A stretch of 64,000 nucleotides of DNA from Desulfofustis limnaeus (GTDB lineage: Bacteria > Desulfobacterota > Desulfobulbia > Desulfobulbales > Desulfocapsaceae): NCBI RefSeq assembly GCF_023169885.1, contig NZ_AP025516.1:3451501-3515500 (forward strand), given 5' to 3'. The notes below the pieces were generated by a model that saw nothing but the letters and a program-made list of their open reading frames with translations, had not been told where the DNA came from and did no database searches. Below, piece by piece: positions 1 through 64,000 of this stretch. A program made the position numbers and the translations under genes. Position 1 is the stretch's first letter. Each line of letters starts with the position of its first letter.

Positions 1-321
1 GACAAGCTTTGCCGTTCGCCCGGTATCCACCAAGTCATCGATCAGCAGCCACCCTTCACCATCACCTTTGACGCCCTTGAGGATTTCCGCCTCCCCTTTC
101 TTATCCTGCCAATCATAGCTGGAGATGCAGATGGTCTCCACCAGATGGATATCTAATTCTCGGGCGATGATTGCCGCTGGTACCAGGCCACCGCGGGTAA
201 TGGCGATCAGCCCCTTGAAATAGTGGACATCGAGCAGGCGCCAGGCCAAAGCCTTGCTGTCGCGATGCAGCTGTTCCCAGGAAATGGGATAGGTCCTTCG
301 ATAATCTGCGTTCGTATTCAT
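1..321 (-). CDS. gpt: Xanthine/guanine phosphoribosyltransferase (Gpt-like), 3' end cut by the window
   Basis: This type I phosphoribosyltransferase would convert xanthine or guanine plus PRPP to the nucleotide. The first 107 residues are present. The ATG at 321 gives MNTNADYRRTYPISW. The segment LITRGGLVP-like (LIAITRGGLVPAAI, near residues 40-53) and the PRPP loop WLLIDDLVDTGRTAKLV at the window edge match E. coli Gpt better than hypoxanthine enzymes. It is the last gene seen in the minus-strand run of BMP-type purine/nucleoside transporter genes, so uptake and salvage are probably linked. A dispersed repeat (369-512) separates it from the permease gene. Exact base preference cannot be fixed from a partial protein. 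Confidence 0.85.
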   Translation of the reverse strand, partial: MNTNADYRRTYPISWEQLHRDSKALAWRLLDVHYFKGLIAITRGGLVPAAIIARELDIHLVETICISSYDWQDKKGEAEILKGVKGDGEGWLLIDDLVDTGRTAKLV

Positions 322-368
322 GATAACTCTTCAACTCCGTCTCTTGATAGTGCTCTTCGTTACGGTCT

Positions 369-512
369 AGGGAACCTTGAAACATTGCCATTTCGCCCAA
401 ACTCATCGTCGCGCAATCACACTTTATCATCGGAATATCATGTATCTGCCTCCGGTAAAATGATCTTGCGCGCCTCGATCTTGAACGAAATTTCGTTTTT
501 TTCAAGCTCCCT
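369..512 (-). repeat. Dispersed repeat copy A, 144 bp with terminal inverted repeats
   Basis: Read on the minus strand it begins AGGGAGCTTGAAAAA and ends with the near-inverse of that sequence, followed inward by ATTTCG-type motifs at both ends. The interior has GATCGAGGCGCGCAAGATC and TGATTGCGCGACGATGA. It aligns end to end with copies at 31382-31525 and 45928-46070. It fills the gap between the permease and gpt, ending one base from the permease stop codon. It has no credible ORF of its own. It resembles a MITE or a structured intergenic element; the mobilising enzyme is unknown. Confidence 0.8.
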
Positions 513-513
513 T

Positions 514-1434
514 CTAGTCGATCGGTTCGAGATTTTGCCCGAGGGCGGCCGGCTCATCGCTCCCCCGCCGTCGCCAGGAGGCTAGAACGAGCACCACCAC
601 CGTCAGCGCATAGGGGAGCATCAACAGCAGCGACGACGGGATCTGGGTTCCGGTAGCTTGCAACCGCAGTTGCAGCGCCATGACCCCCCCGAACAGATAG
701 GCACCGAATACGGCCCGGCTTGGTCGCCAGAAAGCAAAAATAACCAAGGCCACGGCAATCCAGCCACGGCCACCGGTCAGATTGTTGGTCCATAGATGGG
801 TATAGGCAAGAGACAGATAAGCCCCGCCCAAGCCGATCAAAAAGCCGCCCACCAAGACCCCGACAAAACGGCAGACCATCACGTTGACCCCGGCCGCAGT
901 CGCGGCCGCCGGATATTCACCGGCGGCTCTCAGACTCAGACCAAACCGGGTTCGATACAGGACCCACCACAGCACCAACGGCAGCAGATAAGTCACGTAG
1001 ACCAGCAGATCCTGTTGAAAGAAGATCGGACCCAGTAGCGGGATTTCAGCCAGAACCGGAATCGGCAGGGGATCGAATCCCGGCGCTGCTTGGCCCACAT
1101 AGGCAAGGCCCAGGTAGTTGGCAAAGCCAACCCCGAGAATGGTCAGCGCCAGCCCGGAAACCACCTGATTCCCCTGAAAAAAAAGGCATACCACCCCATG
1201 CAGCGAGGCCGCCACCGTTCCGGCCAGACCGGCGGCGATAAAGGCCAGAAAAGGATTGCCTGTCAGCTTGGCGACCAGGAAGCCGGCAAAGGCGCCGATA
1301 ATCATGATGCCTTCTACCCCGAGATTGAGGATACCACTGCGTTCGGTAAAGATTTCTCCGAGCGTGGCATAGAGGATCGGCGTACCAGATTGAACGGCTG
1401 CGGCCAGCAATGGTACGAGCAGCTCGAAGGTCAT
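514..1434 (-). CDS. BMP-type nucleoside/purine ABC transporter permease (second permease)
   Basis: A 306-residue inner-membrane permease of the branched-chain/ribose family, similar to the YufQ/NupQ and DUF2215-free RbsC-like group. The N-terminus MTFELLVPLLAAAVQSGTPI and the segment GEIFTERSGILNLGVEGIM are characteristic of the permeases that partner BMP lipoproteins. Its ATG overlaps the stop of the upstream permease by four bases, implying translational coupling. Together with the gene at 1431-2498 it should form the channel of a purine nucleoside or base importer. No ATPase gene lies between these genes and gpt. Confidence 0.85.
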   Translation of the reverse strand: MTFELLVPLLAAAVQSGTPILYATLGEIFTERSGILNLGVEGIMIIGAFAGFLVAKLTGNPFLAFIAAGLAGTVAASLHGVVCLFFQGNQVVSGLALTILGVGFANYLGLAYVGQAAPGFDPLPIPVLAEIPLLGPIFFQQDLLVYVTYLLPLVLWWVLYRTRFGLSLRAAGEYPAAATAAGVNVMVCRFVGVLVGGFLIGLGGAYLSLAYTHLWTNNLTGGRGWIAVALVIFAFWRPSRAVFGAYLFGGVMALQLRLQATGTQIPSSLLLMLPYALTVVVLVLASWRRRGSDEPAALGQNLEPID

Positions 1435-2498
1435 GGCGTCCTCCGAGAGAGGATAAAACGATACCTGGTGAAGAAACCGCCGGCCAAGACCGTGAGCAGG
1501 ATTAAGCCCTCGATCATTGCCCCGAAAGCGGCCGGCACCTGCAGGTCAAGCTGCAAGCCCTCGACGCCGACGCGCAGTCCGGCCAGCAGGAAGGCGGCCA
1601 CGCCGATGGCCAGCGGGTTGAGACGGGCCAGCCAGGCAACGACGATGGCGGTATAACCGTAACCGGCCATGATGCTCGGCTGCAACCGGTTGACGGTTGA
1701 AGACGTCTCGAGAAAACCGGCCCACCCGGCCAGGGCACCGCTCAACACCATCACCAACATCACCAGACGATCATAGGGGATGCCGGCATAGCGGGCCGCT
1801 CGTACATTGTCGCCACCGGCTTTGATTTCAAACCCGAGGCGCGTGAAGCGCATGAAGATCCAGACGATCAAGCCGAGTAGCAGACAGTGGACCAGTCCCC
1901 AGCTGAAGTTGCTGGCGCCGATCCGTCCGACCACCGCCGCCTCGGCAAATACCGCTGTCATCGGGAACCCGAAGCTGGCCGGGTCCTTCCATACCCCGTA
2001 GACCAGGTAATCGAGAAAAAGGATGGCCACATAATTGAGCATCAGGGTGACGATGATCTCGTTGGTTCGCATCCGTTGGCGGAGATAGGCAGGGACAAAA
2101 CCCCACAGGCCTCCGGCCAGACAGGCTACCGCCACCATGGCCGGCAGCATGACCCAGGCAGGCGCCTCAGGAAGACTCAGAGCCACCCAGGTGGCGCCCA
2201 CGGCACCCAGAGCGTACTGCCCTTCGGCACCGATATTCCACACCTGTAAGCGAAAGGCAACGGCCACCCCGAGGGAACAGAGGAAAATCGGCGTCCCCTT
2301 GATTAACGCATCTTCAAGCGCATACCGGGAGCCGAAAGCACCGCGAAACAGGGTGGTAATCCCTTCCCACGGCGGGGTCCCTCCGATCAGCAGGATTACA
2401 CCGCCGAGCAACAGAGACAGGGACAGCGCTGCCAGAAAAACAAAACAGGAGCCCCAGCCAAGAGGCTCCTGTCGTTTGACAATTCGTATCAGGGCCAT
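1431..2498 (-). CDS. BMP-type nucleoside/purine ABC transporter permease (first permease)
   Basis: This 355-residue hydrophobic protein has about eight to nine membrane segments. Motifs such as GAEGQYALGAVGATW and MRTNEIIVTLMLNYVA are typical of YufP/NupP-like permeases. It follows the BMP binding protein gene by 64 bases and overlaps the next permease gene by four. The pair of permeases plus binding protein matches purine nucleoside ABC importers. The substrate is inferred from the family and from the adjacent phosphoribosyltransferase, and has not been shown. Confidence 0.85.
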   Translation of the reverse strand: MALIRIVKRQEPLGWGSCFVFLAALSLSLLLGGVILLIGGTPPWEGITTLFRGAFGSRYALEDALIKGTPIFLCSLGVAVAFRLQVWNIGAEGQYALGAVGATWVALSLPEAPAWVMLPAMVAVACLAGGLWGFVPAYLRQRMRTNEIIVTLMLNYVAILFLDYLVYGVWKDPASFGFPMTAVFAEAAVVGRIGASNFSWGLVHCLLLGLIVWIFMRFTRLGFEIKAGGDNVRAARYAGIPYDRLVMLVMVLSGALAGWAGFLETSSTVNRLQPSIMAGYGYTAIVVAWLARLNPLAIGVAAFLLAGLRVGVEGLQLDLQVPAAFGAMIEGLILLTVLAGGFFTRYRFILSRRTP

Positions 2499-2562
2499 TC
2501 GTTGCCACCGGCCTTTCTTCCGGCCGACTGTTCAGACAACCCGGGCCGGAGCACGATTCACC

Positions 2563-3621
2563 TTATTCGGTCGTACCGACGACTCCCTGAACAAACCAGG
2601 TCATGCCAAGCATCTCTTCATCCGACATGGCGACACCTGCAGCAACCTTCTCAACACCATTTTGGTCCTTGAGCGGGCCCATGAAGACTTCTTCGCCACC
2701 GATAATCGCCTCCTTCTTAGCCATTATCTGATCACGCACCGCTTGCGGCACCATTTCGCTAATCGGCGCCAGATCGACGATTCCTTCCTTCAGGCCGGGC
2801 CATACTGAAGCCGATTTCCAGACACCTTCCTGCACCTGTTTGACCGTCTCCTCATAAAACGGCGCCCAATTCCAGATCGGCGCGGTGAGGTGGGCCTTCG
2901 GCGCGAACTGCGTCATGTCACTGTTGTAACCGATGGAGTAGACACCCTTCTCCTGAGCAGCTTCCTGCGGTCCGGGAGAATCCTGATGCTGGGCGATAAC
3001 GTCGGCTCCAACATCGAGCAACGACTTTGCCGCCTCTTTCTCGGTGGCCGGATCGTACCAGGTCTTGGTCCAGACCACCCGCACGGTCACCTCGGGATTC
3101 ATCGCCTGGGCGCCTAAGGTGAAGGCGTTTATGCCCCGGATAACCTCCGGGATCGGAAATGCCGCCACATAGCCGAGGGTATTGGACGTGGTCATGGCCC
3201 CGGCGACCATGCCGGAGAGGTAACGGGCCTGGTACATGCGACCGAAATAGTTACCCATGTTTTCCGCTGTCTTGAAACCGGAACAATGCATGAAAACGGT
3301 TTTTGGAAACTGCTGGGCAACCTTCAGCATCGGGTCCATGTAGCCGAAGCTCGTAGCAAAGATCAGGTCGAACCCTTTACGGGCCATGTTCAGCATAACC
3401 CGCTCCGAGTCCGGCCCTTCGGCCACCGCTTCCACGAAGGACGTCTTGACCCCATCCATCTCCTCGATTTTCTGACGAGCCTGGTCGTGGGCGTAGGACC
3501 AGCCGGCATCGCCGACCGGAGACACGTAAACAAAGCCAACTTGCAACTCTTTGGCAAAGGCCGTTGAGAAACAGAGCGCGACACCCGCCAGGGCCGCCGC
3601 CAACAATCCGGTCAAGCGCAT
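2563..3621 (-). CDS. BMP family periplasmic substrate-binding protein
   Basis: A 352-residue protein with a signal peptide ending near AFA-KE at residue 23. There is no lipobox cysteine, so it is probably a soluble periplasmic protein. The mature start ELQVGFVYVSPVGDAGWSYAHDQ is the standard BMP/Med opening, and GFDLIFATSFGYMDPM follows in the usual place. Family members bind purine nucleosides, or purine bases in some cases. It leads the run BMP, permease, permease, gpt. It starts 69 bases after the amino acid transporter ATPase gene, so it may be partly co-transcribed with it. GGAGGATAAC precedes the ATG. Confidence 0.88.
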   Translation of the reverse strand: MRLTGLLAAALAGVALCFSTAFAKELQVGFVYVSPVGDAGWSYAHDQARQKIEEMDGVKTSFVEAVAEGPDSERVMLNMARKGFDLIFATSFGYMDPMLKVAQQFPKTVFMHCSGFKTAENMGNYFGRMYQARYLSGMVAGAMTTSNTLGYVAAFPIPEVIRGINAFTLGAQAMNPEVTVRVVWTKTWYDPATEKEAAKSLLDVGADVIAQHQDSPGPQEAAQEKGVYSIGYNSDMTQFAPKAHLTAPIWNWAPFYEETVKQVQEGVWKSASVWPGLKEGIVDLAPISEMVPQAVRDQIMAKKEAIIGGEEVFMGPLKDQNGVEKVAAGVAMSDEEMLGMTWFVQGVVGTTE

Positions 3622-3690
3622 GTTATCCTCCAGAATGTATAAATAATTCGATTAATTTTCAGCTGGGAACAAAGTGTCCAACGGCGTAGT

Positions 3691-4425
3691 TCAAAGAACC
3701 TGTTTCAGGAACAGCTTGGTTCGCTCTTCCTGCGGATTGGAGAAGAAGTGTTCCGGGGTGCCGACCTCGACGATCTTCCCCTGATCCATGAACAATACCC
3801 GATCGGCGACCTCCCGGGCAAAACCCATCTCGTGGGAGACCACCATCATGGTCATGCCTTCACGGGCCAGTTGTTTCATGACGTCGAGGACTTCACCGAC
3901 CATCTCCGGGTCCAGCGCCGAGGTCGGCTCGTCGAACAGCATGACCTTGGGATCCATGGCCAGCGCTCGAGCTATGGCAACCCGCTGCTGCTGTCCACCC
4001 GATAGTCGCGACGGGTATTCGCTCTCTTTCTCGGCGATACCGACTTTGCGCAACAGCATCCGGGCCTTTTCATCAGCCACGGATTTTTTCCGTTTTCTGA
4101 CCTTTCGTTGGGCCAGCGTCAGGTTTTCCAACACCGTCTTGTGCGGAAACAGATTGAACTGCTGGAAGACCATGCCCACTTCGGCACGGATCTTGTTGAT
4201 ATTGGTCTTGCGATCGGCGATATCGACTCCGTCGATGTACACGTGTCCTTCGTCAAAGCTTTCCAGGCCGTTCACACAACGGATAAACGTTGATTTCCCT
4301 GAACCGGACGGCCCGATGATCACCACCACCTCGCCTTTATTGACACTGGTCGACACACCGTCAACGGCCCTGACCTCCACCCCGCGACCGCTGAAAACCT
4401 TGACGACGTTTTCGGTTCTAATCAC
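3691..4425 (-). CDS. Polar amino acid ABC transporter ATP-binding protein (GlnQ/HisP type)
   Basis: A 244-residue ABC ATPase. Walker A GPSGSGKS is at residues 38-45, the signature LSGGQQQR near 140, Walker B VMLFDEP near 160 and the switch histidine in VVSHEMGFA near 195. Length and the [17 protein letters not shown] segment fit the polar amino acid uptake subfamily. Its start overlaps the permease stop by eight bases. With the genes at 4418-5380 and 5396-6190 it makes a complete importer; the amino acid cannot be named. Confidence 0.92.
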
Positions 4426-5380
4426 TGATCGCGAGCCTCCGTTCCAGATAAAAGACGAATTGCGACAGCAACGAGGTGACGATCAGATACATGGCCGCCA
4501 CCACCAGCCAGATCTCGAACGTGGCAAAGGTGCTGGTGATGATTTCCCGGCCGGATTTGGTCAGATCGGTAATGGCAATAACCGAGACCAGCGACGAATC
4601 CTTGATCAGACTGATGAACTGCCCGGAAAGCGGCGGCAAAATCCGTTTAAACGCCTGCGGCAGAATGATCTCGACCATGGCCTGCGGCAGGCTCATGCCG
4701 AGCGAACGGGCCGCCTCCATCTGTCCCCGCGGAATCGACTGGATGCCGGCCCGCACGATCTCCGCCACGTAGGCGCCGGCAAACAGGGCGAGCGCCCCGA
4801 TGCCGGCGACGTTGCGATCGAGGTTGAAAACCGTGCCGATAAAGAAATAGGCAATGAAGATCTGGACCAGCAGCGGGGTGCCGCGGATGATCTCCACATA
4901 GATCGCCGCCAGCATGGAGACCGTATAATTCCGTGAGATCTTCATCAACCCAGCGACCAGGCCGATAAACAGACCGAGAACACTAGCGGCCGCCGAGATC
5001 CACATGGTAGTCCACAGCCCGGTCAGCAGAGGCCCCAACCGCCAGGTAACAACATAGCCGACGGTGTCGCCGCCGAACAGATCGTCTCCCTCGCTGACCC
5101 GCACCGACCCCTTGTCGACCTGCAGCACACGGGCCTGACCATCGATGGTCCGAACGGTTATCTCCGCTTTTTCCGCAGATTCGGTTATCGCTTCAACAAC
5201 CCCGTCCTGAGGGGTCTTGATCACATCCTCGGCCTTGTACAGAAAATACTGGGGAATCCGGTACCAGCGCCACTCATAGTCGATCCGTGAGACAGACCCG
5301 TAGATGCTGGCAGCCATTACAATCAGAATGGCTGCCAGCAGCAGCTGCCACGGCCAAAGCTTTTTTCGCGCCGTTTTCAC
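4418..5380 (-). CDS. Polar amino acid ABC transporter permease with N-terminal periplasmic insertion
   Basis: A 320-residue HisM/GlnP family permease. The C-terminal 200 residues carry the transport domain, including the EAA-like stretch [17 protein letters not shown] and [14 protein letters not shown]. Unusually, the first membrane segment (residues 11-28) is followed by about 80 polar, beta-rich residues containing [11 protein letters not shown] and [13 protein letters not shown] before the core begins near residue 110. That adds an exported domain to a protein normally of about 220 residues. It lies between the ATPase and the binding-protein genes. Confidence 0.88.
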
Positions 5381-5395
5381 GAATAGTGACCCGGA

Positions 5396-6190
5396 TTACT
5401 GAAGTTCTTTCTGCCAGGAGCCGTCGACGAACCACTTGTGATAAATCTTGTCGTAGGTACCGTCGTTTTTCACTTGAAAGAGGAAGTGGTTGAGCCAGTT
5501 CAGGAAATCATGATCACCCTTGCGAACTGCCCAGGCAAGCGGCTCGTAGGTAAACGGAGTGTCGACGTGATACATCTTGTCGTCGCCGCGCTGACCGATG
5601 GCGATGGCGTTGTACGGCAGATCGTAGACGAAGGCGTCGATCTTGCCGTTGACCAGCTCGAGAACGCCTTCCTGCTCGGTCTCGTAAGAAATATAAGTGG
5701 CGTTGGGGATCATCCGTTTAGCGGCTTGCTCGCCGGTGGTACCCAATTTTGAGCCGATCTTGTATTTCGCGTCGTTGAGGTCCTTGTAGGAGGTAATGGT
5801 CCCTTCAAGCTGTTTGGCCACCAGCAGGGTCTGGCCGATAACGATGTACGGTTCAGCGAAGTTGATGCTCATATTACGCTGCTGGGTCAGGGTCATGCCG
5901 GACATGATGATGTCGAACTTATCGGTCAACAGCGCCGGGATGATGCCGTCCCAGGCGGTGGACACCAGTTCCAGCTCGACCTCCATGGCTGCGGCCATCC
6001 GTTTGGCCATATCAACGTCGAAACCGATGATCTCCCCTTTTTGATTGACCAACTCAAACGGCATATAGCCCGGCTCCATGCCGACCCGCAGCTTACCCCG
6101 CTTCTGGATTTCCTCGAGAGCCCCGGCAAATACCGTCGAGGCGCAGAGCGCCAGGGTGAGTGCGAGCGCAATGGTCACAAGTCGTTTCAT
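5396..6190 (-). CDS. Polar amino acid ABC transporter periplasmic binding protein
   Basis: A 264-residue type 2 periplasmic binding protein of the SBP_bac_3 family. The start at 6190 was chosen because GGAGAGAAAG sits just upstream and MKRLVTIALALTLALCAS forms a signal peptide ending at VFA-GA; an in-frame ATG 51 codons upstream lacks these. The segments GKLRVGMEPGYMPFE, GEIIGFDVDMAKRMA and WDGIIPALLTDKFDIIMSGM are the canonical ligand-lobe motifs. It is first in the three-gene transporter run. Confidence 0.92.
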   Translation of the reverse strand: MKRLVTIALALTLALCASTVFAGALEEIQKRGKLRVGMEPGYMPFELVNQKGEIIGFDVDMAKRMAAAMEVELELVSTAWDGIIPALLTDKFDIIMSGMTLTQQRNMSINFAEPYIVIGQTLLVAKQLEGTITSYKDLNDAKYKIGSKLGTTGEQAAKRMIPNATYISYETEQEGVLELVNGKIDAFVYDLPYNAIAIGQRGDDKMYHVDTPFTYEPLAWAVRKGDHDFLNWLNHFLFQVKNDGTYDKIYHKWFVDGSWQKELQ

Positions 6191-6276
6191 CTTTCTCTCC
6201 TTTTCTCTCATCGTTTGCATAAAAACAGACGGCCGCCGTTGGCAGCGGACCGCCTCTATCAACAAGACAACAATGA

Positions 6277-6441
6277 TCAGTAGGATTTTCCCTCGTCCAA
6301 CAATTCTTCGATAATCATCTGCGCCTGACCGCATTGTGGACATTGCGGCAGGTCATCGTCGTCGGCAAGCGGCAAATAGACAATGGTTCGGTACCGGCAC
6401 TTCGGGCAGATCAACTGCACCGGCTCATGTTTTCCGCGCAT
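6277..6441 (-). CDS. Small zinc-ribbon protein (54 residues)
   Basis: A short ORF with two CxxC knuckles, CPKC near residue 12 and CPQC near residue 33, separated by an acidic loop (LADDDDLP). GAGGAAGCCGAAATG provides a ribosome-binding site. The protein reads as one complete rubredoxin-like zinc ribbon with a short acidic C-terminal helix (MIIEELLDEGK). Function is unknown; such miniature ribbons can be nucleic-acid or protein adaptors. It lies upstream of the amino acid transporter on the same strand and diverges from the CsgG-like gene. Confidence 0.7.
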   Translation of the reverse strand: MRGKHEPVQLICPKCRYRTIVYLPLADDDDLPQCPQCGQAQMIIEELLDEGKSY

Positions 6442-6756
6442 TTCGGCTTCCTCGTCGTTGTGTCGGTCTGGGAGACGGCGATGAGCACAGGTTTACGCTG
6501 CGTATCAATCCATCGAGCAGTCTCTCTTATAACACAGGGTCATGGCCAGAACAACAGCCTTTTCACCGCCAATCGGGCTTTACCGCCGGTTGCCGATGCC
6601 GTTATCGTCACCGGGTGTATCGACACTTCTCTTCTCCTGCTGAAAAAAGGTGCTGTATTCGGACAACGGAATGATTATGCTTGGATTTACCATCAGGCAG
6701 TAGATGGAATGAGTGAGTCGTACCCTGTTCCCCCCACGATCCCGAAGGAGAGAGCC
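6442..6756. other. Divergent intergenic region, no gene recognised
   Basis: These 315 bases separate the minus-strand zinc-ribbon gene from the plus-strand CsgG-like lipoprotein gene, so they should hold at least two promoters. No convincing -35/-10 pair, riboswitch or repeat could be picked out. A plus-strand reading frame runs through the region into the lipoprotein gene, but it lacks a ribosome-binding site and looks non-coding. Confidence 0.4.
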
Positions 6757-7587
6757 ATGACCGGAAAACAGCTGTTCAAGTACCTCATTCCCCTTTGTGC
6801 CGCCGTTGTAATCCCGCTCTCGCTGTCGAGTTGCGTCGGCATGCAGATGGGTAGCCAGTCCGCCAAGACCACCGCCACCGGTTCCACCGCAGGAGCCGCG
6901 ACCAGCGGGGCCAACGAAGCCCTGGAACGTTGCGAGGCGCCCCTCGGGACTCTGGCCGTGGTGGAGGATACCTCTGCCTCGTGGTACCATTACCTGACCT
7001 CCCAGTGGCGACTCGGTCCGACCACTCCGGTTCTGAAAATGCTGGCCCAGCAATCCGGGTGCTTTGTGGTTGTAGAACGGGGTGCGGCCATGAACAATAT
7101 GATGCAGGAGCGCAGCCTCGCCGGTTCCGGAGAGTTGCGCCAAGGCTCCAATTTCGGCAAAGGCCAAATGGTAGCCGCCGATTACTCGATGAGCCCGTCA
7201 ATCACCTTCAGCAACCAGAACGCCGGAGGACTCGGCGGCGCCATCGGCGGCCTGTTCGGCTCAGTGGGGGCAGCCATCGGCGGCAGCCTCAATTACAAGG
7301 AAGCCAGCACCATGCTGACGCTGATCGACAACCGTTCCGGGGTACAACTGGCGGCGGCCGAAGGCAGTGCCCGCAACGTGGACATGGGTGCGGTCGGCGG
7401 CCTGCTGGCCGGTACCGTCGGCCTTGGGGGCGGCGGATATACCAACACCGCGGAAGGCAAGGTGATCGTCGCTTCGTTTACCGACTCGTTCAACAACATG
7501 GTCCGGGCTCTGCGCAACTACCAAGCTCAAGAGATCAAAGGCGGGCTCGGTACCGGTGGCTCGCTGAAAGTCCAGGGCGGTAATTAG
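6757..7587 (+). CDS. CsgG/HfaB-like outer-membrane-associated lipoprotein
   Basis: A 276-residue lipoprotein. AAGGAGAG precedes the ATG, and the signal peptide ends in LSLSSC, giving lipidated Cys26. The body has the CsgG pattern: a short beta region (GTLAVVEDT), PTTPVLKMLAQQSGCFVVVERGAAM near 95-120 and ERSLAGSGEL, then glycine-rich transmembrane-hairpin-like stretches (GGLGGAIGGLFG, GGLLAGTVGLGGGGY) around the conserved MLTLIDNRSGVQLAAAEG. CsgG relatives form secretion pores or penicillin-binding-protein activators such as LpoB. No curli genes are nearby, so the role is open. Confidence 0.7.
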   Translation: MTGKQLFKYLIPLCAAVVIPLSLSSCVGMQMGSQSAKTTATGSTAGAATSGANEALERCEAPLGTLAVVEDTSASWYHYLTSQWRLGPTTPVLKMLAQQSGCFVVVERGAAMNNMMQERSLAGSGELRQGSNFGKGQMVAADYSMSPSITFSNQNAGGLGGAIGGLFGSVGAAIGGSLNYKEASTMLTLIDNRSGVQLAAAEGSARNVDMGAVGGLLAGTVGLGGGGYTNTAEGKVIVASFTDSFNNMVRALRNYQAQEIKGGLGTGGSLKVQGGN

Positions 7588-7634
7588 TCCAACAGTCTAT
7601 CGGCCAGCCGCTACCGTCAGACCGTCAAACGAGC

Positions 7635-7675
7635 TGAGCGCTGCAGTACCGCCAGCGGGGATGCTGCAGCGCTCA
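7635..7675. terminator. Perfect 12-bp inverted repeat between convergent genes
   Basis: TGAGCGCTGCAG at 7635-7646 pairs perfectly with CTGCAGCGCTCA at 7664-7675 across a 17-base loop. It lies between the CsgG-like gene and the convergent MFS gene, whose stop codon begins two bases later. There is no U-tract on either strand, so it is terminator-like by position and stem strength only. Confidence 0.45.
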
Positions 7676-7676
7676 C

Positions 7677-8852
7677 TCAGGTCGATTGCCAGCCGCGCAA
7701 GCCCCAGAGCAGCGAGACCAAGGCCAGTCCGGTCAAAACAGCAGCCACTGAACAAACCAGGCTGATGCCTCCCAACGGCCACAAAGCGCCGCCCAGCAAC
7801 ACGCCGATCATCCGGCCGACCCCGGCCATCGCATAAAAGCCTGACATCATCGTTGCCCGGGCATCGGGAACCAACTCGGTACCGAGTGAAAAACTGGAGA
7901 CGATGGTGAATTCGAAGCAGAAAAAGAGCAGGAACATGCCGGCCATTGCCAGCGGTAACGTCAAACCGAGAAACGGTAAGAAGAGATAAGCGCCGCTCGT
8001 CAGCAGCAGACCGATCACCAGGGCTCGTTTCAAACCGATCCGATCGGCAAACAATGCCGTCACCGATTCTCCCAGCAGTTCCGCACAGCCGATGGCAACG
8101 GCACTGAACCCCAGGGTGACGATACTCACGGCGAAGGCCTGCTCGAACCAGGCCCCGTAAACGACGAACAAGCTGTCGTTGGCCACCGAGACGAAAAAGC
8201 CGAACAGCAGCAGCCCGGCCGCCTGGCGGCGGCGAAACAGCTGCCAGAGCACAGACAGCATTGGACGCCTGCGGGCGGCGCCATGGACATCCATCTGATC
8301 CGGCGGAATAAAACAGCCGATGGCAAGCCAGCTGCACCCCCCGAGCAGGGCCATCACCAGAAAGGAATTCTGCAGACCGAAACGATCGATGATCACGGCC
8401 AATGCGGGAATCCCCAGCAGGGTGCTGCCGGCCCAGGCCATCTCGATAATGCCGATGATCCGAGCCCGGCGCTCGAACGGCACCTTGCTGCCGACGAAGG
8501 CCTGAACAGCCGGATCGAAAACCACCTTGCCGAGACAGGCTACCACCAGACCGAGAAATACCGGCCAATAGGTCGGCGCCAGTCCGCAGATCAGCATACC
8601 GAGAGCCAACAGAGCCAAGCCGCCGCGCATGACCCGGCGATAACCAAAACGATCGGCCAGCAGTCCGCTGAAGACTCCCACTAACGAACTGAACTGGGCA
8701 ACGGCGATGATCGAGGTGATGGCCGCCAACGGAACGTCGAGCCCGCGGCTCAACGCCGGCGCAAACGGATAGACAAATCGCCGGGCTGTGTTGAGCAGGA
8801 TCCGAAACAGCGTGATAGCGATGATCTGCGAGGCCAGGCGGGGAGGTTTCAT
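7677..8852 (-). CDS. Major facilitator superfamily transporter
   Basis: A 391-residue protein with about twelve hydrophobic segments. The loop 2-3 motif GLLADRFGYRRVMRGG near residues 63-78 and its weaker repeat in the second half (ALFADRIGLKRALVIG) identify an MFS permease. The amphipathic middle loop (residues 190-215) separates the two six-helix halves. It starts 42 bases after dppF in the same direction, so it may be the last gene of the peptide transporter operon. Substrate is unknown; drug- or metabolite-efflux relatives look like this. Confidence 0.85.
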   Translation of the reverse strand: MKPPRLASQIIAITLFRILLNTARRFVYPFAPALSRGLDVPLAAITSIIAVAQFSSLVGVFSGLLADRFGYRRVMRGGLALLALGMLICGLAPTYWPVFLGLVVACLGKVVFDPAVQAFVGSKVPFERRARIIGIIEMAWAGSTLLGIPALAVIIDRFGLQNSFLVMALLGGCSWLAIGCFIPPDQMDVHGAARRRPMLSVLWQLFRRRQAAGLLLFGFFVSVANDSLFVVYGAWFEQAFAVSIVTLGFSAVAIGCAELLGESVTALFADRIGLKRALVIGLLLTSGAYLFLPFLGLTLPLAMAGMFLLFFCFEFTIVSSFSLGTELVPDARATMMSGFYAMAGVGRMIGVLLGGALWPLGGISLVCSVAAVLTGLALVSLLWGLRGWQST

Positions 8853-8894
8853 GCCAACTTCCGAGCAGCCGACGCCGGCCGATAAGAATCCACC

Positions 8895-9863
8895 TTAGAC
8901 GAACGGGTGATAGCAGGCCACCCGGCTCCCTTCGACATCACGCATCTCCGGGAAGCGCTGCCGGCACTCATCGGTCGCCCGAGGACAACGCGGATTGAAG
9001 GAACAACCTGGTGGCGGGTCGATCGGCGACGGCAATTCCCCGGTGAGCACGATCCGCTTCTTCTCTCTGAACGGATCGGCTACCGGCGTCGCCGACAGCA
9101 GGGCCTGGGTGTAAGGATGCCGGGGATGGGCGAAGATCTCATCGCGACGCCCCATTTCGATGGGCACACCGAGATACATGACCATAACCTGATCGGCGAT
9201 ATGTTTGACCACCGACAGGTCATGGCTGATAAATAGATAGGCCAGGTTCAGCTGTTCCTGGAGATCCGCCAACAGATTGAGGATCTGGGCCTGGATCGAG
9301 ACATCGAGAGCGGAAACCGGCTCGTCGAGGACCAGGATCTCCGGTCGCAGCATCAAGGCTCGGGCGATGGCGATCCGCTGCCGCTGCCCGCCGGAAAACA
9401 TATGCGGATAGCGGTCGTACTGCTCCGGCCGCAGCCCGACGAAATCCATCATTTCTTTGGCGGCCCGGCGCCGCTCCGGTTTGCTCAGGGTAGTGTTGAC
9501 CAGCAACGGCTCTTCCAGGGCATGGCCTATTTTCTGCCTCGGGTTGAGCGATCCGTACGGATCTTGAAAGACAATCTGCACCTTCGATTTCAGCCCTCGT
9601 CTGGTCGCCCGTGAAGAGCCGACAATATCGACACCGCAGATGCGCAGGCTGCCCGAAGTCGGGGGTTCGATCATGGTCACCAGACGGGCCAGCGTCGATT
9701 TGCCGCAACCCGACTCACCGACCACAGCCAGCGTTTTGCCGTTCACCAGATCAAAAGAGGCACCGTTCAAGGCCTTGAGCACGGCCTTCGGCTGGAAGGC
9801 CCCGCGGCGCACCTGGTAAAACCGCTTCAGATCGCGGGCCTGCAGGATCGCTTCCTGGCTCAT
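8895..9863 (-). CDS. dppF: Dipeptide/oligopeptide ABC transporter ATP-binding protein (DppF type)
   Basis: A 322-residue ABC ATPase. The ATG at 9863 overlaps the dppD stop as ATGA, which decides the start over an in-frame ATG 23 codons upstream. Walker A GESGCGKS lies near residue 50, the signature FSGGQRQR near 155 and Walker [14 protein letters not shown] near 175. The C-terminal oligopeptide-transporter extension carries the cysteine cluster [17 protein letters not shown], typical of Dpp/Opp ATPases that can bind an iron-sulfur cluster. It is the terminal core gene of dppABCDF. Confidence 0.9.
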
Positions 9864-10867
9864 GACGCCTCCTTGTCCTGCCTCTGATGCGGATGGCCAA
9901 GCGGAATACCGTGGTCCAAGGGGTAATGGCACAGCGCCGAACCGAGCTCCGGCGAGGCCGCCGTCGGCTCACTGTCCCGGCACCGATCGGTCGCGTAACG
10001 GCAGCGTGGCGAAAACAGACACCCCTGCGGGCGATCGAACTGGCCGGGAACCACGCCGGCGATGGACGGCAGTTTTTTACTGGCCGCGCGCTCCGGCAAA
10101 GCCGCCAGCAACGCGGCGGTATAGGGATGGTGCGGATTGCTGAACAGCCCTTTGATCTCCTGATGCTCCACCTGCTGACCGGCATACTGGACCAGGACCC
10201 GTTTTGCCGTCTCAGCCACCACCCCCATGTCATGGGTGATCAGTACCAACGCCATGTTGTTTTTTTGTTGCAGGTTCAGCAACAGGTCGAGAATCTGGGC
10301 CTGAATGGTCACATCCAGGGCTGTTGTCGGTTCGTCGGCTACCAGCAGACGAGGGTTGCAGGCAATGGCCATGGCGATCATCACCCGCTGCGACATGCCG
10401 CCCGACAACTGGTGGGGGAACACCGACAACCGTTTTTCCGGCTCCGGTATGCCGACCTGGGTGAGCAGTTCGACGGCCCGCTCCCACCGTTGCCGCCGCC
10501 CCATTTTCAGGTGCGTCTTCAGAGCCTCGGTAAGTTGGAAACCGACGGTGAAACAGGGGTTGAGACTGGTCATCGGTTCCTGGAAGATCATGGCGATCTC
10601 GCGGCCGACAATGGAGCGTCGCTGCCCGCTCCCCATGTTCAGCAGATCTCGGCCGTCAAACCTCATCCGGTCGGCACTGACCTGCGCCGTCCAGGGCAGC
10701 AGCCCCATCAGGGCGAGCATGGCCACGGATTTTCCGGACCCGGATTCGCCGACAATCGAGACCACTTCGCCCTCGCTCAGCGTCAACGACACCCGATCCA
10801 CTGCGGTAAACAAACCTCCGGCGGTCTGGAAGGCGACACTCAGATTCCTGATCTCAAGCAATGCCAT
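9860..10867 (-). CDS. dppD: Dipeptide/oligopeptide ABC transporter ATP-binding protein (DppD type)
   Basis: A 335-residue ABC ATPase. Walker A GESGSGKS is at about 40, the signature LSGGMSQR near 155 and Walker [14 protein letters not shown] near 175, with the switch in [10 protein letters not shown]. The C-terminal [16 protein letters not shown] motif is the Dpp/Opp-specific cysteine cluster. GAGGCGATACC precedes the ATG, 12 bases after dppC. It should pair with DppF as a heterodimeric motor for peptide import. Confidence 0.9.
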
Positions 10868-10879
10868 GGTATCGCCTCG

Positions 10880-11791
10880 CTATGACCGCTTCAATTTCGG
10901 GTCAAGGGCGTCACGAAGGCCGTCGCCCATCAGGTTGATGGCCAATACGGTGAGCAGAATGGCGCAACCGGGCAAGGTCACCACCCACCAGGCGCGCAGG
11001 ATGAATTCCCGCGCCTCGGCCAGCATGGTACCCCATTCCGGTGTCGGCGGCTGTGCCCCCATGCCGAGAAAACCGAGGGCGGCCGCATCGAGGATAGCGG
11101 TGGAAAAGCTGAGAGCGGCCTGGACGATCAGCGGTGCCATACAATTGGGCAGGATGGTGACAAACATCAGCCGCGGGCGGGGCACGCCGATGACCCGGGC
11201 GGCGGTAACGTAATCGCGACTCATCTCACCCATGACGGCAGCCCGGGTCAACCGAACGTAATGAGGTTGCTGGACAATAGCGATGGCGATCATGGCGTTG
11301 ATCAGACTCGGCCCAAGAATGGCCACCAAAACCAAGGCCAGCAACAGGCTCGGGAAGGCCAGGATGATATCCATGAGACGCATGATGGCGGTGTCGATCC
11401 GGCCTCGGAAGAAGCCGGCCACCAGACCGAGCACCACCCCGGAAACCAAAGCGATGGAGACCACCACGCAGCCGATGAACAGCGAGTAGCGGGCACCGTG
11501 GATCAACCGCGAGAGGATATCCCGGCCGACCGCGTCGGTCCCCAGGGGAAACGCCCATGAGCCGCCATCCTGCCAGAACGGCGGCCGCAAAAACGCGTCC
11601 CGGTATTGCTCGTTGGGCAGATGCGGAGCGATGAAATCGGCGAAGATCGCCACGATGATAATGCTCAGGAAAAAGACGAGCCCAAGCACCGCTCCCCGAT
11701 TTTCGCTGAAATAGGCCCAGAACTCGCGGACCAGCGCCAGACGTCCCACCGGGCGATCGTCAGGCACGTGTTGAACGGCAGCCTCCGACAT
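10880..11791 (-). CDS. dppC: Dipeptide/oligopeptide ABC transporter permease (DppC type)
   Basis: A 303-residue permease with the N-terminal OppC segment (REFWAYFSENRGAVLGLVFF) and the binding-protein-dependent transport domain. That domain carries the EAA loop TAARVIGVPRPRLMFVTILPNC. The start at 11791 lies two bases after the dppB stop; the in-frame ATG 49 codons upstream would bury itself in dppB. LGTDAVGRDILSRLIHGAR is the usual OppC family motif. Confidence 0.9.
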   Translation of the reverse strand: MSEAAVQHVPDDRPVGRLALVREFWAYFSENRGAVLGLVFFLSIIIVAIFADFIAPHLPNEQYRDAFLRPPFWQDGGSWAFPLGTDAVGRDILSRLIHGARYSLFIGCVVVSIALVSGVVLGLVAGFFRGRIDTAIMRLMDIILAFPSLLLALVLVAILGPSLINAMIAIAIVQQPHYVRLTRAAVMGEMSRDYVTAARVIGVPRPRLMFVTILPNCMAPLIVQAALSFSTAILDAAALGFLGMGAQPPTPEWGTMLAEAREFILRAWWVVTLPGCAILLTVLAINLMGDGLRDALDPKLKRS

Positions 11792-11793
11792 GA

Positions 11794-12804
11794 CTACTCC
11801 GTATGTCTGATACGCGGATTGATCAGGGCATAGAGCAGATCTACCACGAGATTGACAACCATGACGATCGCCGCGATCAACAGCAGGCCGCCCTGCACGG
11901 ACGGATAATCGCGGCGAAAGATCGAATCGACCATCCACTTGCCGATCCCCGGCCAGGAAAAGATCGTCTCGGTCAAAATGGCACCGGCGAACAACACCCC
12001 CACCTGCAGACCAATCACCGTCACCACCGGGATCAAGGCGTTGCGCAGCGCATGCAGACCGATTACCCGGAACGGACTGAGCCCCTTGGCCCGCGCGGTT
12101 CGGATATAATCCTCACCGAGCACCTCAAGCATTGCCGAACGCGTCTGCCGGGCAATGACCGCCAGGGGAATGGTGGCCAACACGACCGTGGGGAGGATCA
12201 AATGCCGAACAGCTGAAACAAAGGCGCCATCCTGGCCGGACAACAGACTGTCGACGAGCATCAGCCCGGTTACCGGCTCGAAATAATAGAGCAGTGAAAT
12301 TCTGCCGGACACCGGGGTCCAGCCAAGTATCCCGGAGAACAAGATGATCAGCAGCAGCCCCCACCAGAAAATCGGCATGGAATAACCGGTGAGAGCCCCG
12401 GTCATAACCGTATGATCGAAGATCGACCCGCGCCGGACCGCAGCAATCATGCCCGCCGGCAACCCGAGCAGCACGGCGAGTACAATGGCGCAGAGTGACA
12501 ACTCAACCGTTGCCGGAAACAGTGTCATGAACTCCTCCAGCACCGGTTTCCGGGTAATGATGGAGGTGCCGAAATCTCCGTGAATCAACTGATTGAGATA
12601 ATTGCCATACTGAACGATGATCGGCTTGTCGAACCCGAACTCGGCCATCATCCGGGCGTGTCGCTCGGCAGTCATGCCCCGCTCGCCCGCCATCAGCAGT
12701 ACCGGATCGCCGGGTAGCAGACGGATGAAGGTAAAGGCGATAAGCGTGACGCCAAGGAAGGTCGGGATGATAACTCCGATCTTTTTCAGGACATAGGTAA
12801 GCAT
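11794..12804 (-). CDS. dppB: Dipeptide/oligopeptide ABC transporter permease (DppB type)
   Basis: A 336-residue permease opening MLTYVLKKIGVIIPTFLGV, with the DppB hallmark RLLPGDPVLLMAGERG near residues 28-43. The EAA region is YIRTARAKGLSPFRVIGLHA. Six membrane segments are apparent. It pairs with DppC to form the membrane channel and follows the binding-protein gene by 84 bases in the same direction. Confidence 0.92.
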   Translation of the reverse strand: MLTYVLKKIGVIIPTFLGVTLIAFTFIRLLPGDPVLLMAGERGMTAERHARMMAEFGFDKPIIVQYGNYLNQLIHGDFGTSIITRKPVLEEFMTLFPATVELSLCAIVLAVLLGLPAGMIAAVRRGSIFDHTVMTGALTGYSMPIFWWGLLLIILFSGILGWTPVSGRISLLYYFEPVTGLMLVDSLLSGQDGAFVSAVRHLILPTVVLATIPLAVIARQTRSAMLEVLGEDYIRTARAKGLSPFRVIGLHALRNALIPVVTVIGLQVGVLFAGAILTETIFSWPGIGKWMVDSIFRRDYPSVQGGLLLIAAIVMVVNLVVDLLYALINPRIRHTE

Positions 12805-12888
12805 CGGCCCCCGATAACGTGAGGTTTGCTACCGTGACACCGCAGAGACCGGGGCACATGGCCCGGTCTCTGCCTCTGTCATACCAGA

Positions 12889-14487
12889 CTACTTGAGGTC
12901 GACACCATAGAAAATATGGCCGCCGAAGGGGTCGATGCGGAAATCGACAACTTCTTTACGCACCGGCTTGAAGACCACGGAGTGAGCAATGGTGGCCCAC
13001 GGCGCCTGCTCTTTGAAAATGACCTGCGCCTCTTCGTAGAGCCTGGTCCGTTCCGCCACATCGGCGACAACCTTGGCTTGTTGGATCCGGTCTTCGAACG
13101 GCTGATGACACCACTGGGCGCGGTTTGCCTTGCCGACACCATCACAACCGAGCAGTACGGCAAGGAAGTTGTCCGGATCACCGTTGTCTCCGGTCCAACC
13201 GAGCAGGATGGCGCCATCACGATCGATGTCGGTGGAGCGTTTCAGGTATTCGCCCCATTCGTAAGATACGATTTCCGCTTCAACACCGATCTTGGCGAAG
13301 TCGGACTGGATCAGTTCGGCCATACGGCGAGCGTTGGGGTTGTACGGCCGTTGCACGGGCATCGCCCAGATCTTCATTTTCAGGCCGGTGACCCCCTCCG
13401 CCTCGAGCATGGCCTTGGCTTTTTCGGGATCATAAGGGTCATCAACCACGGCATCGTTGTAGGACCAGATGGTCGGCGGAATCGGGTTCTTGGCGACTTT
13501 GCCGGCCCCCTGGAAGACGCCGTCGAGAATGGCCTGCTTATTGATCGCCATGTTCAACGCCTTGCGGACATTGACCTTGTCGAAAGGAGGCATTTTCGTG
13601 TTGTAGGCCAGATAACCGACGTTGAGCCCTTCCTGTTGGAGCAGGTTGATATCGGCATCACTGGCCATGGCCTCGAGATCGGCCGGGTTCGGATACGGCA
13701 TGACATGACATTCCCCGGCTTTCAGCTTCTGGTAACGAACCGAGGCATCAGGGGTAATGGCGAAGACCAGATTGTCGATGGCGGCCTTGCCGGACCAGTA
13801 ATCGGGATTGGCGGCATAGCGGATCACCGCATCTTTCTGGTAGTCGACCAACTGGAACGGACCAGTGCCTACCGGCTTCTGATCGATGACTTCGGGGGTA
13901 CCGGCAGCCATCATCTGATCGGCATATTCCTTGGAAAAAATGGACGCGAAATCCATGCCGAGGTTGGCAATCATCGGCGCTTCCGGTCGATTGAGCACAA
14001 ACGTGACGGTATAATCATCGACCTTGACGATTTCCTTGATCAACTCGGGCATGGACATGGATCCGTAATACTCATAGGTACCGCTGGACACCTTGTGGAA
14101 CGGATGCTCTGCATCGTGCTGGCGCATGAAGCTGAAGATGACGTCATCGGCATTGAAGTCACGGGTCGGAGTAAAATCCTTGGTGGTATGAAACTTCACC
14201 CCCTTGCGCAGGTGAAAGGTGTATTCCTTGCCGTCCTCGGAGACGTCCCAGGATTCGGCCAGCGCCGGGACCACTTTGGTGGTGCCGCGCTCGAACTCCA
14301 CCAGCCGGTTGTAAACGGCGCGGGACGAGGCGTCAAAGGTGGTTCCGGCAGTGTAGAAGGCAGGGTTGAAGCCTTCCGGACTCCCCTCCGAACAATACAC
14401 CAGCGTCTTCGCCTGTACGGCGGCTGCACCGATGACAAGCAGGGACGCTCCACACAACGCAGCAACAAACTGCTTCATGGGTCTCAT
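12889..14487 (-). CDS. dppA: Dipeptide ABC transporter periplasmic binding protein (DppA type)
   Basis: A 532-residue SBP_bac_5 protein. AGGAG lies eight bases before the ATG at 14487, and a signal peptide ends at VQA-KT. The mature opening TLVYCSEGSPEGFNPAFYTAG is close to E. coli DppA, and later segments such as PVGTGPFQLVDYQ and NMAINKQAILDGVFQG fit the same fold. It heads dppABCDF. Some DppA relatives also bind haem or delta-aminolevulinate, so the ligand is not certain. Confidence 0.92.
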   Translation of the reverse strand: MRPMKQFVAALCGASLLVIGAAAVQAKTLVYCSEGSPEGFNPAFYTAGTTFDASSRAVYNRLVEFERGTTKVVPALAESWDVSEDGKEYTFHLRKGVKFHTTKDFTPTRDFNADDVIFSFMRQHDAEHPFHKVSSGTYEYYGSMSMPELIKEIVKVDDYTVTFVLNRPEAPMIANLGMDFASIFSKEYADQMMAAGTPEVIDQKPVGTGPFQLVDYQKDAVIRYAANPDYWSGKAAIDNLVFAITPDASVRYQKLKAGECHVMPYPNPADLEAMASDADINLLQQEGLNVGYLAYNTKMPPFDKVNVRKALNMAINKQAILDGVFQGAGKVAKNPIPPTIWSYNDAVVDDPYDPEKAKAMLEAEGVTGLKMKIWAMPVQRPYNPNARRMAELIQSDFAKIGVEAEIVSYEWGEYLKRSTDIDRDGAILLGWTGDNGDPDNFLAVLLGCDGVGKANRAQWCHQPFEDRIQQAKVVADVAERTRLYEEAQVIFKEQAPWATIAHSVVFKPVRKEVVDFRIDPFGGHIFYGVDLK

Positions 14488-14690
14488 CTCATCTTCTCCT
14501 CTTTTTGATTAGTGTTCTGAACGGGCAGCTGACACCCGTACCCCTCGTTTTTCACCCATTTATGTGTTGGGCACTACAATCATACCGCGCACCTCCCCGC
14601 ATGCACGGCATCTGTGATCATAATACCGCCACCGCCCGAACGCAAGGCATCTCCGGGTCCGGGCTGTGCCGGCCCTGGATACTGGTTGCC

Positions 14691-16010
14691 TCAGCCTTTT
14701 CGTTCCGGGGGCAGGATGAGATTGAGCAGCAACCCGACCAACCCGGCCAAACCGATTTTTTCGATGGCGAAGGTACCGGCGGAAAATTTCATGCCACCAA
14801 TACCGCACACCAGGATCACCGAGACGATGATCAGGTTTCTCGGCGTGGTCAGATCCTTGCCCGATTTGACCAAGGTGTTGATCCCGACCACGGTGATCAT
14901 GCCGAACAGCAGGATCATGATCCCTCCCATGACCGGGGTCGGGATGGTGGCCAGCAAGGCCCCGATCTTACCGATAAAGGAAAGAAAAATGGCACACAGC
15001 GCCGCCCAGGTCATGATCGCCGGATTGAAGGCCCTGGTCAAGGCCACGGCGCCACTCACCTCGGAATAGGTGGTATTCGGCGGACCACCGAGAAACGATG
15101 CGAGCGAGGTGGCCAAACCGTCACCGAGCATGGTGTTTTGGATACCGGGCTCTTTCAGATAATCCTTACCGGTGATCGAACCGATGGCCAGGACATCGCC
15201 AAAATGCTCGATGGCCGGAGCGATCGCCACCGGCACAATGAAAAAGATCGCCGGCCAGCTCCACTCCGGAAACACAAAGCTGGGCATGGCCAACCACGGT
15301 TTATCGGCCACCGGGGCCAGCGAAATGAGGGCCGGTGCGGTCCAGTTCTGCAGGGCCCCGGGGTCAAACGAGGCCTGCAGGGCGGCGCTGATACCGGTAA
15401 CATCAAGAATCACCGCGCTCAGATAACCGGCACAGATGCCGCAAAGGATCGGGATCAGGCGGAACCAGCCCCGACCGAGAAGGGCGGCCAGAGCGGTGGT
15501 CGCCAAGGAGATGCCGGCGACGATCATCGCCGTGATCTCCGGAACCAGCCAAGCGGAACCATCCCCGGTGCGGCCCAGTGCCATATGCACGGCCACCGGC
15601 GCCAGGACCAGGCCGATCACCATGATCACCGGGCCGGTCACCACCGCCGGCAGGATGCGGTGCAGGATCTCCGACCCAAATATCCGGATCAGGAAACTGA
15701 GCGCCACGTAGAGCAGCCCGGCCGCCGAAAGACCGCACAGCGTTGCCGGTACGCCCCAGGTCTGCACTCCGTAAATGATCGGGGCGATGAAAGCAAAGGA
15801 AGAGGCGAGAAACACCGGCACCTTGCCCCGGGTGATCACCTGAAATACCAGGGTGCCGGCACCGGCGGTGAAGAGGGCGACATTGGGATCGAGGCCGGTC
15901 AGGATCGGCACCAGGACCAAGGCCCCAAAAGCGACAAAGAGCATCTGCAAACCGAGCAGACTGTCCCTCAGGCGAAAATGATAATTTGAATCTTGCGGAT
16001 CTATGGACAT
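14691..16010 (-). CDS. uraA: Uracil permease (UraA/NCS2 family)
   Basis: A 439-residue nucleobase:cation symporter with about fourteen membrane spans. GAGGGGGTAC precedes the ATG at 16010, giving MSIDPQDSNYHF; the longer in-frame ATG lacks support. The transmembrane 10 region FLGGPPNTTYSEVSGAVALTRA carries the family motif, and the earlier acidic site PAIEHFGDVLAIG holds the substrate/proton glutamate region seen in UraA. It follows upp by 66 bases, a classical uracil uptake-and-salvage pair. Confidence 0.92.
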   Translation of the reverse strand: MSIDPQDSNYHFRLRDSLLGLQMLFVAFGALVLVPILTGLDPNVALFTAGAGTLVFQVITRGKVPVFLASSFAFIAPIIYGVQTWGVPATLCGLSAAGLLYVALSFLIRIFGSEILHRILPAVVTGPVIMVIGLVLAPVAVHMALGRTGDGSAWLVPEITAMIVAGISLATTALAALLGRGWFRLIPILCGICAGYLSAVILDVTGISAALQASFDPGALQNWTAPALISLAPVADKPWLAMPSFVFPEWSWPAIFFIVPVAIAPAIEHFGDVLAIGSITGKDYLKEPGIQNTMLGDGLATSLASFLGGPPNTTYSEVSGAVALTRAFNPAIMTWAALCAIFLSFIGKIGALLATIPTPVMGGIMILLFGMITVVGINTLVKSGKDLTTPRNLIIVSVILVCGIGGMKFSAGTFAIEKIGLAGLVGLLLNLILPPERKG

Positions 16011-16076
16011 GTACCCCCTCCCTGGAATGATAATAACTGACCGTGACGCCGGGATCACAGAACCCCGACACGAATC

Positions 16077-16703
16077 TCATTTGGTGCCGAATATCTTGTC
16101 GCCCGCATCCCCGAGGCCGGGGAGGATGTAGCCGATGTCGTTGAGCCGCTCGTCCACGGACGCCACATAAATCTCCACATCCGGGTGAGCCTCGGTGATC
16201 CGCTTCAACCCTTCGGGCGCGGCCACCAGGAAGAGCCCTTTAATGGCCTGGCACCCTGCCCGTTTCAGGGTCTCGATGGTGGCCAGCAAGGTACCGCCGG
16301 TGGCCAACATGGGATCGAGAATGAGAGCGATGCGTTTATCCATTTCGCTCGTCATCTTGACGTAATACTCCACCGGCTGCAGGGTGGTTTCGTTGCGGTA
16401 ATAGCCGACTACGCTGACCTTGGCGGTGGGGATCATGTCCAGAACACCGTCGAGCATTCCCAATCCGGCCCGCAGGATCGGCACGATGGTGATTTTCTTT
16501 CCCTTTATTTCCTGGACCTCGACCGGACCGGCCCACCCGTCGATAACCTTCTTCTGGGTTTCCAGATCCTTGGTGGCCTCATAGGTGAGCAGGCGGGCAA
16601 CTTCTGAAGCAAGGTCTCGAAAATCCTTGGTGGTGACGTCCTTGACCCGCATCAGACCGAGTTTGTGTTTGATCAGGGGATGGTCGGCGATATGAACGCT
16701 CAT
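16077..16703 (-). CDS. upp: Uracil phosphoribosyltransferase
   Basis: A 208-residue enzyme making UMP from uracil and PRPP. The opening [19 protein letters not shown], the segment [17 protein letters not shown] and the PRPP loop [18 protein letters not shown] are the standard Upp motifs. The C-terminal uracil-binding stretch [18 protein letters not shown] is complete. It is first in the upp-uraA unit. The 208-base gap upstream presumably contains the promoter, but no clear regulatory RNA was recognised. Confidence 0.96.
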
Positions 16704-16911
16704 GGTAGGCTCCTTGGCTTTAACTGGTGATGGCAGCGGCTGAAGAAAAGAAAAAACAGGACAAGGGAGAAGCGAAAGGGTGCAGAGAGGTCTGACAGGT
16801 TCGCATCATATTCGATTGATCACCGCAGAAGAGTCAGGTTGGCAACACCTGCTGTTTTTTTATAAGAAAATGGTCTCACTTTGCAAGCCATTTGCCCTCC
16901 GTACCGCCCGT

Positions 16912-17814
16912 CTATTCATCAAGACCTCGAGCCCGCCGGCGAAACATCGGCACGAGCTGGACGATCATGATGCCGAAAAAGATCAGCGAGGCGCCGCCAT
17001 ACTCCCCTGCCCCCAATTGTTCACTGAGAAAGAGGACCCCGGCAAGGGCCGCAAAAACGGTTTCCGAACTGAGAATGATCGCCGCATCCGCTTCGTGGGT
17101 GAACCGCTGACCGACCACCTGCAGGGTAAAACCGATACCGGTGGACAGCAGCCCGGCATAGAGGATGCCAAATAAACCACTTCGAAAATCGGGGAGCGTC
17201 GGCTGTTCGATGATAATCCCAAGGAGCAGGCCGCACAGTCCGCAGACCACAAACTGTCCGCAGGCAACCACCAGCGGCGCCTTGGTGCGAACTGCCATGG
17301 TTCCGACCAGAATGACGTGAAATGCCCAAAACAGGCTGGAGGCGATGACCCAGGAGTCACCGAGCCGCAGATCGAGCCCCTGGGCACCGCTCATGATATA
17401 GGTCCCCACCAGGCAGCAGGCCGATCCGGGCCAGACCGACCAGTGCACCTTCCGGCGCAACAGGAGAAAGGAGATGACCGGCACCAGCGGCACGTATAGG
17501 GCGGTCAGGAAACCGGCGTTGGTCACCGTCGTATGGAAAATGCCGTACTGCTGAAGCGTTGCTCCGGTGAAAAGGATCGTGCCGGTGAGCAGGATACCGA
17601 GCCAGTCGATTGCGGTGAAACGGCGTTCCTGTCGCTGGACGCGACGGTACTGCAGGAGAGCCAGCGGCATGACAAACAGGGCCCCGACCAATGATCGGGC
17701 CCCGGTAAAAGCGATCGCCTGCAGACCGCCCGTGCCGACCTGCTGCACCACGAAGGTCGTTCCCCAGATGACTGCGGTCAACAACAGGAGGGCATTCGCC
17801 TGTAATCGGGTCAT
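16912..17814 (-). CDS. EamA-family DMT superfamily transporter
   Basis: A 300-residue protein with ten hydrophobic segments in two EamA repeats. The first repeat is marked by ANALLLLTAVIWGTTFVVQQVG and GARSLVGALFVMPLAL; the second ends near FAALAGVLFLSEQLGAGEYGG, the usual DMT closing motif. Relatives export amino acids or other metabolites. It starts five bases after the threonine aldolase gene, so the two are probably co-transcribed. A role in exporting an amino acid is suggested only by that neighbour. Confidence 0.85.
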   Translation of the reverse strand: MTRLQANALLLLTAVIWGTTFVVQQVGTGGLQAIAFTGARSLVGALFVMPLALLQYRRVQRQERRFTAIDWLGILLTGTILFTGATLQQYGIFHTTVTNAGFLTALYVPLVPVISFLLLRRKVHWSVWPGSACCLVGTYIMSGAQGLDLRLGDSWVIASSLFWAFHVILVGTMAVRTKAPLVVACGQFVVCGLCGLLLGIIIEQPTLPDFRSGLFGILYAGLLSTGIGFTLQVVGQRFTHEADAAIILSSETVFAALAGVLFLSEQLGAGEYGGASLIFFGIMIVQLVPMFRRRARGLDE

Positions 17815-17819
17815 TAGGC

Positions 17820-18872
17820 TCAGGTCCGCTCGGCAAGAATGGTCCGGAGATCATCGGCAAAACGATCCACCGTTTCCAGGTCACAATCCCAGGAACACAT
17901 GAGCCGGGCTCCCCCCGTCTCCTGAAACACATAGAAGCGCCACCCCCGGTCATACAGCGCCTGCGTCACCCCCTCGTGGAACCGAACAAACAACGTGTTG
18001 GCCTGACGGGGAAAGAGGATCTCCACCTCAGTCAGCGCCCGCAACCGCTCTTCCAGCCGAGCTGCACATCGATTGGCCTGCCGGGCGTTGTCCAACCAAC
18101 TGCCGTCATCCAGCATCCCCACCCAGGGAGCCGACAAAAAGCGCATCTTCGAAGCCAGTTGTCCGGCCTGCTTGCATCGCCGGGCAAAACCGGCGGCCAA
18201 CTCACGATCGAAAAAGACGACGGCATCCCCCACCGCCATCCCGTTTTTGGTGCCGCCGAAACAGAGGACATCGACCCCGCAGTCAACCGTCATCTCCTGA
18301 ACCGAACAGCCGAGGGTCGCCACCGCATTGGCCAGGCGCGCACCGTCCATATGTACCCGCAATCCATGGCGTCGGGCACACTCAGTGAGTTGCTGCAACT
18401 CGTCCAGGCTGTAGACGGTTCCTGCCTCGGTGGCCTGGGTCAGGCTGAGGACTCGTGCTGCCGGGAAATGCACATCATCACGGCGACCGACAATCTCCGT
18501 AACCACCTCGGCGGTCAGTTTGCCTCCACCGCCGTCACCGGTCAGCAACCGGAGACCGCCTCCAAAAAAAGCCGGCGCCGAACACTCATCGGTCTCAATG
18601 TGGGCCAGGCGATGGCAGACGACCGCTTCATACGGCCGGCACAATGACGCCAGGGCCAACGCGTTTCCGGCTGTCCCGTTGAACACGAAAAAAACCGAGC
18701 AGTCGACTCCGAACAGCGCCTGAAACCGTTGAACGGCCTGCTTGGTCCAGTAGTCGTCGCCGTATGCCGCGGCGTGCCCGTGGTTAGCCTCGCTGATCAT
18801 CCGCCAGGTGGAAGGGCAGATGCCGGCGTTGTTGTCACTGGCCAGCTGCTTTCTCGTTTGTCTATCGTCCAT
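17820..18872 (-). CDS. ltaE: Low-specificity L-threonine aldolase
   Basis: A 350-residue PLP enzyme that would split threonine or allo-threonine into glycine and acetaldehyde. AAGGGGAG before the ATG at 18872 supports that start over one 13 codons upstream. The opening LASDNNAGICPSTW and YGDDYWTKQAVQRFQALFG match the family, HMDGARLANA holds the PLP-binding aspartate and CFGGTKNGM holds the Schiff-base lysine. EamA-type exporter downstream by five bases. Confidence 0.9.
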   Translation of the reverse strand: MDDRQTRKQLASDNNAGICPSTWRMISEANHGHAAAYGDDYWTKQAVQRFQALFGVDCSVFFVFNGTAGNALALASLCRPYEAVVCHRLAHIETDECSAPAFFGGGLRLLTGDGGGGKLTAEVVTEIVGRRDDVHFPAARVLSLTQATEAGTVYSLDELQQLTECARRHGLRVHMDGARLANAVATLGCSVQEMTVDCGVDVLCFGGTKNGMAVGDAVVFFDRELAAGFARRCKQAGQLASKMRFLSAPWVGMLDDGSWLDNARQANRCAARLEERLRALTEVEILFPRQANTLFVRFHEGVTQALYDRGWRFYVFQETGGARLMCSWDCDLETVDRFADDLRTILAERT

Positions 18873-18996
18873 GGCGCTCCCCTTTTCGGCTGGTCGAATA
18901 TACCCGCTCACCAGGATTTTGCAAGCTCCGGCTGCCTCCCTAACGGGGAGTCACAACGAAGAAGCGTTCTTTCAGGAAAGGAAACGGGAGGGTCGC

Positions 18997-19902
18997 TCAG
19001 CTGCGCCAATCATCGGCCATCTTGAAGCGGACCGCCAGAGGGTTGTGGTCGGAACTCTGCACAGGGTAGCTGGTCGTATCGACGACTTGGAGTCCGCGAT
19101 AGTAGACACCATCGACCGGGCGGTCGAAAAACCTGACCCGGTGATCCGGCTGGAAGGATACCGCCTGAAGCCCGAGCGCTGCCATCTCCGCTTCGATCAG
19201 AGCGGTTCGTTCGGTGCTCCAGGTGTTGAAGTCTCCGGCAACGACGACTGGACCGCGGTGGTCCCGGATCATCTCTTTTATGGATTCGACTTGGCGGCGC
19301 ACGGCATCGAGGGCAACAGTAAAATTCACCACATGCACGTTTACCACCAGTAATTGCTCAACCGAATCGGCAAGAGGATACCTGCTGACCAGAGCCATTT
19401 TCGGAATCCGAATCAGCGGTTCCGGCTCCCGTGCAGCGCAATAGCTATCGGCCCGGACGCGGGCCACCGACATGACGCCGACATCATCGGTCGCCGTATG
19501 AAATGCCGGGGCCAGGAGCCAGTCCCGGTCCAGTTGCCGCAGGCCGGCACGAAACCGGCGGTCCAATACCGCTTCCTGAAGCAACACGATGTCGGCTTCA
19601 GCCGCCAGTCCCCTGAGATCCTCATACCACCTGCTGTCCCCGCCTTTCTGCGTATTCCAGCTGAAGACAGTGAACCCTGAACGGTCGATCTTACCGGAGT
19701 CGGGTGGGTGCGAGTCGGTCCGGGTTTCTTCGGCATTGCAGGCGGCCACCGCGCGCACCATCACTTGATCGCGATTACCGCTGAGCACGTAGGCCTTTTC
19801 CGGTACAGCAAGCCCCTCGGCCCACAAAACCGACACGGTGCAGAGGGCACCAAATCCCACCAACAAGGCTATCCGTTTACCGAGATGCCGAAATCCACGC
19901 AT
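18997..19902 (-). CDS. Exported endonuclease/exonuclease/phosphatase-fold protein
   Basis: A 301-residue protein with an N-terminal hydrophobic segment (residues 11-29) ending in a possible signal cleavage after LWA. The EEP fold signature is complete: VFSWNTQKG (Asn), VLLQEAV (Glu), VVAGDFNTW and QSSDHNPLAVRF near the C-terminus. Family members are metal-dependent DNases or phosphodiesterases. GGGAGACATC precedes the ATG. An extracytoplasmic nuclease or phospholipase/phosphatase is likely; the substrate cannot be read from sequence. Confidence 0.8.
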   Translation of the reverse strand: MRGFRHLGKRIALLVGFGALCTVSVLWAEGLAVPEKAYVLSGNRDQVMVRAVAACNAEETRTDSHPPDSGKIDRSGFTVFSWNTQKGGDSRWYEDLRGLAAEADIVLLQEAVLDRRFRAGLRQLDRDWLLAPAFHTATDDVGVMSVARVRADSYCAAREPEPLIRIPKMALVSRYPLADSVEQLLVVNVHVVNFTVALDAVRRQVESIKEMIRDHRGPVVVAGDFNTWSTERTALIEAEMAALGLQAVSFQPDHRVRFFDRPVDGVYYRGLQVVDTTSYPVQSSDHNPLAVRFKMADDWRS

Positions 19903-19976
19903 GATGTCTCCCTATCGTGACCACAAACCCTGACATTATAGTGCATGATCCCCCCAAAGCAAGAGCTAACCTTGGA

Positions 19977-21050
19977 TCACAAGCCGTGCCGTCGATCGGG
20001 AGAAACGACCTGGAAATGAAAGCTTGTGGATTGCCGATATCTTCGACCGGAAGGCAGGATGACCGAAGGGAAGGCCCGTTGGTTGGGTGAATCGGGAAAG
20101 TGTTGCATCAGCAGGCACACAGCTTCGTCCCCTTTAATCGGAGCGGAATCGTCCGTTTCCTCGCCCCGGCAGCAGGGAAAGCCGGACCGGAGGTGCAGGC
20201 AGGGCTGGCTGGTTCTGATGGTTACCGATCGGCCACTGGCGGGATGAACCAAGGCGGCGGCCTCCGTGCCGGCATCACCGCCGTTGGTAAGGGCGAAGTA
20301 CAGACTCAGGCAACCGGTGTCGCCCAGTTGCTCTTTCAGGTCCGCTCGCAGCAATCCCATCGATCGAAACGCACGCAGATCGAGCAGCGTACCATCCACT
20401 CTCTTCAGCGTTCCGAGGGGCAATCGCTCACCGTTAACAGGCACATGACCGGAGGCGTGGATCCGCAGGTGGTGTTCATCGACCGGGCCCCCACCGGCCA
20501 GATTGAGACAAAGGTTCTGGGTCAGATTGATGGCCGTGGCGCGATCGCTGGCTGCGGTGAATTCGACGATCAGACGGCTATCCGGGGTCAGCAAATAGAG
20601 GGCTTGCACGTCGACGGTACCGGGATACCCTTCGTCGCCGTCCGGGCTGGTCAGGGACAACTGCACACCGCAGCCCCGGCTTTCCCGGATCGGGAGCGCT
20701 TCCCACACTTTTTTGGCAAATCCGGCGAAGCCGCCATGCAGATGATGTCGACCGCAGTTGGCGGAGAGGGCGTAGCTGACGCCATCGATCTTGAAGGAGG
20801 CCGAATTGATACAATCGGCACAGCGACCGATCACCGCTCCGAGGCAGGCGGGATCTTCACGGTACTCGGCCAGCGATGCTCGCCCCTGAAGGACGTTGAT
20901 CGGCCGACCGAAACGGTCCGGCACCCGGATGGAGGTAATGGTCCCGCCGAAAGTGGTGAGCGAAACCACCAGTCCGCCGTCATTGCTGATCGTATACAGA
21001 TCGATATCCCGGCCCTGATGCGAACCGTATGGTTTTCTGATCAGATGCAC
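19977..21050 (-). CDS. Aldose 1-epimerase (GalM)-like protein lacking the catalytic residues
   Basis: A 357-residue GalM-fold protein with a GTG start preceded by GGGGG. HHLHGGFAGFAKKVWEA (102-118) and SPDGDEGYPGTV match galactose mutarotases, so one active-site histidine region is kept. The TNHxYFNL motif has become TQNLCLNL, with Asn179 where the catalytic acid His should be. The CLExQHFPD motif reads CLLMQHFPD, with Leu314 replacing the catalytic base Glu. The GRYANRI motif is also altered (GRCADC). It may bind sugars or regulate rather than epimerise. Surrounding genes give no pathway. Confidence 0.75.
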   Translation of the reverse strand: MHLIRKPYGSHQGRDIDLYTISNDGGLVVSLTTFGGTITSIRVPDRFGRPINVLQGRASLAEYREDPACLGAVIGRCADCINSASFKIDGVSYALSANCGRHHLHGGFAGFAKKVWEALPIRESRGCGVQLSLTSPDGDEGYPGTVDVQALYLLTPDSRLIVEFTAASDRATAINLTQNLCLNLAGGGPVDEHHLRIHASGHVPVNGERLPLGTLKRVDGTLLDLRAFRSMGLLRADLKEQLGDTGCLSLYFALTNGGDAGTEAAALVHPASGRSVTIRTSQPCLHLRSGFPCCRGEETDDSAPIKGDEAVCLLMQHFPDSPNQRAFPSVILPSGRRYRQSTSFHFQVVSPDRRHGL

Positions 21051-21278
21051 CCCCGTGCCCCCCTCGTCTCTCCTCGGCCGCCCAACGATCCTCCCGGATC
21101 ACATTATCGTCGCCCACTCAGCTGCAAGACCTGTCGGGCACGGCGGGCCACCCCCCACAATTGCCTTGAACCGGATGCATATATCCAGGTACAGTGGGTG
21201 CTGTCTGAGTTGACTAGCCGCTCTGGTAAAACCGAACAGGTCTCCGAACCCTTCTTGACCTGATTACCGCAGGAATTC

Positions 21279-21590
21279 ATGAGTATCTTTCGGATCCATT
21301 TCACCTGGCAGGAAAAAACCTACACGTTGAAGGCCCGCAGCCTCGACATGACCCATCCCTACTTTGTCGCCATCATGGATTTGGTACTGCCGGCAGAAAG
21401 TCATGTCCTGATCAATCCTGCCGATGACGAGATACGAAAGAAATTCGGATCGGTTCGTCAATTGATGCTCCCCTTCCAATCGGTATCCCTGATCGAGGAG
21501 TATACCGAAGACCCCGACTACCGGGAAAACGATAAGGCCCCAGCCAAAGCCGAGGTGGTCTTCAGCGATCGCTTCGGCAAGAAGACCTGA
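21279..21590 (+). CDS. DUF1820 family protein
   Basis: A 103-residue protein preceded by AGGAATTC. The opening MSIFRIHFTWQEKTYTLKAR, the central VLINPADDEIRKKFGSVRQL and the closing LPFQSVSLIEEY follow the DUF1820 pattern. It is small, soluble, beta-rich and without cysteines. DUF1820 proteins have no established function. It is isolated, with the GalM-like gene diverging on one side and the ThiF-like gene converging on the other. Confidence 0.8.
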   Translation: MSIFRIHFTWQEKTYTLKARSLDMTHPYFVAIMDLVLPAESHVLINPADDEIRKKFGSVRQLMLPFQSVSLIEEYTEDPDYRENDKAPAKAEVVFSDRFGKKT

Positions 21591-21633
21591 CCGCATGGCC
21601 GCATCGGTCACCAGCCACACTCTATCCTGCCGA

Positions 21634-22497
21634 TCAGGGCAATGGCAGATCGACTGCGTGCCGCCCATGGTCGGACAGATCGACGAACAATAAGCGATTG
21701 CGCAAGGTCGACGGCCTCCCGATGACCATCGCCACCGCCTCGGCACACTCGATAGCGGCCAGGCTCACGGCGGTAAACGGCAGGGTGCCAAGCGTCGCCT
21801 CGGCCCCGGAAACGGTTTTTTGCGAATCACCATAGATCACGTCAAAACCATGGTCTTCGGGAAAAATGACGGTCGCCTGTCCGCTGCTTCCGGCAATCGC
21901 CGCGGAGACCAGGGGGATGCCAAGAGTCCGGCAGCTGCGTTGCAGTGAGAACCGGGCAGCAATGGAATCCAGTGCATCCACTGCCAGCGTCGCACCCGCC
22001 ACCAGCGAGCAACCATTGTCATTATCGAGGAAAGCGGCCACGGCCCGCTTGCGAACCGCCGGATTAATGGAGCCGACCCTGCGGGCAGCGGTTTTCGCTT
22101 TGCTCTTGCCCAACGATGAGGCACTGCTGAGCAATTGCCGGTTCAGGTTGCTGTCGACGAAACGATCACCGTCAATCAAGGTGAGCCTGCCAATCCCGAT
22201 CCTGGCCAATATTTCGCAAACGGTTCCGCCAAGGCCGCCAAGACCGACAATCGCCACATGCGCCCGCAGCAATCGAAGCTGATCCCGGCACGACAGGCTG
22301 GTCTGATTCCTGGCATAGACTTCGGGGATGACATCTGCCTCCAGGGCAACGACCTGTACCTGCCATTGCGAGACCCGGTAGGTTCGCGCCAGGCCTCGCT
22401 GTTCGGCAAAAGACAATGACAGGTAGCCACTACCGTCACCCCTCGAGGCCGGGCGAGCGGCCTCACGAACAGCCTGATCGAGCCCTTCTTTCATCAC
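21634..22497 (-). CDS. HesA/MoeB/ThiF family E1-like adenylyltransferase
   Basis: A 287-residue E1-like enzyme. The nucleotide motif GLGGLGGTVCEILARIG and LIDGDRFVDSNLNRQLL near 100-125 are the ThiF/MoeB hallmarks, and the later DALDSIAARFSLQ segment also fits. No CxxC pairs are present, so the zinc site of MoeB/ThiF is absent, as in many HesA-type proteins. Family members adenylate the C-terminus of a ubiquitin-like sulfur carrier; none is encoded nearby. The ATG overlaps the plsY stop as ATGA. Confidence 0.85.
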   Translation of the reverse strand: MMKEGLDQAVREAARPASRGDGSGYLSLSFAEQRGLARTYRVSQWQVQVVALEADVIPEVYARNQTSLSCRDQLRLLRAHVAIVGLGGLGGTVCEILARIGIGRLTLIDGDRFVDSNLNRQLLSSASSLGKSKAKTAARRVGSINPAVRKRAVAAFLDNDNGCSLVAGATLAVDALDSIAARFSLQRSCRTLGIPLVSAAIAGSSGQATVIFPEDHGFDVIYGDSQKTVSGAEATLGTLPFTAVSLAAIECAEAVAMVIGRPSTLRNRLLFVDLSDHGRHAVDLPLP

Positions 22498-23087
22498 CGT
22501 TTCTTCCAGCTTTTTTCCTCTCCCCGGCGAAGCCGGCCGATGTTGTCCCGGTGCTTGAACCAGATCAGCACGGCAATGACCAGTGCAGCCAGGACCGTCA
22601 CCATCGGCATCTTAACGGCCAGGAGCCAGAGCGGCATCAGCGCTGCCGTCAGCAGTGAGCCGGCCGACACGAAGCCGGTGAAGCCAACCGTCGCCACAAA
22701 CACCAGCAGGCTGATGCCGACAGCTGCAGGCGACAGGAAAAGAAACACCCCCAAAGCCGTGGCCACCCCCTTGCCGCCGCGAAATCCGAGATACACCGGA
22801 AACATGTGGCCGACAACAGCCAATACTCCACAGGCGGGTACCAGCCATGTTTCAAGCGGTGAGGCGGCATAGAGCCGAGCGGCAAGAAAAATAGGAAAGA
22901 AGCCCTTGAGACAGTCGAGGATCAGGGTCATGACCCCGAATTTCTTGCCCAACAGCCGATTGACGTTGGTGGCCCCGATGTTACCGCTGCCGCCGGCACG
23001 AACATCGATGCCGGCCAGCCTGCCGACAAGAAAACCAAAGGGTACGGCGCCGATAAGATAGCTTGCAATCGGCCAGAAAATGTCCAT
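22494..23087 (-). CDS. plsY: Glycerol-3-phosphate acyltransferase PlsY
   Basis: A 197-residue integral membrane enzyme that transfers acyl from acyl-phosphate to glycerol-3-phosphate, the first step of phospholipid synthesis. The three active-site loops are visible: GSGNIGATNVNR (residues 33-44), GFRGGKGVATALG (near 95-107) and the later KHRDNIGRLRRGEE. The start at 23087 gives the usual short N-terminus MDIFWPIASYLIG; a longer in-frame ATG 14 codons upstream is less likely. No strong ribosome-binding site is seen. Confidence 0.93.
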   Translation of the reverse strand: MDIFWPIASYLIGAVPFGFLVGRLAGIDVRAGGSGNIGATNVNRLLGKKFGVMTLILDCLKGFFPIFLAARLYAASPLETWLVPACGVLAVVGHMFPVYLGFRGGKGVATALGVFLFLSPAAVGISLLVFVATVGFTGFVSAGSLLTAALMPLWLLAVKMPMVTVLAALVIAVLIWFKHRDNIGRLRRGEEKSWKKR

Positions 23088-23282
23088 AGTGTTAACCGTA
23101 TCAGTTGGGCGGGAAAAGGTAATGATCACTGCCAGCCTGCCACTTTACCGTTTCGTCACCGACATGGCAACAGCAGCGCGATCGATTGCCCTCTTCGCTC
23201 ACCATTCACCATAGCCAACAAAACGAAGGCGTGGTATATTACTTATTTTCGCCCTGACTTCTCACTAACGCTTAGCATACCG

Positions 23283-23798
23283 ATGGCCTTACGAAAAATC
23301 CTTGAATATCCCGAGCCGGTCTTGCGGCTCAAGGCAACGCCTGTTGAACACTTCGACGAGCAGCTCCGCCTCCTCGCCGAGGATATGGTGGAGACCATGT
23401 ATGACGCACCCGGAATCGGCCTGGCCGCCCCGCAGATTGGCGAATCGGCACGGGTCATCGTGGTCGACACCAGCAAACAGGGGGAAGAAAGACAATCGAT
23501 GGTGCTGGTCAATCCGGAGATAACCGCGCACGAAGGTTTCCAGGTCGACGAAGAGGGCTGCCTCAGTGTCCCGGAACTGACCGCCCAGGTCCAGCGCTAT
23601 CTCAAAATTACGGTTGCCTATCAAGACCTGGACGGCTCGGCACGGGAACTGGAGACACAGAACCGGTTCGCCGTGGTACTGCAACATGAGATCGACCATC
23701 TTGATGGGATCCTGTTCATCGACCACCTCAGCCCGCTGAAACGAAGCCTCTACAAGAAGAAGCGCAAAAAGATGTTGGCCGCGGAGTCCGCCGCCTAA
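23283..23798 (+). CDS. def: Peptide deformylase
   Basis: A 171-residue metalloenzyme removing the formyl group from nascent chains. All three motifs are present: GIGLAAPQIG (near 42-51), EGCLSVPEL (near 88-96) and HEIDHLDG (near 133-140), the last two holding the metal Cys and two His. Its TAA overlaps the fmt ATG by one base, coupling deformylase to the formylating enzyme as in many bacteria. Confidence 0.97.
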   Translation: MALRKILEYPEPVLRLKATPVEHFDEQLRLLAEDMVETMYDAPGIGLAAPQIGESARVIVVDTSKQGEERQSMVLVNPEITAHEGFQVDEEGCLSVPELTAQVQRYLKITVAYQDLDGSARELETQNRFAVVLQHEIDHLDGILFIDHLSPLKRSLYKKKRKKMLAAESAA

Positions 23799-24754
23799 TG
23801 GAACAACCCCGCTTTCGGATCGTATTCATGGGAACGCCGCTCTTTGCCGTTCCCAGCCTACATGCGTTGTTAAAGGGTCCCGACCAGGTCGTCGCCGTGG
23901 TCACCCAGCCGGACCGTCCCCGCGGACGGGGTCGCCGCCCGACGGCCCCACCGGTGAAAACCCTCGCCGTCGAACACCAGGTATCGGTCCTTCAACCGGA
24001 AAAAATACGCACGCAGGCCTGTACCGATGCCCTCGGAGCCTACCGGCCGGATGTGATCGTCGTTGCCGCCTATGGTAAGATCCTGCCGCCAGCACTGCTG
24101 GAGTTGCCGCGCTTCGGCTGCATCAACGTCCACGGCTCCCTGTTGCCGCGTCACCGCGGTGCCGCACCGATCCAATGGGCCCTGATCCGGGGCGACAGTG
24201 AAATCGGCGTCACGATCATGCAGATGGACGAGGGAATGGATACCGGCGATATCCTGCTCAAGGCCTCCCTCATTCCGGACCCCGGCGAAACGACCGGGTC
24301 GTTGTTGCCCAAGCTGGCCGACCTCGGCAGCCAGACCTTGATGGATGCCCTCGACCTGCTCGGCCAGGGAGGTCTGGCCACGCTCAAGCAGAACGACAAG
24401 CTGGCCACCCAGGCGCCGATGCTGAAGAAAGAGGACGGCCTGATCGACTGGCATCAATCGGCCCTGTCTCTCGACCGGTTGATTCGCGGGTTGGACCCAT
24501 GGCCCACCGCCTACTCGTACCTGGACGGTAAGCAGTTCCAGTTTTTTTCACCGCGGGTGGTGCATGAGCAATCGCCCCACCCCCCCGGTACCGTGCTGCG
24601 TGCTGACCGGGAGGGGTTATTGCTGGCCACCGGTCGCGATTGCCTGCTGATCGGGGCGATCAAACCGGAAGGCCGCAGCCGGATGGATGTGGCCGCTTTT
24701 CTCAACGGCCGCCCGATAGAGCCCGGACAGCGCTTTACCGGGCCGATCTCCTGA
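23798..24754 (+). CDS. fmt: Methionyl-tRNA formyltransferase
   Basis: A 318-residue enzyme using 10-formyltetrahydrofolate to formylate initiator Met-tRNA. The N-terminal Rossmann-like domain begins IVFMGTPLFAVPSL. The catalytic block is NVHGSLLPRHRGAAPIQWAL near 110-129, followed by GVTIMQMDEGMDTGDIL. The C-terminal tRNA-binding domain starts near 205. It overlaps def by one base and precedes larC by four bases. Confidence 0.96.
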   Translation: MEQPRFRIVFMGTPLFAVPSLHALLKGPDQVVAVVTQPDRPRGRGRRPTAPPVKTLAVEHQVSVLQPEKIRTQACTDALGAYRPDVIVVAAYGKILPPALLELPRFGCINVHGSLLPRHRGAAPIQWALIRGDSEIGVTIMQMDEGMDTGDILLKASLIPDPGETTGSLLPKLADLGSQTLMDALDLLGQGGLATLKQNDKLATQAPMLKKEDGLIDWHQSALSLDRLIRGLDPWPTAYSYLDGKQFQFFSPRVVHEQSPHPPGTVLRADREGLLLATGRDCLLIGAIKPEGRSRMDVAAFLNGRPIEPGQRFTGPIS

Positions 24755-24758
24755 CGCC

Positions 24759-25943
24759 ATGGTCGGCCAAAGCACCCTCGCCTATCTCGACTGTTTCTCC
24801 GGGGTCAGCGGCGATATGCTGCTCGGCGCCCTGCTCGATTGCGGTCTGGACGAGCAGTTTTTGCGCCGTGAGTTGGCGGGACTGGATCTGCCTTCCTGGG
24901 AATTGCGGATATCCCGTTGCACCCGGCACGGCATCGGCGGCATCCGCGTCCAGGTGGAAGGAGATGCAGCCCAGCCGCTGCGGACCATCCCCGACATCAC
25001 CCGAGTTCTGCAAACAAGTCGTCTGGACCGGCCGATCATCGAACGGGCCCTGCGGGTTTTTCATCGCCTGGCCGAGGCCGAGGCCCGCGTCCACCAGATA
25101 CCGGTCGAACGCATCCATTTTCACGAGATCGGAGCGCTGGACACCATCGTTGACGTGGTCGGTGTGCTACTCGGTTTCGACCGGCTTGGCATCACCACCA
25201 TCCACAGTGCTCCTTTGCCGCTCGGCCGAGGTTTTGTTCGCTGCGCCCACGGCCGACTGCCGCTGCCGGCCCCGGCGGTCTGCGAGCTGCTGGCCGGGGT
25301 TCCGGTCTACGGCGTCACGGCCGAACGCGAGTTGGTGACCCCGACCGGAGCCGCCCTGGTGGTGGAGTTGGCCGAACAGTTCGGCCCGCTCCCCGATCTG
25401 CAACTGGGCCGTACCGGCTATGGCGCCGGTCAGGCGGAAGGAGAGGAGCGGTGTCCCAATCTCCTGCGCTTGCTGACCGGTACCCCCCGGAACGGCAGCG
25501 AACCGGGCCGGGTTGAAGTCATCGAAACCCATCTTGATGACTGGCAGACAGAAGGATTCCCCTGGTTGTGCGACCGTCTCTTCGTCCACCACGCCCTCGA
25601 CGTGAGCCTCATCCCCATGCAGATGAAAAAGGGAAGGCCCGGATTCTGCCTGCGGGTCATCGCCGATCCCGCCCATGGACCGGATATCCGGAAGGTGATC
25701 CTGACCGAGACCTCGTCCATCGGCCTGCGTTATCGCACCGAACAGCGTTTGACCTTGCCGCGCCGCCCGGTGAGTGTTGCCACCCGCTGGGGCGATATCA
25801 CCGCCAAGCAGGTGGAGACGCCGGCCGGCCCGAAGATCTACCCGGAGTACGAAGCGTGTCGGAGCGTTGCCGAACAGCACCGGGTACCGCTTGATCTGGT
25901 CTATCGGGAAATACTCGCAAGAAGCACGAACGGAAACGACTGA
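24759..25943 (+). CDS. larC: Nickel-pincer cofactor biosynthesis protein LarC (DUF111)
   Basis: A 394-residue protein opening AYLDCFSGVSGDMLLGALLDCGL, the LarC signature, with VERIHFHEIGALDTIVDVVG near 110-130 and GRGFVRCAHGRLPLPAPA after it. LarC inserts nickel into the pyridinium dithiocarboxylic acid pincer cofactor of lactate racemase-type enzymes. In Lactobacillus the gene is read with a programmed frameshift; here it is one continuous frame. LarA, LarB and LarE are not in the window. It is tightly packed between fmt and pgpA. Confidence 0.88.
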   Translation: MVGQSTLAYLDCFSGVSGDMLLGALLDCGLDEQFLRRELAGLDLPSWELRISRCTRHGIGGIRVQVEGDAAQPLRTIPDITRVLQTSRLDRPIIERALRVFHRLAEAEARVHQIPVERIHFHEIGALDTIVDVVGVLLGFDRLGITTIHSAPLPLGRGFVRCAHGRLPLPAPAVCELLAGVPVYGVTAERELVTPTGAALVVELAEQFGPLPDLQLGRTGYGAGQAEGEERCPNLLRLLTGTPRNGSEPGRVEVIETHLDDWQTEGFPWLCDRLFVHHALDVSLIPMQMKKGRPGFCLRVIADPAHGPDIRKVILTETSSIGLRYRTEQRLTLPRRPVSVATRWGDITAKQVETPAGPKIYPEYEACRSVAEQHRVPLDLVYREILARSTNGND

Positions 25944-26404
25944 TGGACCGGGTAATCGTGGCAATCGCCACCGGCCTCTACACCGGCATGATCCCCAAAG
26001 CCCCCGGCACTTGGGGTTCCGCCTTCGCCCTGATTCCCTGGTTCTTCTGCCGGAACCTGAGCGTGACCCACTATCTGCTGCTGCTGGTCGGGCTCTTTGT
26101 CGTGGGATTCCTCTGCGCCGGCTCGGCGGAGAAGATCATCGACCGTCCCGACCCGGGTTGCATCGTCATCGACGAAGTCCTCGGCATGTTCGTCACCCTG
26201 ATGCTGGCGCCCGCCCATCCCCTGGCTTGGCTGGCCGGATTTGTGCTGTTCAGGATCTTCGACATCACCAAGCCGTTTCCGGTCTCCTGGCTGGACAGCC
26301 ACCTGCACGGCGGTATCGGCATCATGGCCGACGACATCGTCGCCGGCCTTTACGCCTGTGCCTGCCTCCAGCTTGGGTGGCTGATGCTGACCAGTTTCAG
26401 CTGA
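25943..26404 (+). CDS. pgpA: Phosphatidylglycerophosphatase A
   Basis: A 153-residue membrane phosphatase that dephosphorylates phosphatidylglycerol phosphate. KAPGTWGSAFAL near residues 18-29, CIVIDEVLGMFVTL near 72-85 and FDITKPFPVSWLDSHLHGGIGIMADDIVAG near 105-134 are the PgpA motifs with the conserved acidic residues. Its ATG overlaps the larC TGA by one base. It ends the def-fmt-larC-pgpA run and converges on leuD. Confidence 0.92.
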   Translation: MDRVIVAIATGLYTGMIPKAPGTWGSAFALIPWFFCRNLSVTHYLLLLVGLFVVGFLCAGSAEKIIDRPDPGCIVIDEVLGMFVTLMLAPAHPLAWLAGFVLFRIFDITKPFPVSWLDSHLHGGIGIMADDIVAGLYACACLQLGWLMLTSFS

Positions 26405-26440
26405 CGACCGGCGATGCCGCCCGAGGGGCACCGACCGGGA

Positions 26441-27058
26441 TCAGGCCAGTGTCGAGAAAGCCGGCAGGCGGCGGTGTACCTGGTCTATCTCATCTTCGTT
26501 GCGCAGCAGTTGCTCAAGCGTGTCCCAGGTGCCCTCGAGCAGGGCGCTGCGAGCGGCCGGATTCATGGTCAGCGGCTCCGTTTTTCCGGCAAAGGAGAGG
26601 GTCAGAGTCTCAAGGTCGATGGTCAAAACCACCGTCGGATCCTCCTCAATCCGGCGCTGCAGTTCGACCACTTCCGGCTCCTTCAGCGTCGCCGTCACCA
26701 GGCCGATACTGGTGCAGTTACCAGCAAAGATCTCGGCGAAGGAGACACCGATGATGGCCTTGATACCAAAGCGATGCAGGGCCTGTGGCGCATGTTCCCG
26801 GCTGGAGCCGCAGCCGAAATTATTATTGACGACAAGAATCTCGGCGCCGCGAAAACGCTCGTCGTTGAACGGATGGTGCCGCTTTGTTCCGTCGCTGTTG
26901 AAGCGTTCGTCCCGGAACACCTGGTCGCCGAGCCCGGTAAAAGTGATGGAGCGCAAAAAACGCGCCGGAATGATCCGATCGGTATCGATATCATTTCCCG
27001 GCAGTACCAGCCCGCGTCCCTGCATCCTTCTAAACGTGGCTCCCCTCGTCTCAGTCAT
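26441..27058 (-). CDS. leuD: 3-isopropylmalate dehydratase small subunit
   Basis: A 205-residue subunit of isopropylmalate isomerase in leucine synthesis. [22 protein letters not shown] near 18-39 and the swivel-domain motif [19 protein letters not shown] near 80-98 are diagnostic. The start at 27058 overlaps the leuC end by eight bases; the longer in-frame ATG would lie deeper in leuC. The length fits the bacterial LeuD class of about 200 residues rather than the shorter archaeal type. Confidence 0.94.
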
Positions 27059-28472
27059 GACGCTCACCCCGGAGGAAGTCTCTGACATCGGCGACACTGC
27101 CGGAAACGGCGGCTGCCGCGACCATGGCCGGGCTCATCAGCAAGGTCCGACCGTGCGGCGCCCCCTGGCGGCCGATGAAGTTGCGGTTCGACGAACTGGC
27201 GCAGAGCTGGCGGCCGGCCAGTTTGTCGGGATTCATGGCCAGGCAGAGGGAACAACCCGGCTCGCGCCATGCAAAACCAGCGTCGTGAAACACCCGATCG
27301 AGTCCTTCCTGCTCCGCTTGCCGCTTCACCCGTCTCGATCCAGGTACGGCCAAAGCCCTTACTCCGGCGGCTACCCGGCGCCCGCGCAAGACTTCGGCTG
27401 CGGCCCGGAAATCGGAAAGCCGACCGTTGGTGCATGAGCCGATGAAGGCCACGTCGACCGGTTCCCCGAGCAGTTTCCGTCCTGGCTCAAAACCCATATG
27501 CCGATAGGCCTGGAGCGCCCCCTCCCGCTCTTCTGCCGGGAGTTCATCCGGCTGCGGCAGCGGCTGGTCAATCCCCACCACCTGACCCGGGTTGATGCCC
27601 CAGGTCACCTGCGGCGCCATCCCCTCGATGGCAATCGTTACCCGATCATCATAGACGGCATCAGTATCGGAGGCCATATCCCGCCACGCGTGTACCGCCC
27701 GGTCAAACGCTTCTCCGGTGGGAACGAAAGGGCGCCCGCGCAAATAATCGAAGGTGGTCTGATCCGGATTCACATAGCCGATGCGGGCCCCGCCTTCGAT
27801 ACTCATGTTGCACACGGTCATCCGCTCTTCCATGGACAGGTCCTCAATCGCCGGACCGCCATACTCATAAGCGTAGCCGATGCCACCCTTGACCCCGAGG
27901 GTGCCGATGATCCGCAAGACGATATCCTTGGCGTAGACTCCCGGCGACCGCTGCCCGACCACGTCAATACGCCGGACCTTCAAGCGCTCCAAAGCCAGCG
28001 TCTGGGTCGCCAGGACATCGCGAACCTGCGAGGTCCCGATACCGAAGGCAATCGCCCCGAGAGCACCGTGAGTGGAGGTGTGCGAATCGCCGCAGGCGAT
28101 GGTCATGCCCGGCTGGGTCAGGCCGTTCTCGGGGCCGATGATATGGACAATCCCCTGGTGATCCGACCCCAGACCCAAGAACCGAACCCCGAACTCCCTG
28201 GTATTGGTCTCAAGGGCCTGCAGCATCTCTTCGGCAAGGCTGTCGTCATAGGGCCGGATCTGCTGCTGTAGGGTCGGCACGATATGATCGACGGTGGCGA
28301 TAGTCCGTTGCGGGTATTTCACCGCCAGCCCCCGTTCCCGCAAGGCCTGGAAGGCTTGCGGCGAAGTGACCTCATGCACCAGGTGCAGCGCGATAAACAA
28401 TTGATCTCGGGTCACTGACAGCGCCGCCACCCGATGCGCATCCCAGACCTTGGTAAACAATGTTCTTCCCAT
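27051..28472 (-). CDS. leuC: 3-isopropylmalate dehydratase large subunit
   Basis: A 473-residue aconitase-family subunit holding the [4Fe-4S] cluster. [15 protein letters not shown] is the usual LeuC N-terminus and sets the start at 28472. Cluster cysteines lie in [13 protein letters not shown] and [33 protein letters not shown] is the conserved substrate-site stretch. It follows the cyd genes by 50 bases on the same strand, an unexpected neighbour for an aerobic oxidase, so read-through is possible. Confidence 0.96.
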
Positions 28473-28521
28473 GCAGTAGACTCCGACAAGGGGCGCCGGT
28501 GCTGCCGGCGCCGTTCTCTGT

Positions 28522-28614
28522 TCACATCTTTCCGCTTTTCTCCAGCACCTTGACTGACAACAGGTAGGAGACAACCAGCAACACACACCAGGTGATCATC
28601 AGAAACAGGTTCAT
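28522..28614 (-). CDS. 30-residue single-span membrane protein, candidate CydX-type bd oxidase subunit
   Basis: This tiny ORF sits 21 bases after cydB on the same strand and has a strong GGAGGAG five bases before its ATG. The peptide is one hydrophobic helix (about residues 3-21, [15 protein letters not shown]) with a short basic tail ending EKSGKM. Accessory single-span subunits (CydX, CydS, CydH) are known partners of cytochrome bd and are encoded in just this position. Sequence identity to E. coli CydX is not evident, so the assignment rests on size, topology, ribosome-binding site and place. Confidence 0.7.
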
Positions 28615-28635
28615 AGACTCCTCCGTCACCAACGT

Positions 28636-29769
28636 TTAATACGCTTTCGAATCTTCCAGGTCTTCCGGGCCGACTTTCTTGGCATTCATCAACGTCCAGA
28701 CATAGATGATATACCCGAGGACCAGCGGGATAACCAGGGCCACGTAGGTCATGGCCGTCAGGGTATAGTGGCTTGACGAGGCATTATAAATGGTCAGACT
28801 CGAGGCCAGATCCGCCTTGGAAGGATAAAAGGCGGTGCCGTTGTAACCGGCAATGGCGAACACCGCCAGTCCGACCAAAACCGTTCCCAGGCCGGCAAAC
28901 CAGATACCGCGGTTACCATCGAGCAGGGACGTGCTGACCACGCCCCAAACCACTAGCACCAGGCCGCCCACCAGCAGGACTAGCGACGCCGGCATGGCCA
29001 GCAGATTATCCAGGTACTTCCCCGCCACCAGCGTCACCGTCCCACCTTCGTCCACCGAAAAGCCGGACATGAACAGCAGGGAACCGAGGATGTACAGCAA
29101 AAACGGCAGGGCGCAGACCAGGTTCACCAGGGCGGCCCGCCGCAGCCGACGCTCCAGTTCGGGGACGGTGGTACAATCCAGATTGTTGACCAGGTAGAGC
29201 GCGCCGAGCAGCCGGGCATTGAATACGAGAAACAACCCGAAAGACAGGTTAAACAACGAGAACGCCGCTTCCAGGCCGCGCAGCGGGTGAGTCCAACGCA
29301 CCTGATTGTACTCATTGAGGACGAAATTGGAGCCGGTGAAAAAGGTGCCGACGGCGGCCCCGATGAGCAGGATGCCCACCGTGCCGTTGATCAGCAGAAA
29401 CAGCTCATAGACGCCGGCCCCCAGCAAGTTGTCCGGCTTCTTGCGATACTCGTAGCTGACCGCCTGGACAATGAAGGTGAACAGGATCAGCATCCACACC
29501 CAGTAGGCGCCGCCGAAACTGGTGGCGTAGAATTTGGGAAAGGCGGCAAAAAGGGCGCCGCCGAACAGCACCAGCGTGGTGAAAGTCAATTCCCATTTGC
29601 GGCCGAGCGAGTTGATCACCAGCGATTTCTCCTTCTCGGTCTTGCCCACCTGCCAGAGCAAGCTCTGGCCGCCCTGCACGAACGTCATGAACAAAAAGAG
29701 CGAACCGACGACCGCCACGAGCAGCCACCAGATCTGCTGCAGAATCGTTGTATCCAGTGCCCCGATCAT
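28636..29769 (-). CDS. cydB: Cytochrome bd ubiquinol oxidase subunit II
   Basis: A 377-residue membrane subunit with about eight to nine spans. The N-terminal segment LQQIWWLLVAVVGSLFLFMTFVQGGQSLLW and the conserved FGGAYWVWMLILFTFIVQAVSYEYRKK mark CydB. The ATG overlaps the cydA stop as ATGA. It supports the haem-bearing CydA in quinol oxidation with oxygen, probably for oxygen defence in an anaerobe. Confidence 0.93.
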   Translation of the reverse strand: MIGALDTTILQQIWWLLVAVVGSLFLFMTFVQGGQSLLWQVGKTEKEKSLVINSLGRKWELTFTTLVLFGGALFAAFPKFYATSFGGAYWVWMLILFTFIVQAVSYEYRKKPDNLLGAGVYELFLLINGTVGILLIGAAVGTFFTGSNFVLNEYNQVRWTHPLRGLEAAFSLFNLSFGLFLVFNARLLGALYLVNNLDCTTVPELERRLRRAALVNLVCALPFLLYILGSLLFMSGFSVDEGGTVTLVAGKYLDNLLAMPASLVLLVGGLVLVVWGVVSTSLLDGNRGIWFAGLGTVLVGLAVFAIAGYNGTAFYPSKADLASSLTIYNASSSHYTLTAMTYVALVIPLVLGYIIYVWTLMNAKKVGPEDLEDSKAY

Positions 29770-31301
29770 TGCGCGCCCTCCGGTCCTTTTTTGATCTGCC
29801 TGACCATGATTTTAACCTCTGCCAGCAAGAGTACGGTAAAGATCACGGCGAACATCCAGAAGGTTGCCGTAACACTCCCCACCCCCAGATTGCTGGTGGC
29901 GGTGGTGACCGGCAACATGCCCTGGATCGCCCAGGGTTGCCGGCCGACTTCAGCCACCACCCAGCCGGCCTGGCCGGCAATCATCGCCAGGAAAAACGAG
30001 GCGATGCCAAGCGGCAGCAGCCAGCGTTTCTGCTCGATGGTGTCCTTCATGGTGAAATAGAGATAGGCGGCACAGACAAACCCGAAATAGAGTGCCAGAA
30101 AGACCATGATATGAAAGGCGTAAAACGAGGTTTGTACCGGCGGTACCCCCTCCTCCGGATTCTGCAGATACCCGTAACCGAGATAATCGCGGTTCTCGTC
30201 GAAGCGAGCCAGCGCTGTCGCCGCCCCCTGGTCGTCGCCGGCCTGCTTGGCGACCTTGAAGGTATCCAGATCGGCAACGGCCGTCCGGCCACGTTCGATC
30301 ATCCGGTCAATACCCATGATCCCCTCCTGCTCGTTGCCGTAGAGCAGATCGTTGATGCCCGGGACAAACGAGTCGATCGAGCGATTGGCCAGCAACGACA
30401 ACAGGTAGGGAATCTTCACCTCGAAAAGAAACGGATCACGATCGTCTCCCGGCTTTTTCTGCGGGTTCAACACCCCAATGGCAACGATATCGGCCTTGCG
30501 CTCGCCATCATACAGACCCTCGTAGGCAGCCAGTTTCATGGGCTGGGTAGAGGCGTTGGTGTAAGCCGACTCGTCACCGGTCATCGCCACATAGAAAAAG
30601 GAGAGTAGTCCGAAAACCGAGGCCACCAGGATGGAGCGCTTGGCCATCAGGATGTGCCTTCCTTTCAACAGGTACCAGGAAGAAACGGTGATGACGAAAA
30701 GAGAACTGACGACGAACCCGGCGCTGGTGGTGTGCGTGAACTTGGCCACCGCCACCGGCGAGAACAGCACCTCCCAGAAATTGAGCATCTCGAAACGAGC
30801 CGCTTCCGGGTTGAAATGCATGCCCACCGGAAACTGCATCCAACCGTTGGCCACCAGGATCCACAGGGCGGAGAGGTTCGAACCGATGGCCACCATCCAA
30901 GTGGAAAAGAGGTGAAACCCCTTGGATACCCGATTCCAGCCGAAGAACATCACGGCAAAAAAGGTCGCCTCGAGGAAAAAGGCGACAATACCCTCGATGG
31001 CAAGCGGCGCTCCGAAGATGTCGCCGACCATCCAGGAGTATCTGGACCAGTTGGTGCCGAACTCAAACTCGAGGATGATACCGGTGGCCACGCCGATGGC
31101 GAAATTGATGCCGAACAGCGTCATCCAGAATTTGGTCAGGTTTTTCCACTCCTGTTTACCGGTCCGCACATAGATGGTTTCGAAAAAAGCACAGAGAAAC
31201 GACAGTCCCAACGTGAGCGGGACAAAAATCCAGTGGTACATTGCCGTCAAGGCGAACTGTGCCCGGGACCAATTGACCAGCAAGAGATCAATTTCGCCCA
31301 T
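29766..31301 (-). CDS. cydA: Cytochrome bd ubiquinol oxidase subunit I
   Basis: A 511-residue subunit with the three haem sites. SRAQFALTAMYHWIFVPL holds the b595 His23, KFTHTTSAGFV the b558 His, and YAFHIMVFLALYF the b558 methionine. GRQPWAIQGMLP is the strictly conserved family motif. The quinol loop is of the long E. coli type, with MKLAAYEGLYDGE supplying the Lys and Glu pair and IPYLLSLLANRSIDSF later. GGAGGATACCTC precedes the start. Repeat copy B lies immediately upstream. Confidence 0.95.
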   Translation of the reverse strand: MGEIDLLLVNWSRAQFALTAMYHWIFVPLTLGLSFLCAFFETIYVRTGKQEWKNLTKFWMTLFGINFAIGVATGIILEFEFGTNWSRYSWMVGDIFGAPLAIEGIVAFFLEATFFAVMFFGWNRVSKGFHLFSTWMVAIGSNLSALWILVANGWMQFPVGMHFNPEAARFEMLNFWEVLFSPVAVAKFTHTTSAGFVVSSLFVITVSSWYLLKGRHILMAKRSILVASVFGLLSFFYVAMTGDESAYTNASTQPMKLAAYEGLYDGERKADIVAIGVLNPQKKPGDDRDPFLFEVKIPYLLSLLANRSIDSFVPGINDLLYGNEQEGIMGIDRMIERGRTAVADLDTFKVAKQAGDDQGAATALARFDENRDYLGYGYLQNPEEGVPPVQTSFYAFHIMVFLALYFGFVCAAYLYFTMKDTIEQKRWLLPLGIASFFLAMIAGQAGWVVAEVGRQPWAIQGMLPVTTATSNLGVGSVTATFWMFAVIFTVLLLAEVKIMVRQIKKGPEGAQ

Positions 31302-31381
31302 GAGGTATCCTCCTTTAGTCTTTGGTGGGGGGCGCCCCGCTCACGCCTGGCATGATACGGTCAGCCCGCAGTTCAGCTTCC

Positions 31382-31525
31382 GGGGAGCCTGAAAAATTCG
31401 ATATTCCGCTCACGATCCAGGCGCGCAAGATCATTTCACCGCTGGCATCGAGATGCGATGCCGAAGATAAACGTAATGTGCGTAACGATGAGATTGGGCG
31501 AAACGGCACTTTTCCAAAGTTCCCT
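31382..31525 (+). repeat. Dispersed repeat copy B, 144 bp, more diverged
   Basis: It starts GGGGAGCCTGAAAAATTCG and ends GGGCGAAACGGCACTTTTCC followed by AAAGTTCCCT, near-inverse of the start. The shared core CAGGCGCGCAAGATCATTTCACCG and GTAACGATGAGATTGGGCGAA aligns with copies A and C. It lies between the cydA start and the divergent AsmA gene. It shows more substitutions than A and C, suggesting an older copy. Confidence 0.75.
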
Positions 31526-31911
31526 TCTCTGTTCGTAGCCTTCTGGACGACCTCGGAGAGACATCCAAGAAGGCCTCTTTCAACTTACATACCCCTCTTC
31601 ATCAATGGCCACGCTGACGATTACACGCGCTTTAAAGCGCGTTTCAGTTTACCCCTTGATTGTCAGGAATGCCAGAGATCTTGGACATATTCCGCGAAGA
31701 GTACCGATCACCGCGGAGCTTGTCAATAATAATTCCCATTAACACCTATATGCTCCTATCCTCTGCTCTGTCCGGTTAGCAGACGGCTTCCGCCCTGGGC
31801 TCCCCCCTTTTGGTCAATCATTCCTTGACCGGTCACAGAAAAAGACTCATGGTGGAAAGTGATGTCCGATCACCCCCCGCCAACCATGGCCATTCACCGG
31901 AGGATCTTACC
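31526..31911. other. Intergenic region upstream of the AsmA gene
   Basis: These 386 bases lie between repeat B and the GTG of the AsmA gene. A perfect 18-bp palindrome, ACGCGCTTTAAAGCGCGT, occupies 31625-31642. It could be an operator or a transcript hairpin; no U-tract follows. A short AT-rich stretch around 31715-31750 may hold the promoter, but no -35/-10 pair is convincing. No gene is supported. Confidence 0.4.
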
Positions 31912-34062
31912 GTGAAACGTCCCCTCATCCTGACTCTGGTCGGCAGCGTTGTCGTCATCGCCTCGCTAGTCGTCGCGCTGCTCATCGCTCCCCGTTTTCT
32001 CGACATCAACCGTTACAAGGGAACCATCGAGAAGCTGGCTTCACAGCGCTCCGGACTGTCGGTTCATCTCGACGGTGATATTTCTCTGTCATTATTCCCC
32101 TGGGTCGTAGTCAGTCTCAGCGACCTGCGGCTGGAACGGGCCGCAGCCCCAGGGGAAGCACCTCTGGTGCAGGTGGCGTCTTTCGATGCCCGCTTGAAGA
32201 CCCTGCCGCTGCTGACCAAAGACATCGAGATCAGCACCGTCACCCTGTCCGGGCTCGATGTCCGGTTGCGCAAGGCCGAGGATGGCACCTGGAACTGGCA
32301 AGACCCGGCAACCGTCGGATCCGCCGATTCCAGCTCGGAGACTGGAGCCCCAGCGGCGGACGAACACGCAATCGCCACACCAGAGCAATCCCGCCCCTCC
32401 GGCGGATTCGCCCTGAAATCGCTCCAGGTGGACCAGTTCTCATTGACCGACGGCCGGGTCATCATCGAGGATCAGAGCAGCGGCCAGACCAGGGAAATTA
32501 CCGGGATCAATCTGCTTGTGACCGATGCCTCGCTTGACCGGCCGATACCTGTAGACCTGCAGGCCCGCTTAAATGGACAGCCGCTCACTGTTTCCGGCAC
32601 GGTTGGCCCGTTGGGGCCGGTCCCGCTGGCCGGTGACCTGCCCTTTGCCCTGAAGATCTCCGCCTTCGAGACGGTGGAGGCCAGTATCCAGGGCCGACTG
32701 ACCGATCTGCGAAGCCAACTCGGTTTCGCTGCGGAAATCGCCGTCGAGCCGTTCAATCTCAAGCAGCTGCTGCCGCACATCAGGCCTTCTGTAGCGGTGA
32801 CGACCAGCGACCCGGTGGCTTTGCAGCGCGTTGCCTTGCTAGCGTCGCTCCAGGGGACAGCCCGGCAGCTGACGGCACATGGGGCCTCCCTGCAGATCGA
32901 TGAGACGGCCATCGACCTGGAACGGCTCACCGTCGACTTTACCGGACCACGCCTGGATATCGGGGCCAGGGTCGATGAGCTCAACCTGGATCGCTACCTG
33001 CCGGCACCGGATGTCGCGCCGACAGCGGCAGCACAGCCGGCTCCTGCCGACGATGAAGTGGCAACGGATACCGCCCCCTCCTCAGGTCAGGACGCAGAAG
33101 GAGGGCCCGCAGCAGAGCCTTCTGCTGCGCCGACACAAAAGAGTCGGTCGGCCGCAGCAACCACCGCTTCTCCGGACCAGCAAGCCGATTACACGGCTCT
33201 TCGTTCTCTGGCTGTCAAGGCCTCGATCGCGGTGGGTAAACTGGAGGCTCATGGCGCGGTGTTGGAAAACGTTGCCGTCGATCTGCGCGGGGAGCAGGGT
33301 TTGTTTCACATTAAGCCCCTGGATCTGACGCTCTACCAGGGAACCATGTCCGCCACCGGCACGCTGGATGTACGCGGCGATACCCCCGCGATGGCTATCA
33401 ATGTAGCTGTTTCAGGTGTACAGGTCGGCCCGTTGCTGCGCGATGCCGCCGATAAGGACATTCTGGAAGGAAGCCTGTCAGCCACCGTCAACCTGACGGC
33501 AACTGGAGATCGCACCGAACCCCTGAAACGATCCCTGCACGGCTCAGCCGATCTGCTATTCAGCGATGGGGCGCTGATCGGCCTTGACCTGGCGCATCTG
33601 GCCCGGACCATCACCTCCGGGTTCAGTCTGGAGCAACAGGGCGAACGCCCGCGTACCGATTTTGCCGAGCTGCAGGTGCCCCTGGTCGTGGCAGGCGGCA
33701 TCGCCACCATAGCCGAGGCCACCCTCAAGTCACCATTCATCCGGGCCAGGGCCTCCGGCACGGTCAATCTCGTCGATGAATCGCTGGACCTCCAACTCAC
33801 CCCTCGCCTGGTGGCAACCATCAAAGGTCAGGGGGATGTCGAAGAACATACCGGGCTGGCGGTACCGATACTGGTGGGCGGCACCATCTCCGATCCGACG
33901 TTTCTCCCCGATCTTGCAGGCCTGGCCAGGGAGCGGTTAGTCGATGAAGAGGAAGTGCGGGAGATCCTCAAGAGCGGCACCATCACCCCGGAGCAAAAAG
34001 AAAAGCTCAGCAAGGAGGTGGAAAAAGCCAAGGACTTGCTCAAAGGGTTGTTCGGCAACTGA
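31912..34062 (+). CDS. AsmA family protein
   Basis: A 716-residue envelope protein. The GTG at 31912 has GGAGG at good spacing and places the single N-terminal membrane helix (LILTLVGSVVVIASLVVALLIAP) at residues 4-26; an in-frame codon 34 positions upstream would add a polar tail. The AsmA opening FLDINRYKGTIEKLASQRSGLSV follows at once. A low-complexity Ala/Pro-rich linker (about 360-420) separates it from the C-terminal AsmA_2 region with ALIGLDLAHLARTI. Relatives are lipid-transfer or outer-membrane assembly factors anchored in the inner membrane. Confidence 0.88.
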   Translation: MKRPLILTLVGSVVVIASLVVALLIAPRFLDINRYKGTIEKLASQRSGLSVHLDGDISLSLFPWVVVSLSDLRLERAAAPGEAPLVQVASFDARLKTLPLLTKDIEISTVTLSGLDVRLRKAEDGTWNWQDPATVGSADSSSETGAPAADEHAIATPEQSRPSGGFALKSLQVDQFSLTDGRVIIEDQSSGQTREITGINLLVTDASLDRPIPVDLQARLNGQPLTVSGTVGPLGPVPLAGDLPFALKISAFETVEASIQGRLTDLRSQLGFAAEIAVEPFNLKQLLPHIRPSVAVTTSDPVALQRVALLASLQGTARQLTAHGASLQIDETAIDLERLTVDFTGPRLDIGARVDELNLDRYLPAPDVAPTAAAQPAPADDEVATDTAPSSGQDAEGGPAAEPSAAPTQKSRSAAATTASPDQQADYTALRSLAVKASIAVGKLEAHGAVLENVAVDLRGEQGLFHIKPLDLTLYQGTMSATGTLDVRGDTPAMAINVAVSGVQVGPLLRDAADKDILEGSLSATVNLTATGDRTEPLKRSLHGSADLLFSDGALIGLDLAHLARTITSGFSLEQQGERPRTDFAELQVPLVVAGGIATIAEATLKSPFIRARASGTVNLVDESLDLQLTPRLVATIKGQGDVEEHTGLAVPILVGGTISDPTFLPDLAGLARERLVDEEEVREILKSGTITPEQKEKLSKEVEKAKDLLKGLFGN

Positions 34063-34069
34063 GCGGCCT

Positions 34070-34513
34070 TCAGGGTTGCAACAGCTTCAACCCAAGCGGC
34101 GCCTCGAGTTCCCGACGGGCTGTGCAGTCGCAGAGTTCAAAGAGGATCACCTCCATGACCCGCCAGACCCGTACGCCGGAGCGGATGCAGCCGGTCACAC
34201 TGTGGTCGCCACGCCCGCAAGCCAGATGCATGTGCAGAATCGGCTCGTCCTGATCATCGCAAAACAGCGTACCGGTGCCGGTCACCTCGTGGGCATGGCG
34301 CAGCACCAGCTGCATCGGGTTGAGCGGCAAGCCGCGATCCGACTCCGGTCCCACCACCAGCCGGCTGCCGTCATCGGCGCCGCCCACGGCTAGCACGGCG
34401 GCGGCCCGGACCCCCTCCTCTTTTGCTACCCGTTCAACAGCCTCGTGGACGACATCACCGTCCTCCAGGCGAATAACAAACACTCTGCCCTGCCGGGCTT
34501 GGGAATAACGCAT
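34070..34513 (-). CDS. PPC/DUF296 domain protein
   Basis: A 147-residue single-domain protein. GRVFVIRLEDGDVVHEAVERVAKEEGV opens the PPC fold, and LHMHLACGRGDHSVTGCI carries the conserved His-x-His metal-binding motif. In plants the domain accompanies AT-hooks; bacterial stand-alone versions are trimeric, with no proven function, though DNA binding has been proposed. It converges with the AsmA gene and lies 46 bases downstream of gdhA on the same strand. Confidence 0.85.
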   Translation of the reverse strand: MRYSQARQGRVFVIRLEDGDVVHEAVERVAKEEGVRAAAVLAVGGADDGSRLVVGPESDRGLPLNPMQLVLRHAHEVTGTGTLFCDDQDEPILHMHLACGRGDHSVTGCIRSGVRVWRVMEVILFELCDCTARRELEAPLGLKLLQP

Positions 34514-34559
34514 ATCTCTCCTGCGTCTCTTATCCGGGACGGACTCCTACGGTGAGCCC

Positions 34560-35885
34560 TCAAACGATTCCCTGATCGATCATCGAATCGACGACCTTGA
34601 CAAAACCGGCGATATTCGCTCCGACCACGTAGTTCCCCCGGGCGCCATAACGCTCAGCGGTCCCTTTGCACATGGCGTGAATGTTCTTCATGATCACTTT
34701 CAGCCTGCGATCGACTTCATCTTTCGACCAGCTCAGCCGCATGCTGTTTTGCGCCATCTCCAGGCCGGACACGGAGACCCCCCCGGCGTTGGCCGCTTTG
34801 CCGGGCGCAAAGAGGACCTTGTTCTCCTGGAACAGTCGCACCGCTTCAGGGGTGCACGGCATATTCGCTACTTCGACAACCGCCTTGCAGCCATTTTTCA
34901 CCAGCAAGGCGGCATGGTCTCCGTCCAGTTCATTCTCCATGGCGGTGGGGACGGCAATATCGCACGGTACTTCCCAGGGCCGGCGATGGGGGACCCACTC
35001 GCATTTAAAGGTATCGGCATAATCCTTTGCCGACTTGCGATAGATGGTCCACAGCGTTGACAGGTATTTCAGCTTCTCTCCCTGTATACCGTCAGGATCA
35101 TGGACGTAACCGAACTCATCGGCAATGGTGACGACCTTGCCGCCAAGCTCATTTATTTTTTCAGTGACGTAGGTACCAACGTTGCCGTAGCCGGAGATGG
35201 TCACCGTTTTTCCGGCAATGCTCTCGTTGCGGGTGGCGAGCATCTCGGCAAGGAAATAGGCGGCCCCATAACCGGTTGCCTCCGGGCGGATCAAGCTGCC
35301 GCCCCAGTTGAGACTCTTGCCGGTGAGCACGCCGGTGAATTCATTGGCCAGCCGCTTGTACATCCCGTACAAATAGCCGATCTCGCGTGGACCAACCCCG
35401 ATATCACCAGCCGGAACGTCGGTGTCGGGACCGATATGACGGGCCAACTCGATCATGAAACTCTGACAAAAACGCATGACCTCGTGGTCGGACTTTCCTT
35501 TGGGATCGAAGTCCGCCCCCCCCTTTCCGCCGCCCATTGGCAGCGATGTCAGGGCGTTCTTGAAGACCTGTTCAAAGGCCAGAAACTTGAGAATTCCCAG
35601 ACGTACCGACGGGTGGAAGCGCAGCCCCCCCTTGTATGGTCCAATGGCGCTGTTCATCTGCACCCGAAAGCCGCGGTTGACCCTGATCTGGCCTTCATCA
35701 TCGACCCACGGCACCCGAAACATGATCACTCGCTCCGGCTCCACGATTCTCTCCAGGATCGCCTCCCGACGATACTGAGGATTTCTCTCCAGGACCGGGC
35801 GAACCGATTCCAGAACCTCACGCACCGCCTGATGAAACTCGTGTTCATGCGGATCTCGATCTATGACAAATTGTAAGCTGTCCAT
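34560..35885 (-). CDS. gdhA: Glutamate dehydrogenase, NADP-type fold
   Basis: A 441-residue enzyme interconverting 2-oxoglutarate plus ammonia and glutamate. GGAG before the ATG at 35885 favours this start over upstream ATGs. KGGLRFHPSVRLGILKFLAF and LTSLPMGGGKGGADFDPKGK hold the substrate and catalytic lysines, and ISGYGNVGTYVTEK is the dinucleotide fold. The hexameric bacterial/fungal class is indicated by length and motifs. It lies 173 bases downstream of the sigma-54-linked gene at 36059 on the same strand, so nitrogen-related co-regulation is possible. Confidence 0.94.
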   Translation of the reverse strand: MDSLQFVIDRDPHEHEFHQAVREVLESVRPVLERNPQYRREAILERIVEPERVIMFRVPWVDDEGQIRVNRGFRVQMNSAIGPYKGGLRFHPSVRLGILKFLAFEQVFKNALTSLPMGGGKGGADFDPKGKSDHEVMRFCQSFMIELARHIGPDTDVPAGDIGVGPREIGYLYGMYKRLANEFTGVLTGKSLNWGGSLIRPEATGYGAAYFLAEMLATRNESIAGKTVTISGYGNVGTYVTEKINELGGKVVTIADEFGYVHDPDGIQGEKLKYLSTLWTIYRKSAKDYADTFKCEWVPHRRPWEVPCDIAVPTAMENELDGDHAALLVKNGCKAVVEVANMPCTPEAVRLFQENKVLFAPGKAANAGGVSVSGLEMAQNSMRLSWSKDEVDRRLKVIMKNIHAMCKGTAERYGARGNYVVGANIAGFVKVVDSMIDQGIV

Positions 35886-36058
35886 TGCCATCTCCATTGT
35901 ACGGTCATGGCCGCCTTGACAAGGGCGTCGCCGCTCTTCCACAGTTCCTTGAGCAGGGACAGGTCCTGATGTCTACGGGGCCATGACGATCTTTTCGCTT
36001 TCGTTCAGAGGGTTCCGCTTTCCGCCCCTCCGAGGTTACCTGCGCCGGTGCAACAATA

Positions 36059-36556
36059 CTATGTGACGCTCCAATTGCCAACAGAATCAAGAGACCGGAA
36101 CTCGACGTGTCGCCGCTGATCAGCGTCGGTACCGAACAGATACAGACGGGCCTTTTCCTCGACCGTCACCAACGCTTCCTGGAAGGACCCCGGCTGGGGC
36201 ACCGCTAACTGCGTGGCCAGAGTCTTGCGCAGCAGTGCTTGCAGGGGAGGGGAAAAGGGATGCATCCTCCGGACCAACAGCGCCCCAAGGGATGCGCAGG
36301 CCAGGATTCGCATTTCAAAGTAGGTATTGTTATCACCCATGATCTTGATGACCTGACGGATCACCTGTTCACTGGGGTTATGGAGCAACTGGACTCGCTT
36401 CAAGGTCTCTTCGCGCAGCCGCCAGTTACCCTTGAACCCGAGAATCCGAGCGAGGCCTGGCTGGCACTCGTCAAGACGTCCGGCCTCGGTCAATTCTTCG
36501 ATGAGTTGCATGACCGGTCCCCAATCGATGAGGTTACCAAACGGATCAGCTTTCAT
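36059..36556 (-). CDS. Helical protein of unknown function, probable sigma-54 target
   Basis: A 165-residue, mostly alpha-helical protein not assigned to a known family. AAGGAGG lies six bases before the ATG at 36556. Paired amphipathic helices (PVMQLIEELTEAGRLDE, EQVIRQVIKIM, EMRILACASLGALLV, LQALLRKTLATQL) suggest a HEAT- or TPR-like solenoid. There is no signal peptide or metal motif. A near-consensus -24/-12 promoter lies about 155 bases upstream, with activator-like palindromes beyond it. A stem of CCCAGGA and TCCTGGG (36598-36614) lies in the leader. Confidence 0.65.
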   Translation of the reverse strand: MKADPFGNLIDWGPVMQLIEELTEAGRLDECQPGLARILGFKGNWRLREETLKRVQLLHNPSEQVIRQVIKIMGDNNTYFEMRILACASLGALLVRRMHPFSPPLQALLRKTLATQLAVPQPGSFQEALVTVEEKARLYLFGTDADQRRHVEFRSLDSVGNWSVT

Positions 36557-36709
36557 GGAGGGCCTCCTTGGCGTTTTCCACATCACCTGCGCACCACCCC
36601 AGGAAAATCCTGGGAGCACACCACCGCTTCACGGTCGTCTGCCGAGACGCGGTCATCGATACGGCTACGTGTTTGTTTCCCTCGGCAGGCGTCACCTGAC
36701 CTGCAGTTG

Positions 36710-36725
36710 AGCAAACACGGTGCCA
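36710..36725 (-). promoter_or_regulatory. Sigma-54 (-24/-12) promoter
   Basis: On the minus strand the sequence is TGGCAC, five bases, TTGCT, matching the RpoN consensus TGGCAC-N5-TTGCW at every fixed position. It faces the gene at 36059-36556. Transcription should start near 36698, leaving a leader of about 140 bases. A 15-bp dyad, ATATCA-N3-TGATAT at 36742-36756, lies between it and the upstream palindromes and partly resembles an IHF site. Confidence 0.8.
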
Positions 36726-36791
36726 GACTGGAGGAAAGCTTATATCACATTGATATGGTGTGTTTATTCAGAAACGAGGACACTTCCCCGC

Positions 36792-36829
36792 CACCGGCGA
36801 ATCGGGCGAGTTCGCCCGATTCGCCGGTG
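36792..36829. promoter_or_regulatory. 38-bp perfect palindrome, putative enhancer site 1 for the sigma-54 activator
   Basis: CACCGGCGAATCGGGCGA is followed by GT and its exact 18-base inverse complement. It lies about 70-105 bases upstream of the -24/-12 promoter, the usual range for activator binding. There is no U-tract on either strand. The inner half-sites GGGCGA and TCGCCC recur in the second dyad at 36880-36898. A transcript hairpin after the regulator gene is an alternative reading. Confidence 0.6.
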
Positions 36830-36879
36830 CAAGAAAGACAGAAAGACTAATAATCAAGGAAGTTGCTCTACGGGGCGTT

Positions 36880-36898
36880 ATCGCCCCTAGTGGGCGAT
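36880..36898. promoter_or_regulatory. Second GGGCGA dyad, putative enhancer site 2
   Basis: ATCGCCC, five bases, then GGGCGAT forms a perfect 7-bp inverted repeat ending nine bases from the regulator stop codon. It uses the same half-site as the 38-bp palindrome at 36792-36829. An overlapping stem, GGGGCG-TTAT-CGCCCC, at 36872-36887 could also fold in RNA. Confidence 0.5.
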
Positions 36899-36907
36899 TC
36901 TGACGTA

Positions 36908-38728
36908 TCAGCCAGATATCCGACGGGAGAGGGCCCGACGCGAGATGCCGAGCAGGGCCGCAGCCTTGGTTCGGTTGCCGCCTGAACGTTGCAGCGCCTG
37001 GGCAACGAGTGACGCCTCCACCTGTTTCACAGCGTGTTCGAGATTGAGCGTCGGCACGACCTCGAGCGCCGGTCCGCAATCGGAGGCGGGGGAAATGAAT
37101 TCGAGCCGTCCCAGGGTGATATAGCGCTGAACCACATTCCGCAACTCCCGGACATTGCCCGGCCAATCATACTCGAGCAGGCTGTCCATGACTTGTCCCG
37201 GGATCTTGAATGCTGGGGAGGCGATCGTCTCGACAAAATGGTCGACGAGCAGGGGAATATCCTGTTTCCGCTGGCGCAGCGGTGGCAGACGAATTTGGAT
37301 AACCTGGAGACGGTAGAAAAAATCGTTGCGCATCAACCCGCGGCTCACTTTCTCTCCCAGCGGCACGTTGGCGGCGGAGACGATCCGCAAATCCGGGTAG
37401 CTGGTTACCGTTCCGCCGATCGGCCGATACCCGCCCCCTTCGATAGCCCTGAGGAGTTTAGCCTGCATAGCCAGGGACAGCTCGCCAACCTCATCAAGAA
37501 AAAGCGTGCCATGGTCGGCGTCATGGAGATAGCCAGCGGCGTCGGCGTGGGCTCCCGAATAGGCTCCCTTAAGAGTACCGAAAAACTCCCGCTCAAAGAG
37601 CGTTTCCTGCACCGCCGCGCAATTCACTGCGACAAAGTGCTTGCCCTTTCTCTGACTGTGGTCGTGGATGGCTCTGGCCACCAGTTCCTTCCCGGACCCG
37701 GATTCACCGAAGATTGCCACACTGGCATCGCATGCTGCCGCTTTCAGGATAAGCTCGAAAACCTCCTGCATCAGCGGTGAACGGCCAATGATGTTGCCCA
37801 GGCGATAGCGATCCTTCAGAGAAGAGCGAAGCAGGCGATTTTCGTCATGCAACTGGGCGGCCAGATGCTGCGCCACCACCTGCTGCTCTTTGATCTCGGT
37901 CACATCGTTGAAGGTTGAAAGCAGGGCGGGCCGCCCTTTGAACATGATCGGCGTATGCGAGGCCCGGATCCAGGTGATGGCCCCGTGCCGAGTAGGTTGT
38001 TTGAGCTCCTCGTGCCTCTCGCTGATACCGGCCTCAAGGTGGTGATACAGGTCAGAAATGGCGCTCACGTTGCCAGTTCCCGGGTCACCAACCGGGGTAT
38101 CGATGACCTGCTCGGGGGTATCGATACCGAACATCCGGCAAAAGGCAGGGTTGACATAGTGTATCCGGTTGTCCTGGACCAGGCTGACCCCATCGGTAAC
38201 CTTTTCCACCAGTATCCGGTAACGCTCTTCACTTTCCCGCAGAGCCTCTTCCGATACTTTTATCCATAACACCCGGCTCAACCGCTCACCGATGGCGTGA
38301 AGCAGATGGGACTCCTCCTCCAGAAACAAGCCGGATTCACCCCCGGCTGCCGGCTCTTTATAGAAGACGTCCAGATCACCGACAGGTGTGCCGTGCAGCA
38401 TGATCGCGGTGTTCAGTCTCCTTCGGGTTGTCGTGAAATTGGCGGAGCGATATTCCTTGCCATCCAACCTGATTCGCGCACTCGCCCGCTCAGGGAATTG
38501 CAGGGCGGCCGGGATCAGCTCAACGGCCCGCTCAAGAATCCAAGGCAACGTGACGTCCTGGGTTTCGACCAGATTGGAGATGCCATACAGACAGTTCAGT
38601 TCCTTGACCCTTTCTTCAAGGGCGTTGGCCATGGTTGATCCGGACAGGAGCGGAGAGGCACGGAGGAATTCCGTTTTACCGGCCTGGGCGGCCGGCGTCG
38701 GAGCTGCTCGCTGGTCTTGTTTGGCCAT
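36908..38728 (-). CDS. Sigma-54-dependent transcriptional activator with GAF-like and PAS domains
   Basis: A 606-residue enhancer-binding protein. A GAF-like region (about 33-160) and a PAS domain (about 163-283) precede the AAA+ domain with Walker A GESGSGKE (341-348), Walker B TLFLDEVGEL and the arginine-finger region FFYRLQVIQIRLPPLR. The sigma-54 contact loop reads GAYSGA (388-393) rather than GAFTGA. A Fis-type HTH ends the protein (NRTKAAALLGISRRALSRR). The start is uncertain: 38728 is used because it follows rnk by 35 bases, but ATG 38632 is also possible. It follows rnk on the same strand and precedes its likely target. Confidence 0.85.
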   Translation of the reverse strand: MAKQDQRAAPTPAAQAGKTEFLRASPLLSGSTMANALEERVKELNCLYGISNLVETQDVTLPWILERAVELIPAALQFPERASARIRLDGKEYRSANFTTTRRRLNTAIMLHGTPVGDLDVFYKEPAAGGESGLFLEEESHLLHAIGERLSRVLWIKVSEEALRESEERYRILVEKVTDGVSLVQDNRIHYVNPAFCRMFGIDTPEQVIDTPVGDPGTGNVSAISDLYHHLEAGISERHEELKQPTRHGAITWIRASHTPIMFKGRPALLSTFNDVTEIKEQQVVAQHLAAQLHDENRLLRSSLKDRYRLGNIIGRSPLMQEVFELILKAAACDASVAIFGESGSGKELVARAIHDHSQRKGKHFVAVNCAAVQETLFEREFFGTLKGAYSGAHADAAGYLHDADHGTLFLDEVGELSLAMQAKLLRAIEGGGYRPIGGTVTSYPDLRIVSAANVPLGEKVSRGLMRNDFFYRLQVIQIRLPPLRQRKQDIPLLVDHFVETIASPAFKIPGQVMDSLLEYDWPGNVRELRNVVQRYITLGRLEFISPASDCGPALEVVPTLNLEHAVKQVEASLVAQALQRSGGNRTKAAALLGISRRALSRRISG

Positions 38729-38763
38729 GGGTGCCGTCCGGATCAGAGCAGAAGCCAGAGCCG

Positions 38764-39177
38764 TCAACGGTGATATTCGCCTGAACGTTCCGGCTGATAG
38801 GTAATTTCTTTGACCTTGACGCGCATCACACCTCCCCCCGGTTTCGGCCATTCGATTTCATCGCCCTGAGAAAGGCCGAGCAGAGCGCTGCCCACGGGAG
38901 CGAGAACAGAAATGGTCGATCCGTCCACTTTGGAATCCTTCGGGTACACCAGGCTGAGACAGAATTCCTCACCGGAGGAATTTATGACAAAACAAACTTT
39001 TGAATTCATGGTCACGACCGAGGGAGGCATCTCCTGTGGATCGACGATTTCAGCCCGATCCAATTCGGCTTCCAACTCCGCCTGACTGGGAAAGGCGTTT
39101 TCGGGTAAGGACGCGAGTAGGTCTTCAAGCCTTTCCGCATCAAGGGAGGAAATAATAAGCTTCGGTTGATGAGACAT
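38764..39177 (-). CDS. rnk: Rnk/GreA-type nucleoside diphosphate kinase regulator
   Basis: A 137-residue protein with a short N-terminal helical hairpin and a C-terminal FKBP-like GreA/GreB domain (NSKVCFVINSSGEEFCLSLVYP to GSALLGLSQGDEIEW). Rnk proteins bind RNA polymerase but lack the acidic GreA fingertips, matching the short coiled coil here. AGAGGATATCC precedes the ATG at 39177. It probably shares a transcript with the activator gene 35 bases downstream. Confidence 0.85.
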   Translation of the reverse strand: MSHQPKLIISSLDAERLEDLLASLPENAFPSQAELEAELDRAEIVDPQEMPPSVVTMNSKVCFVINSSGEEFCLSLVYPKDSKVDGSTISVLAPVGSALLGLSQGDEIEWPKPGGGVMRVKVKEITYQPERSGEYHR

Positions 39178-39439
39178 TGGATATCCTCTTGTGGTTACCG
39201 AGGTGGACACACCATTCAGTTTCTCTGCGCCAGCACCGTTCCCGGTTCGGTGAACGGGTCAAAAAAGCTACAGCCCCTATCTCTTGATTATAGGGCAACC
39301 AACCGGAGAATGCCACTTGTCAAAAAAACTCCCTCGTCATCAACCGTTGCACACCGTCAAAATACGTTTGGAACCGCGTAGAGAGCGGAAAACAGGGCAT
39401 CACACCAGGACCGAGCCAAGAAAAGTCCGGGGAAAAACC

Positions 39440-39467
39440 TTGACTCATTTCATTTTTGTAATATATT
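39440..39467 (+). promoter_or_regulatory. Sigma-70-type promoter of the betaine transporter operon
   Basis: TTGACT, a 16-base spacer and TATATT lie in an AT-rich pocket 130 bases before the ATPase gene. They are followed by an imperfect dyad around TGTACA (AATAT on one side, ATATT on the other) that could be an operator. The rest of the 422-base divergent gap (39178-39599) shows no gene; it must also hold the rnk promoter, which was not identified. Confidence 0.6.
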
Positions 39468-39599
39468 TTTGTACAATATTTTATTGCTGAATTGCTTTGC
39501 CCGGCGACTTACCTTGCCACCGGACACCTCTCTCCCGGCCTTCATTGCTCGAGAACAGCGTCACAACCATTGATCAGAATCAGCGGAGGGTACCGCTTT

Positions 39600-40832
39600 A
39601 TGGATTCCATTGAAAAAATCGTCATCAACAACCTCTACAAGATTTTCGGCCCGGACCCGCCGCAAGCCATGGAACTGCTCCGCAACGGAAAGAACAAGCA
39701 GGAAGTTTATGAAGATACCGGAAACACCATCGGCGTTCAGGATGCCAGCTTCAGCATCAACCAGGGAGAAATCTTCGTGGTCATGGGGTTGTCCGGTTCC
39801 GGGAAATCGACCCTGGTGCGCATGCTCAACCGCCTGATCGAACCGACCTCCGGCGAAGTACTGGTCGACGGTGAAAACGTGCTGACCATGAATCATGCCG
39901 ACCTGGTCAATTTCCGGAGAAGCAAGACCTCGATGGTCTTCCAATCCTTTGCTCTGATGCCGCACCTGAACATCATCGACAATGTTTCCTTCGGCCTGGA
40001 ACTGGCCGGCATGAACAAACAGCAGCGCTACGAAAGGTCCCTGGCCGCCCTGCAGCAGGTAGGTCTGGAAGGGTGGGAAAACGCCTACCCCAAAGAGTTG
40101 AGCGGCGGCATGCAGCAACGGGTCGGGTTGGCCCGCGGGCTGGCTGTCGACCCCGATATCCTGCTGATGGACGAGGCCTTTTCCGCCCTCGACCCGCTCA
40201 TCCGAACCGAGATGCAGGATGAATTACTGAAACTGCAGGATCAGCACCAGCGAACCGTCGTCTTTATTTCCCACGATCTTGACGAGGCGCTGCGGATCGG
40301 CGGCCGGATCGCCATCATGGAGGGTGGACGAGTGGTCCAGGTGGGCACCCCGGAAGAAATCCTGCAGAACCCGGCCGACGACTATGTCCGCGCCTTCTTC
40401 CGCGGCGTCGACCCGACCGGCGTCATCTCGGCCGGCGACATCGCCCGCGACAACCAGCCGACGAGCATTTGGCACACCAGCCAGGGAAGCCTGCGCGCCA
40501 TCCTGGAAAAGCTGAACGACATGGATCGCGAATACGCCTACATCCTTGATTCGCAACGGCGTTTCCGGGGCATGGTATCCATCGACTCCCTGCGAACGAC
40601 CCTGGAGCACCGCACCGCAGCGACCAAGTTTGAAGATGCCTTCCTGGCCGACGCCCAAGCGGTGCTTGAATCGGACAGCCTGCAAGACATCCTGCCGCTG
40701 GTGGCGTCCCATCCCTGGCCGGTCCCGGTGGTCAACGAGGCCAAAAAATACAAAGGCGTCGTATCGAAAAATCGTTTTCTCCGCACCCTCTACCGGGCGG
40801 AAAACGGCAACGCCTCGGTGCAGGCCGAGTAA
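39600..40832 (+). CDS. proV: Glycine betaine/proline ABC transporter ATP-binding protein
   Basis: A 410-residue ABC ATPase. GGAGGG precedes the ATG at 39600; the longer reading frame is rejected. Walker A GLSGSGKS is near 63, the signature LSGGMQQR near 165 and Walker B ILLMDEAFSALDP near 182. The ATP-binding half starts with the long QAMELLRNGKNKQEV insertion typical of ProV/OpuAA. The last 120 residues form a CBS-domain pair that senses ionic strength in relatives. It is first in the proVWX-type operon. Confidence 0.93.
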   Translation: MDSIEKIVINNLYKIFGPDPPQAMELLRNGKNKQEVYEDTGNTIGVQDASFSINQGEIFVVMGLSGSGKSTLVRMLNRLIEPTSGEVLVDGENVLTMNHADLVNFRRSKTSMVFQSFALMPHLNIIDNVSFGLELAGMNKQQRYERSLAALQQVGLEGWENAYPKELSGGMQQRVGLARGLAVDPDILLMDEAFSALDPLIRTEMQDELLKLQDQHQRTVVFISHDLDEALRIGGRIAIMEGGRVVQVGTPEEILQNPADDYVRAFFRGVDPTGVISAGDIARDNQPTSIWHTSQGSLRAILEKLNDMDREYAYILDSQRRFRGMVSIDSLRTTLEHRTAATKFEDAFLADAQAVLESDSLQDILPLVASHPWPVPVVNEAKKYKGVVSKNRFLRTLYRAENGNASVQAE

Positions 40833-40846
40833 CCAGGAGACAGCCG

Positions 40847-41680
40847 ATGTTTCGTTTCGAAGAAAAAATCATCCCTCTTGACACGTGGGTCAATCAATTC
40901 ATCGACTGGCTCGTGGAGGGTTACCGGTGGTTCTTTCAATCCATCAAGCTGCCGGTTGACCTGACCCTGACGGCTCTCGAAAAAGGGCTCAATGCGCTGT
41001 CGCCCCTGATCGCCATCGCCCTGATCTGCCTGATCGCCTGGCGGGTGTCGGGAATCAAGCTGTCGCTCTTCAGCGCTCTCTCGCTGGTCCTTATCGGCCT
41101 GCTCGGGCTCTGGAGCGACACCATGACGACCCTGGCCATGGTCTTCTCATCGGTCATCTTCTGCACCATCGTCGGCATCCCGCTCGGTATCTGGGCCGGC
41201 CGCAGCGATCGCTTCAACGCGATACTGCGCCCCTGCCTCGACGCCATGCAGACGACGCCGGCCTTCGTCTATCTGGTGCCGATCGTCATGCTCTTTTCAG
41301 TGGGCAACGTGGCCGGGGTCCTGGCTACTATCATCTTTTCACTCCCGCCCATTGTCCGGTTGACCAGCCTCGGTATCCGGCAGGTTCATCCGGAACTGGT
41401 CGAGGCAGCGCTGGCCTTCGGCGCCACCGACTGGCAGGTCCTGCGACGTGTCCAGATCCCGCTGGCCTTGCCGACCATCATGGCTGGACTGAACCAGACC
41501 ATCATGATGGCCCTGTCGATGGTGGTCATCGCTGCTTTGATCGGCGCCGGTGGGCTCGGGGCTCCGGTCATCCTCGGCCTCAACACCTTGGATATCGGCC
41601 GTGCCGTAATCGGCGGGCTGGCCATTGTTTTAATGGCCATCATACTCGACCGTGTTACCCAATCGATGGGTAAAAACTAA
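40847..41680 (+). CDS. proW: Glycine betaine/proline ABC transporter permease
   Basis: A 277-residue permease. The N-terminal amphipathic region (LDTWVNQFIDWLVEGYRWFFQSIK) is typical of ProW/OpuAB. About six membrane spans follow, and the ABC-coupling loop is VEAALAFGATDWQVLRRVQIPLALPTI. GGAGAC precedes the ATG. It lies 14 bases after proV and 23 before proX. Confidence 0.93.
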   Translation: MFRFEEKIIPLDTWVNQFIDWLVEGYRWFFQSIKLPVDLTLTALEKGLNALSPLIAIALICLIAWRVSGIKLSLFSALSLVLIGLLGLWSDTMTTLAMVFSSVIFCTIVGIPLGIWAGRSDRFNAILRPCLDAMQTTPAFVYLVPIVMLFSVGNVAGVLATIIFSLPPIVRLTSLGIRQVHPELVEAALAFGATDWQVLRRVQIPLALPTIMAGLNQTIMMALSMVVIAALIGAGGLGAPVILGLNTLDIGRAVIGGLAIVLMAIILDRVTQSMGKN

Positions 41681-41703
41681 TAATAACCACAAGGAGGATT
41701 ACC

Positions 41704-42735
41704 ATGAAGCATCTGGTACTGACCGCAGCACTCACTTTAGCCGCCCTGGGCGGTTTCGCCCCCATCGCATCGGCGGCCGAGCTTCCGGGCGAAGGCGTTA
41801 CCGTCAACCCGGCCCGGGCCACCTGGAATACCGGGTTTTTCCAGGAAGCGCTGGTACGGCGCGGTCTGGAAACCTTGGGATACGAAGTCAACAAACCGAA
41901 GGATCTGCAAAACCCGATTTTCTACAAATCGGTTGCCCTGGGCGATGTGGATTACTGGGCCAACGGTTGGTTCCCGATGCATGAGGCACAACTGCCCAAA
42001 GACTTTGCCGAGAAAGCGGAAAAAGTCGGCTACGTGGCCAAGGCCGGTGGTCTGGGTGGCTATCTGGTGTCCAAGAAGGAGGTGGAGGAGTTCGGCATCA
42101 CCAGTCTCGACGATTTCAAGCGGGATGAAGTGAAAAAAGCCTTCGACAGCAACGGCGACGGCAAGGCCGATCTTACCGCCTGTCCTCCCGGCTGGGGATG
42201 CGAAAAGGTGATCGACCACCATCTCGGTGTTTACGATCTGACCAACCACATCAACCCGTCCAAGGCCTCTTACGAAGCCGGAATGGCAGCTGCCTTAGGT
42301 AACTATAAAGACGGAAAACCCGTCTTCTTTTACACCTGGACACCCAACTGGACCGTCTTCAAATTCAAGCCGGGCGAAGACGTCCTATGGATCAACGTGC
42401 CGGAAATCAAGCCCAGTGACGCTCAGAAAGGCTCTGAGGAGCGGATGACGGTGGCCGGCGTGGTAGGTGCGGTCTCCGACCCGGTGAAAATGGGCTTTGT
42501 CGCCTCCGATATCCGCATTGTCGCCAACAAGGGGTTTCTCGAGGCCAATCCAGCCGCCAAGCGGTTTTTCGAGGTCTTTACGCTGCCCCTGCTAGATATT
42601 AATGAGCAGAATACCCGCATGAACGAAGGGGAAAAGAGCGAACAAGACATCGAGCGCCATGTCGACGATTGGATCGCTAAAAATCAGCAGACCTGGGATG
42701 GCTGGCTGGCTGAAGCCAGAAAGGCCGGACAATAA
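41704..42735 (+). CDS. proX: Glycine betaine/proline ABC transporter substrate-binding protein
   Basis: A 343-residue periplasmic protein with signal peptide ending ASA-AE near residue 21. The Trp-rich ligand box is represented by DVDYWANGWFPMHEAQL, PPGWGCEK and FFYTWTPNWTVFKF, as in Gram-negative ProX that clamps betaine between tryptophans. AAGGAGG precedes the ATG. The three genes form an importer for osmoprotection; exact ligand preference is inferred. Confidence 0.93.
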   Translation: MKHLVLTAALTLAALGGFAPIASAAELPGEGVTVNPARATWNTGFFQEALVRRGLETLGYEVNKPKDLQNPIFYKSVALGDVDYWANGWFPMHEAQLPKDFAEKAEKVGYVAKAGGLGGYLVSKKEVEEFGITSLDDFKRDEVKKAFDSNGDGKADLTACPPGWGCEKVIDHHLGVYDLTNHINPSKASYEAGMAAALGNYKDGKPVFFYTWTPNWTVFKFKPGEDVLWINVPEIKPSDAQKGSEERMTVAGVVGAVSDPVKMGFVASDIRIVANKGFLEANPAAKRFFEVFTLPLLDINEQNTRMNEGEKSEQDIERHVDDWIAKNQQTWDGWLAEARKAGQ

Positions 42736-42748
42736 TCCGCAGCTTCCG

Positions 42749-42784
42749 GTGACGACCCGGTGCGGGGAACGCCCGGGTCGTCAC
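42749..42784 (+). terminator. Stem-loop after proX
   Basis: GTGACGACCCGG and CCGGGTCGTCAC form a perfect 12-bp stem with a 12-base loop, starting 14 bases after the proX stop. No clear U-tract follows. It fits a transcript-end hairpin separating the transporter from the MarR gene. Confidence 0.55.
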
Positions 42785-42882
42785 TCCCCGCTCCACCAAT
42801 GTCCCCCCCTTCACGAAAGTACTGGAAGAGAACTGCGCAAACGTTTAAATAGCCAACAGCGGTTCACCTTTCAGGAGGTTTC

Positions 42883-43356
42883 ATGAACGACAGGGCAGCA
42901 TACATACAGAGGATCACCCGCCATCTTCGCATCCTGTTTCGTACGATCCAGGCGCACGCCAAACAGGTTGAAGCCACCTGCGGGCTGAGCGGCGCCAAAC
43001 TGTGGATGCTCTACGAGATCAACAGCAATCCGGGCCTCAAGGTATCGGAACTGGCGACCGCCCTGACCATCCATCCCTCCACCTGCAGCAACATGCTCGA
43101 CAAGCTCGAGGAACAGGGTCTCATCAGCCGCAGCCGCAGCGGCAGGGATCAACGCACCGTCCAACTGTGCCTCACCGACCAGGGCAAGGCCCTGCTTGGC
43201 CAGGCACCCCAGCCCGCCCAGGGCGAGTTGAACCGAGCCCTGCAGTCGCTTCCCGACCAGCGCCTGCACGACCTGGAAGCCGAGTTGCACACCCTGATTC
43301 AGGCAATCAACGGCACCAATGAAGACGCGGCGCTGATGCCGCTGCCGGGAGATTAG
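42883..43356 (+). CDS. MarR family transcriptional regulator
   Basis: A 157-residue regulator with a central winged helix. LWMLYEINSNPGLKVSELATALTIHPSTCSNMLDKLEEQGLI provides helices 2-5 and SRSRSGRDQRTVQLCLT is the wing with the conserved DxR. AGGAGG precedes the ATG. MarR/GbsR-type proteins often control compatible-solute uptake, so proVWX upstream is a possible target; the gene could equally control the convergent redox genes. Its stop overlaps that of the polyferredoxin gene by three bases. Confidence 0.85.
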   Translation: MNDRAAYIQRITRHLRILFRTIQAHAKQVEATCGLSGAKLWMLYEINSNPGLKVSELATALTIHPSTCSNMLDKLEEQGLISRSRSGRDQRTVQLCLTDQGKALLGQAPQPAQGELNRALQSLPDQRLHDLEAELHTLIQAINGTNEDAALMPLPGD

Positions 43357-44966
43357 TAGCCTCCGTAGCCGGATGACGATCCGCCGGGGTTGGCCGGCAA
43401 GCGGCGGTCCGGATGCCGATCCTCGCCATCGCTGGTGACGAAGATCGCAGCCCGGCCGGGCAACGGGCATTTGGTCTCGCAGATGCCACAGCCAATGCAG
43501 AAGGCATCGACGATATAGGGTTGATGGAGCGGCACGTCCCGCCCGCTATCGTCAACCACAACCACCTCGCGAAACCTGATGGCCTTGTCCGGCGTCGGGC
43601 AGTGCTCCTCGCAGACTATACAGGGAACCCCCTTGGCGTAAGGGAGGCAACGGTCCTTGTCGAACCAGGCGTGACCGATCTTGCTCCGATGCTTTTCTTC
43701 GAGGCTCAAGACCCGAATGGCCCCGGTGGGGCAGACTTGACCGCACAGCGTGCAGTTGAACTCGCAGTAGCCGGTACGGGCAACCAGGCGCGGGGCAAAC
43801 AACCCTTCCACGCCGCCCTCCAGCAAGCTCGGCTGCAGACCGTTGCCGATGCAGACTTGAATGCACTCGGCACAGCGAACACAGCGCTGCAGGAACGCAT
43901 CCTCGGCCAGGGCACCGGGCGGGCGGATCAATTCCGGGTTCGGGGCGGCAGTGAGGCGGCGCACACCGAGCACGGGAGGAAGAGCTCCAGCCAACAACAC
44001 GGTCCCGATGAAGCGGCGTCTAGACAGGGAAAGACCGGCTCCTCGCCGCCCCGGCGCCTGCATCTGCAACCCGATGACCTGACGCGGGCACTGAACCAGA
44101 CAATCCATGCAGAGGATACAGCTGTTCGGATTGATGTGCCGCTGCTCGTCGATCGCCCCCATGCGGCAGATCCGACTGCACAGTCGGCAGCTGCCGCACG
44201 CTTCAGTGCCACCGGCCACGCCGGTCACCCCGAGCCGGGCAAACCAGCCAAGCAGGGCCCCAAGCGGGCAGAGATTGCGGCAAAAAAACCGGCGCTGCAC
44301 GGCCTCGGCAGACACGATCGCCAGCAGCACCGCCATGCTTAACAACGCCAGGTCGAAATATTTACGCTGGAAGGGCAGGACGTGCGCCTTCAGAAAGGCA
44401 TACAACGGTTCGGTGAGCGCATTGACCCACGGCGGCGCCTGCTGATAGGTGAAGGTAAAAAACCATTCCGCCAGGTTGTGCAGGGCCGGATAAACCGCCT
44501 GAGCCAGGGCCCTCACCAGAATCGAAAAAGGATCGACATAGCCGGCCAGGGGCAGCTGCAACGCTGCTGCCACCAGCACTGCCAGCAAAATGGTCGCCGC
44601 CAGGGAAGGAAACAGCGTCGGGTGCCCTGATCGGCTGTTTTTCAGCAGTGACTGGGTCCCGTCCAGCAGGCTTCCCAGCGGACAGATCCAGCCGCAGAAG
44701 AACCGGCCGAACAACAAGCTGAGGCCGACCACCACCAGGGCCGGCGCCATGAGAAGAATGAAGGCCCGGGCCGCCAGCATGGTGCACAGAGCCAGCAGGG
44801 GATCGATCCGGAAGAGAAGATTGACGGCATAGTCGATGGTATCGGAACCATCGTAGTCGGTTTTGCTGAAGAGCCAGAGGAACAGAAGCAGACAGCCAAG
44901 TTGCATGACCACCCGCGCCCGGCGCAACCAGCGGTAGCGCTGGATGGGAACAACAGGTGTACTCAC
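43353..44966 (-). CDS. Membrane-bound polyferredoxin, NapH-like half fused to a NapG/MauM-like half
   Basis: A 537-residue protein. The N-terminal half (to about 330) has five or six membrane spans with the NapH/CcoG motifs FFCGWICPLGSLLDG and FFCRNLCPLGALLGW, then a ferredoxin pair (CGSCRLCSRIC, CILCMDCLVQCP). A twin-arginine-like sequence, SRRRFIGTVLLAGALPPVLG, occurs mid-chain. The C-terminal half has four more clusters in NapG/MauM order (CVRCAECIQVC, CTLCGQVCP, CIVCEEHCP, CIGCGICETKCP) and ends in a Gly/Ser/Tyr tail. It should carry electrons between the membrane quinone pool and a periplasmic partner. It overlaps the DUF362 gene stop by four bases. Confidence 0.85.
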   Translation of the reverse strand: MSTPVVPIQRYRWLRRARVVMQLGCLLLFLWLFSKTDYDGSDTIDYAVNLLFRIDPLLALCTMLAARAFILLMAPALVVVGLSLLFGRFFCGWICPLGSLLDGTQSLLKNSRSGHPTLFPSLAATILLAVLVAAALQLPLAGYVDPFSILVRALAQAVYPALHNLAEWFFTFTYQQAPPWVNALTEPLYAFLKAHVLPFQRKYFDLALLSMAVLLAIVSAEAVQRRFFCRNLCPLGALLGWFARLGVTGVAGGTEACGSCRLCSRICRMGAIDEQRHINPNSCILCMDCLVQCPRQVIGLQMQAPGRRGAGLSLSRRRFIGTVLLAGALPPVLGVRRLTAAPNPELIRPPGALAEDAFLQRCVRCAECIQVCIGNGLQPSLLEGGVEGLFAPRLVARTGYCEFNCTLCGQVCPTGAIRVLSLEEKHRSKIGHAWFDKDRCLPYAKGVPCIVCEEHCPTPDKAIRFREVVVVDDSGRDVPLHQPYIVDAFCIGCGICETKCPLPGRAAIFVTSDGEDRHPDRRLPANPGGSSSGYGGY

Positions 44967-45883
44967 AGACGATGTTCCCGGACGGTGATCCGGCTCATAT
45001 CCATCTCACCCAGCCCCATCCGGGCGGCGGCTACCGTCGTTTCGATGTCTTCCGGGCGCAGGCCGAACAGGGTAGTAGCCACCGCGTCGGCAGCGACCGG
45101 ATCGGCCGAGGCGATGACCGTGTCGGTACGGCGGACATCCTCCAGACGTCCGCCCTGGGGCCCGTTGTCCATGAGAATCCTGGTGGCATCGATCAACGTC
45201 ACGGTTGGTTTGATAACCGTCGCCAGATCGGCAAGATTTTGGGCGAGACCGTGGTGCAGCCGGCCCCGATTACCGCCAATGGCCCCCATCACGTTCTTCA
45301 GGCCCAGCGTCAACCGGCTCAAACCGTGATGCTTAGCGATCGGTACATTGATATGGCAATCGGCCGTCAAAATATCCTGGTAAATCTCCCATTCCCGTAA
45401 AGAACGGCCGGCAGGGATGGACGTCCGGACAAACTTGCGCCGATCAATGTGTTCGAGCCGTACTCGCCGGTCGCGCAAAGTCTCGATCAGTTCGGTCATA
45501 CCGCTGTTGACATAGCACCGGCGCGGCTCGTTGCAGGTGTGATCAAAAATGGTGACCTGTTTGGCACCGGCGGCGAGTACCAGTTCGACAACGGTCCCGA
45601 CCACCTGCGGGTGGGTGGTTGCCGCCAGTTCGGGCGGCCGGTCCCAGGCGATATTCGGTTTGACCACCACGCTCTTTCCAGGCCGGACGAATCGCTCCAT
45701 ACCGCCGATCAAACGCAGGGCCTCCCGAACCAGCGCCGGATAATCGGGCCCACTGACCACAGCCAGTTCCGGTGGTTTCTGAGCTGCAGCTGGAGAAGGA
45801 CGAACGAAGACAGGGGAAAACGGAACCATCATTCCCGCTGCGGCATATACCAGCCGCCGTGTGAAGCGCCGCCTGTTGATCAT
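44963..45883 (-). CDS. Tat-exported DUF362 protein
   Basis: A 306-residue protein with an N-terminal twin-arginine signal (NRRRFTRRLVYAAAGMMVPF). AGGA before the ATG at 45883 supports this start over one 13 codons upstream. The DUF362 domain includes VVVKPNIAWDRPPELAATTHP, CHINVPIAKHH and LTLGLKNVMGAIG. DUF362 proteins have no settled biochemical role but commonly travel with polyferredoxins. Here the gene overlaps the polyferredoxin start, pointing to a two-component periplasmic redox unit. Confidence 0.85.
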   Translation of the reverse strand: MINRRRFTRRLVYAAAGMMVPFSPVFVRPSPAAAQKPPELAVVSGPDYPALVREALRLIGGMERFVRPGKSVVVKPNIAWDRPPELAATTHPQVVGTVVELVLAAGAKQVTIFDHTCNEPRRCYVNSGMTELIETLRDRRVRLEHIDRRKFVRTSIPAGRSLREWEIYQDILTADCHINVPIAKHHGLSRLTLGLKNVMGAIGGNRGRLHHGLAQNLADLATVIKPTVTLIDATRILMDNGPQGGRLEDVRRTDTVIASADPVAADAVATTLFGLRPEDIETTVAAARMGLGEMDMSRITVREHRL

Positions 45884-45927
45884 CAGGTTTGTCCTGCAGG
45901 CCAGTGGTTTGTTGCTACTCATACCTA

Positions 45928-46070
45928 AGGGGAGCTTGAAAAATGCGAAATTTCGTTCACGATCGAGGCGCGCACGAACATGTTACCACAGGCATATACA
46001 TGGTATTACGAGGATAAAATGTGATTGCGCAACGATGAAATTGGGCGAAATGGCAATTTTTCAAGCTTCT
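45928..46070 (+). repeat. Dispersed repeat copy C, 143 bp
   Basis: It starts AGGGGAGCTTGAAAAATGCG and ends GGCAATTTTTCAAGCTTCT, so the outer dozen bases are inverse complements. The core ATCGAGGCGCGC and GATTGCGCAACGATGAAATT matches copy A most closely, in the same relative orientation. It occupies the divergent gap between the DUF362 and DUF2868 genes and could affect both promoters. Short ORFs through it appear in copies A and C only because the DNA is similar. Confidence 0.82.
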
Positions 46071-46218
46071 CATGAACCTTACCATGAAGGAGTCTTTCCG
46101 TGCAATGCTCGCCGAAGGGTGCGAACACCGTTTCAGTCGTTGCATTCCACCGCCGTTATCTACTATCATCTTCGCCACGACCACGCTTTCCCGCAACTTC
46201 GATCTGCTTTCGGCATCC

Positions 46219-47751
46219 ATGGCTGACAACTGGACATATCGCGACACCGTCGATCTCGACTACTGCCTCGACCGGGACCGCGGCCTGAGCCCCGAGACCA
46301 TCCATCAACGGGACCGACAGATCTTTCTCGACGCCTGCCAGGCCGAGGCCGACAACGATCGACAACTGGTCGCCTGCTGGTTGCGCCACCGCCTGATACA
46401 GCTGTTTCCCGGCAGTTCCCCCCCTAGTCCGGGAGCACGCCTGGAGAAGCTCTGGCGCACGGCCGGGGTGCTGCTCATGTGCGGAGGGGGCGTCGCCGGT
46501 TTCGGCAGCGGTCTGGCCTTTTTCAATTATTCCGGGACCACGCCGGTAAACGTCTTCCACTTTTTGCTGCTGTTCGTCCTGCCCCAGCTGGTGCTACTGG
46601 TGCTGGTGTTTATCGGGGCCGCCGCCCGCGCCTCGAGACTGCTCCGTACCCCATCGTTGACCTCCCGCCTCTACCTCCGCCTGTTCACCTTCCTGGCGCG
46701 CCGACGCTCGGACGCTGATCGGCTTCTTGATCTGGTACGCAGTATCTCGACCACCGGCCGATTGTTGTTCTGGCGTTGCTTCATCTTGTCGCAGAAGATC
46801 ATGATCTGCATCAACGGCGGTCTGTTGGCCGCTACGCTGTTGAAGGTCGCCACCACCGATCAGGCGTTTGGCTGGCAATCGACGATCCAGGTCAGCGGAC
46901 CTGTCATCCACCGGCTGGCACAGCTTCTCGCCGCCCCCTGGTCCTGGCTCATCCCGGCTACGCTTGCCCATCCATCCCTCGCCGACATCGAAGGCAGCCG
47001 GATCATTCTCAAGGAGGGCATCCAGCATCTGGCCACCGAGAATCTCGTTGCCTGGTGGCCGTTCCTCGTCTTCGCCCTGATTTTTTACGGCCTTATCCTG
47101 CGCCTGCTGCTGCTTCTTGTCGGCACCCTGCTGCAGCGCCGTGCCCTGCGCCGTTTCCATCGTGGCCGGCCGGATGTCATGCGGCTGCTGCGCCGCATGC
47201 AAACCCCGTTGCTCACCTCGGGTGCATCCGACCAAGCCGATAGCCTGCAAGGCGTACCGGAACCAGTGCAGCCGCCCGCCGGCTCGACGCACCAGCCGCC
47301 ACTGGCGATGACGGCGCTCCTGGCCCTGGTTCCTGAGGATATCAACAACGAATGTTCGGAGGCTGTCCTGAATCGACTCCTGTACCCGCACGGATTTTCC
47401 GTTGCCGCTCGGGAGCTGCTTCGCCTCGACGAACCGTTCCCCTCCGGCCTGCTCCAGCGGTTGGCAGCCTCCGCCCGGAAGCATGGCGGGCTGTTGCTGT
47501 TGACGGAGGCATGGTCACCGCCGATCAACGACTGGCTGCATGGCTGTGGCGAGATCCGGACCGCTATGGGCCCGGATCTTCCGCTGATCGTCGGCCTGCT
47601 CGGTTTTCTTCGCCAGGACGGCAGCTTCAACCGACCATCCGCCGAGGACACCAGCCTCTGGCGTCACGTCCTGGCCGCCCGTCACGACCGTTACCTTGAG
47701 GTTATTGAACTGGGAGAGACAGGTCCCGACGCCCAGGAGTCATCATCATGA
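46219..47751 (+). CDS. DUF2868 membrane protein
   Basis: A 510-residue protein with hydrophobic segments near 95-115, 130-155, 195-220, 250-275 and 305-330, flanked by a charged N-terminal domain and a soluble C-terminal domain. The layout and the partner GTPase gene fit DUF2868. The start is uncertain: 46219 (MADNWTYRDTVDLDYCLD) begins the family-like sequence, but no good ribosome-binding site is seen, and ATGs at 46072 and 46084 directly follow repeat C. Function is unknown. Confidence 0.75.
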   Translation: MADNWTYRDTVDLDYCLDRDRGLSPETIHQRDRQIFLDACQAEADNDRQLVACWLRHRLIQLFPGSSPPSPGARLEKLWRTAGVLLMCGGGVAGFGSGLAFFNYSGTTPVNVFHFLLLFVLPQLVLLVLVFIGAAARASRLLRTPSLTSRLYLRLFTFLARRRSDADRLLDLVRSISTTGRLLFWRCFILSQKIMICINGGLLAATLLKVATTDQAFGWQSTIQVSGPVIHRLAQLLAAPWSWLIPATLAHPSLADIEGSRIILKEGIQHLATENLVAWWPFLVFALIFYGLILRLLLLLVGTLLQRRALRRFHRGRPDVMRLLRRMQTPLLTSGASDQADSLQGVPEPVQPPAGSTHQPPLAMTALLALVPEDINNECSEAVLNRLLYPHGFSVAARELLRLDEPFPSGLLQRLAASARKHGGLLLLTEAWSPPINDWLHGCGEIRTAMGPDLPLIVGLLGFLRQDGSFNRPSAEDTSLWRHVLAARHDRYLEVIELGETGPDAQESSS

Positions 47752-49154
47752 TCCCGGAGATCGCCATCATCGGTCACCCGAACGAGGGGAAATCCTCGGT
47801 TCTGTCCACCCTGGCCGAAGACGATTCGGTCGTCATCAGCCCGCTCCCCGGGGAAACTACCCGCTGCCGGACCTTCCCCATCGTCATCGACAACCGGGAA
47901 ATCCTGCGTTTTACCGATACGCCGGGCTTCCAGAACCCGGTGCGGCTGCTGGCCGAACTGAAACGTTCCGGGCTCTCCGGAACCTCCGGCCTGGAACATC
48001 TGCACAACCTCACCAGCTCCCGCCCCGAGTTTCGCGAAGATCATGAACTCATCCAGCCACTCCGGCGCGGCTCGGGCCTCATTTACGTGGTCGACGGCTC
48101 GCGCCCGCCCCGTCAAGTGGACCGGGCCGAAATGGAACTGCTCCGGCGTCTTGGCCGCCCCCGCATGGCAGTGCTCAATTGCAAACGTGACGAAGAGCGC
48201 TTCCTGCCCGACTGGAAAGAACAATTGACCCAGCACTTCAACTCCTGGCGGCTGTTCAACGCCCATCGCGCCACGTATGCCGAACGGATCGACCTGTTGA
48301 CCGCGCTCACCTCCATCGACCAGGATTGGCAGCCGGTCTTGAACGCGGTTATCAGCGCCTTCGAGCACGATTGGCAGCGCCGGGTCAAAACCAGTGCTGA
48401 CATCATCTGCACCCTGTTGACCGATGTGTTGACGCTGAAACTTTACCAGGACTGCCGCCCCGGTGACGATGAGGGCCGGTTGCGCGATCGCTTGTTCACC
48501 CGTTACAGCCGGTCCGTTATCGAGATGGAGCAAACGGCCCAGCAACAGCTGCGCCCCCTGTTCAAACACAATATTTTCACCATCCGGCTCCCCCCCCACT
48601 CGCTGCTGCACGAGGATCTCTTCAGCGAGCGGACCTGGCAGCTCCTCGGCCTCAGCAAAAAACAGATGCTGCTGCTCGGCTCGCTCGGCGGCGCTGCCGT
48701 TGGCGCCGGGGTGGACGTGGCAGCCCTGGGACACGGCCTTGGCCTGTTCACCGTGCTCGGTGGCGCTGCGGGCATGATCACCGCTCTGGCCGGCCGCCGT
48801 CACCTGAAGGCGGACGCCTCGCTGCTTGGCCTGCGCCTGGCCGGTTCCCGGTTGCAGATCGGGCCGGCCCAATCCATTTCCCTGCTGTTCGTCCTGGTGA
48901 ACCGGCAACTCTTGTTTTTCCGACACATCATCAACTGGGCCCATGGACGCCGGGACTATCCCGAACAAAACACCATCGATCTCCCTACCGCCGATGCCTT
49001 CACCCGCTCTTGGAGCAGCACCGATCTGCGCGTCTGCCAGGCCTTTTTCCAATCGCTGCATCGCTCCTCCGCCGCCGGTGACCTGGTATCCGTCGAACCG
49101 ATGCAGGGGCTACTCGAAAAAACCCTGATGCAGATCAGCCACGAGCGTGGGTAG
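47748..49154 (+). CDS. DUF3482 GTPase
   Basis: A 468-residue protein with an N-terminal Era/YfjP-like G domain. Walker A is GHPNEGKSSVL (near 7-17), the switch II region is RFTDTPGFQNP and the fourth motif LNCKRDE takes the place of NKxD. A C-terminal region with a hydrophobic glycine-rich hairpin (LLGSLGGAAVGAGVDVAALG) could insert in membrane. The ATG overlaps the DUF2868 stop as ATGA, so the two are expected to act together at the membrane. The pair is recurrent in bacteria but uncharacterised. Confidence 0.82.
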   Translation: MIPEIAIIGHPNEGKSSVLSTLAEDDSVVISPLPGETTRCRTFPIVIDNREILRFTDTPGFQNPVRLLAELKRSGLSGTSGLEHLHNLTSSRPEFREDHELIQPLRRGSGLIYVVDGSRPPRQVDRAEMELLRRLGRPRMAVLNCKRDEERFLPDWKEQLTQHFNSWRLFNAHRATYAERIDLLTALTSIDQDWQPVLNAVISAFEHDWQRRVKTSADIICTLLTDVLTLKLYQDCRPGDDEGRLRDRLFTRYSRSVIEMEQTAQQQLRPLFKHNIFTIRLPPHSLLHEDLFSERTWQLLGLSKKQMLLLGSLGGAAVGAGVDVAALGHGLGLFTVLGGAAGMITALAGRRHLKADASLLGLRLAGSRLQIGPAQSISLLFVLVNRQLLFFRHIINWAHGRRDYPEQNTIDLPTADAFTRSWSSTDLRVCQAFFQSLHRSSAAGDLVSVEPMQGLLEKTLMQISHERG

Positions 49155-49304
49155 TACCGCGGAAAAAAGATGTCATTTCCGCAGATATCGGCTATAGATC
49201 GGCAACTTACTACCTGACAGCGAAAAAACGCCCCCCGGCAGGGACATCGGACGATCAACCCCTTGCCCCGCCGGACAGATTCCAGAACAGCCAGTCCCAT
49301 AAGC

Positions 49305-50987
49305 ATGACGAGACATTACCCCCTGGTGTTGAAAGGTATCGGTTTTGTGCTGCTTTTCTTCTTTCTCAAGGCCTTTCTCTCCACTATTGCACTGTCGAGC
49401 TTCCACAAGGTGATTGTCGATGCGGAGTTGGAGCATGATGACGCCATCGAGGTTTTTTTCGCAACCGGCCTCGCTGCCAGCACCTTCAAAGGAGACTTCC
49501 GCAAGAGCACCCGCTTTGAACAAAAGAAGAGAGCGGCACTCACCATCAGTCTGGGAGACAATGTGGCCCGGAAGGTACGCATCGATACCGGCCAGCAACC
49601 TGGGGCCACCAAACTCTTCTCGCTCTCCTTCGTCAGCCACTACGGACCGGATATTGTCTTTACCCCGCAAGACATCTACCAGCGTTTTCGACCCAACGAA
49701 GGGGTCGAGACCTACGTCCTGCGCCCGGATCACGTGCTGGTCGTCTCCCGAACCAATGACCCCTTTCTGGTGCTGCACGGCGATCTCGTGGTCGACAATC
49801 CGTTTCTTAAAACCGTTTTGCCGGCGATCATCGCCGCTCTGCTGGTGGTCATCGCCGGACGCCTTTCTCTGAAAACCTTACCCGCCTGGACCGACGTGGC
49901 CACCAAGGTCTCTTCCACCGGGGTCAATTTCGGCTCCCTGGACGGCATCCGCGGTCTTGCCGCGCTTCTGGTCCTGGCTCAACATACCGGAGTGGTACGC
50001 GGCAGCGGTATGTTTGCCGTGTGGCTCTTTTTTGCCCTCAGCGGTTTCCTGTTGTCCACTCCCTTCGTTCGTCAGCCGGAACGGGCCCTGTCTTACCCCT
50101 ACATGGCGCACTATCTTCTGCGACGTTTCAAACGCATTGTGCCCATGTATTTTACGATGATCACCATCACCATTTTATTTCTCGGTAAATTCGACGTCGC
50201 CTTCCGGCATTATCTGTTTCTCCAGGCCAACGGCCATTATTGGACGGTCGCCCAGGAGATGTTCTTCTATCTGATCCTGCCGGCAGTCATGATCACCAGC
50301 ACCCTGCTCTTCCGGAACCGTCGACTGCCGGCGCTGCTCTTCTTTGCTGCGGTTGCCGCCGTCGCCCACGCTTATCTCACCATCTCCGTCGTTCCCCTGT
50401 ACGGGAACAACGTGACGTTGCGGCCGATGGTCGGCATCTTCCTGATCGGTGTCTTCTGCGCTTTTCTCTTTGCCTACCTCACCGAAAACCACCGGAAACG
50501 CTTGGAAAACCCCGTTGTTCAGCAAGGTTTATCATTCTTCGGTCTCGGTCTTTTCGTTGTCTGCATGATCCTGGCCGATCATCTGATCGGTCGTTTTTCC
50601 GCCTACGATGCGGTGAACCGTCCCGGCTGGTTCGGTATCGCTGCCGGAACCATTATTTTATTCACCCTGCTGTCGGAGGGACGGTTGCTGAGCAAGGTCA
50701 TGGGCTGGCTGCCTTTGCGGGCAGTGGGGGTGGTGAGCTTCAGCTTTTATCTGTTGCACCCGATGATGATCAGCTGTGTACGCGGCACTGCGGACTATTT
50801 CTTCGGTTACTACCCGACCGGCTGGGTACTCTTCCTGCTTTCCGGAAGCGTCACCTATCTTCTGTCCCTGTTCGCCTACACCTATATCGAACGGCCTTTC
50901 ATCATCAGCGCTGCCGCCGCTCAGGGGCCGGGAAGCTCGAAGAAAACGCCGGTACACGCCGCAACTGCCGGGGGACTGCGCAACTGA
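49305..50987 (+). CDS. OafA/YrhL-type membrane acyltransferase with extra N-terminal exported domain
   Basis: A 560-residue protein. The acyltransferase-3 core runs from about residue 205 (LDGIRGLAALLVLAQH) to 535, with about ten spans and FFALSGFLL, YLLRRFKRIVPMYF and YIERPF motifs. Before it, a first helix (7-25) is followed by about 140 polar beta-rich residues and a second helix (165-185), an added domain outside the membrane. Relatives acylate surface glycans. The start 49305 fits the first helix; the ribosome-binding site is weak. There are no glycan synthesis genes beside it. Confidence 0.8.
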   Translation: MTRHYPLVLKGIGFVLLFFFLKAFLSTIALSSFHKVIVDAELEHDDAIEVFFATGLAASTFKGDFRKSTRFEQKKRAALTISLGDNVARKVRIDTGQQPGATKLFSLSFVSHYGPDIVFTPQDIYQRFRPNEGVETYVLRPDHVLVVSRTNDPFLVLHGDLVVDNPFLKTVLPAIIAALLVVIAGRLSLKTLPAWTDVATKVSSTGVNFGSLDGIRGLAALLVLAQHTGVVRGSGMFAVWLFFALSGFLLSTPFVRQPERALSYPYMAHYLLRRFKRIVPMYFTMITITILFLGKFDVAFRHYLFLQANGHYWTVAQEMFFYLILPAVMITSTLLFRNRRLPALLFFAAVAAVAHAYLTISVVPLYGNNVTLRPMVGIFLIGVFCAFLFAYLTENHRKRLENPVVQQGLSFFGLGLFVVCMILADHLIGRFSAYDAVNRPGWFGIAAGTIILFTLLSEGRLLSKVMGWLPLRAVGVVSFSFYLLHPMMISCVRGTADYFFGYYPTGWVLFLLSGSVTYLLSLFAYTYIERPFIISAAAAQGPGSSKKTPVHAATAGGLRN

Positions 50988-51066
50988 CGGGATTCAGCAA
51001 CGGCCTCGGAGGCAGGGACCGAGACCGGGCGGTCATCACCGCAGTGGTATCGATACCTCAGACAAC

Positions 51067-51894
51067 TCAATAGGTCTTGGTATGCCGCCGAAACAGATCC
51101 ATCAAGGCCCGGGTCATCGGTCCGGGACGGCCGGTGCCGATCGGCCGATCGTCCACCTGCCGGACCGGTAGGACCTCCTTGTTGGATGAGGTGAGGAAGA
51201 CCTCCTCGGCCCCATACACCTCCTCGCGACTGATTGACCGAATGGCCGGACGATAAACGTCGGCAGCCAGGTCGAGCAGAACATCACGGGTTACCCCGGG
51301 CAGAATACCCTCGCCGGGGGTCGCCAGTTGCCCATCGATGACGGCGAAAATATTCGACGTGGTCGCTTCCAGAACCCGCCCCCGATCGTCGACGTAGACC
51401 GACTCGATGGCGCCGGCCTCGTGGGCATGGCGCAAACAGAGGATGGCACGTATATAGTCGATGCTCTTGGCGCCGGGGATATAGCGGGTCACATCGGCGG
51501 TGACGATCTTGACCCCATCTTCATACCAGGCAGCAGGGAAGGTCTTGACCGGCGTTACCATGATCAGCAGCCGCGGCTTCTGCCCTGGCGTTATCGAATC
51601 GTCACTGTCTCCGGCGGTGACCAGGAGGCGGATATTGGCCTCTGGGTAATCGTTGCGGGCCAGCGTCTGCTCGACCCGCTGCCGCAAATCCTCTATGGAC
51701 CAGGGGCAGGAGATTTCAAGGAGTCGCAGGGAATTTTGCAGTCGCCGGATATGCGCATCGAGATGGAAGGGTTTACCGCCGTAGGTGCGCAAGAAATCGA
51801 AAGCGCCATATCCCCGCAAAACGGCAAGGTCGCTGACCGGGAGAACCGCCTGATCGGCCGCCACGAATTCGCCATCCACCTGAAACACGCCCAT
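51067..51894 (-). CDS. Class IV PLP aminotransferase (branched-chain or D-amino acid type)
   Basis: A 275-residue fold-type IV enzyme. AAAGGAAAAGGAATT precedes the ATG at 51894. RGYGAFDFLRTYGGKPFHLDAHIRRL is the usual N-terminal motif, GAKSIDYIRAIL holds the PLP lysine, and GRVLEATTSNIFAVIDGQLATP plus GILPGVTRDVLLDLA bind the cofactor phosphate. The family includes IlvE, D-amino acid transaminase and aminodeoxychorismate lyase; these are not separable here. No neighbouring biosynthesis genes help. Confidence 0.85.
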   Translation of the reverse strand: MGVFQVDGEFVAADQAVLPVSDLAVLRGYGAFDFLRTYGGKPFHLDAHIRRLQNSLRLLEISCPWSIEDLRQRVEQTLARNDYPEANIRLLVTAGDSDDSITPGQKPRLLIMVTPVKTFPAAWYEDGVKIVTADVTRYIPGAKSIDYIRAILCLRHAHEAGAIESVYVDDRGRVLEATTSNIFAVIDGQLATPGEGILPGVTRDVLLDLAADVYRPAIRSISREEVYGAEEVFLTSSNKEVLPVRQVDDRPIGTGRPGPMTRALMDLFRRHTKTY

Positions 51895-52047
51895 AATTCC
51901 TTTTCCTTTCAGCAAAATTGAAGGTGCCACCGCTCCACCGGCCGCCGCCGGCGGCCAGTCGTCACCCTAGCATACCCCATGACATTTCGGCCACTGTTTT
52001 TCCCGGTGCGGGACATCACGCGGCCGGCCATCGGCTCCAGCCCCCGT

Positions 52048-53883
52048 TCATGACCGCTTTTGTTCGAGCTCCTCCCAACGCCGGTACAGCCGCTCCACCT
52101 CACCCCGAGCTGCCTCCAGATTTTCCCAGCAGCGATGCAGGGCCTCGGGATCGGCCCCCAGGGCAGGATCGGCAAGATGCTGTTCCAGCTCTTCCCGGCG
52201 CTCTTCTGCTTTCGTGATTGCCTCCTCGATCTGCTCGTATTCCCGTTGTTCGAGATAGGTGAGGCGAGCTGTTTTCCTTTCCGACGGTCTCTGCTCCTTT
52301 TTTTCGGGAACAGCAGTCACGGTTCGTCCGGGCTCTCCCTTCTTTCCTTCGATATCCCGCAACCACTGTTCATAATCGCCGTAACTGCGCACCGTCCCAT
52401 CGCCGACGAATCCCAAGACCCGATCGCACACCCGATCGAGCAGGTAGCGGTCGTGGGTGACCAGCACCACGGCGCCGTCAAATTCGAGCAGGCTTTCCTC
52501 AAGGACATCGAGCGAGGCGATGTCCAGGTCATTGGTGGGCTCGTCGAGCAGCAGAATATCGGCCGGCTGCCTCATCAACCCGGCGAGCAGGATGCGCGCC
52601 TGCTCGCCGCCGGACAACTGGCCGACCGGCGTATCCAACTGATCCGGTCGAAAGAGAAACCGTTTCGCCCAGGACACCACATGAACAAAACGACCCTGCA
52701 GGATCACCCCGTCCCCGTCCGGCGCCAGGGCCCGACGCAGGGTCGCTTGGGGGTCGATGCCGGAACGATCCTGGGTAAACGTCACCACCCGGACCCCGTC
52801 GGCCAGCGTGATCGTTCCCGCATCGGCCGAGTCGTCACCGCTAGCCGCCCCGGCCAGGATGCTCATCAGCGTCGATTTGCCGCACCCATTGGGGCCGACC
52901 AGCCCCACCCTGATCCCGGGTGACAAAACCAGGTTAAAGTCGCGCACCACCTGCTTAGCGTCGAGCAGTTTGCTCACCCCCCGCGCTTCGAGCAGCTTTT
53001 TGGTCTTTCGGCCAGTCTCGCTGAAATCCAAGCCAACCCGATCGTCAACTCGATTCAACTGCTGCAGCTTCGACAACTCATCCTGGAGCCGATAGGCTTC
53101 ATCGACACGGAAGCGGGCCTTGGTCGTCCGCGCCTTCGGCCCCCGACGCAACCATTCGGTTTCTCGCTTGACCTTGTTGGCCAATCGTTCTTCCTGGCCC
53201 AGTTGCTGCTCGAAAAACGCCTGCCGCTTCTCGAGAAAAACCGAATAGGTGCCGTTCACCTGAAACGTGCCGGTCGGGTAGTTGCGGGCCAATTCCACCA
53301 CCCGGTTGACACTGTTCTCCAGAAAGCGCCGATCGTGACTCACCATGATGAAAGCCTTGGGGCCCTGCGTGCCGGAAGGCGCCAATAAGCGTTCCAGCCA
53401 GATGATGCCCCCGATGTCCAGGTGGTTGGTTGGTTCGTCCAGCACCAGGAGGTCCGGCTCAATCACCAGCGCACAGCAAATTGCCAGTCGTTTGCGCCAG
53501 CCGCCGGAGAGCTTCGCGGCTGGGAGATCCGGCTCGACCAGGCCGGCGCGACTCAGCATGGCCTCGGCGCGGCTCCGTTTCAACTGAGCATCGAGCGGTA
53601 ATCGCTCCAGGCTGAGCAACAGGTTGTCCAACGCGTTCAAGCGGTCGTCCAACTCGTCCTTCTGGGCCAGATGGCTGACCACGATACCACGGCGTCGTAA
53701 AATTTCACCACGGTCGGCTTCTTCACGCCCGGAAATGATGGACAACAAGGTCGATTTACCGGAGCCGTTCGGTCCGATCAGCCCGATTCGGTCACCCTCG
53801 GCAACGACCAGCTGTACCTCGGTGAACAACGTTTGAGCCCCAAAAGCCTTGCCAACGGAGCGACAGGTTACCAGAGCGGACAT
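52048..53883 (-). CDS. uup: ABC-F family ATPase Uup
   Basis: A 611-residue soluble protein with two ABC domains. Walker A is GPNGSGKS near residue 39 and GPNGCGKS near 335; signatures are LSGGWRKR and LSGGEQARI; Walker B segments are LLVLDEPTNHLD and ILLLDEPTNDLD. A linker between domains (about 225-285) is rich in Arg and Lys. The C-terminal coiled-coil (about 530-611, LTYLEQREYEQIEEAI) is the Uup hallmark. ABC-F proteins act on stalled or branched ribosome and DNA substrates rather than in transport. Confidence 0.9.
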   Translation of the reverse strand: MSALVTCRSVGKAFGAQTLFTEVQLVVAEGDRIGLIGPNGSGKSTLLSIISGREEADRGEILRRRGIVVSHLAQKDELDDRLNALDNLLLSLERLPLDAQLKRSRAEAMLSRAGLVEPDLPAAKLSGGWRKRLAICCALVIEPDLLVLDEPTNHLDIGGIIWLERLLAPSGTQGPKAFIMVSHDRRFLENSVNRVVELARNYPTGTFQVNGTYSVFLEKRQAFFEQQLGQEERLANKVKRETEWLRRGPKARTTKARFRVDEAYRLQDELSKLQQLNRVDDRVGLDFSETGRKTKKLLEARGVSKLLDAKQVVRDFNLVLSPGIRVGLVGPNGCGKSTLMSILAGAASGDDSADAGTITLADGVRVVTFTQDRSGIDPQATLRRALAPDGDGVILQGRFVHVVSWAKRFLFRPDQLDTPVGQLSGGEQARILLAGLMRQPADILLLDEPTNDLDIASLDVLEESLLEFDGAVVLVTHDRYLLDRVCDRVLGFVGDGTVRSYGDYEQWLRDIEGKKGEPGRTVTAVPEKKEQRPSERKTARLTYLEQREYEQIEEAITKAEERREELEQHLADPALGADPEALHRCWENLEAARGEVERLYRRWEELEQKRS

Positions 53884-53941
53884 GGCGATCTTAAAATTAA
53901 ATACAATGTTATCAGTTACTTAAAGGCGACGAGATTTTACC

Positions 53942-53970
53942 TTGATAGATTGACACGATACGAGTATAAG
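53942..53970 (+). promoter_or_regulatory. Sigma-70-type promoter upstream of the M23 peptidase operon
   Basis: TTGATA, a 17-base spacer and TATAAG lie in an AT-rich divergent gap, about 98 bases before the peptidase ATG. A nested TTGACA within the spacer has the wrong distance. It fits the plus-strand M23-bactofilin run. Confidence 0.6.
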
Positions 53971-54067
53971 CTTTACCAACGTTCGGGTGCCCTGAGCGAC
54001 CGCACCCGGGCAGTCGGCTATCATACAGACAGAGCCCACTTTTAACAACAACGAGAAAGACTCTGCC

Positions 54068-55066
54068 ATGAATGAACGATTCCATATTATCGTCACCGGG
54101 GAGAACGGGCGCTCGTCGTCATTCCAGATTTCCAAAAAGCGCTTTTTTGTCACCTTTTCCTCCCTGCTCATCTTCCTTACCTCACTATGCGTTTTCGGCT
54201 ACTTCACCACTGGCTCCTACCTGAGCAACAAGCTGATGAACGGCAAGGTCGACGAACTGCAGGAACGGCTTGTCGAGAGTAAACGCAGCATCAAAGACTA
54301 TCAGCGACAGCTGGCCGACCTGAAAAAAGAGCATGAGAAAGAGATCGCCGCGCTGACCGATGATCACGAAAAACAGCTGGCCCATGTCCAGACCAGCTTT
54401 GACTTGGAGAACACCAACCTCCAGTTGGAGAATCTCCGGTTGATGAACACGGCGGTCAACGATTTGAACGAGCGAAGCGAGCTGATTGAAACGGTGATGA
54501 ACACCATCGGGGTCAAGATCAAGGGTTCGGCCGACACTTCCCGCAAGAACAGCGGCGGCCCCTACATCCCGGCCGAAGAGACTTCGTACGATGATCTGTT
54601 GAAAAAAGTCGACGACTATCTGGAAACGGTACGGCTCATGCCGCTCGGACGACCGGTAGAGGGCTCGGAAATCTCTTCGCCGTTTGGCAAGCGCACCGAC
54701 CCGATCAACGGCAAGAACGCCTTTCACGAGGGTGTCGACATCCGCGGCGAACGAGGGGAAAAAGTCTATGCCACCGCCGCCGGCAATATTGTCAAGGCCT
54801 TCAAAAACGGCAACTACGGCAACTACGTGGAGATCGATCACGACAACGGCTATCGTACCATCTACGCACACCTGCAGAACTATCTGGTGAAGTCCGGCGA
54901 GGTGGTCGAACAGGGGCAGGTTATCGGCCAGGTAGGCGATAGCGGCCGCTCCACCGGCGCCCATCTGCACTATGAGATCCGGTTCGGCGACAAACCGATC
55001 AACCCGACAAAATTCATCAAGGTTGCAGAAATCGGCACCAAACTGCAGACTGCCAAGCGAGATTAG
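54068..55066 (+). CDS. Membrane-anchored M23 family metallopeptidase
   Basis: A 332-residue protein. A short basic cytoplasmic start is followed by a membrane helix (about 29-50) and a coiled coil (about 58-140, rich in ELQERLVESKRSIKDYQRQ-like heptads). The LytM domain at about 205-315 has the zinc ligands in AFHEGVDIRG and HLHYEIRFG, and YAHLQNYLVKSGEVV between them, so it looks catalytically intact. It probably cleaves peptidoglycan cross-links. It precedes bactofilin by eleven bases, a known pairing in cell-shape loci. Confidence 0.9.
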   Translation: MNERFHIIVTGENGRSSSFQISKKRFFVTFSSLLIFLTSLCVFGYFTTGSYLSNKLMNGKVDELQERLVESKRSIKDYQRQLADLKKEHEKEIAALTDDHEKQLAHVQTSFDLENTNLQLENLRLMNTAVNDLNERSELIETVMNTIGVKIKGSADTSRKNSGGPYIPAEETSYDDLLKKVDDYLETVRLMPLGRPVEGSEISSPFGKRTDPINGKNAFHEGVDIRGERGEKVYATAAGNIVKAFKNGNYGNYVEIDHDNGYRTIYAHLQNYLVKSGEVVEQGQVIGQVGDSGRSTGAHLHYEIRFGDKPINPTKFIKVAEIGTKLQTAKRD

Positions 55067-55077
55067 ACACGAACGTC

Positions 55078-55512
55078 ATGTTCAGCAAAAAGGCTTCTAT
55101 CGATAAGGAAATGCAAAAGGCCGAAAGTGAGACCATCACGGCCATCATCGACAAGACCATGGTCATCAGCGGGGAGATCTCCTTCAAAGGCAAGACCCGC
55201 ATCGACGGCACCATCAACGGCAACATCGACGGAGAACACCTGGTTCTCAGCGAATCGGGGACGATCACCGGTGATATCAGAGTGTCCTCGTTCATCTGCC
55301 ATGGCACCATCGACGGCAACATATCCGCCAGCCTGGTCACCGCTCGCAAAGGTTGTTCCATCCGCGGCCGCCTCGAGGCCTCCAACCTCACAGTCGAACC
55401 GGGTGCACGGCTTGATGGCGAGATCAAGGCGACCGGCTCCAACCTGTCGTCCGGCAGCGCTAAAATCCCATCCGGGTCATCATCGACCCCGACATCATCA
55501 TCTTCTTCGTGA
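55078..55512 (+). CDS. Bactofilin
   Basis: A 144-residue polymer-forming cytoskeletal protein. The beta-helix core (about 20-125) shows repeating short rungs such as MVISGEISFKGKTRIDGTINGN and GTITGDIRVSSFICHGTIDGN. The C-terminal tail is low-complexity Ser/Thr/Pro. Bactofilins scaffold peptidoglycan enzymes, and the M23 peptidase gene directly upstream fits that job. Confidence 0.92.
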   Translation: MFSKKASIDKEMQKAESETITAIIDKTMVISGEISFKGKTRIDGTINGNIDGEHLVLSESGTITGDIRVSSFICHGTIDGNISASLVTARKGCSIRGRLEASNLTVEPGARLDGEIKATGSNLSSGSAKIPSGSSSTPTSSSSS

Positions 55513-55524
55513 TTCTTCCCGTCC

Positions 55525-55770
55525 ATGCCATCCGTACGACCACCAGGAATCGCCAATCGCCTTGTCTGCCCTGCCTGTGGTAATGATGAAGAATTCGTCG
55601 AACTGGCTCACGACGTCTTGCTCACCTCGTATTACCGACAAAACAGCGACGGAAGCTTTTCCCATGAAGGCGACGCCACCCAGATCAACGGTGAGGTTCT
55701 GCTCTTCTGCGGTGCCTGCCAGGAGGATCTGACCTATTATCATCAACGTTTTCGAGAGATGATCTTTTGA
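55525..55770 (+). CDS. Zinc-ribbon-like small protein (81 residues)
   Basis: The first knuckle CPACGNDE is near residue 15 and the second CGACQEDL near 62, predicting one zinc site. Between them lie LLTSYYRQNSDGSFSHEGDATQING, of beta character. No family was recognised. Its TGA overlaps the TTG start of the ATP-grasp gene, so it is probably translated together with that enzyme and may be its partner or substrate. Confidence 0.7.
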   Translation: MPSVRPPGIANRLVCPACGNDEEFVELAHDVLLTSYYRQNSDGSFSHEGDATQINGEVLLFCGACQEDLTYYHQRFREMIF

Positions 55771-56543
55771 ATCGGCGACGCCGGATCATCACCGACAACG
55801 CGACCTTTTTCAACACATACCCACAGCTCCGCAACGGCGATCGCATCTGTTGCCGCCTGCGACTTCGCCCCGGAGAAGAACACCTGCTGGTCGATCTGGC
55901 CGAGCGCGGTATCGAGGCCTTTCCATCGTTTCGAGCGCAATTGTGTTGCCGCTCGAAAGCCTTCCAGACCCGCCTGTTCTCCTGGGCCATGGTACCGCAC
56001 ACCACCGTTGTCTATACCATCAATGACCTACTGGAGACCGTCGCTCGCTACGAGCGGGCCGAACTCGCCCCGGTCGTGGTGAAGCTGGAAGGAAAAAACG
56101 GCGGCCTCGGCGTTCTTCGCTACCCCTCAATCGAAGAGGTCTATAGCCAGGCAGCCCTCGGCCTGCTCCGCTTCCCGTTTGTCGTCCAACCGCTGCTCAG
56201 GGGAGCCGTCGATATCAGGGTGCTGATTCTGGACGATTACGTCGAGGCCTACCGGCGCAGCAACGACCGTTGTTTCCGACAGAATCTGCATTGCGGCGGC
56301 GCCGCAACACCATTCGTGCTGCGCTCGGAACAGATCGAGTTGTGTCGACGGATCATGGAACAGGGCGGTTTCCCTTACGCGCACCTGGATCTGCTGGAGG
56401 CTGACGGGACAACCACATATTTTTCCGAGATCAATTTGCGCGGGGGGCTGCGGGGGGCGAAGATCGGCAATGCGAACTACCTGCAGCGCCTGGCGGCCAT
56501 CCATCAGCGCTTTCTTGCCTCCTCAGGCGGCGATCAGGGCTGA
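55767..56543 (+). CDS. RimK-like ATP-grasp ligase
   Basis: A 258-residue ATP-grasp protein. VVVKLEGKNGGLGVLR (near 93-108) supplies the nucleotide lysine and glycine loop, FVVQPLLRGAVDIRVLILDDYVEAYRR the central strand, and TYFSEINLRGGLRGAK the metal-binding Glu and Asn. RimK relatives add amino acids to proteins or small molecules. The TTG start overlaps the stop of the zinc-ribbon gene; no ATG is better placed. The substrate is unknown. Confidence 0.8.
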   Translation: MNRRRRIITDNATFFNTYPQLRNGDRICCRLRLRPGEEHLLVDLAERGIEAFPSFRAQLCCRSKAFQTRLFSWAMVPHTTVVYTINDLLETVARYERAELAPVVVKLEGKNGGLGVLRYPSIEEVYSQAALGLLRFPFVVQPLLRGAVDIRVLILDDYVEAYRRSNDRCFRQNLHCGGAATPFVLRSEQIELCRRIMEQGGFPYAHLDLLEADGTTTYFSEINLRGGLRGAKIGNANYLQRLAAIHQRFLASSGGDQG

Positions 56544-56584
56544 TGGAAAGCAGTCCACGCGATCGTTGTAGACCCGTTTACCAT

Positions 56585-56619
56585 AAAAAAAAGGAGGAAC
56601 CTCTAAGGGCTCCTCCTTT
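56585..56619 (-). terminator. Rho-independent terminator of dsrC
   Basis: On the minus strand AGGAGGAGCC and GGTTCCTCCT form a 10-bp stem (one G-U pair) with loop CTTAGA, followed at once by eight T. It lies about 30 bases after the dsrC stop and 40 after the convergent ATP-grasp gene. Confidence 0.9.
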
Positions 56620-56649
56620 CCAAGGTCTAACTGTACTGCAGGGGAAAAA

Positions 56650-56970
56650 TCAGACGCAACCGGTCGGTTTCGGCAGGCCGGCCATTTTACAGGCTCCTTT
56701 GCCAGGTCCGGACGGGAACAGCTCGTAGATCCGCTTCAGCGGGAATCCGGTGGTCTTGGAAAGGATACGTACCATCGGGGCGATCCCGTTCTTCTTGTAG
56801 TATTCCTGAAGTGCGTCGATAACTTTCTGATGCTCGTCGGTCAGGTCGGAAATACCCTCAGAGGTTTTGACGTAGTCAACCCACTCGGAGTTCCACTCTT
56901 CCATTCCCTTCAAAAGGAAACCGTCTTCATCTACCTGGAAGGATTTTCCATTGTGCTCTACTGTTGGCAT
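56650..56970 (-). CDS. dsrC: Dissimilatory sulfite reductase-associated protein DsrC
   Basis: A 106-residue protein with AAGGAGG before the ATG at 56970. The start MPTVEHNGKSFQVDEDGFL and the central WVDYVKTSEGISDLTDEHQKVID are typical, and the C-terminal arm GPGKGACKMAGLPKPTGCV has both functional cysteines (94 and 105), separating it from TusE. DsrC forms the trisulfide product of DsrAB during sulfite reduction. It stands alone, as is common in sulfate reducers, with its own terminator and a dyad over its promoter. Confidence 0.96.
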   Translation of the reverse strand: MPTVEHNGKSFQVDEDGFLLKGMEEWNSEWVDYVKTSEGISDLTDEHQKVIDALQEYYKKNGIAPMVRILSKTTGFPLKRIYELFPSGPGKGACKMAGLPKPTGCV

Positions 56971-57043
56971 TTCATACCTCCTTGATATAGTGATTCGTTG
57001 AGACCTCGTAATAGTACCCGAATGAATACTCTTTTCATACGCG

Positions 57044-57070
57044 CTATAGTAATTGGGCTTATTACTATAG
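57044..57070. promoter_or_regulatory. 27-bp dyad overlapping the dsrC -10 region
   Basis: CTATAGTAAT, seven bases, ATTACTATAG is a perfect 10-bp inverted repeat. It covers the predicted -10 and the start site of dsrC, the position of a repressor or redox-regulator operator. It does not match the FNR/CRP or Fur consensus. It could also form a hairpin at the very start of the dsrC message. Confidence 0.65.
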
Positions 57071-57087
57071 GCAAAACAGTTTGTCAA
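57059..57087 (-). promoter_or_regulatory. Sigma-70-type promoter of dsrC
   Basis: On the minus strand, TTGACA (57087-57082), a 17-base spacer and TAATAA (57064-57059). Transcription should begin near 57052, giving a leader of about 80 bases. The -35 is perfect and the -10 moderate, as for an activated or repressible promoter. Confidence 0.65.
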
Positions 57088-57113
57088 GTGAATGAGTAAT
57101 CATTTGTCTTTCG

Positions 57114-57311
57114 CTATTTTTCCAAATGATTACCTGCCACATCGAGAAGTTGCATAGTACCAGAACGACCCTGTCGTACCTCGTCGTAAACGACGAAATG
57201 GACCTGGCCCAACCGGGGCCCGACCGCACGGGTCGAGCATGATTTTCCTTGCACGAACCAGGTATCCGGGGTAAATCGATCGCGATTGTGCGTAGTTGCC
57301 GAGTGAACCAC
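57114..57311 (-). CDS. Possible 65-residue small protein upstream of dsrC
   Basis: A GTG start with GGAGG five bases upstream opens a 65-residue frame that runs to a stop at 57114, reading toward dsrC. The peptide contains a plausible beta segment, RLGQVHFVVYDEVRQGRSG, and ends TMQLLDVAGNHLEK. It was not recognised. The frame also extends upstream to an ATG at 57368 without a good ribosome-binding site. It lies in the 417-base gap between dsrC and the divergent PpiD gene and could be chance. Confidence 0.35.
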   Translation of the reverse strand: MVHSATTHNRDRFTPDTWFVQGKSCSTRAVGPRLGQVHFVVYDEVRQGRSGTMQLLDVAGNHLEK

Positions 57312-57387
57312 GAAAGCCTCCGACTTCCGACGATTCCCGTTTCCCACGCTGGAAGTACAGAGGCACATCCTCAGTTAGTGTCTACCC

Positions 57388-59292
57388 ATGCTTGATTTTC
57401 TCAGAAAACGTGCTCAGTCCCTGGTTATTCAGGCCATTGTCGTCGTCATCGCCCTGGTTTTCATTTTCTGGGGGGTCGGCACCAACATGATGAACCAGCC
57501 GGAAGTTGCCATTGTGGTCAACGGGGAAGAAATTTCCTTTGGTCAGTTCCAGCAGGCCTATGATCAGACCCAGACCCGTATCGCCCAACAATTCGGCGGA
57601 ACCATCCCAAAAGAACTGGTCGAGGTCTTGAACATCAGGCAGCAGGTGATCAACAACCTGGTTCAGGAAACACTGCTGCGCCAAGGCGGCAGAGCCATGG
57701 GTTTGGCCGTCAGCAGCGCGGAGATCCAACGGGAAATCGAGTCCATGGTGCAATTCCAGGAGAACGGCGCCTTCAGCCTGGAACGTTACGAGTCCATTCT
57801 GGCCGCCAATCGCTTCTCTCCCACCAAATACGAAGAATCCCTGCGCCACGATCTGCTCGACAGCAAAACGGTCGAGGCCCTGTCGGCCTTTGTCACGTCG
57901 GTCAGTGATGCCGAAATCGAAGATCTGTATACGCTGGAGAACGAAACACTCCGTGTCGAATATGCTGTCGTCTCGCCGGCCGACTACCTTTCCGCGGTTG
58001 AGGTAGCCGAGGAGCCCTTGGCCGCCTGGTATGAAACAAACGGCTCCACCTATCTGACCGAAAAGAAAATCAGCCTTACCTATCTCCCCTTCGAATTTTC
58101 GACAACGGCCAACAAGATCGAAATTGACGATGCTGCCATCAGCGCCTATTACGAGCAGCATCAGGAATCCTACAAAAACCCGGAGATGCGGCAGGCACGC
58201 CATATTCTGTTCAGAGTCGCCGCCGACGCCACGGATGAAACCCGCCAGGAACAGCGTCGCACGGCCGAAGAAGTTCTGGAGATGGCCAGAGCGGGGGAGG
58301 ATTTCGCCACGTTGGCCCGTAATCACTCCGAAGACACTAGCGCCGAGAACGGTGGCGACCTCGGTTTCTTCTCCAAAGGACAGATGGTGAAACCGTTCGA
58401 AGATGCGGTTTTCGCCATGCAGGTGGGCGAGGTCAGCGACATCGTCGAGACCGATTTCGGTTTTCACCTCATCAAGCTGGAGGCGGTCGAGCCGGCCCGT
58501 ACCAGATCCCTTGACCAGGTACGTGAGGAAATCGTCACCACCCTTCGTATGGAACAGGCCAAGCCGTTGACCTCCCAACTGGCCGGAGCGGTGTATGAAC
58601 AGATCATCGGTGCCGGCAGCTTGGCTGCCTATCTGGAAGCACACCCGGAGACCGCCGTGGTCAAGACCGACTTTTTCGCCCGCTCACAACCAAGCGACCA
58701 GATGGTCGCCGACCCCGCCTTTCTCGACACCGCCTTTTCCCTGAAGGCGGGAGAACTCAGTTCGATCACCGAGACCGGCGACGGCTATGCGATCATCTAC
58801 GTCGAAGCGATCCAGGAACCTCAGGTCCCGGCGCTGGCCGACGTACGTCAGCAAGTGGAACAAGATTACCGGCAGGAGCGTGCCGCAGAGAAGGCCAAGA
58901 GCATGGCGCAACAGATAATCGACTCGGCGCACGCAGGGAAGGAGTTTGCCTCGATTGTTCAGGAACTCGGGTTGACCGTGCAACAATCCGGCCCACTCTC
59001 CAAAAACACTCCCGACGAGCAAGCCGCTTTTCCGCAACAGCTGGTGCCGGACGCATTCCGTCTCACCGCTGCTTCTCCGGTGATTGCCGAGCCAAAGCAA
59101 GTCGGCGATGATTTTTACGTCTTCCGCTTTATTGAGCGGCGCGCGCCGGAACAGGAAATCAGCGCCGAGGACCGGGAGCTGTACCGGGGCATGCTGCTCC
59201 AGTTCCGCCAGAGACAACTGGTCGAGGCCTGGATCAAACAGCAGCAGCAAGAGGCCAAAGTCTCCATTCACAAGAGCCTGCAGGACTCCTGA
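57388..59292 (+). CDS. PpiD-like membrane-anchored peptidyl-prolyl isomerase/chaperone
   Basis: A 634-residue periplasmic folding factor. MLDFLRKRAQSLVIQAIVVVIALVFIFWGVG gives the N-terminal anchor (helix 13-31). A SurA_N/PpiD-type chaperone region (35-180, GEEISFGQFQQAYDQTQTRI) follows. The parvulin domain at about 268-365 includes ARHILFRV, FATLARNHSEDTSAENGGDLGFFSKGQMV and FGFHLIKLEAVEPAR. The C-terminal half is helical. It should assist folding of exported proteins at the inner membrane. The TM anchor and length match PpiD of about 620 residues. Confidence 0.9.
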   Translation: MLDFLRKRAQSLVIQAIVVVIALVFIFWGVGTNMMNQPEVAIVVNGEEISFGQFQQAYDQTQTRIAQQFGGTIPKELVEVLNIRQQVINNLVQETLLRQGGRAMGLAVSSAEIQREIESMVQFQENGAFSLERYESILAANRFSPTKYEESLRHDLLDSKTVEALSAFVTSVSDAEIEDLYTLENETLRVEYAVVSPADYLSAVEVAEEPLAAWYETNGSTYLTEKKISLTYLPFEFSTTANKIEIDDAAISAYYEQHQESYKNPEMRQARHILFRVAADATDETRQEQRRTAEEVLEMARAGEDFATLARNHSEDTSAENGGDLGFFSKGQMVKPFEDAVFAMQVGEVSDIVETDFGFHLIKLEAVEPARTRSLDQVREEIVTTLRMEQAKPLTSQLAGAVYEQIIGAGSLAAYLEAHPETAVVKTDFFARSQPSDQMVADPAFLDTAFSLKAGELSSITETGDGYAIIYVEAIQEPQVPALADVRQQVEQDYRQERAAEKAKSMAQQIIDSAHAGKEFASIVQELGLTVQQSGPLSKNTPDEQAAFPQQLVPDAFRLTAASPVIAEPKQVGDDFYVFRFIERRAPEQEISAEDRELYRGMLLQFRQRQLVEAWIKQQQQEAKVSIHKSLQDS

Positions 59293-59313
59293 TCCCCTGC
59301 CGGCAGACCCCGC

Positions 59314-60033
59314 TTAGTTCGTGTCGATCGGCAGCGCCCCGTCCCGCTTGCGCTGCCGATCGTTGGCCAGAATCCGCCGGACCCCCTCGTGAGACAGGGT
59401 GATGCCTCGCTCTTCCAATTTCTCGGCGATACCTCGCAACGACTGCCCGGCATCACGCATCCGTCTGATCTCGCCAATCACCTCCTGCTGGCCTGGGTGA
59501 GGGCGCAAAAACCCCGCGGCGTCGACCTGCCATCCGAAAGGCACCGGTCCACCGGTAAAGCGGCCCTGCTGACGGCGCATTCGCTTGCCGGCCTTGATGA
59601 CTTCCCCATGCCTGGTGCTTTCACAGCTCGATAGACAGTGCACCAACCGGCGAATCAGGGCCGCATTTCCCTCCGTCACCGTCAGCCGGCGGGGTTCCGG
59701 CAGACTGATATTCTCTCCGAGGTCGACACCGTACAGGCGAACCTTTCGTTTGCGCAGCTCATCGAGTAACTGGCCGCCGGCTCGGGCCGATCCCAGAACC
59801 CACTCCGTTTTCAACACCAGAACCGTATCCTGCGGCTGCAGCAGAGCGATCAAAGCCTGCCCCTGAGGCCGATCGACCAGGGGCGTTTTCAACAACTGAT
59901 GCTCCTCCACCAGGACCTCATCTACCTGCAGGCCTCGCTCGTGTGCAAACGCATTGATGCCTTCCTGCTGCTCGGCAAGTGACACCCGGTGCTCTCTAGT
60001 GGGAGCAAGAAAGAGATAGGCGTAGACGGTCAT
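59314..60033 (-). CDS. Serine-recombinase-like protein lacking the catalytic serine
   Basis: A 239-residue protein with an N-terminal resolvase-like fold and a C-terminal Recombinase-type DNA-binding segment (QGRFTGGPVPFGWQVDAAG to GEIRRMRDAGQSLRGIAEKLEERGI). Where resolvases read YARVST, this reads YAYLFL, so the nucleophilic serine and its arginine are gone. The LDRLGRS motif is TEWVLGSAR. GGGGA before the ATG at 60033 supports the start. Probably a DNA-binding regulator or decayed recombinase rather than an active enzyme. Confidence 0.7.
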   Translation of the reverse strand: MTVYAYLFLAPTREHRVSLAEQQEGINAFAHERGLQVDEVLVEEHQLLKTPLVDRPQGQALIALLQPQDTVLVLKTEWVLGSARAGGQLLDELRKRKVRLYGVDLGENISLPEPRRLTVTEGNAALIRRLVHCLSSCESTRHGEVIKAGKRMRRQQGRFTGGPVPFGWQVDAAGFLRPHPGQQEVIGEIRRMRDAGQSLRGIAEKLEERGITLSHEGVRRILANDRQRKRDGALPIDTN

Positions 60034-60094
60034 CCGATTCCCCATGATGGTTGCCGACTCTCCTGACAAGAATCGTTGACACCTTTTGCCAGAA

Positions 60095-60124
60095 ATTCTA
60101 TTCGTTCGTGACACGATCTGTCAA
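60095..60124 (-). promoter_or_regulatory. Sigma-70-type promoter of the recombinase-like gene
   Basis: On the minus strand TTGACA, an 18-base spacer and TAGAAT lie 62 bases before the ATG. Several TGTCA or TTGACA boxes in both orientations cluster over 60070-60150 (ATTGTCAAAA, GTTGACAG, GTGTCACG, GTGTCAACG), which could be operator half-sites, perhaps for the encoded DNA-binding protein itself. Confidence 0.6.
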
Positions 60125-60202
60125 CCACGATCACCATTTTTGACAATTTCCGACTGCATCGTCACCGTCAACCGTCCTATAGCGCTGTGCACACCATTGT
60201 GA

Positions 60203-60770
60203 GTGAATACTCCACCGCCTAAAGGCGGTGGCTTCGCGTAACAGCTAAAGCTGGCGGGGTCGGCTACGCCGACTTCTCTCCATCACCCTCAACCTTGAAA
60301 TTATCATCGGAGCTTGCATCTTGAGTCTCGATATACTCGATGATCATCTCGTCGGTAACGTTGCCGCTGCTGCAGCAGAAATACCCGCGAGCCCAAAAGT
60401 GTCTACCCCAGAACGTCTTGCGCAGGTGGGGAAACTCATTCATCAGCTTGAACGATGTCTTCCCTTTCAGTTTCTGCACCAAACGACTTATTGTCACCTG
60501 CGGAGGAATCGACAGGAACAGGTGGATATGGTCCTTGGACACATGGCCTTTGATGATGTCCACCCCTTCCCGTTGACATGTCTCCCGGATCATGTCTCGT
60601 ACTCGAAGGGCCACACTTTCCGTCAACACTTTCTTACGGTACTTCGTAATCCACACCACGTGCAGGTGGATAGAGAAAACGGTATGCGAGCCATGGCGAT
60701 ACGTGGTCATGGCTAAATCCTATACAACCTATGCTAAAGCTGCCACCTTAAAGGTGGGGGTTTTAACCCT
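60203..60770 (-). mobile_element. IS200/IS605-type insertion sequence, tnpA only
   Basis: Subterminal hairpins flank tnpA. CCACCGCC-TAAA-GGCGGTGG at 60212-60231 is at the right (tnpA 3') end, and CCACCTT-A-AAGGTGG at 60743-60757 at the left (tnpA 5') end. Such unequal hairpins, with no long terminal inverted repeats, are typical of single-strand transposing IS200/IS605 elements. No tnpB follows. The exact ends are estimates to within about 10 bases. Confidence 0.8.
60264..60710 (-). CDS. tnpA: IS200/IS605 family Y1 transposase TnpA
   Basis: A 148-residue HUH enzyme. The metal-binding His pair is H61-I-H63 in KDHIHLFLSIPP, the catalytic tyrosine is Y126 in EMIIEYIETQ, and LHVVWITKYRKKVL marks the N-terminus. 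Length and motifs are intact, so the element may still move. The C-terminal tail beyond Q130 is acidic and unusually free of motifs. It sits within hairpin-bounded ends. Confidence 0.93.
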   Translation of the reverse strand: MTTYRHGSHTVFSIHLHVVWITKYRKKVLTESVALRVRDMIRETCQREGVDIIKGHVSKDHIHLFLSIPPQVTISRLVQKLKGKTSFKLMNEFPHLRKTFWGRHFWARGYFCCSSGNVTDEMIIEYIETQDASSDDNFKVEGDGEKSA

Positions 60771-60828
60771 CCCAAGCGGAGACAATAAGGCATTGCGCCA
60801 TTTTTTCGTTTCTATCGATGGATGACAA

Positions 60829-60837
60829 TGCTATAGT
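60829..60837 (+). promoter_or_regulatory. Possible extended -10 promoter of the SNF2-type gene
   Basis: TG, one base and TATAGT, 70 bases upstream of the ATG at 60907, form an extended -10. No good -35 lies 16-18 bases before it. The insertion sequence ends about 60 bases upstream. Confidence 0.35.
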
Positions 60838-60906
60838 GCCTTCTTGCCGTCCGTACTTTCGGTCTCCGACGTACCGGGCCGCCAGATTTTCATTGCCACC
60901 GTGACC

Positions 60907-63900
60907 ATGCCGAGCCAAGAAGATACCCTGAACACCTATCACAAACTAAACCCCTTCGAACGGGCTCTGCTGCAACTCCTCTCCATCATTTACGAACCGG
61001 CTCACACCAGTCTCATTGTCAGCTGCCTGCGCAAGCTCGACATCAAAGGCCCGCGGGGCAATCGACCGACCTCATCGAGCATCAACAATTGTTTAGCCAA
61101 ATTCACGGCGAACGGATGGCTCAACGACGAGCGCCAATGCCGCCTCGAATTAATCGAGCCGCTGAGCAGAATAGCTGTGGCGGAAGGGAATTTTTCCCGG
61201 TTCGCCGCTATTGTCCGGGAAGAAGCACCTCTCTCCTTTTATTACGGCAAATGGACCACCAGGTGCTGGCGGGCCATGCGGGAACTGCGCGTCGGCATCT
61301 ACCAGCAGGACCTCGAACTCATCGATCATTCACTTCAGTTTTTGGATGGGCAATGTCGCGACATCCTGACCCCGCATCCGCCGGCAGTGCAGGTGGTGGT
61401 CTGCCCCTTCGATCCAGATTGGTTCCATTCCCTCGCCCCCTCTCTGCAATTCTTCCTGCTGACGATTGTCTTCCGCTACCTGCAGCAAAACCTACTGTCT
61501 TTTCCCGAGGTGCTCGCCTATCTGGAGAGCGACTCCAGCTTCAGCCATCTGAGCCAGGACGAACAAGTTCCTTTCCAGCGGCTCCTGTTCAATCACTACC
61601 TCCTACAGGGAGACCGGGCCCGTGCCGAGCGCCTGTTGACCCGCTACCCGGACAGTTTCCTGGCCACCGGCTCGGCCGCCGCTCTGACCTTTCTTGCCGG
61701 CGACTACCCCCGAGCCCGGTCCCTGTTTGCCGACGATCTCACCCACCTGCGCACCATCAGCAACCATCCCGATGCCGCTTTTTTCGGGCCGCAAGGCATC
61801 TTCCACATCCTCGCCCTGATGGCTCGACGCCCGCGACAACAGCTGCACGAGGCGCTCGAACAGATCAGTATTGCCTTGACCAGGTTCGAAGACAGTGACG
61901 AGAGCGAGGCGTACCAGGCACTGGCCGCATTTCTCGAAGTCCTGACCAACCGCAGTAGTCGCGACCTGCCGCTCACCCTGGCCCCGGACGTGATTCCGCC
62001 CAGCTTCACCGTACTGATCACCGCCCTCACTCAATACTGGCTCAACGCCGTGCTCGAGCCCGAAATCGAGTCCCGCTGCCACCGTCTGTTCGAGCAGGCC
62101 CAAAAAAACAACTACCTGCTCTTCAGTTTGAGCCTTGGCGATCTGCTGGCCCGGGTGTCAACCCCGAAAGAAAAATTCCAGGAGGTCCTCGCCGAACGAC
62201 GCACCGATGCTACCATCCATTCGCTGGTCGACATCATTGAGCCGGAAGAGGCGTGGAAGCGCAGCCTGCAAGCCCTGATCTCCATCTCCGCCCATGCACG
62301 TGCGGACACCGCCGATGGGGATACCCGGTTGATCTGGCTGCTGGAATACCGCCAGGGCACGATCGATCTGCAGCCACGGGAACAGAAACGCACTGCCGAC
62401 GGTCAGTGGAGCAAGGGCCGCCCCATCTCCCTGGACCGGCTGTACGGGCCGGCAAAAGCGCCTTACCTGTCGCTGCATGACCGCAAGATCTGCCTGGCCA
62501 TTAGGAAAGAGGAATCCGGCGAAGGACAAGCCCGATACTACTTCGATCAGGAGAAACTGCTCGCGGCCCTGGTCGGACACCCCTTGCTGCACCACGCCGA
62601 CTCGCCGTCCACCCCGGTGGAGTGCGTCAGCGGCGAACCCGAGCTGTTCATCGAGGAGCAGGGTGAACACCTGCGCATCACCTTCTCGCTGCCGGCCGCC
62701 AGCGGGGACATCATGGTGGTGCCGGAAACGGCAAATCGCTTCAAGATCATCCGGATCAACGACAACCATCGCCGCATCGCCCAGATCACCGGTAAAGACG
62801 GATTGGTGGTCCCGGTCGAGGCGAGCGAACAGGTCCTCACCGCCATCGGCAATATCTCCTCGTTCATGACGGTGCACTCCGCCATCGCTGCCGATGCCAG
62901 CGCTCGCCAGGCCCAGGACATTTCGTTTGTCGAGGCCGACCCGAGCATCTATATGCATATCCTCCCGTTCGGCAGCGGCTTCCGGCTGGAGATGTTTGTC
63001 AAACCGTTCCGGGAAGGCAGCAGCTACCTGAAACCCGGCCAGGGAGTGGAAAACATCATGGCCGAGGTCGGCGGCCGCCGCCTGCAGACCCGCAGGAACC
63101 TCGCCGAAGAAGAGCGACGGGCCCGGGAAATCGAAGAGCTGTGCCCGATTCTCGACCTGGCCATCGACCTGGAGCACGGCAACGATCGCGAATGGCACCT
63201 GCACGGACCCGACGACTGCCTGCAGGCGTTGCTTGAGCTGCAAGACATCAGTGACCTGGTGATCATCGAATGGCCCGAGGGGGAAAAATTCACGATCAGC
63301 CATCGGGCCTCGTTTCGCAACCTCAACCTGAAGATCAGAACCAACCGGCAGAACTGGTTCGGGTTGAGTGGAGAACTGCAGCTCGATCAAAACACGGTCA
63401 TCGATCTCAGAGAACTCCTGACCCGCATGCGGGAATCACCCAGCCGGTTTGTCAGGGTAAGCAACGGCCAGTTCATTGCCCTGACCGAAGAATTCAGAAA
63501 ACGGCTTGATGAGCTGAACACCTACACCAGCGAGCCCACCGATGGGACTGACGGTGACATCCTGGTCCACCCGCTGGCCGCTCTGCCCTTGGAAAAGCTC
63601 GCCCAGCAGGCAACGACCAAGGCCGACGCGGCCTGGCGAACCCAGCTGGAAACCATCCGGGAGATTCAGACCTACACGCCGGAACTGCCCTCCACCCTGC
63701 AGGCTGATCTACGGGATTACCAGCTCGAAGGCTACCACTGGCTCGGCCGTTTGGCCCGCTGGGGCGTTGGCGGCTGCCTGGCCGACGACATGGGACTCGG
63801 CAAGACGCTGCAGTCCCTGGCCATCATCCTGCAGCGGGCCAGCAACGGGCCGTCACTGGTGGTTGCCCCCACGTCCGTCTCCACCAACTGGCTGAGCGAG

Positions 63901-64000
63901 GTGGGCCGCTTTACCCCGACCCTCAACATCAAGCAGCTGGCGGGAAAAGACCGGGAAGAGGTGATCAGCAGCCTGGGAAAATTCGATCTCCTGATCACCA
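60907..64000 (+). CDS. Large SNF2-family DEAD/DEAH ATPase, 3' end cut by the window
   Basis: At least 1031 residues without a stop to the window edge. The SNF2 motor begins only near residue 930 (RDYQLEGYHWLGRLARWGVGG), with motif I GCLADDMGLGKTLQ near 956-969 and motif Ia SLVVAPTSVSTNW. The preceding 920 residues start with a winged-helix-like region (NPFERALLQLLSIIYEPAHTS). A helical repeat region with tandem-like pairs (LLFNHYLLQGDRARAERLLTRYPDSFL) and a beta-rich middle before the motor follow. The ATG has no clear ribosome-binding site; GTG 60901 is an alternative. Bacterial relatives are RapA-like or chromatin-type translocases of unknown role. Confidence 0.85.
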   Translation, partial: MPSQEDTLNTYHKLNPFERALLQLLSIIYEPAHTSLIVSCLRKLDIKGPRGNRPTSSSINNCLAKFTANGWLNDERQCRLELIEPLSRIAVAEGNFSRFAAIVREEAPLSFYYGKWTTRCWRAMRELRVGIYQQDLELIDHSLQFLDGQCRDILTPHPPAVQVVVCPFDPDWFHSLAPSLQFFLLTIVFRYLQQNLLSFPEVLAYLESDSSFSHLSQDEQVPFQRLLFNHYLLQGDRARAERLLTRYPDSFLATGSAAALTFLAGDYPRARSLFADDLTHLRTISNHPDAAFFGPQGIFHILALMARRPRQQLHEALEQISIALTRFEDSDESEAYQALAAFLEVLTNRSSRDLPLTLAPDVIPPSFTVLITALTQYWLNAVLEPEIESRCHRLFEQAQKNNYLLFSLSLGDLLARVSTPKEKFQEVLAERRTDATIHSLVDIIEPEEAWKRSLQALISISAHARADTADGDTRLIWLLEYRQGTIDLQPREQKRTADGQWSKGRPISLDRLYGPAKAPYLSLHDRKICLAIRKEESGEGQARYYFDQEKLLAALVGHPLLHHADSPSTPVECVSGEPELFIEEQGEHLRITFSLPAASGDIMVVPETANRFKIIRINDNHRRIAQITGKDGLVVPVEASEQVLTAIGNISSFMTVHSAIAADASARQAQDISFVEADPSIYMHILPFGSGFRLEMFVKPFREGSSYLKPGQGVENIMAEVGGRRLQTRRNLAEEERRAREIEELCPILDLAIDLEHGNDREWHLHGPDDCLQALLELQDISDLVIIEWPEGEKFTISHRASFRNLNLKIRTNRQNWFGLSGELQLDQNTVIDLRELLTRMRESPSRFVRVSNGQFIALTEEFRKRLDELNTYTSEPTDGTDGDILVHPLAALPLEKLAQQATTKADAAWRTQLETIREIQTYTPELPSTLQADLRDYQLEGYHWLGRLARWGVGGCLADDMGLGKTLQSLAIILQRASNGPSLVVAPTSVSTNWLSEVGRFTPTLNIKQLAGKDREEVISSLGKFDLLIT

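Follow-up and report, generated by a model that had tools for sequence, protein, structure and literature searches.

A candidate sigma-54 circuit for NADP(H) enzymes in Desulfofustis limnaeus and related sulfate reducers

We identified, in a 64,000-nucleotide stretch of the Desulfofustis limnaeus genome (hereafter the window), what is very probably a sigma-54 circuit dedicated to one operon and controlling NADP(H) enzymes. A one-component enhancer-binding protein (EBP) with a cytoplasmic GAF-PAS sensor would bind a pair of GGGCGAnnTCGCCC sites, 85 and 154 bp upstream of the promoter's -24 element, IHF or a relative would bend the DNA between these enhancer sites and the promoter, and the AAA+ ring of the EBP would open the sigma-54 promoter. 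The transcript would carry HEL, a 165-residue protein predicted to be all-helical, followed by pntAA-pntAB-pntB in most relatives and by gdhA in the window's genome, and the signal presumably reflects NADP(H), redox or energy state. The sequence evidence for this circuit consists of domain make-up, sites, spacing, conservation, gene order, the presence of rpoN and the lack of a PntB match in the window's genome. Against it we count the departed GAFTGA loop of the EBP, a proximal dyad that is weak in 12 of 26 loci, and the shared ancestry of the loci compared.

Layout of the locus

The D. limnaeus genome consists of one contig of 4,232,141 bases. All genes of the locus lie on the minus strand, in the order Rnk, EBP, control region, HEL and NADP-specific gdhA, with the following features.

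38764-39210, minus strand: Rnk-type gene, upstream neighbour (NF004396, 152.5 bits, cut-off 109)
36908-38728, minus strand: EBP (PF00158, PAS and HTH_8; sensor model and fold matches)
36892-36897, minus strand: outer half-site TCGCCC, part of an outer site some 18-19 bp upstream of the distal dyad
36873-36886, minus strand: distal dyad GGGCGATAACGCCC, centred 154 bp upstream of the -24 element, 11/12 to consensus
36792-36829, minus strand: 38-bp palindrome enclosing the proximal dyad, centre 85 bp above the -24 element
36804-36817, minus strand: proximal dyad core GGGCGAACTCGCCC, 12/12 to the dyad consensus
36743-36755, minus strand: IHF-like site TATCAATGTGATA, matching 8/9 positions of WATCAANNNNTTR
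36710-36725, minus strand: sigma-54 promoter TGGCAC-CGTGT-TTGCT, written TGGCACCGTGTTTGCT, 12/12 to a soft consensus
36059-36556, minus strand: HEL, 165-residue predicted all-helical protein, AGGAGG 6 bases 5' of the ATG
34560-35942, minus strand: gdhA, NADP-specific glutamate dehydrogenase (NF006929, 727.6 bits, cut-off 536)

The initial annotation of this DNA had placed Rnk upstream and a glutamate dehydrogenase downstream, and had proposed a 165-residue reading frame with a strong ribosome-binding site; the NF004396 and NF006929 matches and the AGGAGG motif bear out all of these. It had also made the circuit dependent on an rpoN gene, which the genome contains (one Sigma54_DBD match, 216.6 bits). 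We treat the Rnk gene as a neighbour rather than as a demonstrated member of the circuit. Proteins of the GreA/Rnk type occur near HEL in three loci (the window at 38764-39210, L076:5862-6725 and L077:4198-4599), a proximity that may be coincidental.

The enhancer-binding protein

The EBP gene ends at 36908, as first annotated, and its reading frame is open to 38851. The likely start, chosen by comparison with relatives, is the ATG at 38728, giving 606 amino acids; it was preferred because the first ATG of the frame, at 38851, overlaps the Rnk gene. The protein combines a GAF-like and PAS sensor, in which the PAS domain of the first description is recognised by Pfam, with a sigma-54 AAA+ domain (PF00158, 193.3 bits against a cut-off of 20.2) bearing the Walker motifs GESGSGKE and LFLDE, and a Fis-type HTH at the C terminus (HTH_8, 47.9 bits, cut-off 22). 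Among the matches listed (25 of 35), it falls below every NCBIfam equivalog cut-off, including those of NorR (260.8 bits against 476) and DhaR (159.7 bits against 551).

The sigma-54-contact loop of the window's EBP, in the AAA+ domain at about 37500-37800, reads GAYSGA and not GAFTGA. Departures from GAFTGA are seen in 25 of the 26 orthologs defined below, in which the loops are GAFSSA (13), GAFSGA (7), GSFSGA (3), GAYSGA (1, the window), GSFSSA (1) and GAFTGA (1), while GAFTGA is present in 15 of 19 other EBPs parsed. In the portions of PMC4641369 and PMC6615313 covered here, a GAFSGA loop keeps activity, and the GAYSGA and GAFSSA loops are not mentioned. NorR with a serine at the second glycine of the loop is active without nitric oxide, according to the part of PMC2941729 covered. 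By analogy with that partial account, the 14 SSA loops might be a natural form of the change that loosens GAF control in NorR, a parallel that is suggestive only. The natural GAFSSA and GAFSGA loops provide a ready series for studying restraint of the sigma-54-contact loop.

The control region

The promoter TGGCAC-N5-TTGCT at 36710-36725, as initially proposed, is the best intergenic match, scoring 12/12 with a runner-up of 9 against a soft consensus that we wrote ourselves; promoters were taken as the best match per region in every locus. The transcription start would fall near 36699, about 12 nt past the -12 element. Above this -24/-12 promoter, the GGGCGAnnTCGCCC dyads form paired sites. 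The 38-bp palindrome at 36792-36829 has, as described from the outset, 18-bp perfect arms around a 2-bp centre. A 19-bp dyad also exists at 36880-36898 as first described, but its register was not upheld: its arms come from two separate sites, and the distal dyad conserved in relatives is GGGCGATAACGCCC at 36873-36886. L070 and L072 have a full dyad at the outer site, of which the window has one half.

We additionally identified an IHF-like site between the proximal dyad and the promoter, which the initial annotation had missed. Six genes of the HU/IHF family are present in the window's genome, of which three could be typed; the best match of one family member, L121, is IHF-alpha at 99.2 bits, under the cut-off of 111.

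The exact dyad occurs at one site in the window's genome, against two for a reversed-pattern control, and therefore the dyad alone proves little. It is by their position and conservation that the sites exceed chance. A dispersed repeat was also considered and dropped, as the intergenic DNA, searched against the genome, matched only its own locus and, in the opposite orientation, its own palindrome.

Conservation of the module in relatives

A single-sequence scan of genome contigs with HEL found no relative, and an alignment query recovered 24 loci in named records (Desulfobulbaceae, Desulfobacteraceae, Desulfosarcina, Desulfopila and the like). HEL is present in 9 of 93 family genomes and 4 of 395 phylum-drawn genomes, the window's own genome being counted in both. 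The 24 named loci, together with the window, G014, G271, G407 and G413, make 29 non-redundant HEL loci. Two copies of the module, L058 and L060, occur in Desulfosarcina widdelii, where each pntB is followed by a protein similar to the N-terminal sensor of the EBP, and the HEL reading frame at L040:3197-3600 (a metagenome-assembled genome, G027, the locus also listed as L068) shifts at a run of C, through a real mutation or a sequencing error.

An orthologous EBP lies directly upstream of HEL in 26 of the 29 loci and is 59-72% identical to that of the window; the L076 ortholog is in two pieces of 48 and 65% identity, as if frameshifted. In L077 and G413 a different EBP is found upstream of HEL (42 and 40% identity), and in G407 an EBP of 41% identity lies about 2.5 kb beyond pntB. 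EBP matches were obtained in all 58 genomes compared (own genome included; at most 21-22 candidates scored per genome), with scores above 800 bits in only the four that have HEL, and a next best of 348. All 26 orthologs share the recognition helix GISRRAL[FS]R[KR], and GISRRAL is missing from the EBPs of L077, G413 and G407 and from 26 other EBPs, some of them compared without their last residues. Binding of the EBP to the GGGCGA dyads is thus proposed from their co-conservation and this shared recognition helix.

A -24/-12 promoter fitting YGGCAY-N5-TTGC is present in all 26 ortholog loci, with dyads centred at -151 to -154 (distal) and -82 to -85 (proximal) relative to it. At these fixed offsets the distal dyad scores at least 10/12 in 22 of 26 loci (L064 and L065 being unscorable there) and the proximal dyad in 14 of 26, each at a frequency of 0.0001 in dinucleotide shuffles; an IHF-like site of at least 8/9 occupies the same place in 18 of 26 (shuffle frequency 0.0044), and all such counts over related loci are inflated by shared ancestry. 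By eye, 25 of the 26 loci have one dyad or the other at 10/12 or better. The proximal dyad is weak (7-9 of 12) in 12 of the 26 loci, often with one good half. Apart from the promoter, the half-sites and some of the IHF-like site, columns with a 60% majority base are rare. Thus EBP, dyads, promoter and reading frame occur together in 26 of the 29 HEL loci, in agreement with the expectation of the initial annotation that sites and promoter should be conserved with the gene pair.

The spacing of these elements bears on a highly improbable alternative, in which the dyads are RNA hairpins (terminator, processing or insulation after the EBP gene) and not protein-binding DNA sites. In its favour, a predicted fold of -63.8 kcal/mol (z -6.15) was obtained for 128 nt spanning both dyads, and the dyads stand at a near-constant distance from the EBP stop in most loci: this stop lies 170-207 bases from the promoter in 24 of 25 usable loci, and 130 in L064, although part of that constancy may be inheritance. 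However, no terminator-like site was called at the dyads, and terminator and attenuator readings of them were rated low; only about 7-9 bp of the arms are kept in most relatives. Where the distance from the EBP stop varies (130 in L064, 207 in L070, 198 in L072), the dyads track the promoter, their offset from it unchanged, and not the EBP stop. The dyad offsets likewise stay constant, even though HEL lies anywhere from 80 to 495 bases past the promoter. These observations argue for protein-binding sites, with an additional local hairpin role possible for the long outer arms, which are seen in the window only.

Genome-wide specificity of the site

We scanned the 93 family genomes for a composite pattern of GGGCG-N4-CGCCC, 60-90 bases and GGCAY-N5-TTGC. 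There were 11 hits in 11 genomes, against none for a reversed control: nine lie at the HEL locus in the nine HEL genomes, and two are in non-HEL genomes (2 of 84, G087 and G012). The scan of the window's genome revealed no composite site other than that at HEL.

These results also bear on a very unlikely alternative, that the sites and promoter are real but worked by another regulator, with the adjacent EBP acting elsewhere. The window's genome does hold many EBPs (62 candidates at first look, 21 scored). Yet the composite site is present in every family genome with HEL (9 of 9), and the 26 orthologs adjoining HEL have one recognition helix in common; the intergenic stretches of L077 and G413, where other EBPs lie upstream, contain no dyad of 9/12 or better, and the window's genome has no further composite site. 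By eye, a promoter of the YGGCAY-N5-TTGC type was not seen in G407.

Downstream genes

PntAA is found downstream of HEL in 21 of the 29 loci, in most of them accompanied by PntAB and PntB. L057 has it at a distance of 2.8 kb and a short PntAA-like remnant immediately after HEL. PntAA was not found beside HEL in L063, L074, L076, L077, G271, G413 and the window, and L075 ends at a contig edge. The initial proposal of a circuit driving a helical protein is supported, but HEL would thus not be the sole target. The gdhA gene occupies the place downstream of HEL in the window. In L056 an intact copy separates HEL from pntAA, in L061 a gdhA fragment is found at that position, and in L074 a divergent gdhA lies beside the EBP.

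We found no PntB match in the window's genome. Among nine genomes searched, orthologous PntAA (63-78%) was identified in three (those of L058 and L076, and G407), matches of 30-43% only in G271 and the genomes of L063, L074, L075 and L077, and no match in G413. In some loci without pnt, the downstream genes were typed and revealed no common theme; they include dihydroorotate dehydrogenase-like and EF-hand genes in L063, GreA/B-type and methyltransferase genes in L076, and NorB in G271.

In the window, gdhA is the probable second target, and would be co-transcribed with HEL. No terminator-like site was called between them. Ahead of gdhA, a single sigma-70-like match, at chance level (one found, 1.2 expected), overlaps the end of HEL, and therefore gdhA may have its own promoter; its GTG start at 35942 may lie upstream of the true start.

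Across these loci, HEL and the EBP appear from gene order to be the more constant core, and the NADP(H) enzymes a usual, exchangeable output. We infer from the enzymes, as a majority rule across loci, that the theme is NADP(H) supply. The initial annotation had hinted at control by nitrogen or energy state; NADP(H) supply is better supported than nitrogen alone because transhydrogenase genes follow in 21 of 29 loci, and gdhA fits both.

The HEL protein

HEL has no Pfam match at E<=0.1 and no NCBIfam match at E<=0.01. In an alignment of 25 HEL proteins, which define a previously unannotated protein family, DPF..L..W at the start is invariant and the core reads NWR.RE. The structural model is all-helical (pLDDT 89.2) and may be a paired-helix solenoid resembling an ARM/HEAT-type fold. 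Its best VIA Z is 13.8, to karyopherin-beta2 (132 residues, 3.2 Å), near the level that the tool calls common for helical repeats, and its best Foldseek E is 0.013; fold searches gave only generic repeat proteins and no function.

Folds of the ARM/HEAT type commonly bind proteins, and for this reason HEL may be read as a binding adaptor. Its partner may be the EBP, on which it would then feed back, a reading that we adopt only tentatively. About as plausible, and equally short of an even chance, is a role in assisting or stabilising the NADP(H) enzymes, with no connection to the EBP. This would suit the placement of HEL in the same operon as those enzymes, with PntAA next in 21 of 29 loci, the lone transhydrogenase domain III after HEL in L077 and G271, and the case of G407, where HEL and pnt occur but a close EBP ortholog does not. 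It would sit less easily with the retention of HEL in the window's genome, where PntB has no match, or with L063, L074 and L076, where HEL stands beside the EBP without adjoining pnt, although the L076 genome holds orthologous PntAA elsewhere.

An extension of the adaptor role is more speculative, and we consider it unlikely: HEL might be a new kind of sigma-54 activator regulator, whose solenoid binds the EBP and reports the state of an NADP(H)-binding protein such as domain III, so that sulfate reducers would have a feedback loop for NADPH. The EBP in question has, in 14 of the 26 orthologs, the loop serine that frees NorR from its signal.

Comparison with known systems

The norR gene is divergent from its target, and here EBP and target are co-directional. 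NorR-norVW otherwise resembles the present circuit in its GAF sensor, its AAA+ domain and multiple enhancer sites upstream of the sigma-54 promoter that drives the neighbouring operon (in the part of PMC2941729 covered). In contrast to NorR, the EBP described here has an extra PAS domain, another site sequence, NADP(H) enzyme targets and loops that are mostly GAFSSA or GAFSGA. In the part of PMC4641369 covered, Desulfovibrio regulons of single-component EBPs, such as that of DVU2275 with its pyruvate formate-lyase operon, similarly combine an EBP with a co-located, conserved sigma-54 promoter and a predicted palindrome, but the palindrome there is AT-rich and the targets differ. GGGCGA, transhydrogenase and glutamate dehydrogenase were not found in the text of PMC4641369.

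DhaR shares the tandem GAF-PAS sensor, and in a fold search with the EBP sensor the DhaR(N)-DhaK structure 4lrx was recovered at rank 44 (E 6.6e-06, TMq 0.35), a partial match no better than that to many PAS proteins; no dihydroxyacetone kinase genes were noted in the HEL loci. DhaR is a GAF-PAS EBP governed by the binding of enzyme subunits, and by analogy offers a precedent for protein-protein control by an operon product. The HEL model may share the paired-helix solenoid of HEAT/ARM repeat proteins, although the window's HEL has no Pfam or NCBIfam family match.

In searches of the open-licence PMC literature, no article containing GGGCGATATCGCCC was found, and the circuit is not described in the titles or abstract openings listed. 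Its elements are those of known sigma-54 circuits; the combination, the site, the target and the HEL family were not met in those listings. A testable control circuit is thereby proposed for NADP(H) enzymes in sulfate reducers, and a likely target and DNA site are assigned to an EBP group that lies below the NCBIfam equivalog cut-offs among the matches listed.

Additional features of the related loci

Two small reading frames recur near HEL. One (MELVKNK...) lies between the promoter and HEL in 10 loci, and a Cys-rich frame follows HEL in four, both by tblastn; the L062 copies (4696-4926 and 5473-5886) have no Pfam or NCBIfam match.

We additionally observed tandem NADP-binding domains III in PntB in 14 of the 17 non-redundant loci where a PntB with domain III lies within reach (L062:7577-9553, and also L055, L058, L060, L061, L066-L070, L072, L073 and L039). 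Three domains III are present in L069 and L073, and in L056 the second is cut by the contig end; L064, L065 and G407 have a single domain III. In L062 the two domain III copies share 65% identity over 156 residues. Lone domain III reading frames occur after HEL in L077 (5398-6201) and G271 (L095:6809-7273). By eye, a PntB match of at least 60% within the family is confined to eight of the nine HEL genomes, in seven of which it is tandem, and the other 42 family genomes with a PntB match (38-50%) lack a second domain III. The HEL-linked tandem domain III raises a separate question on NADP(H) binding.
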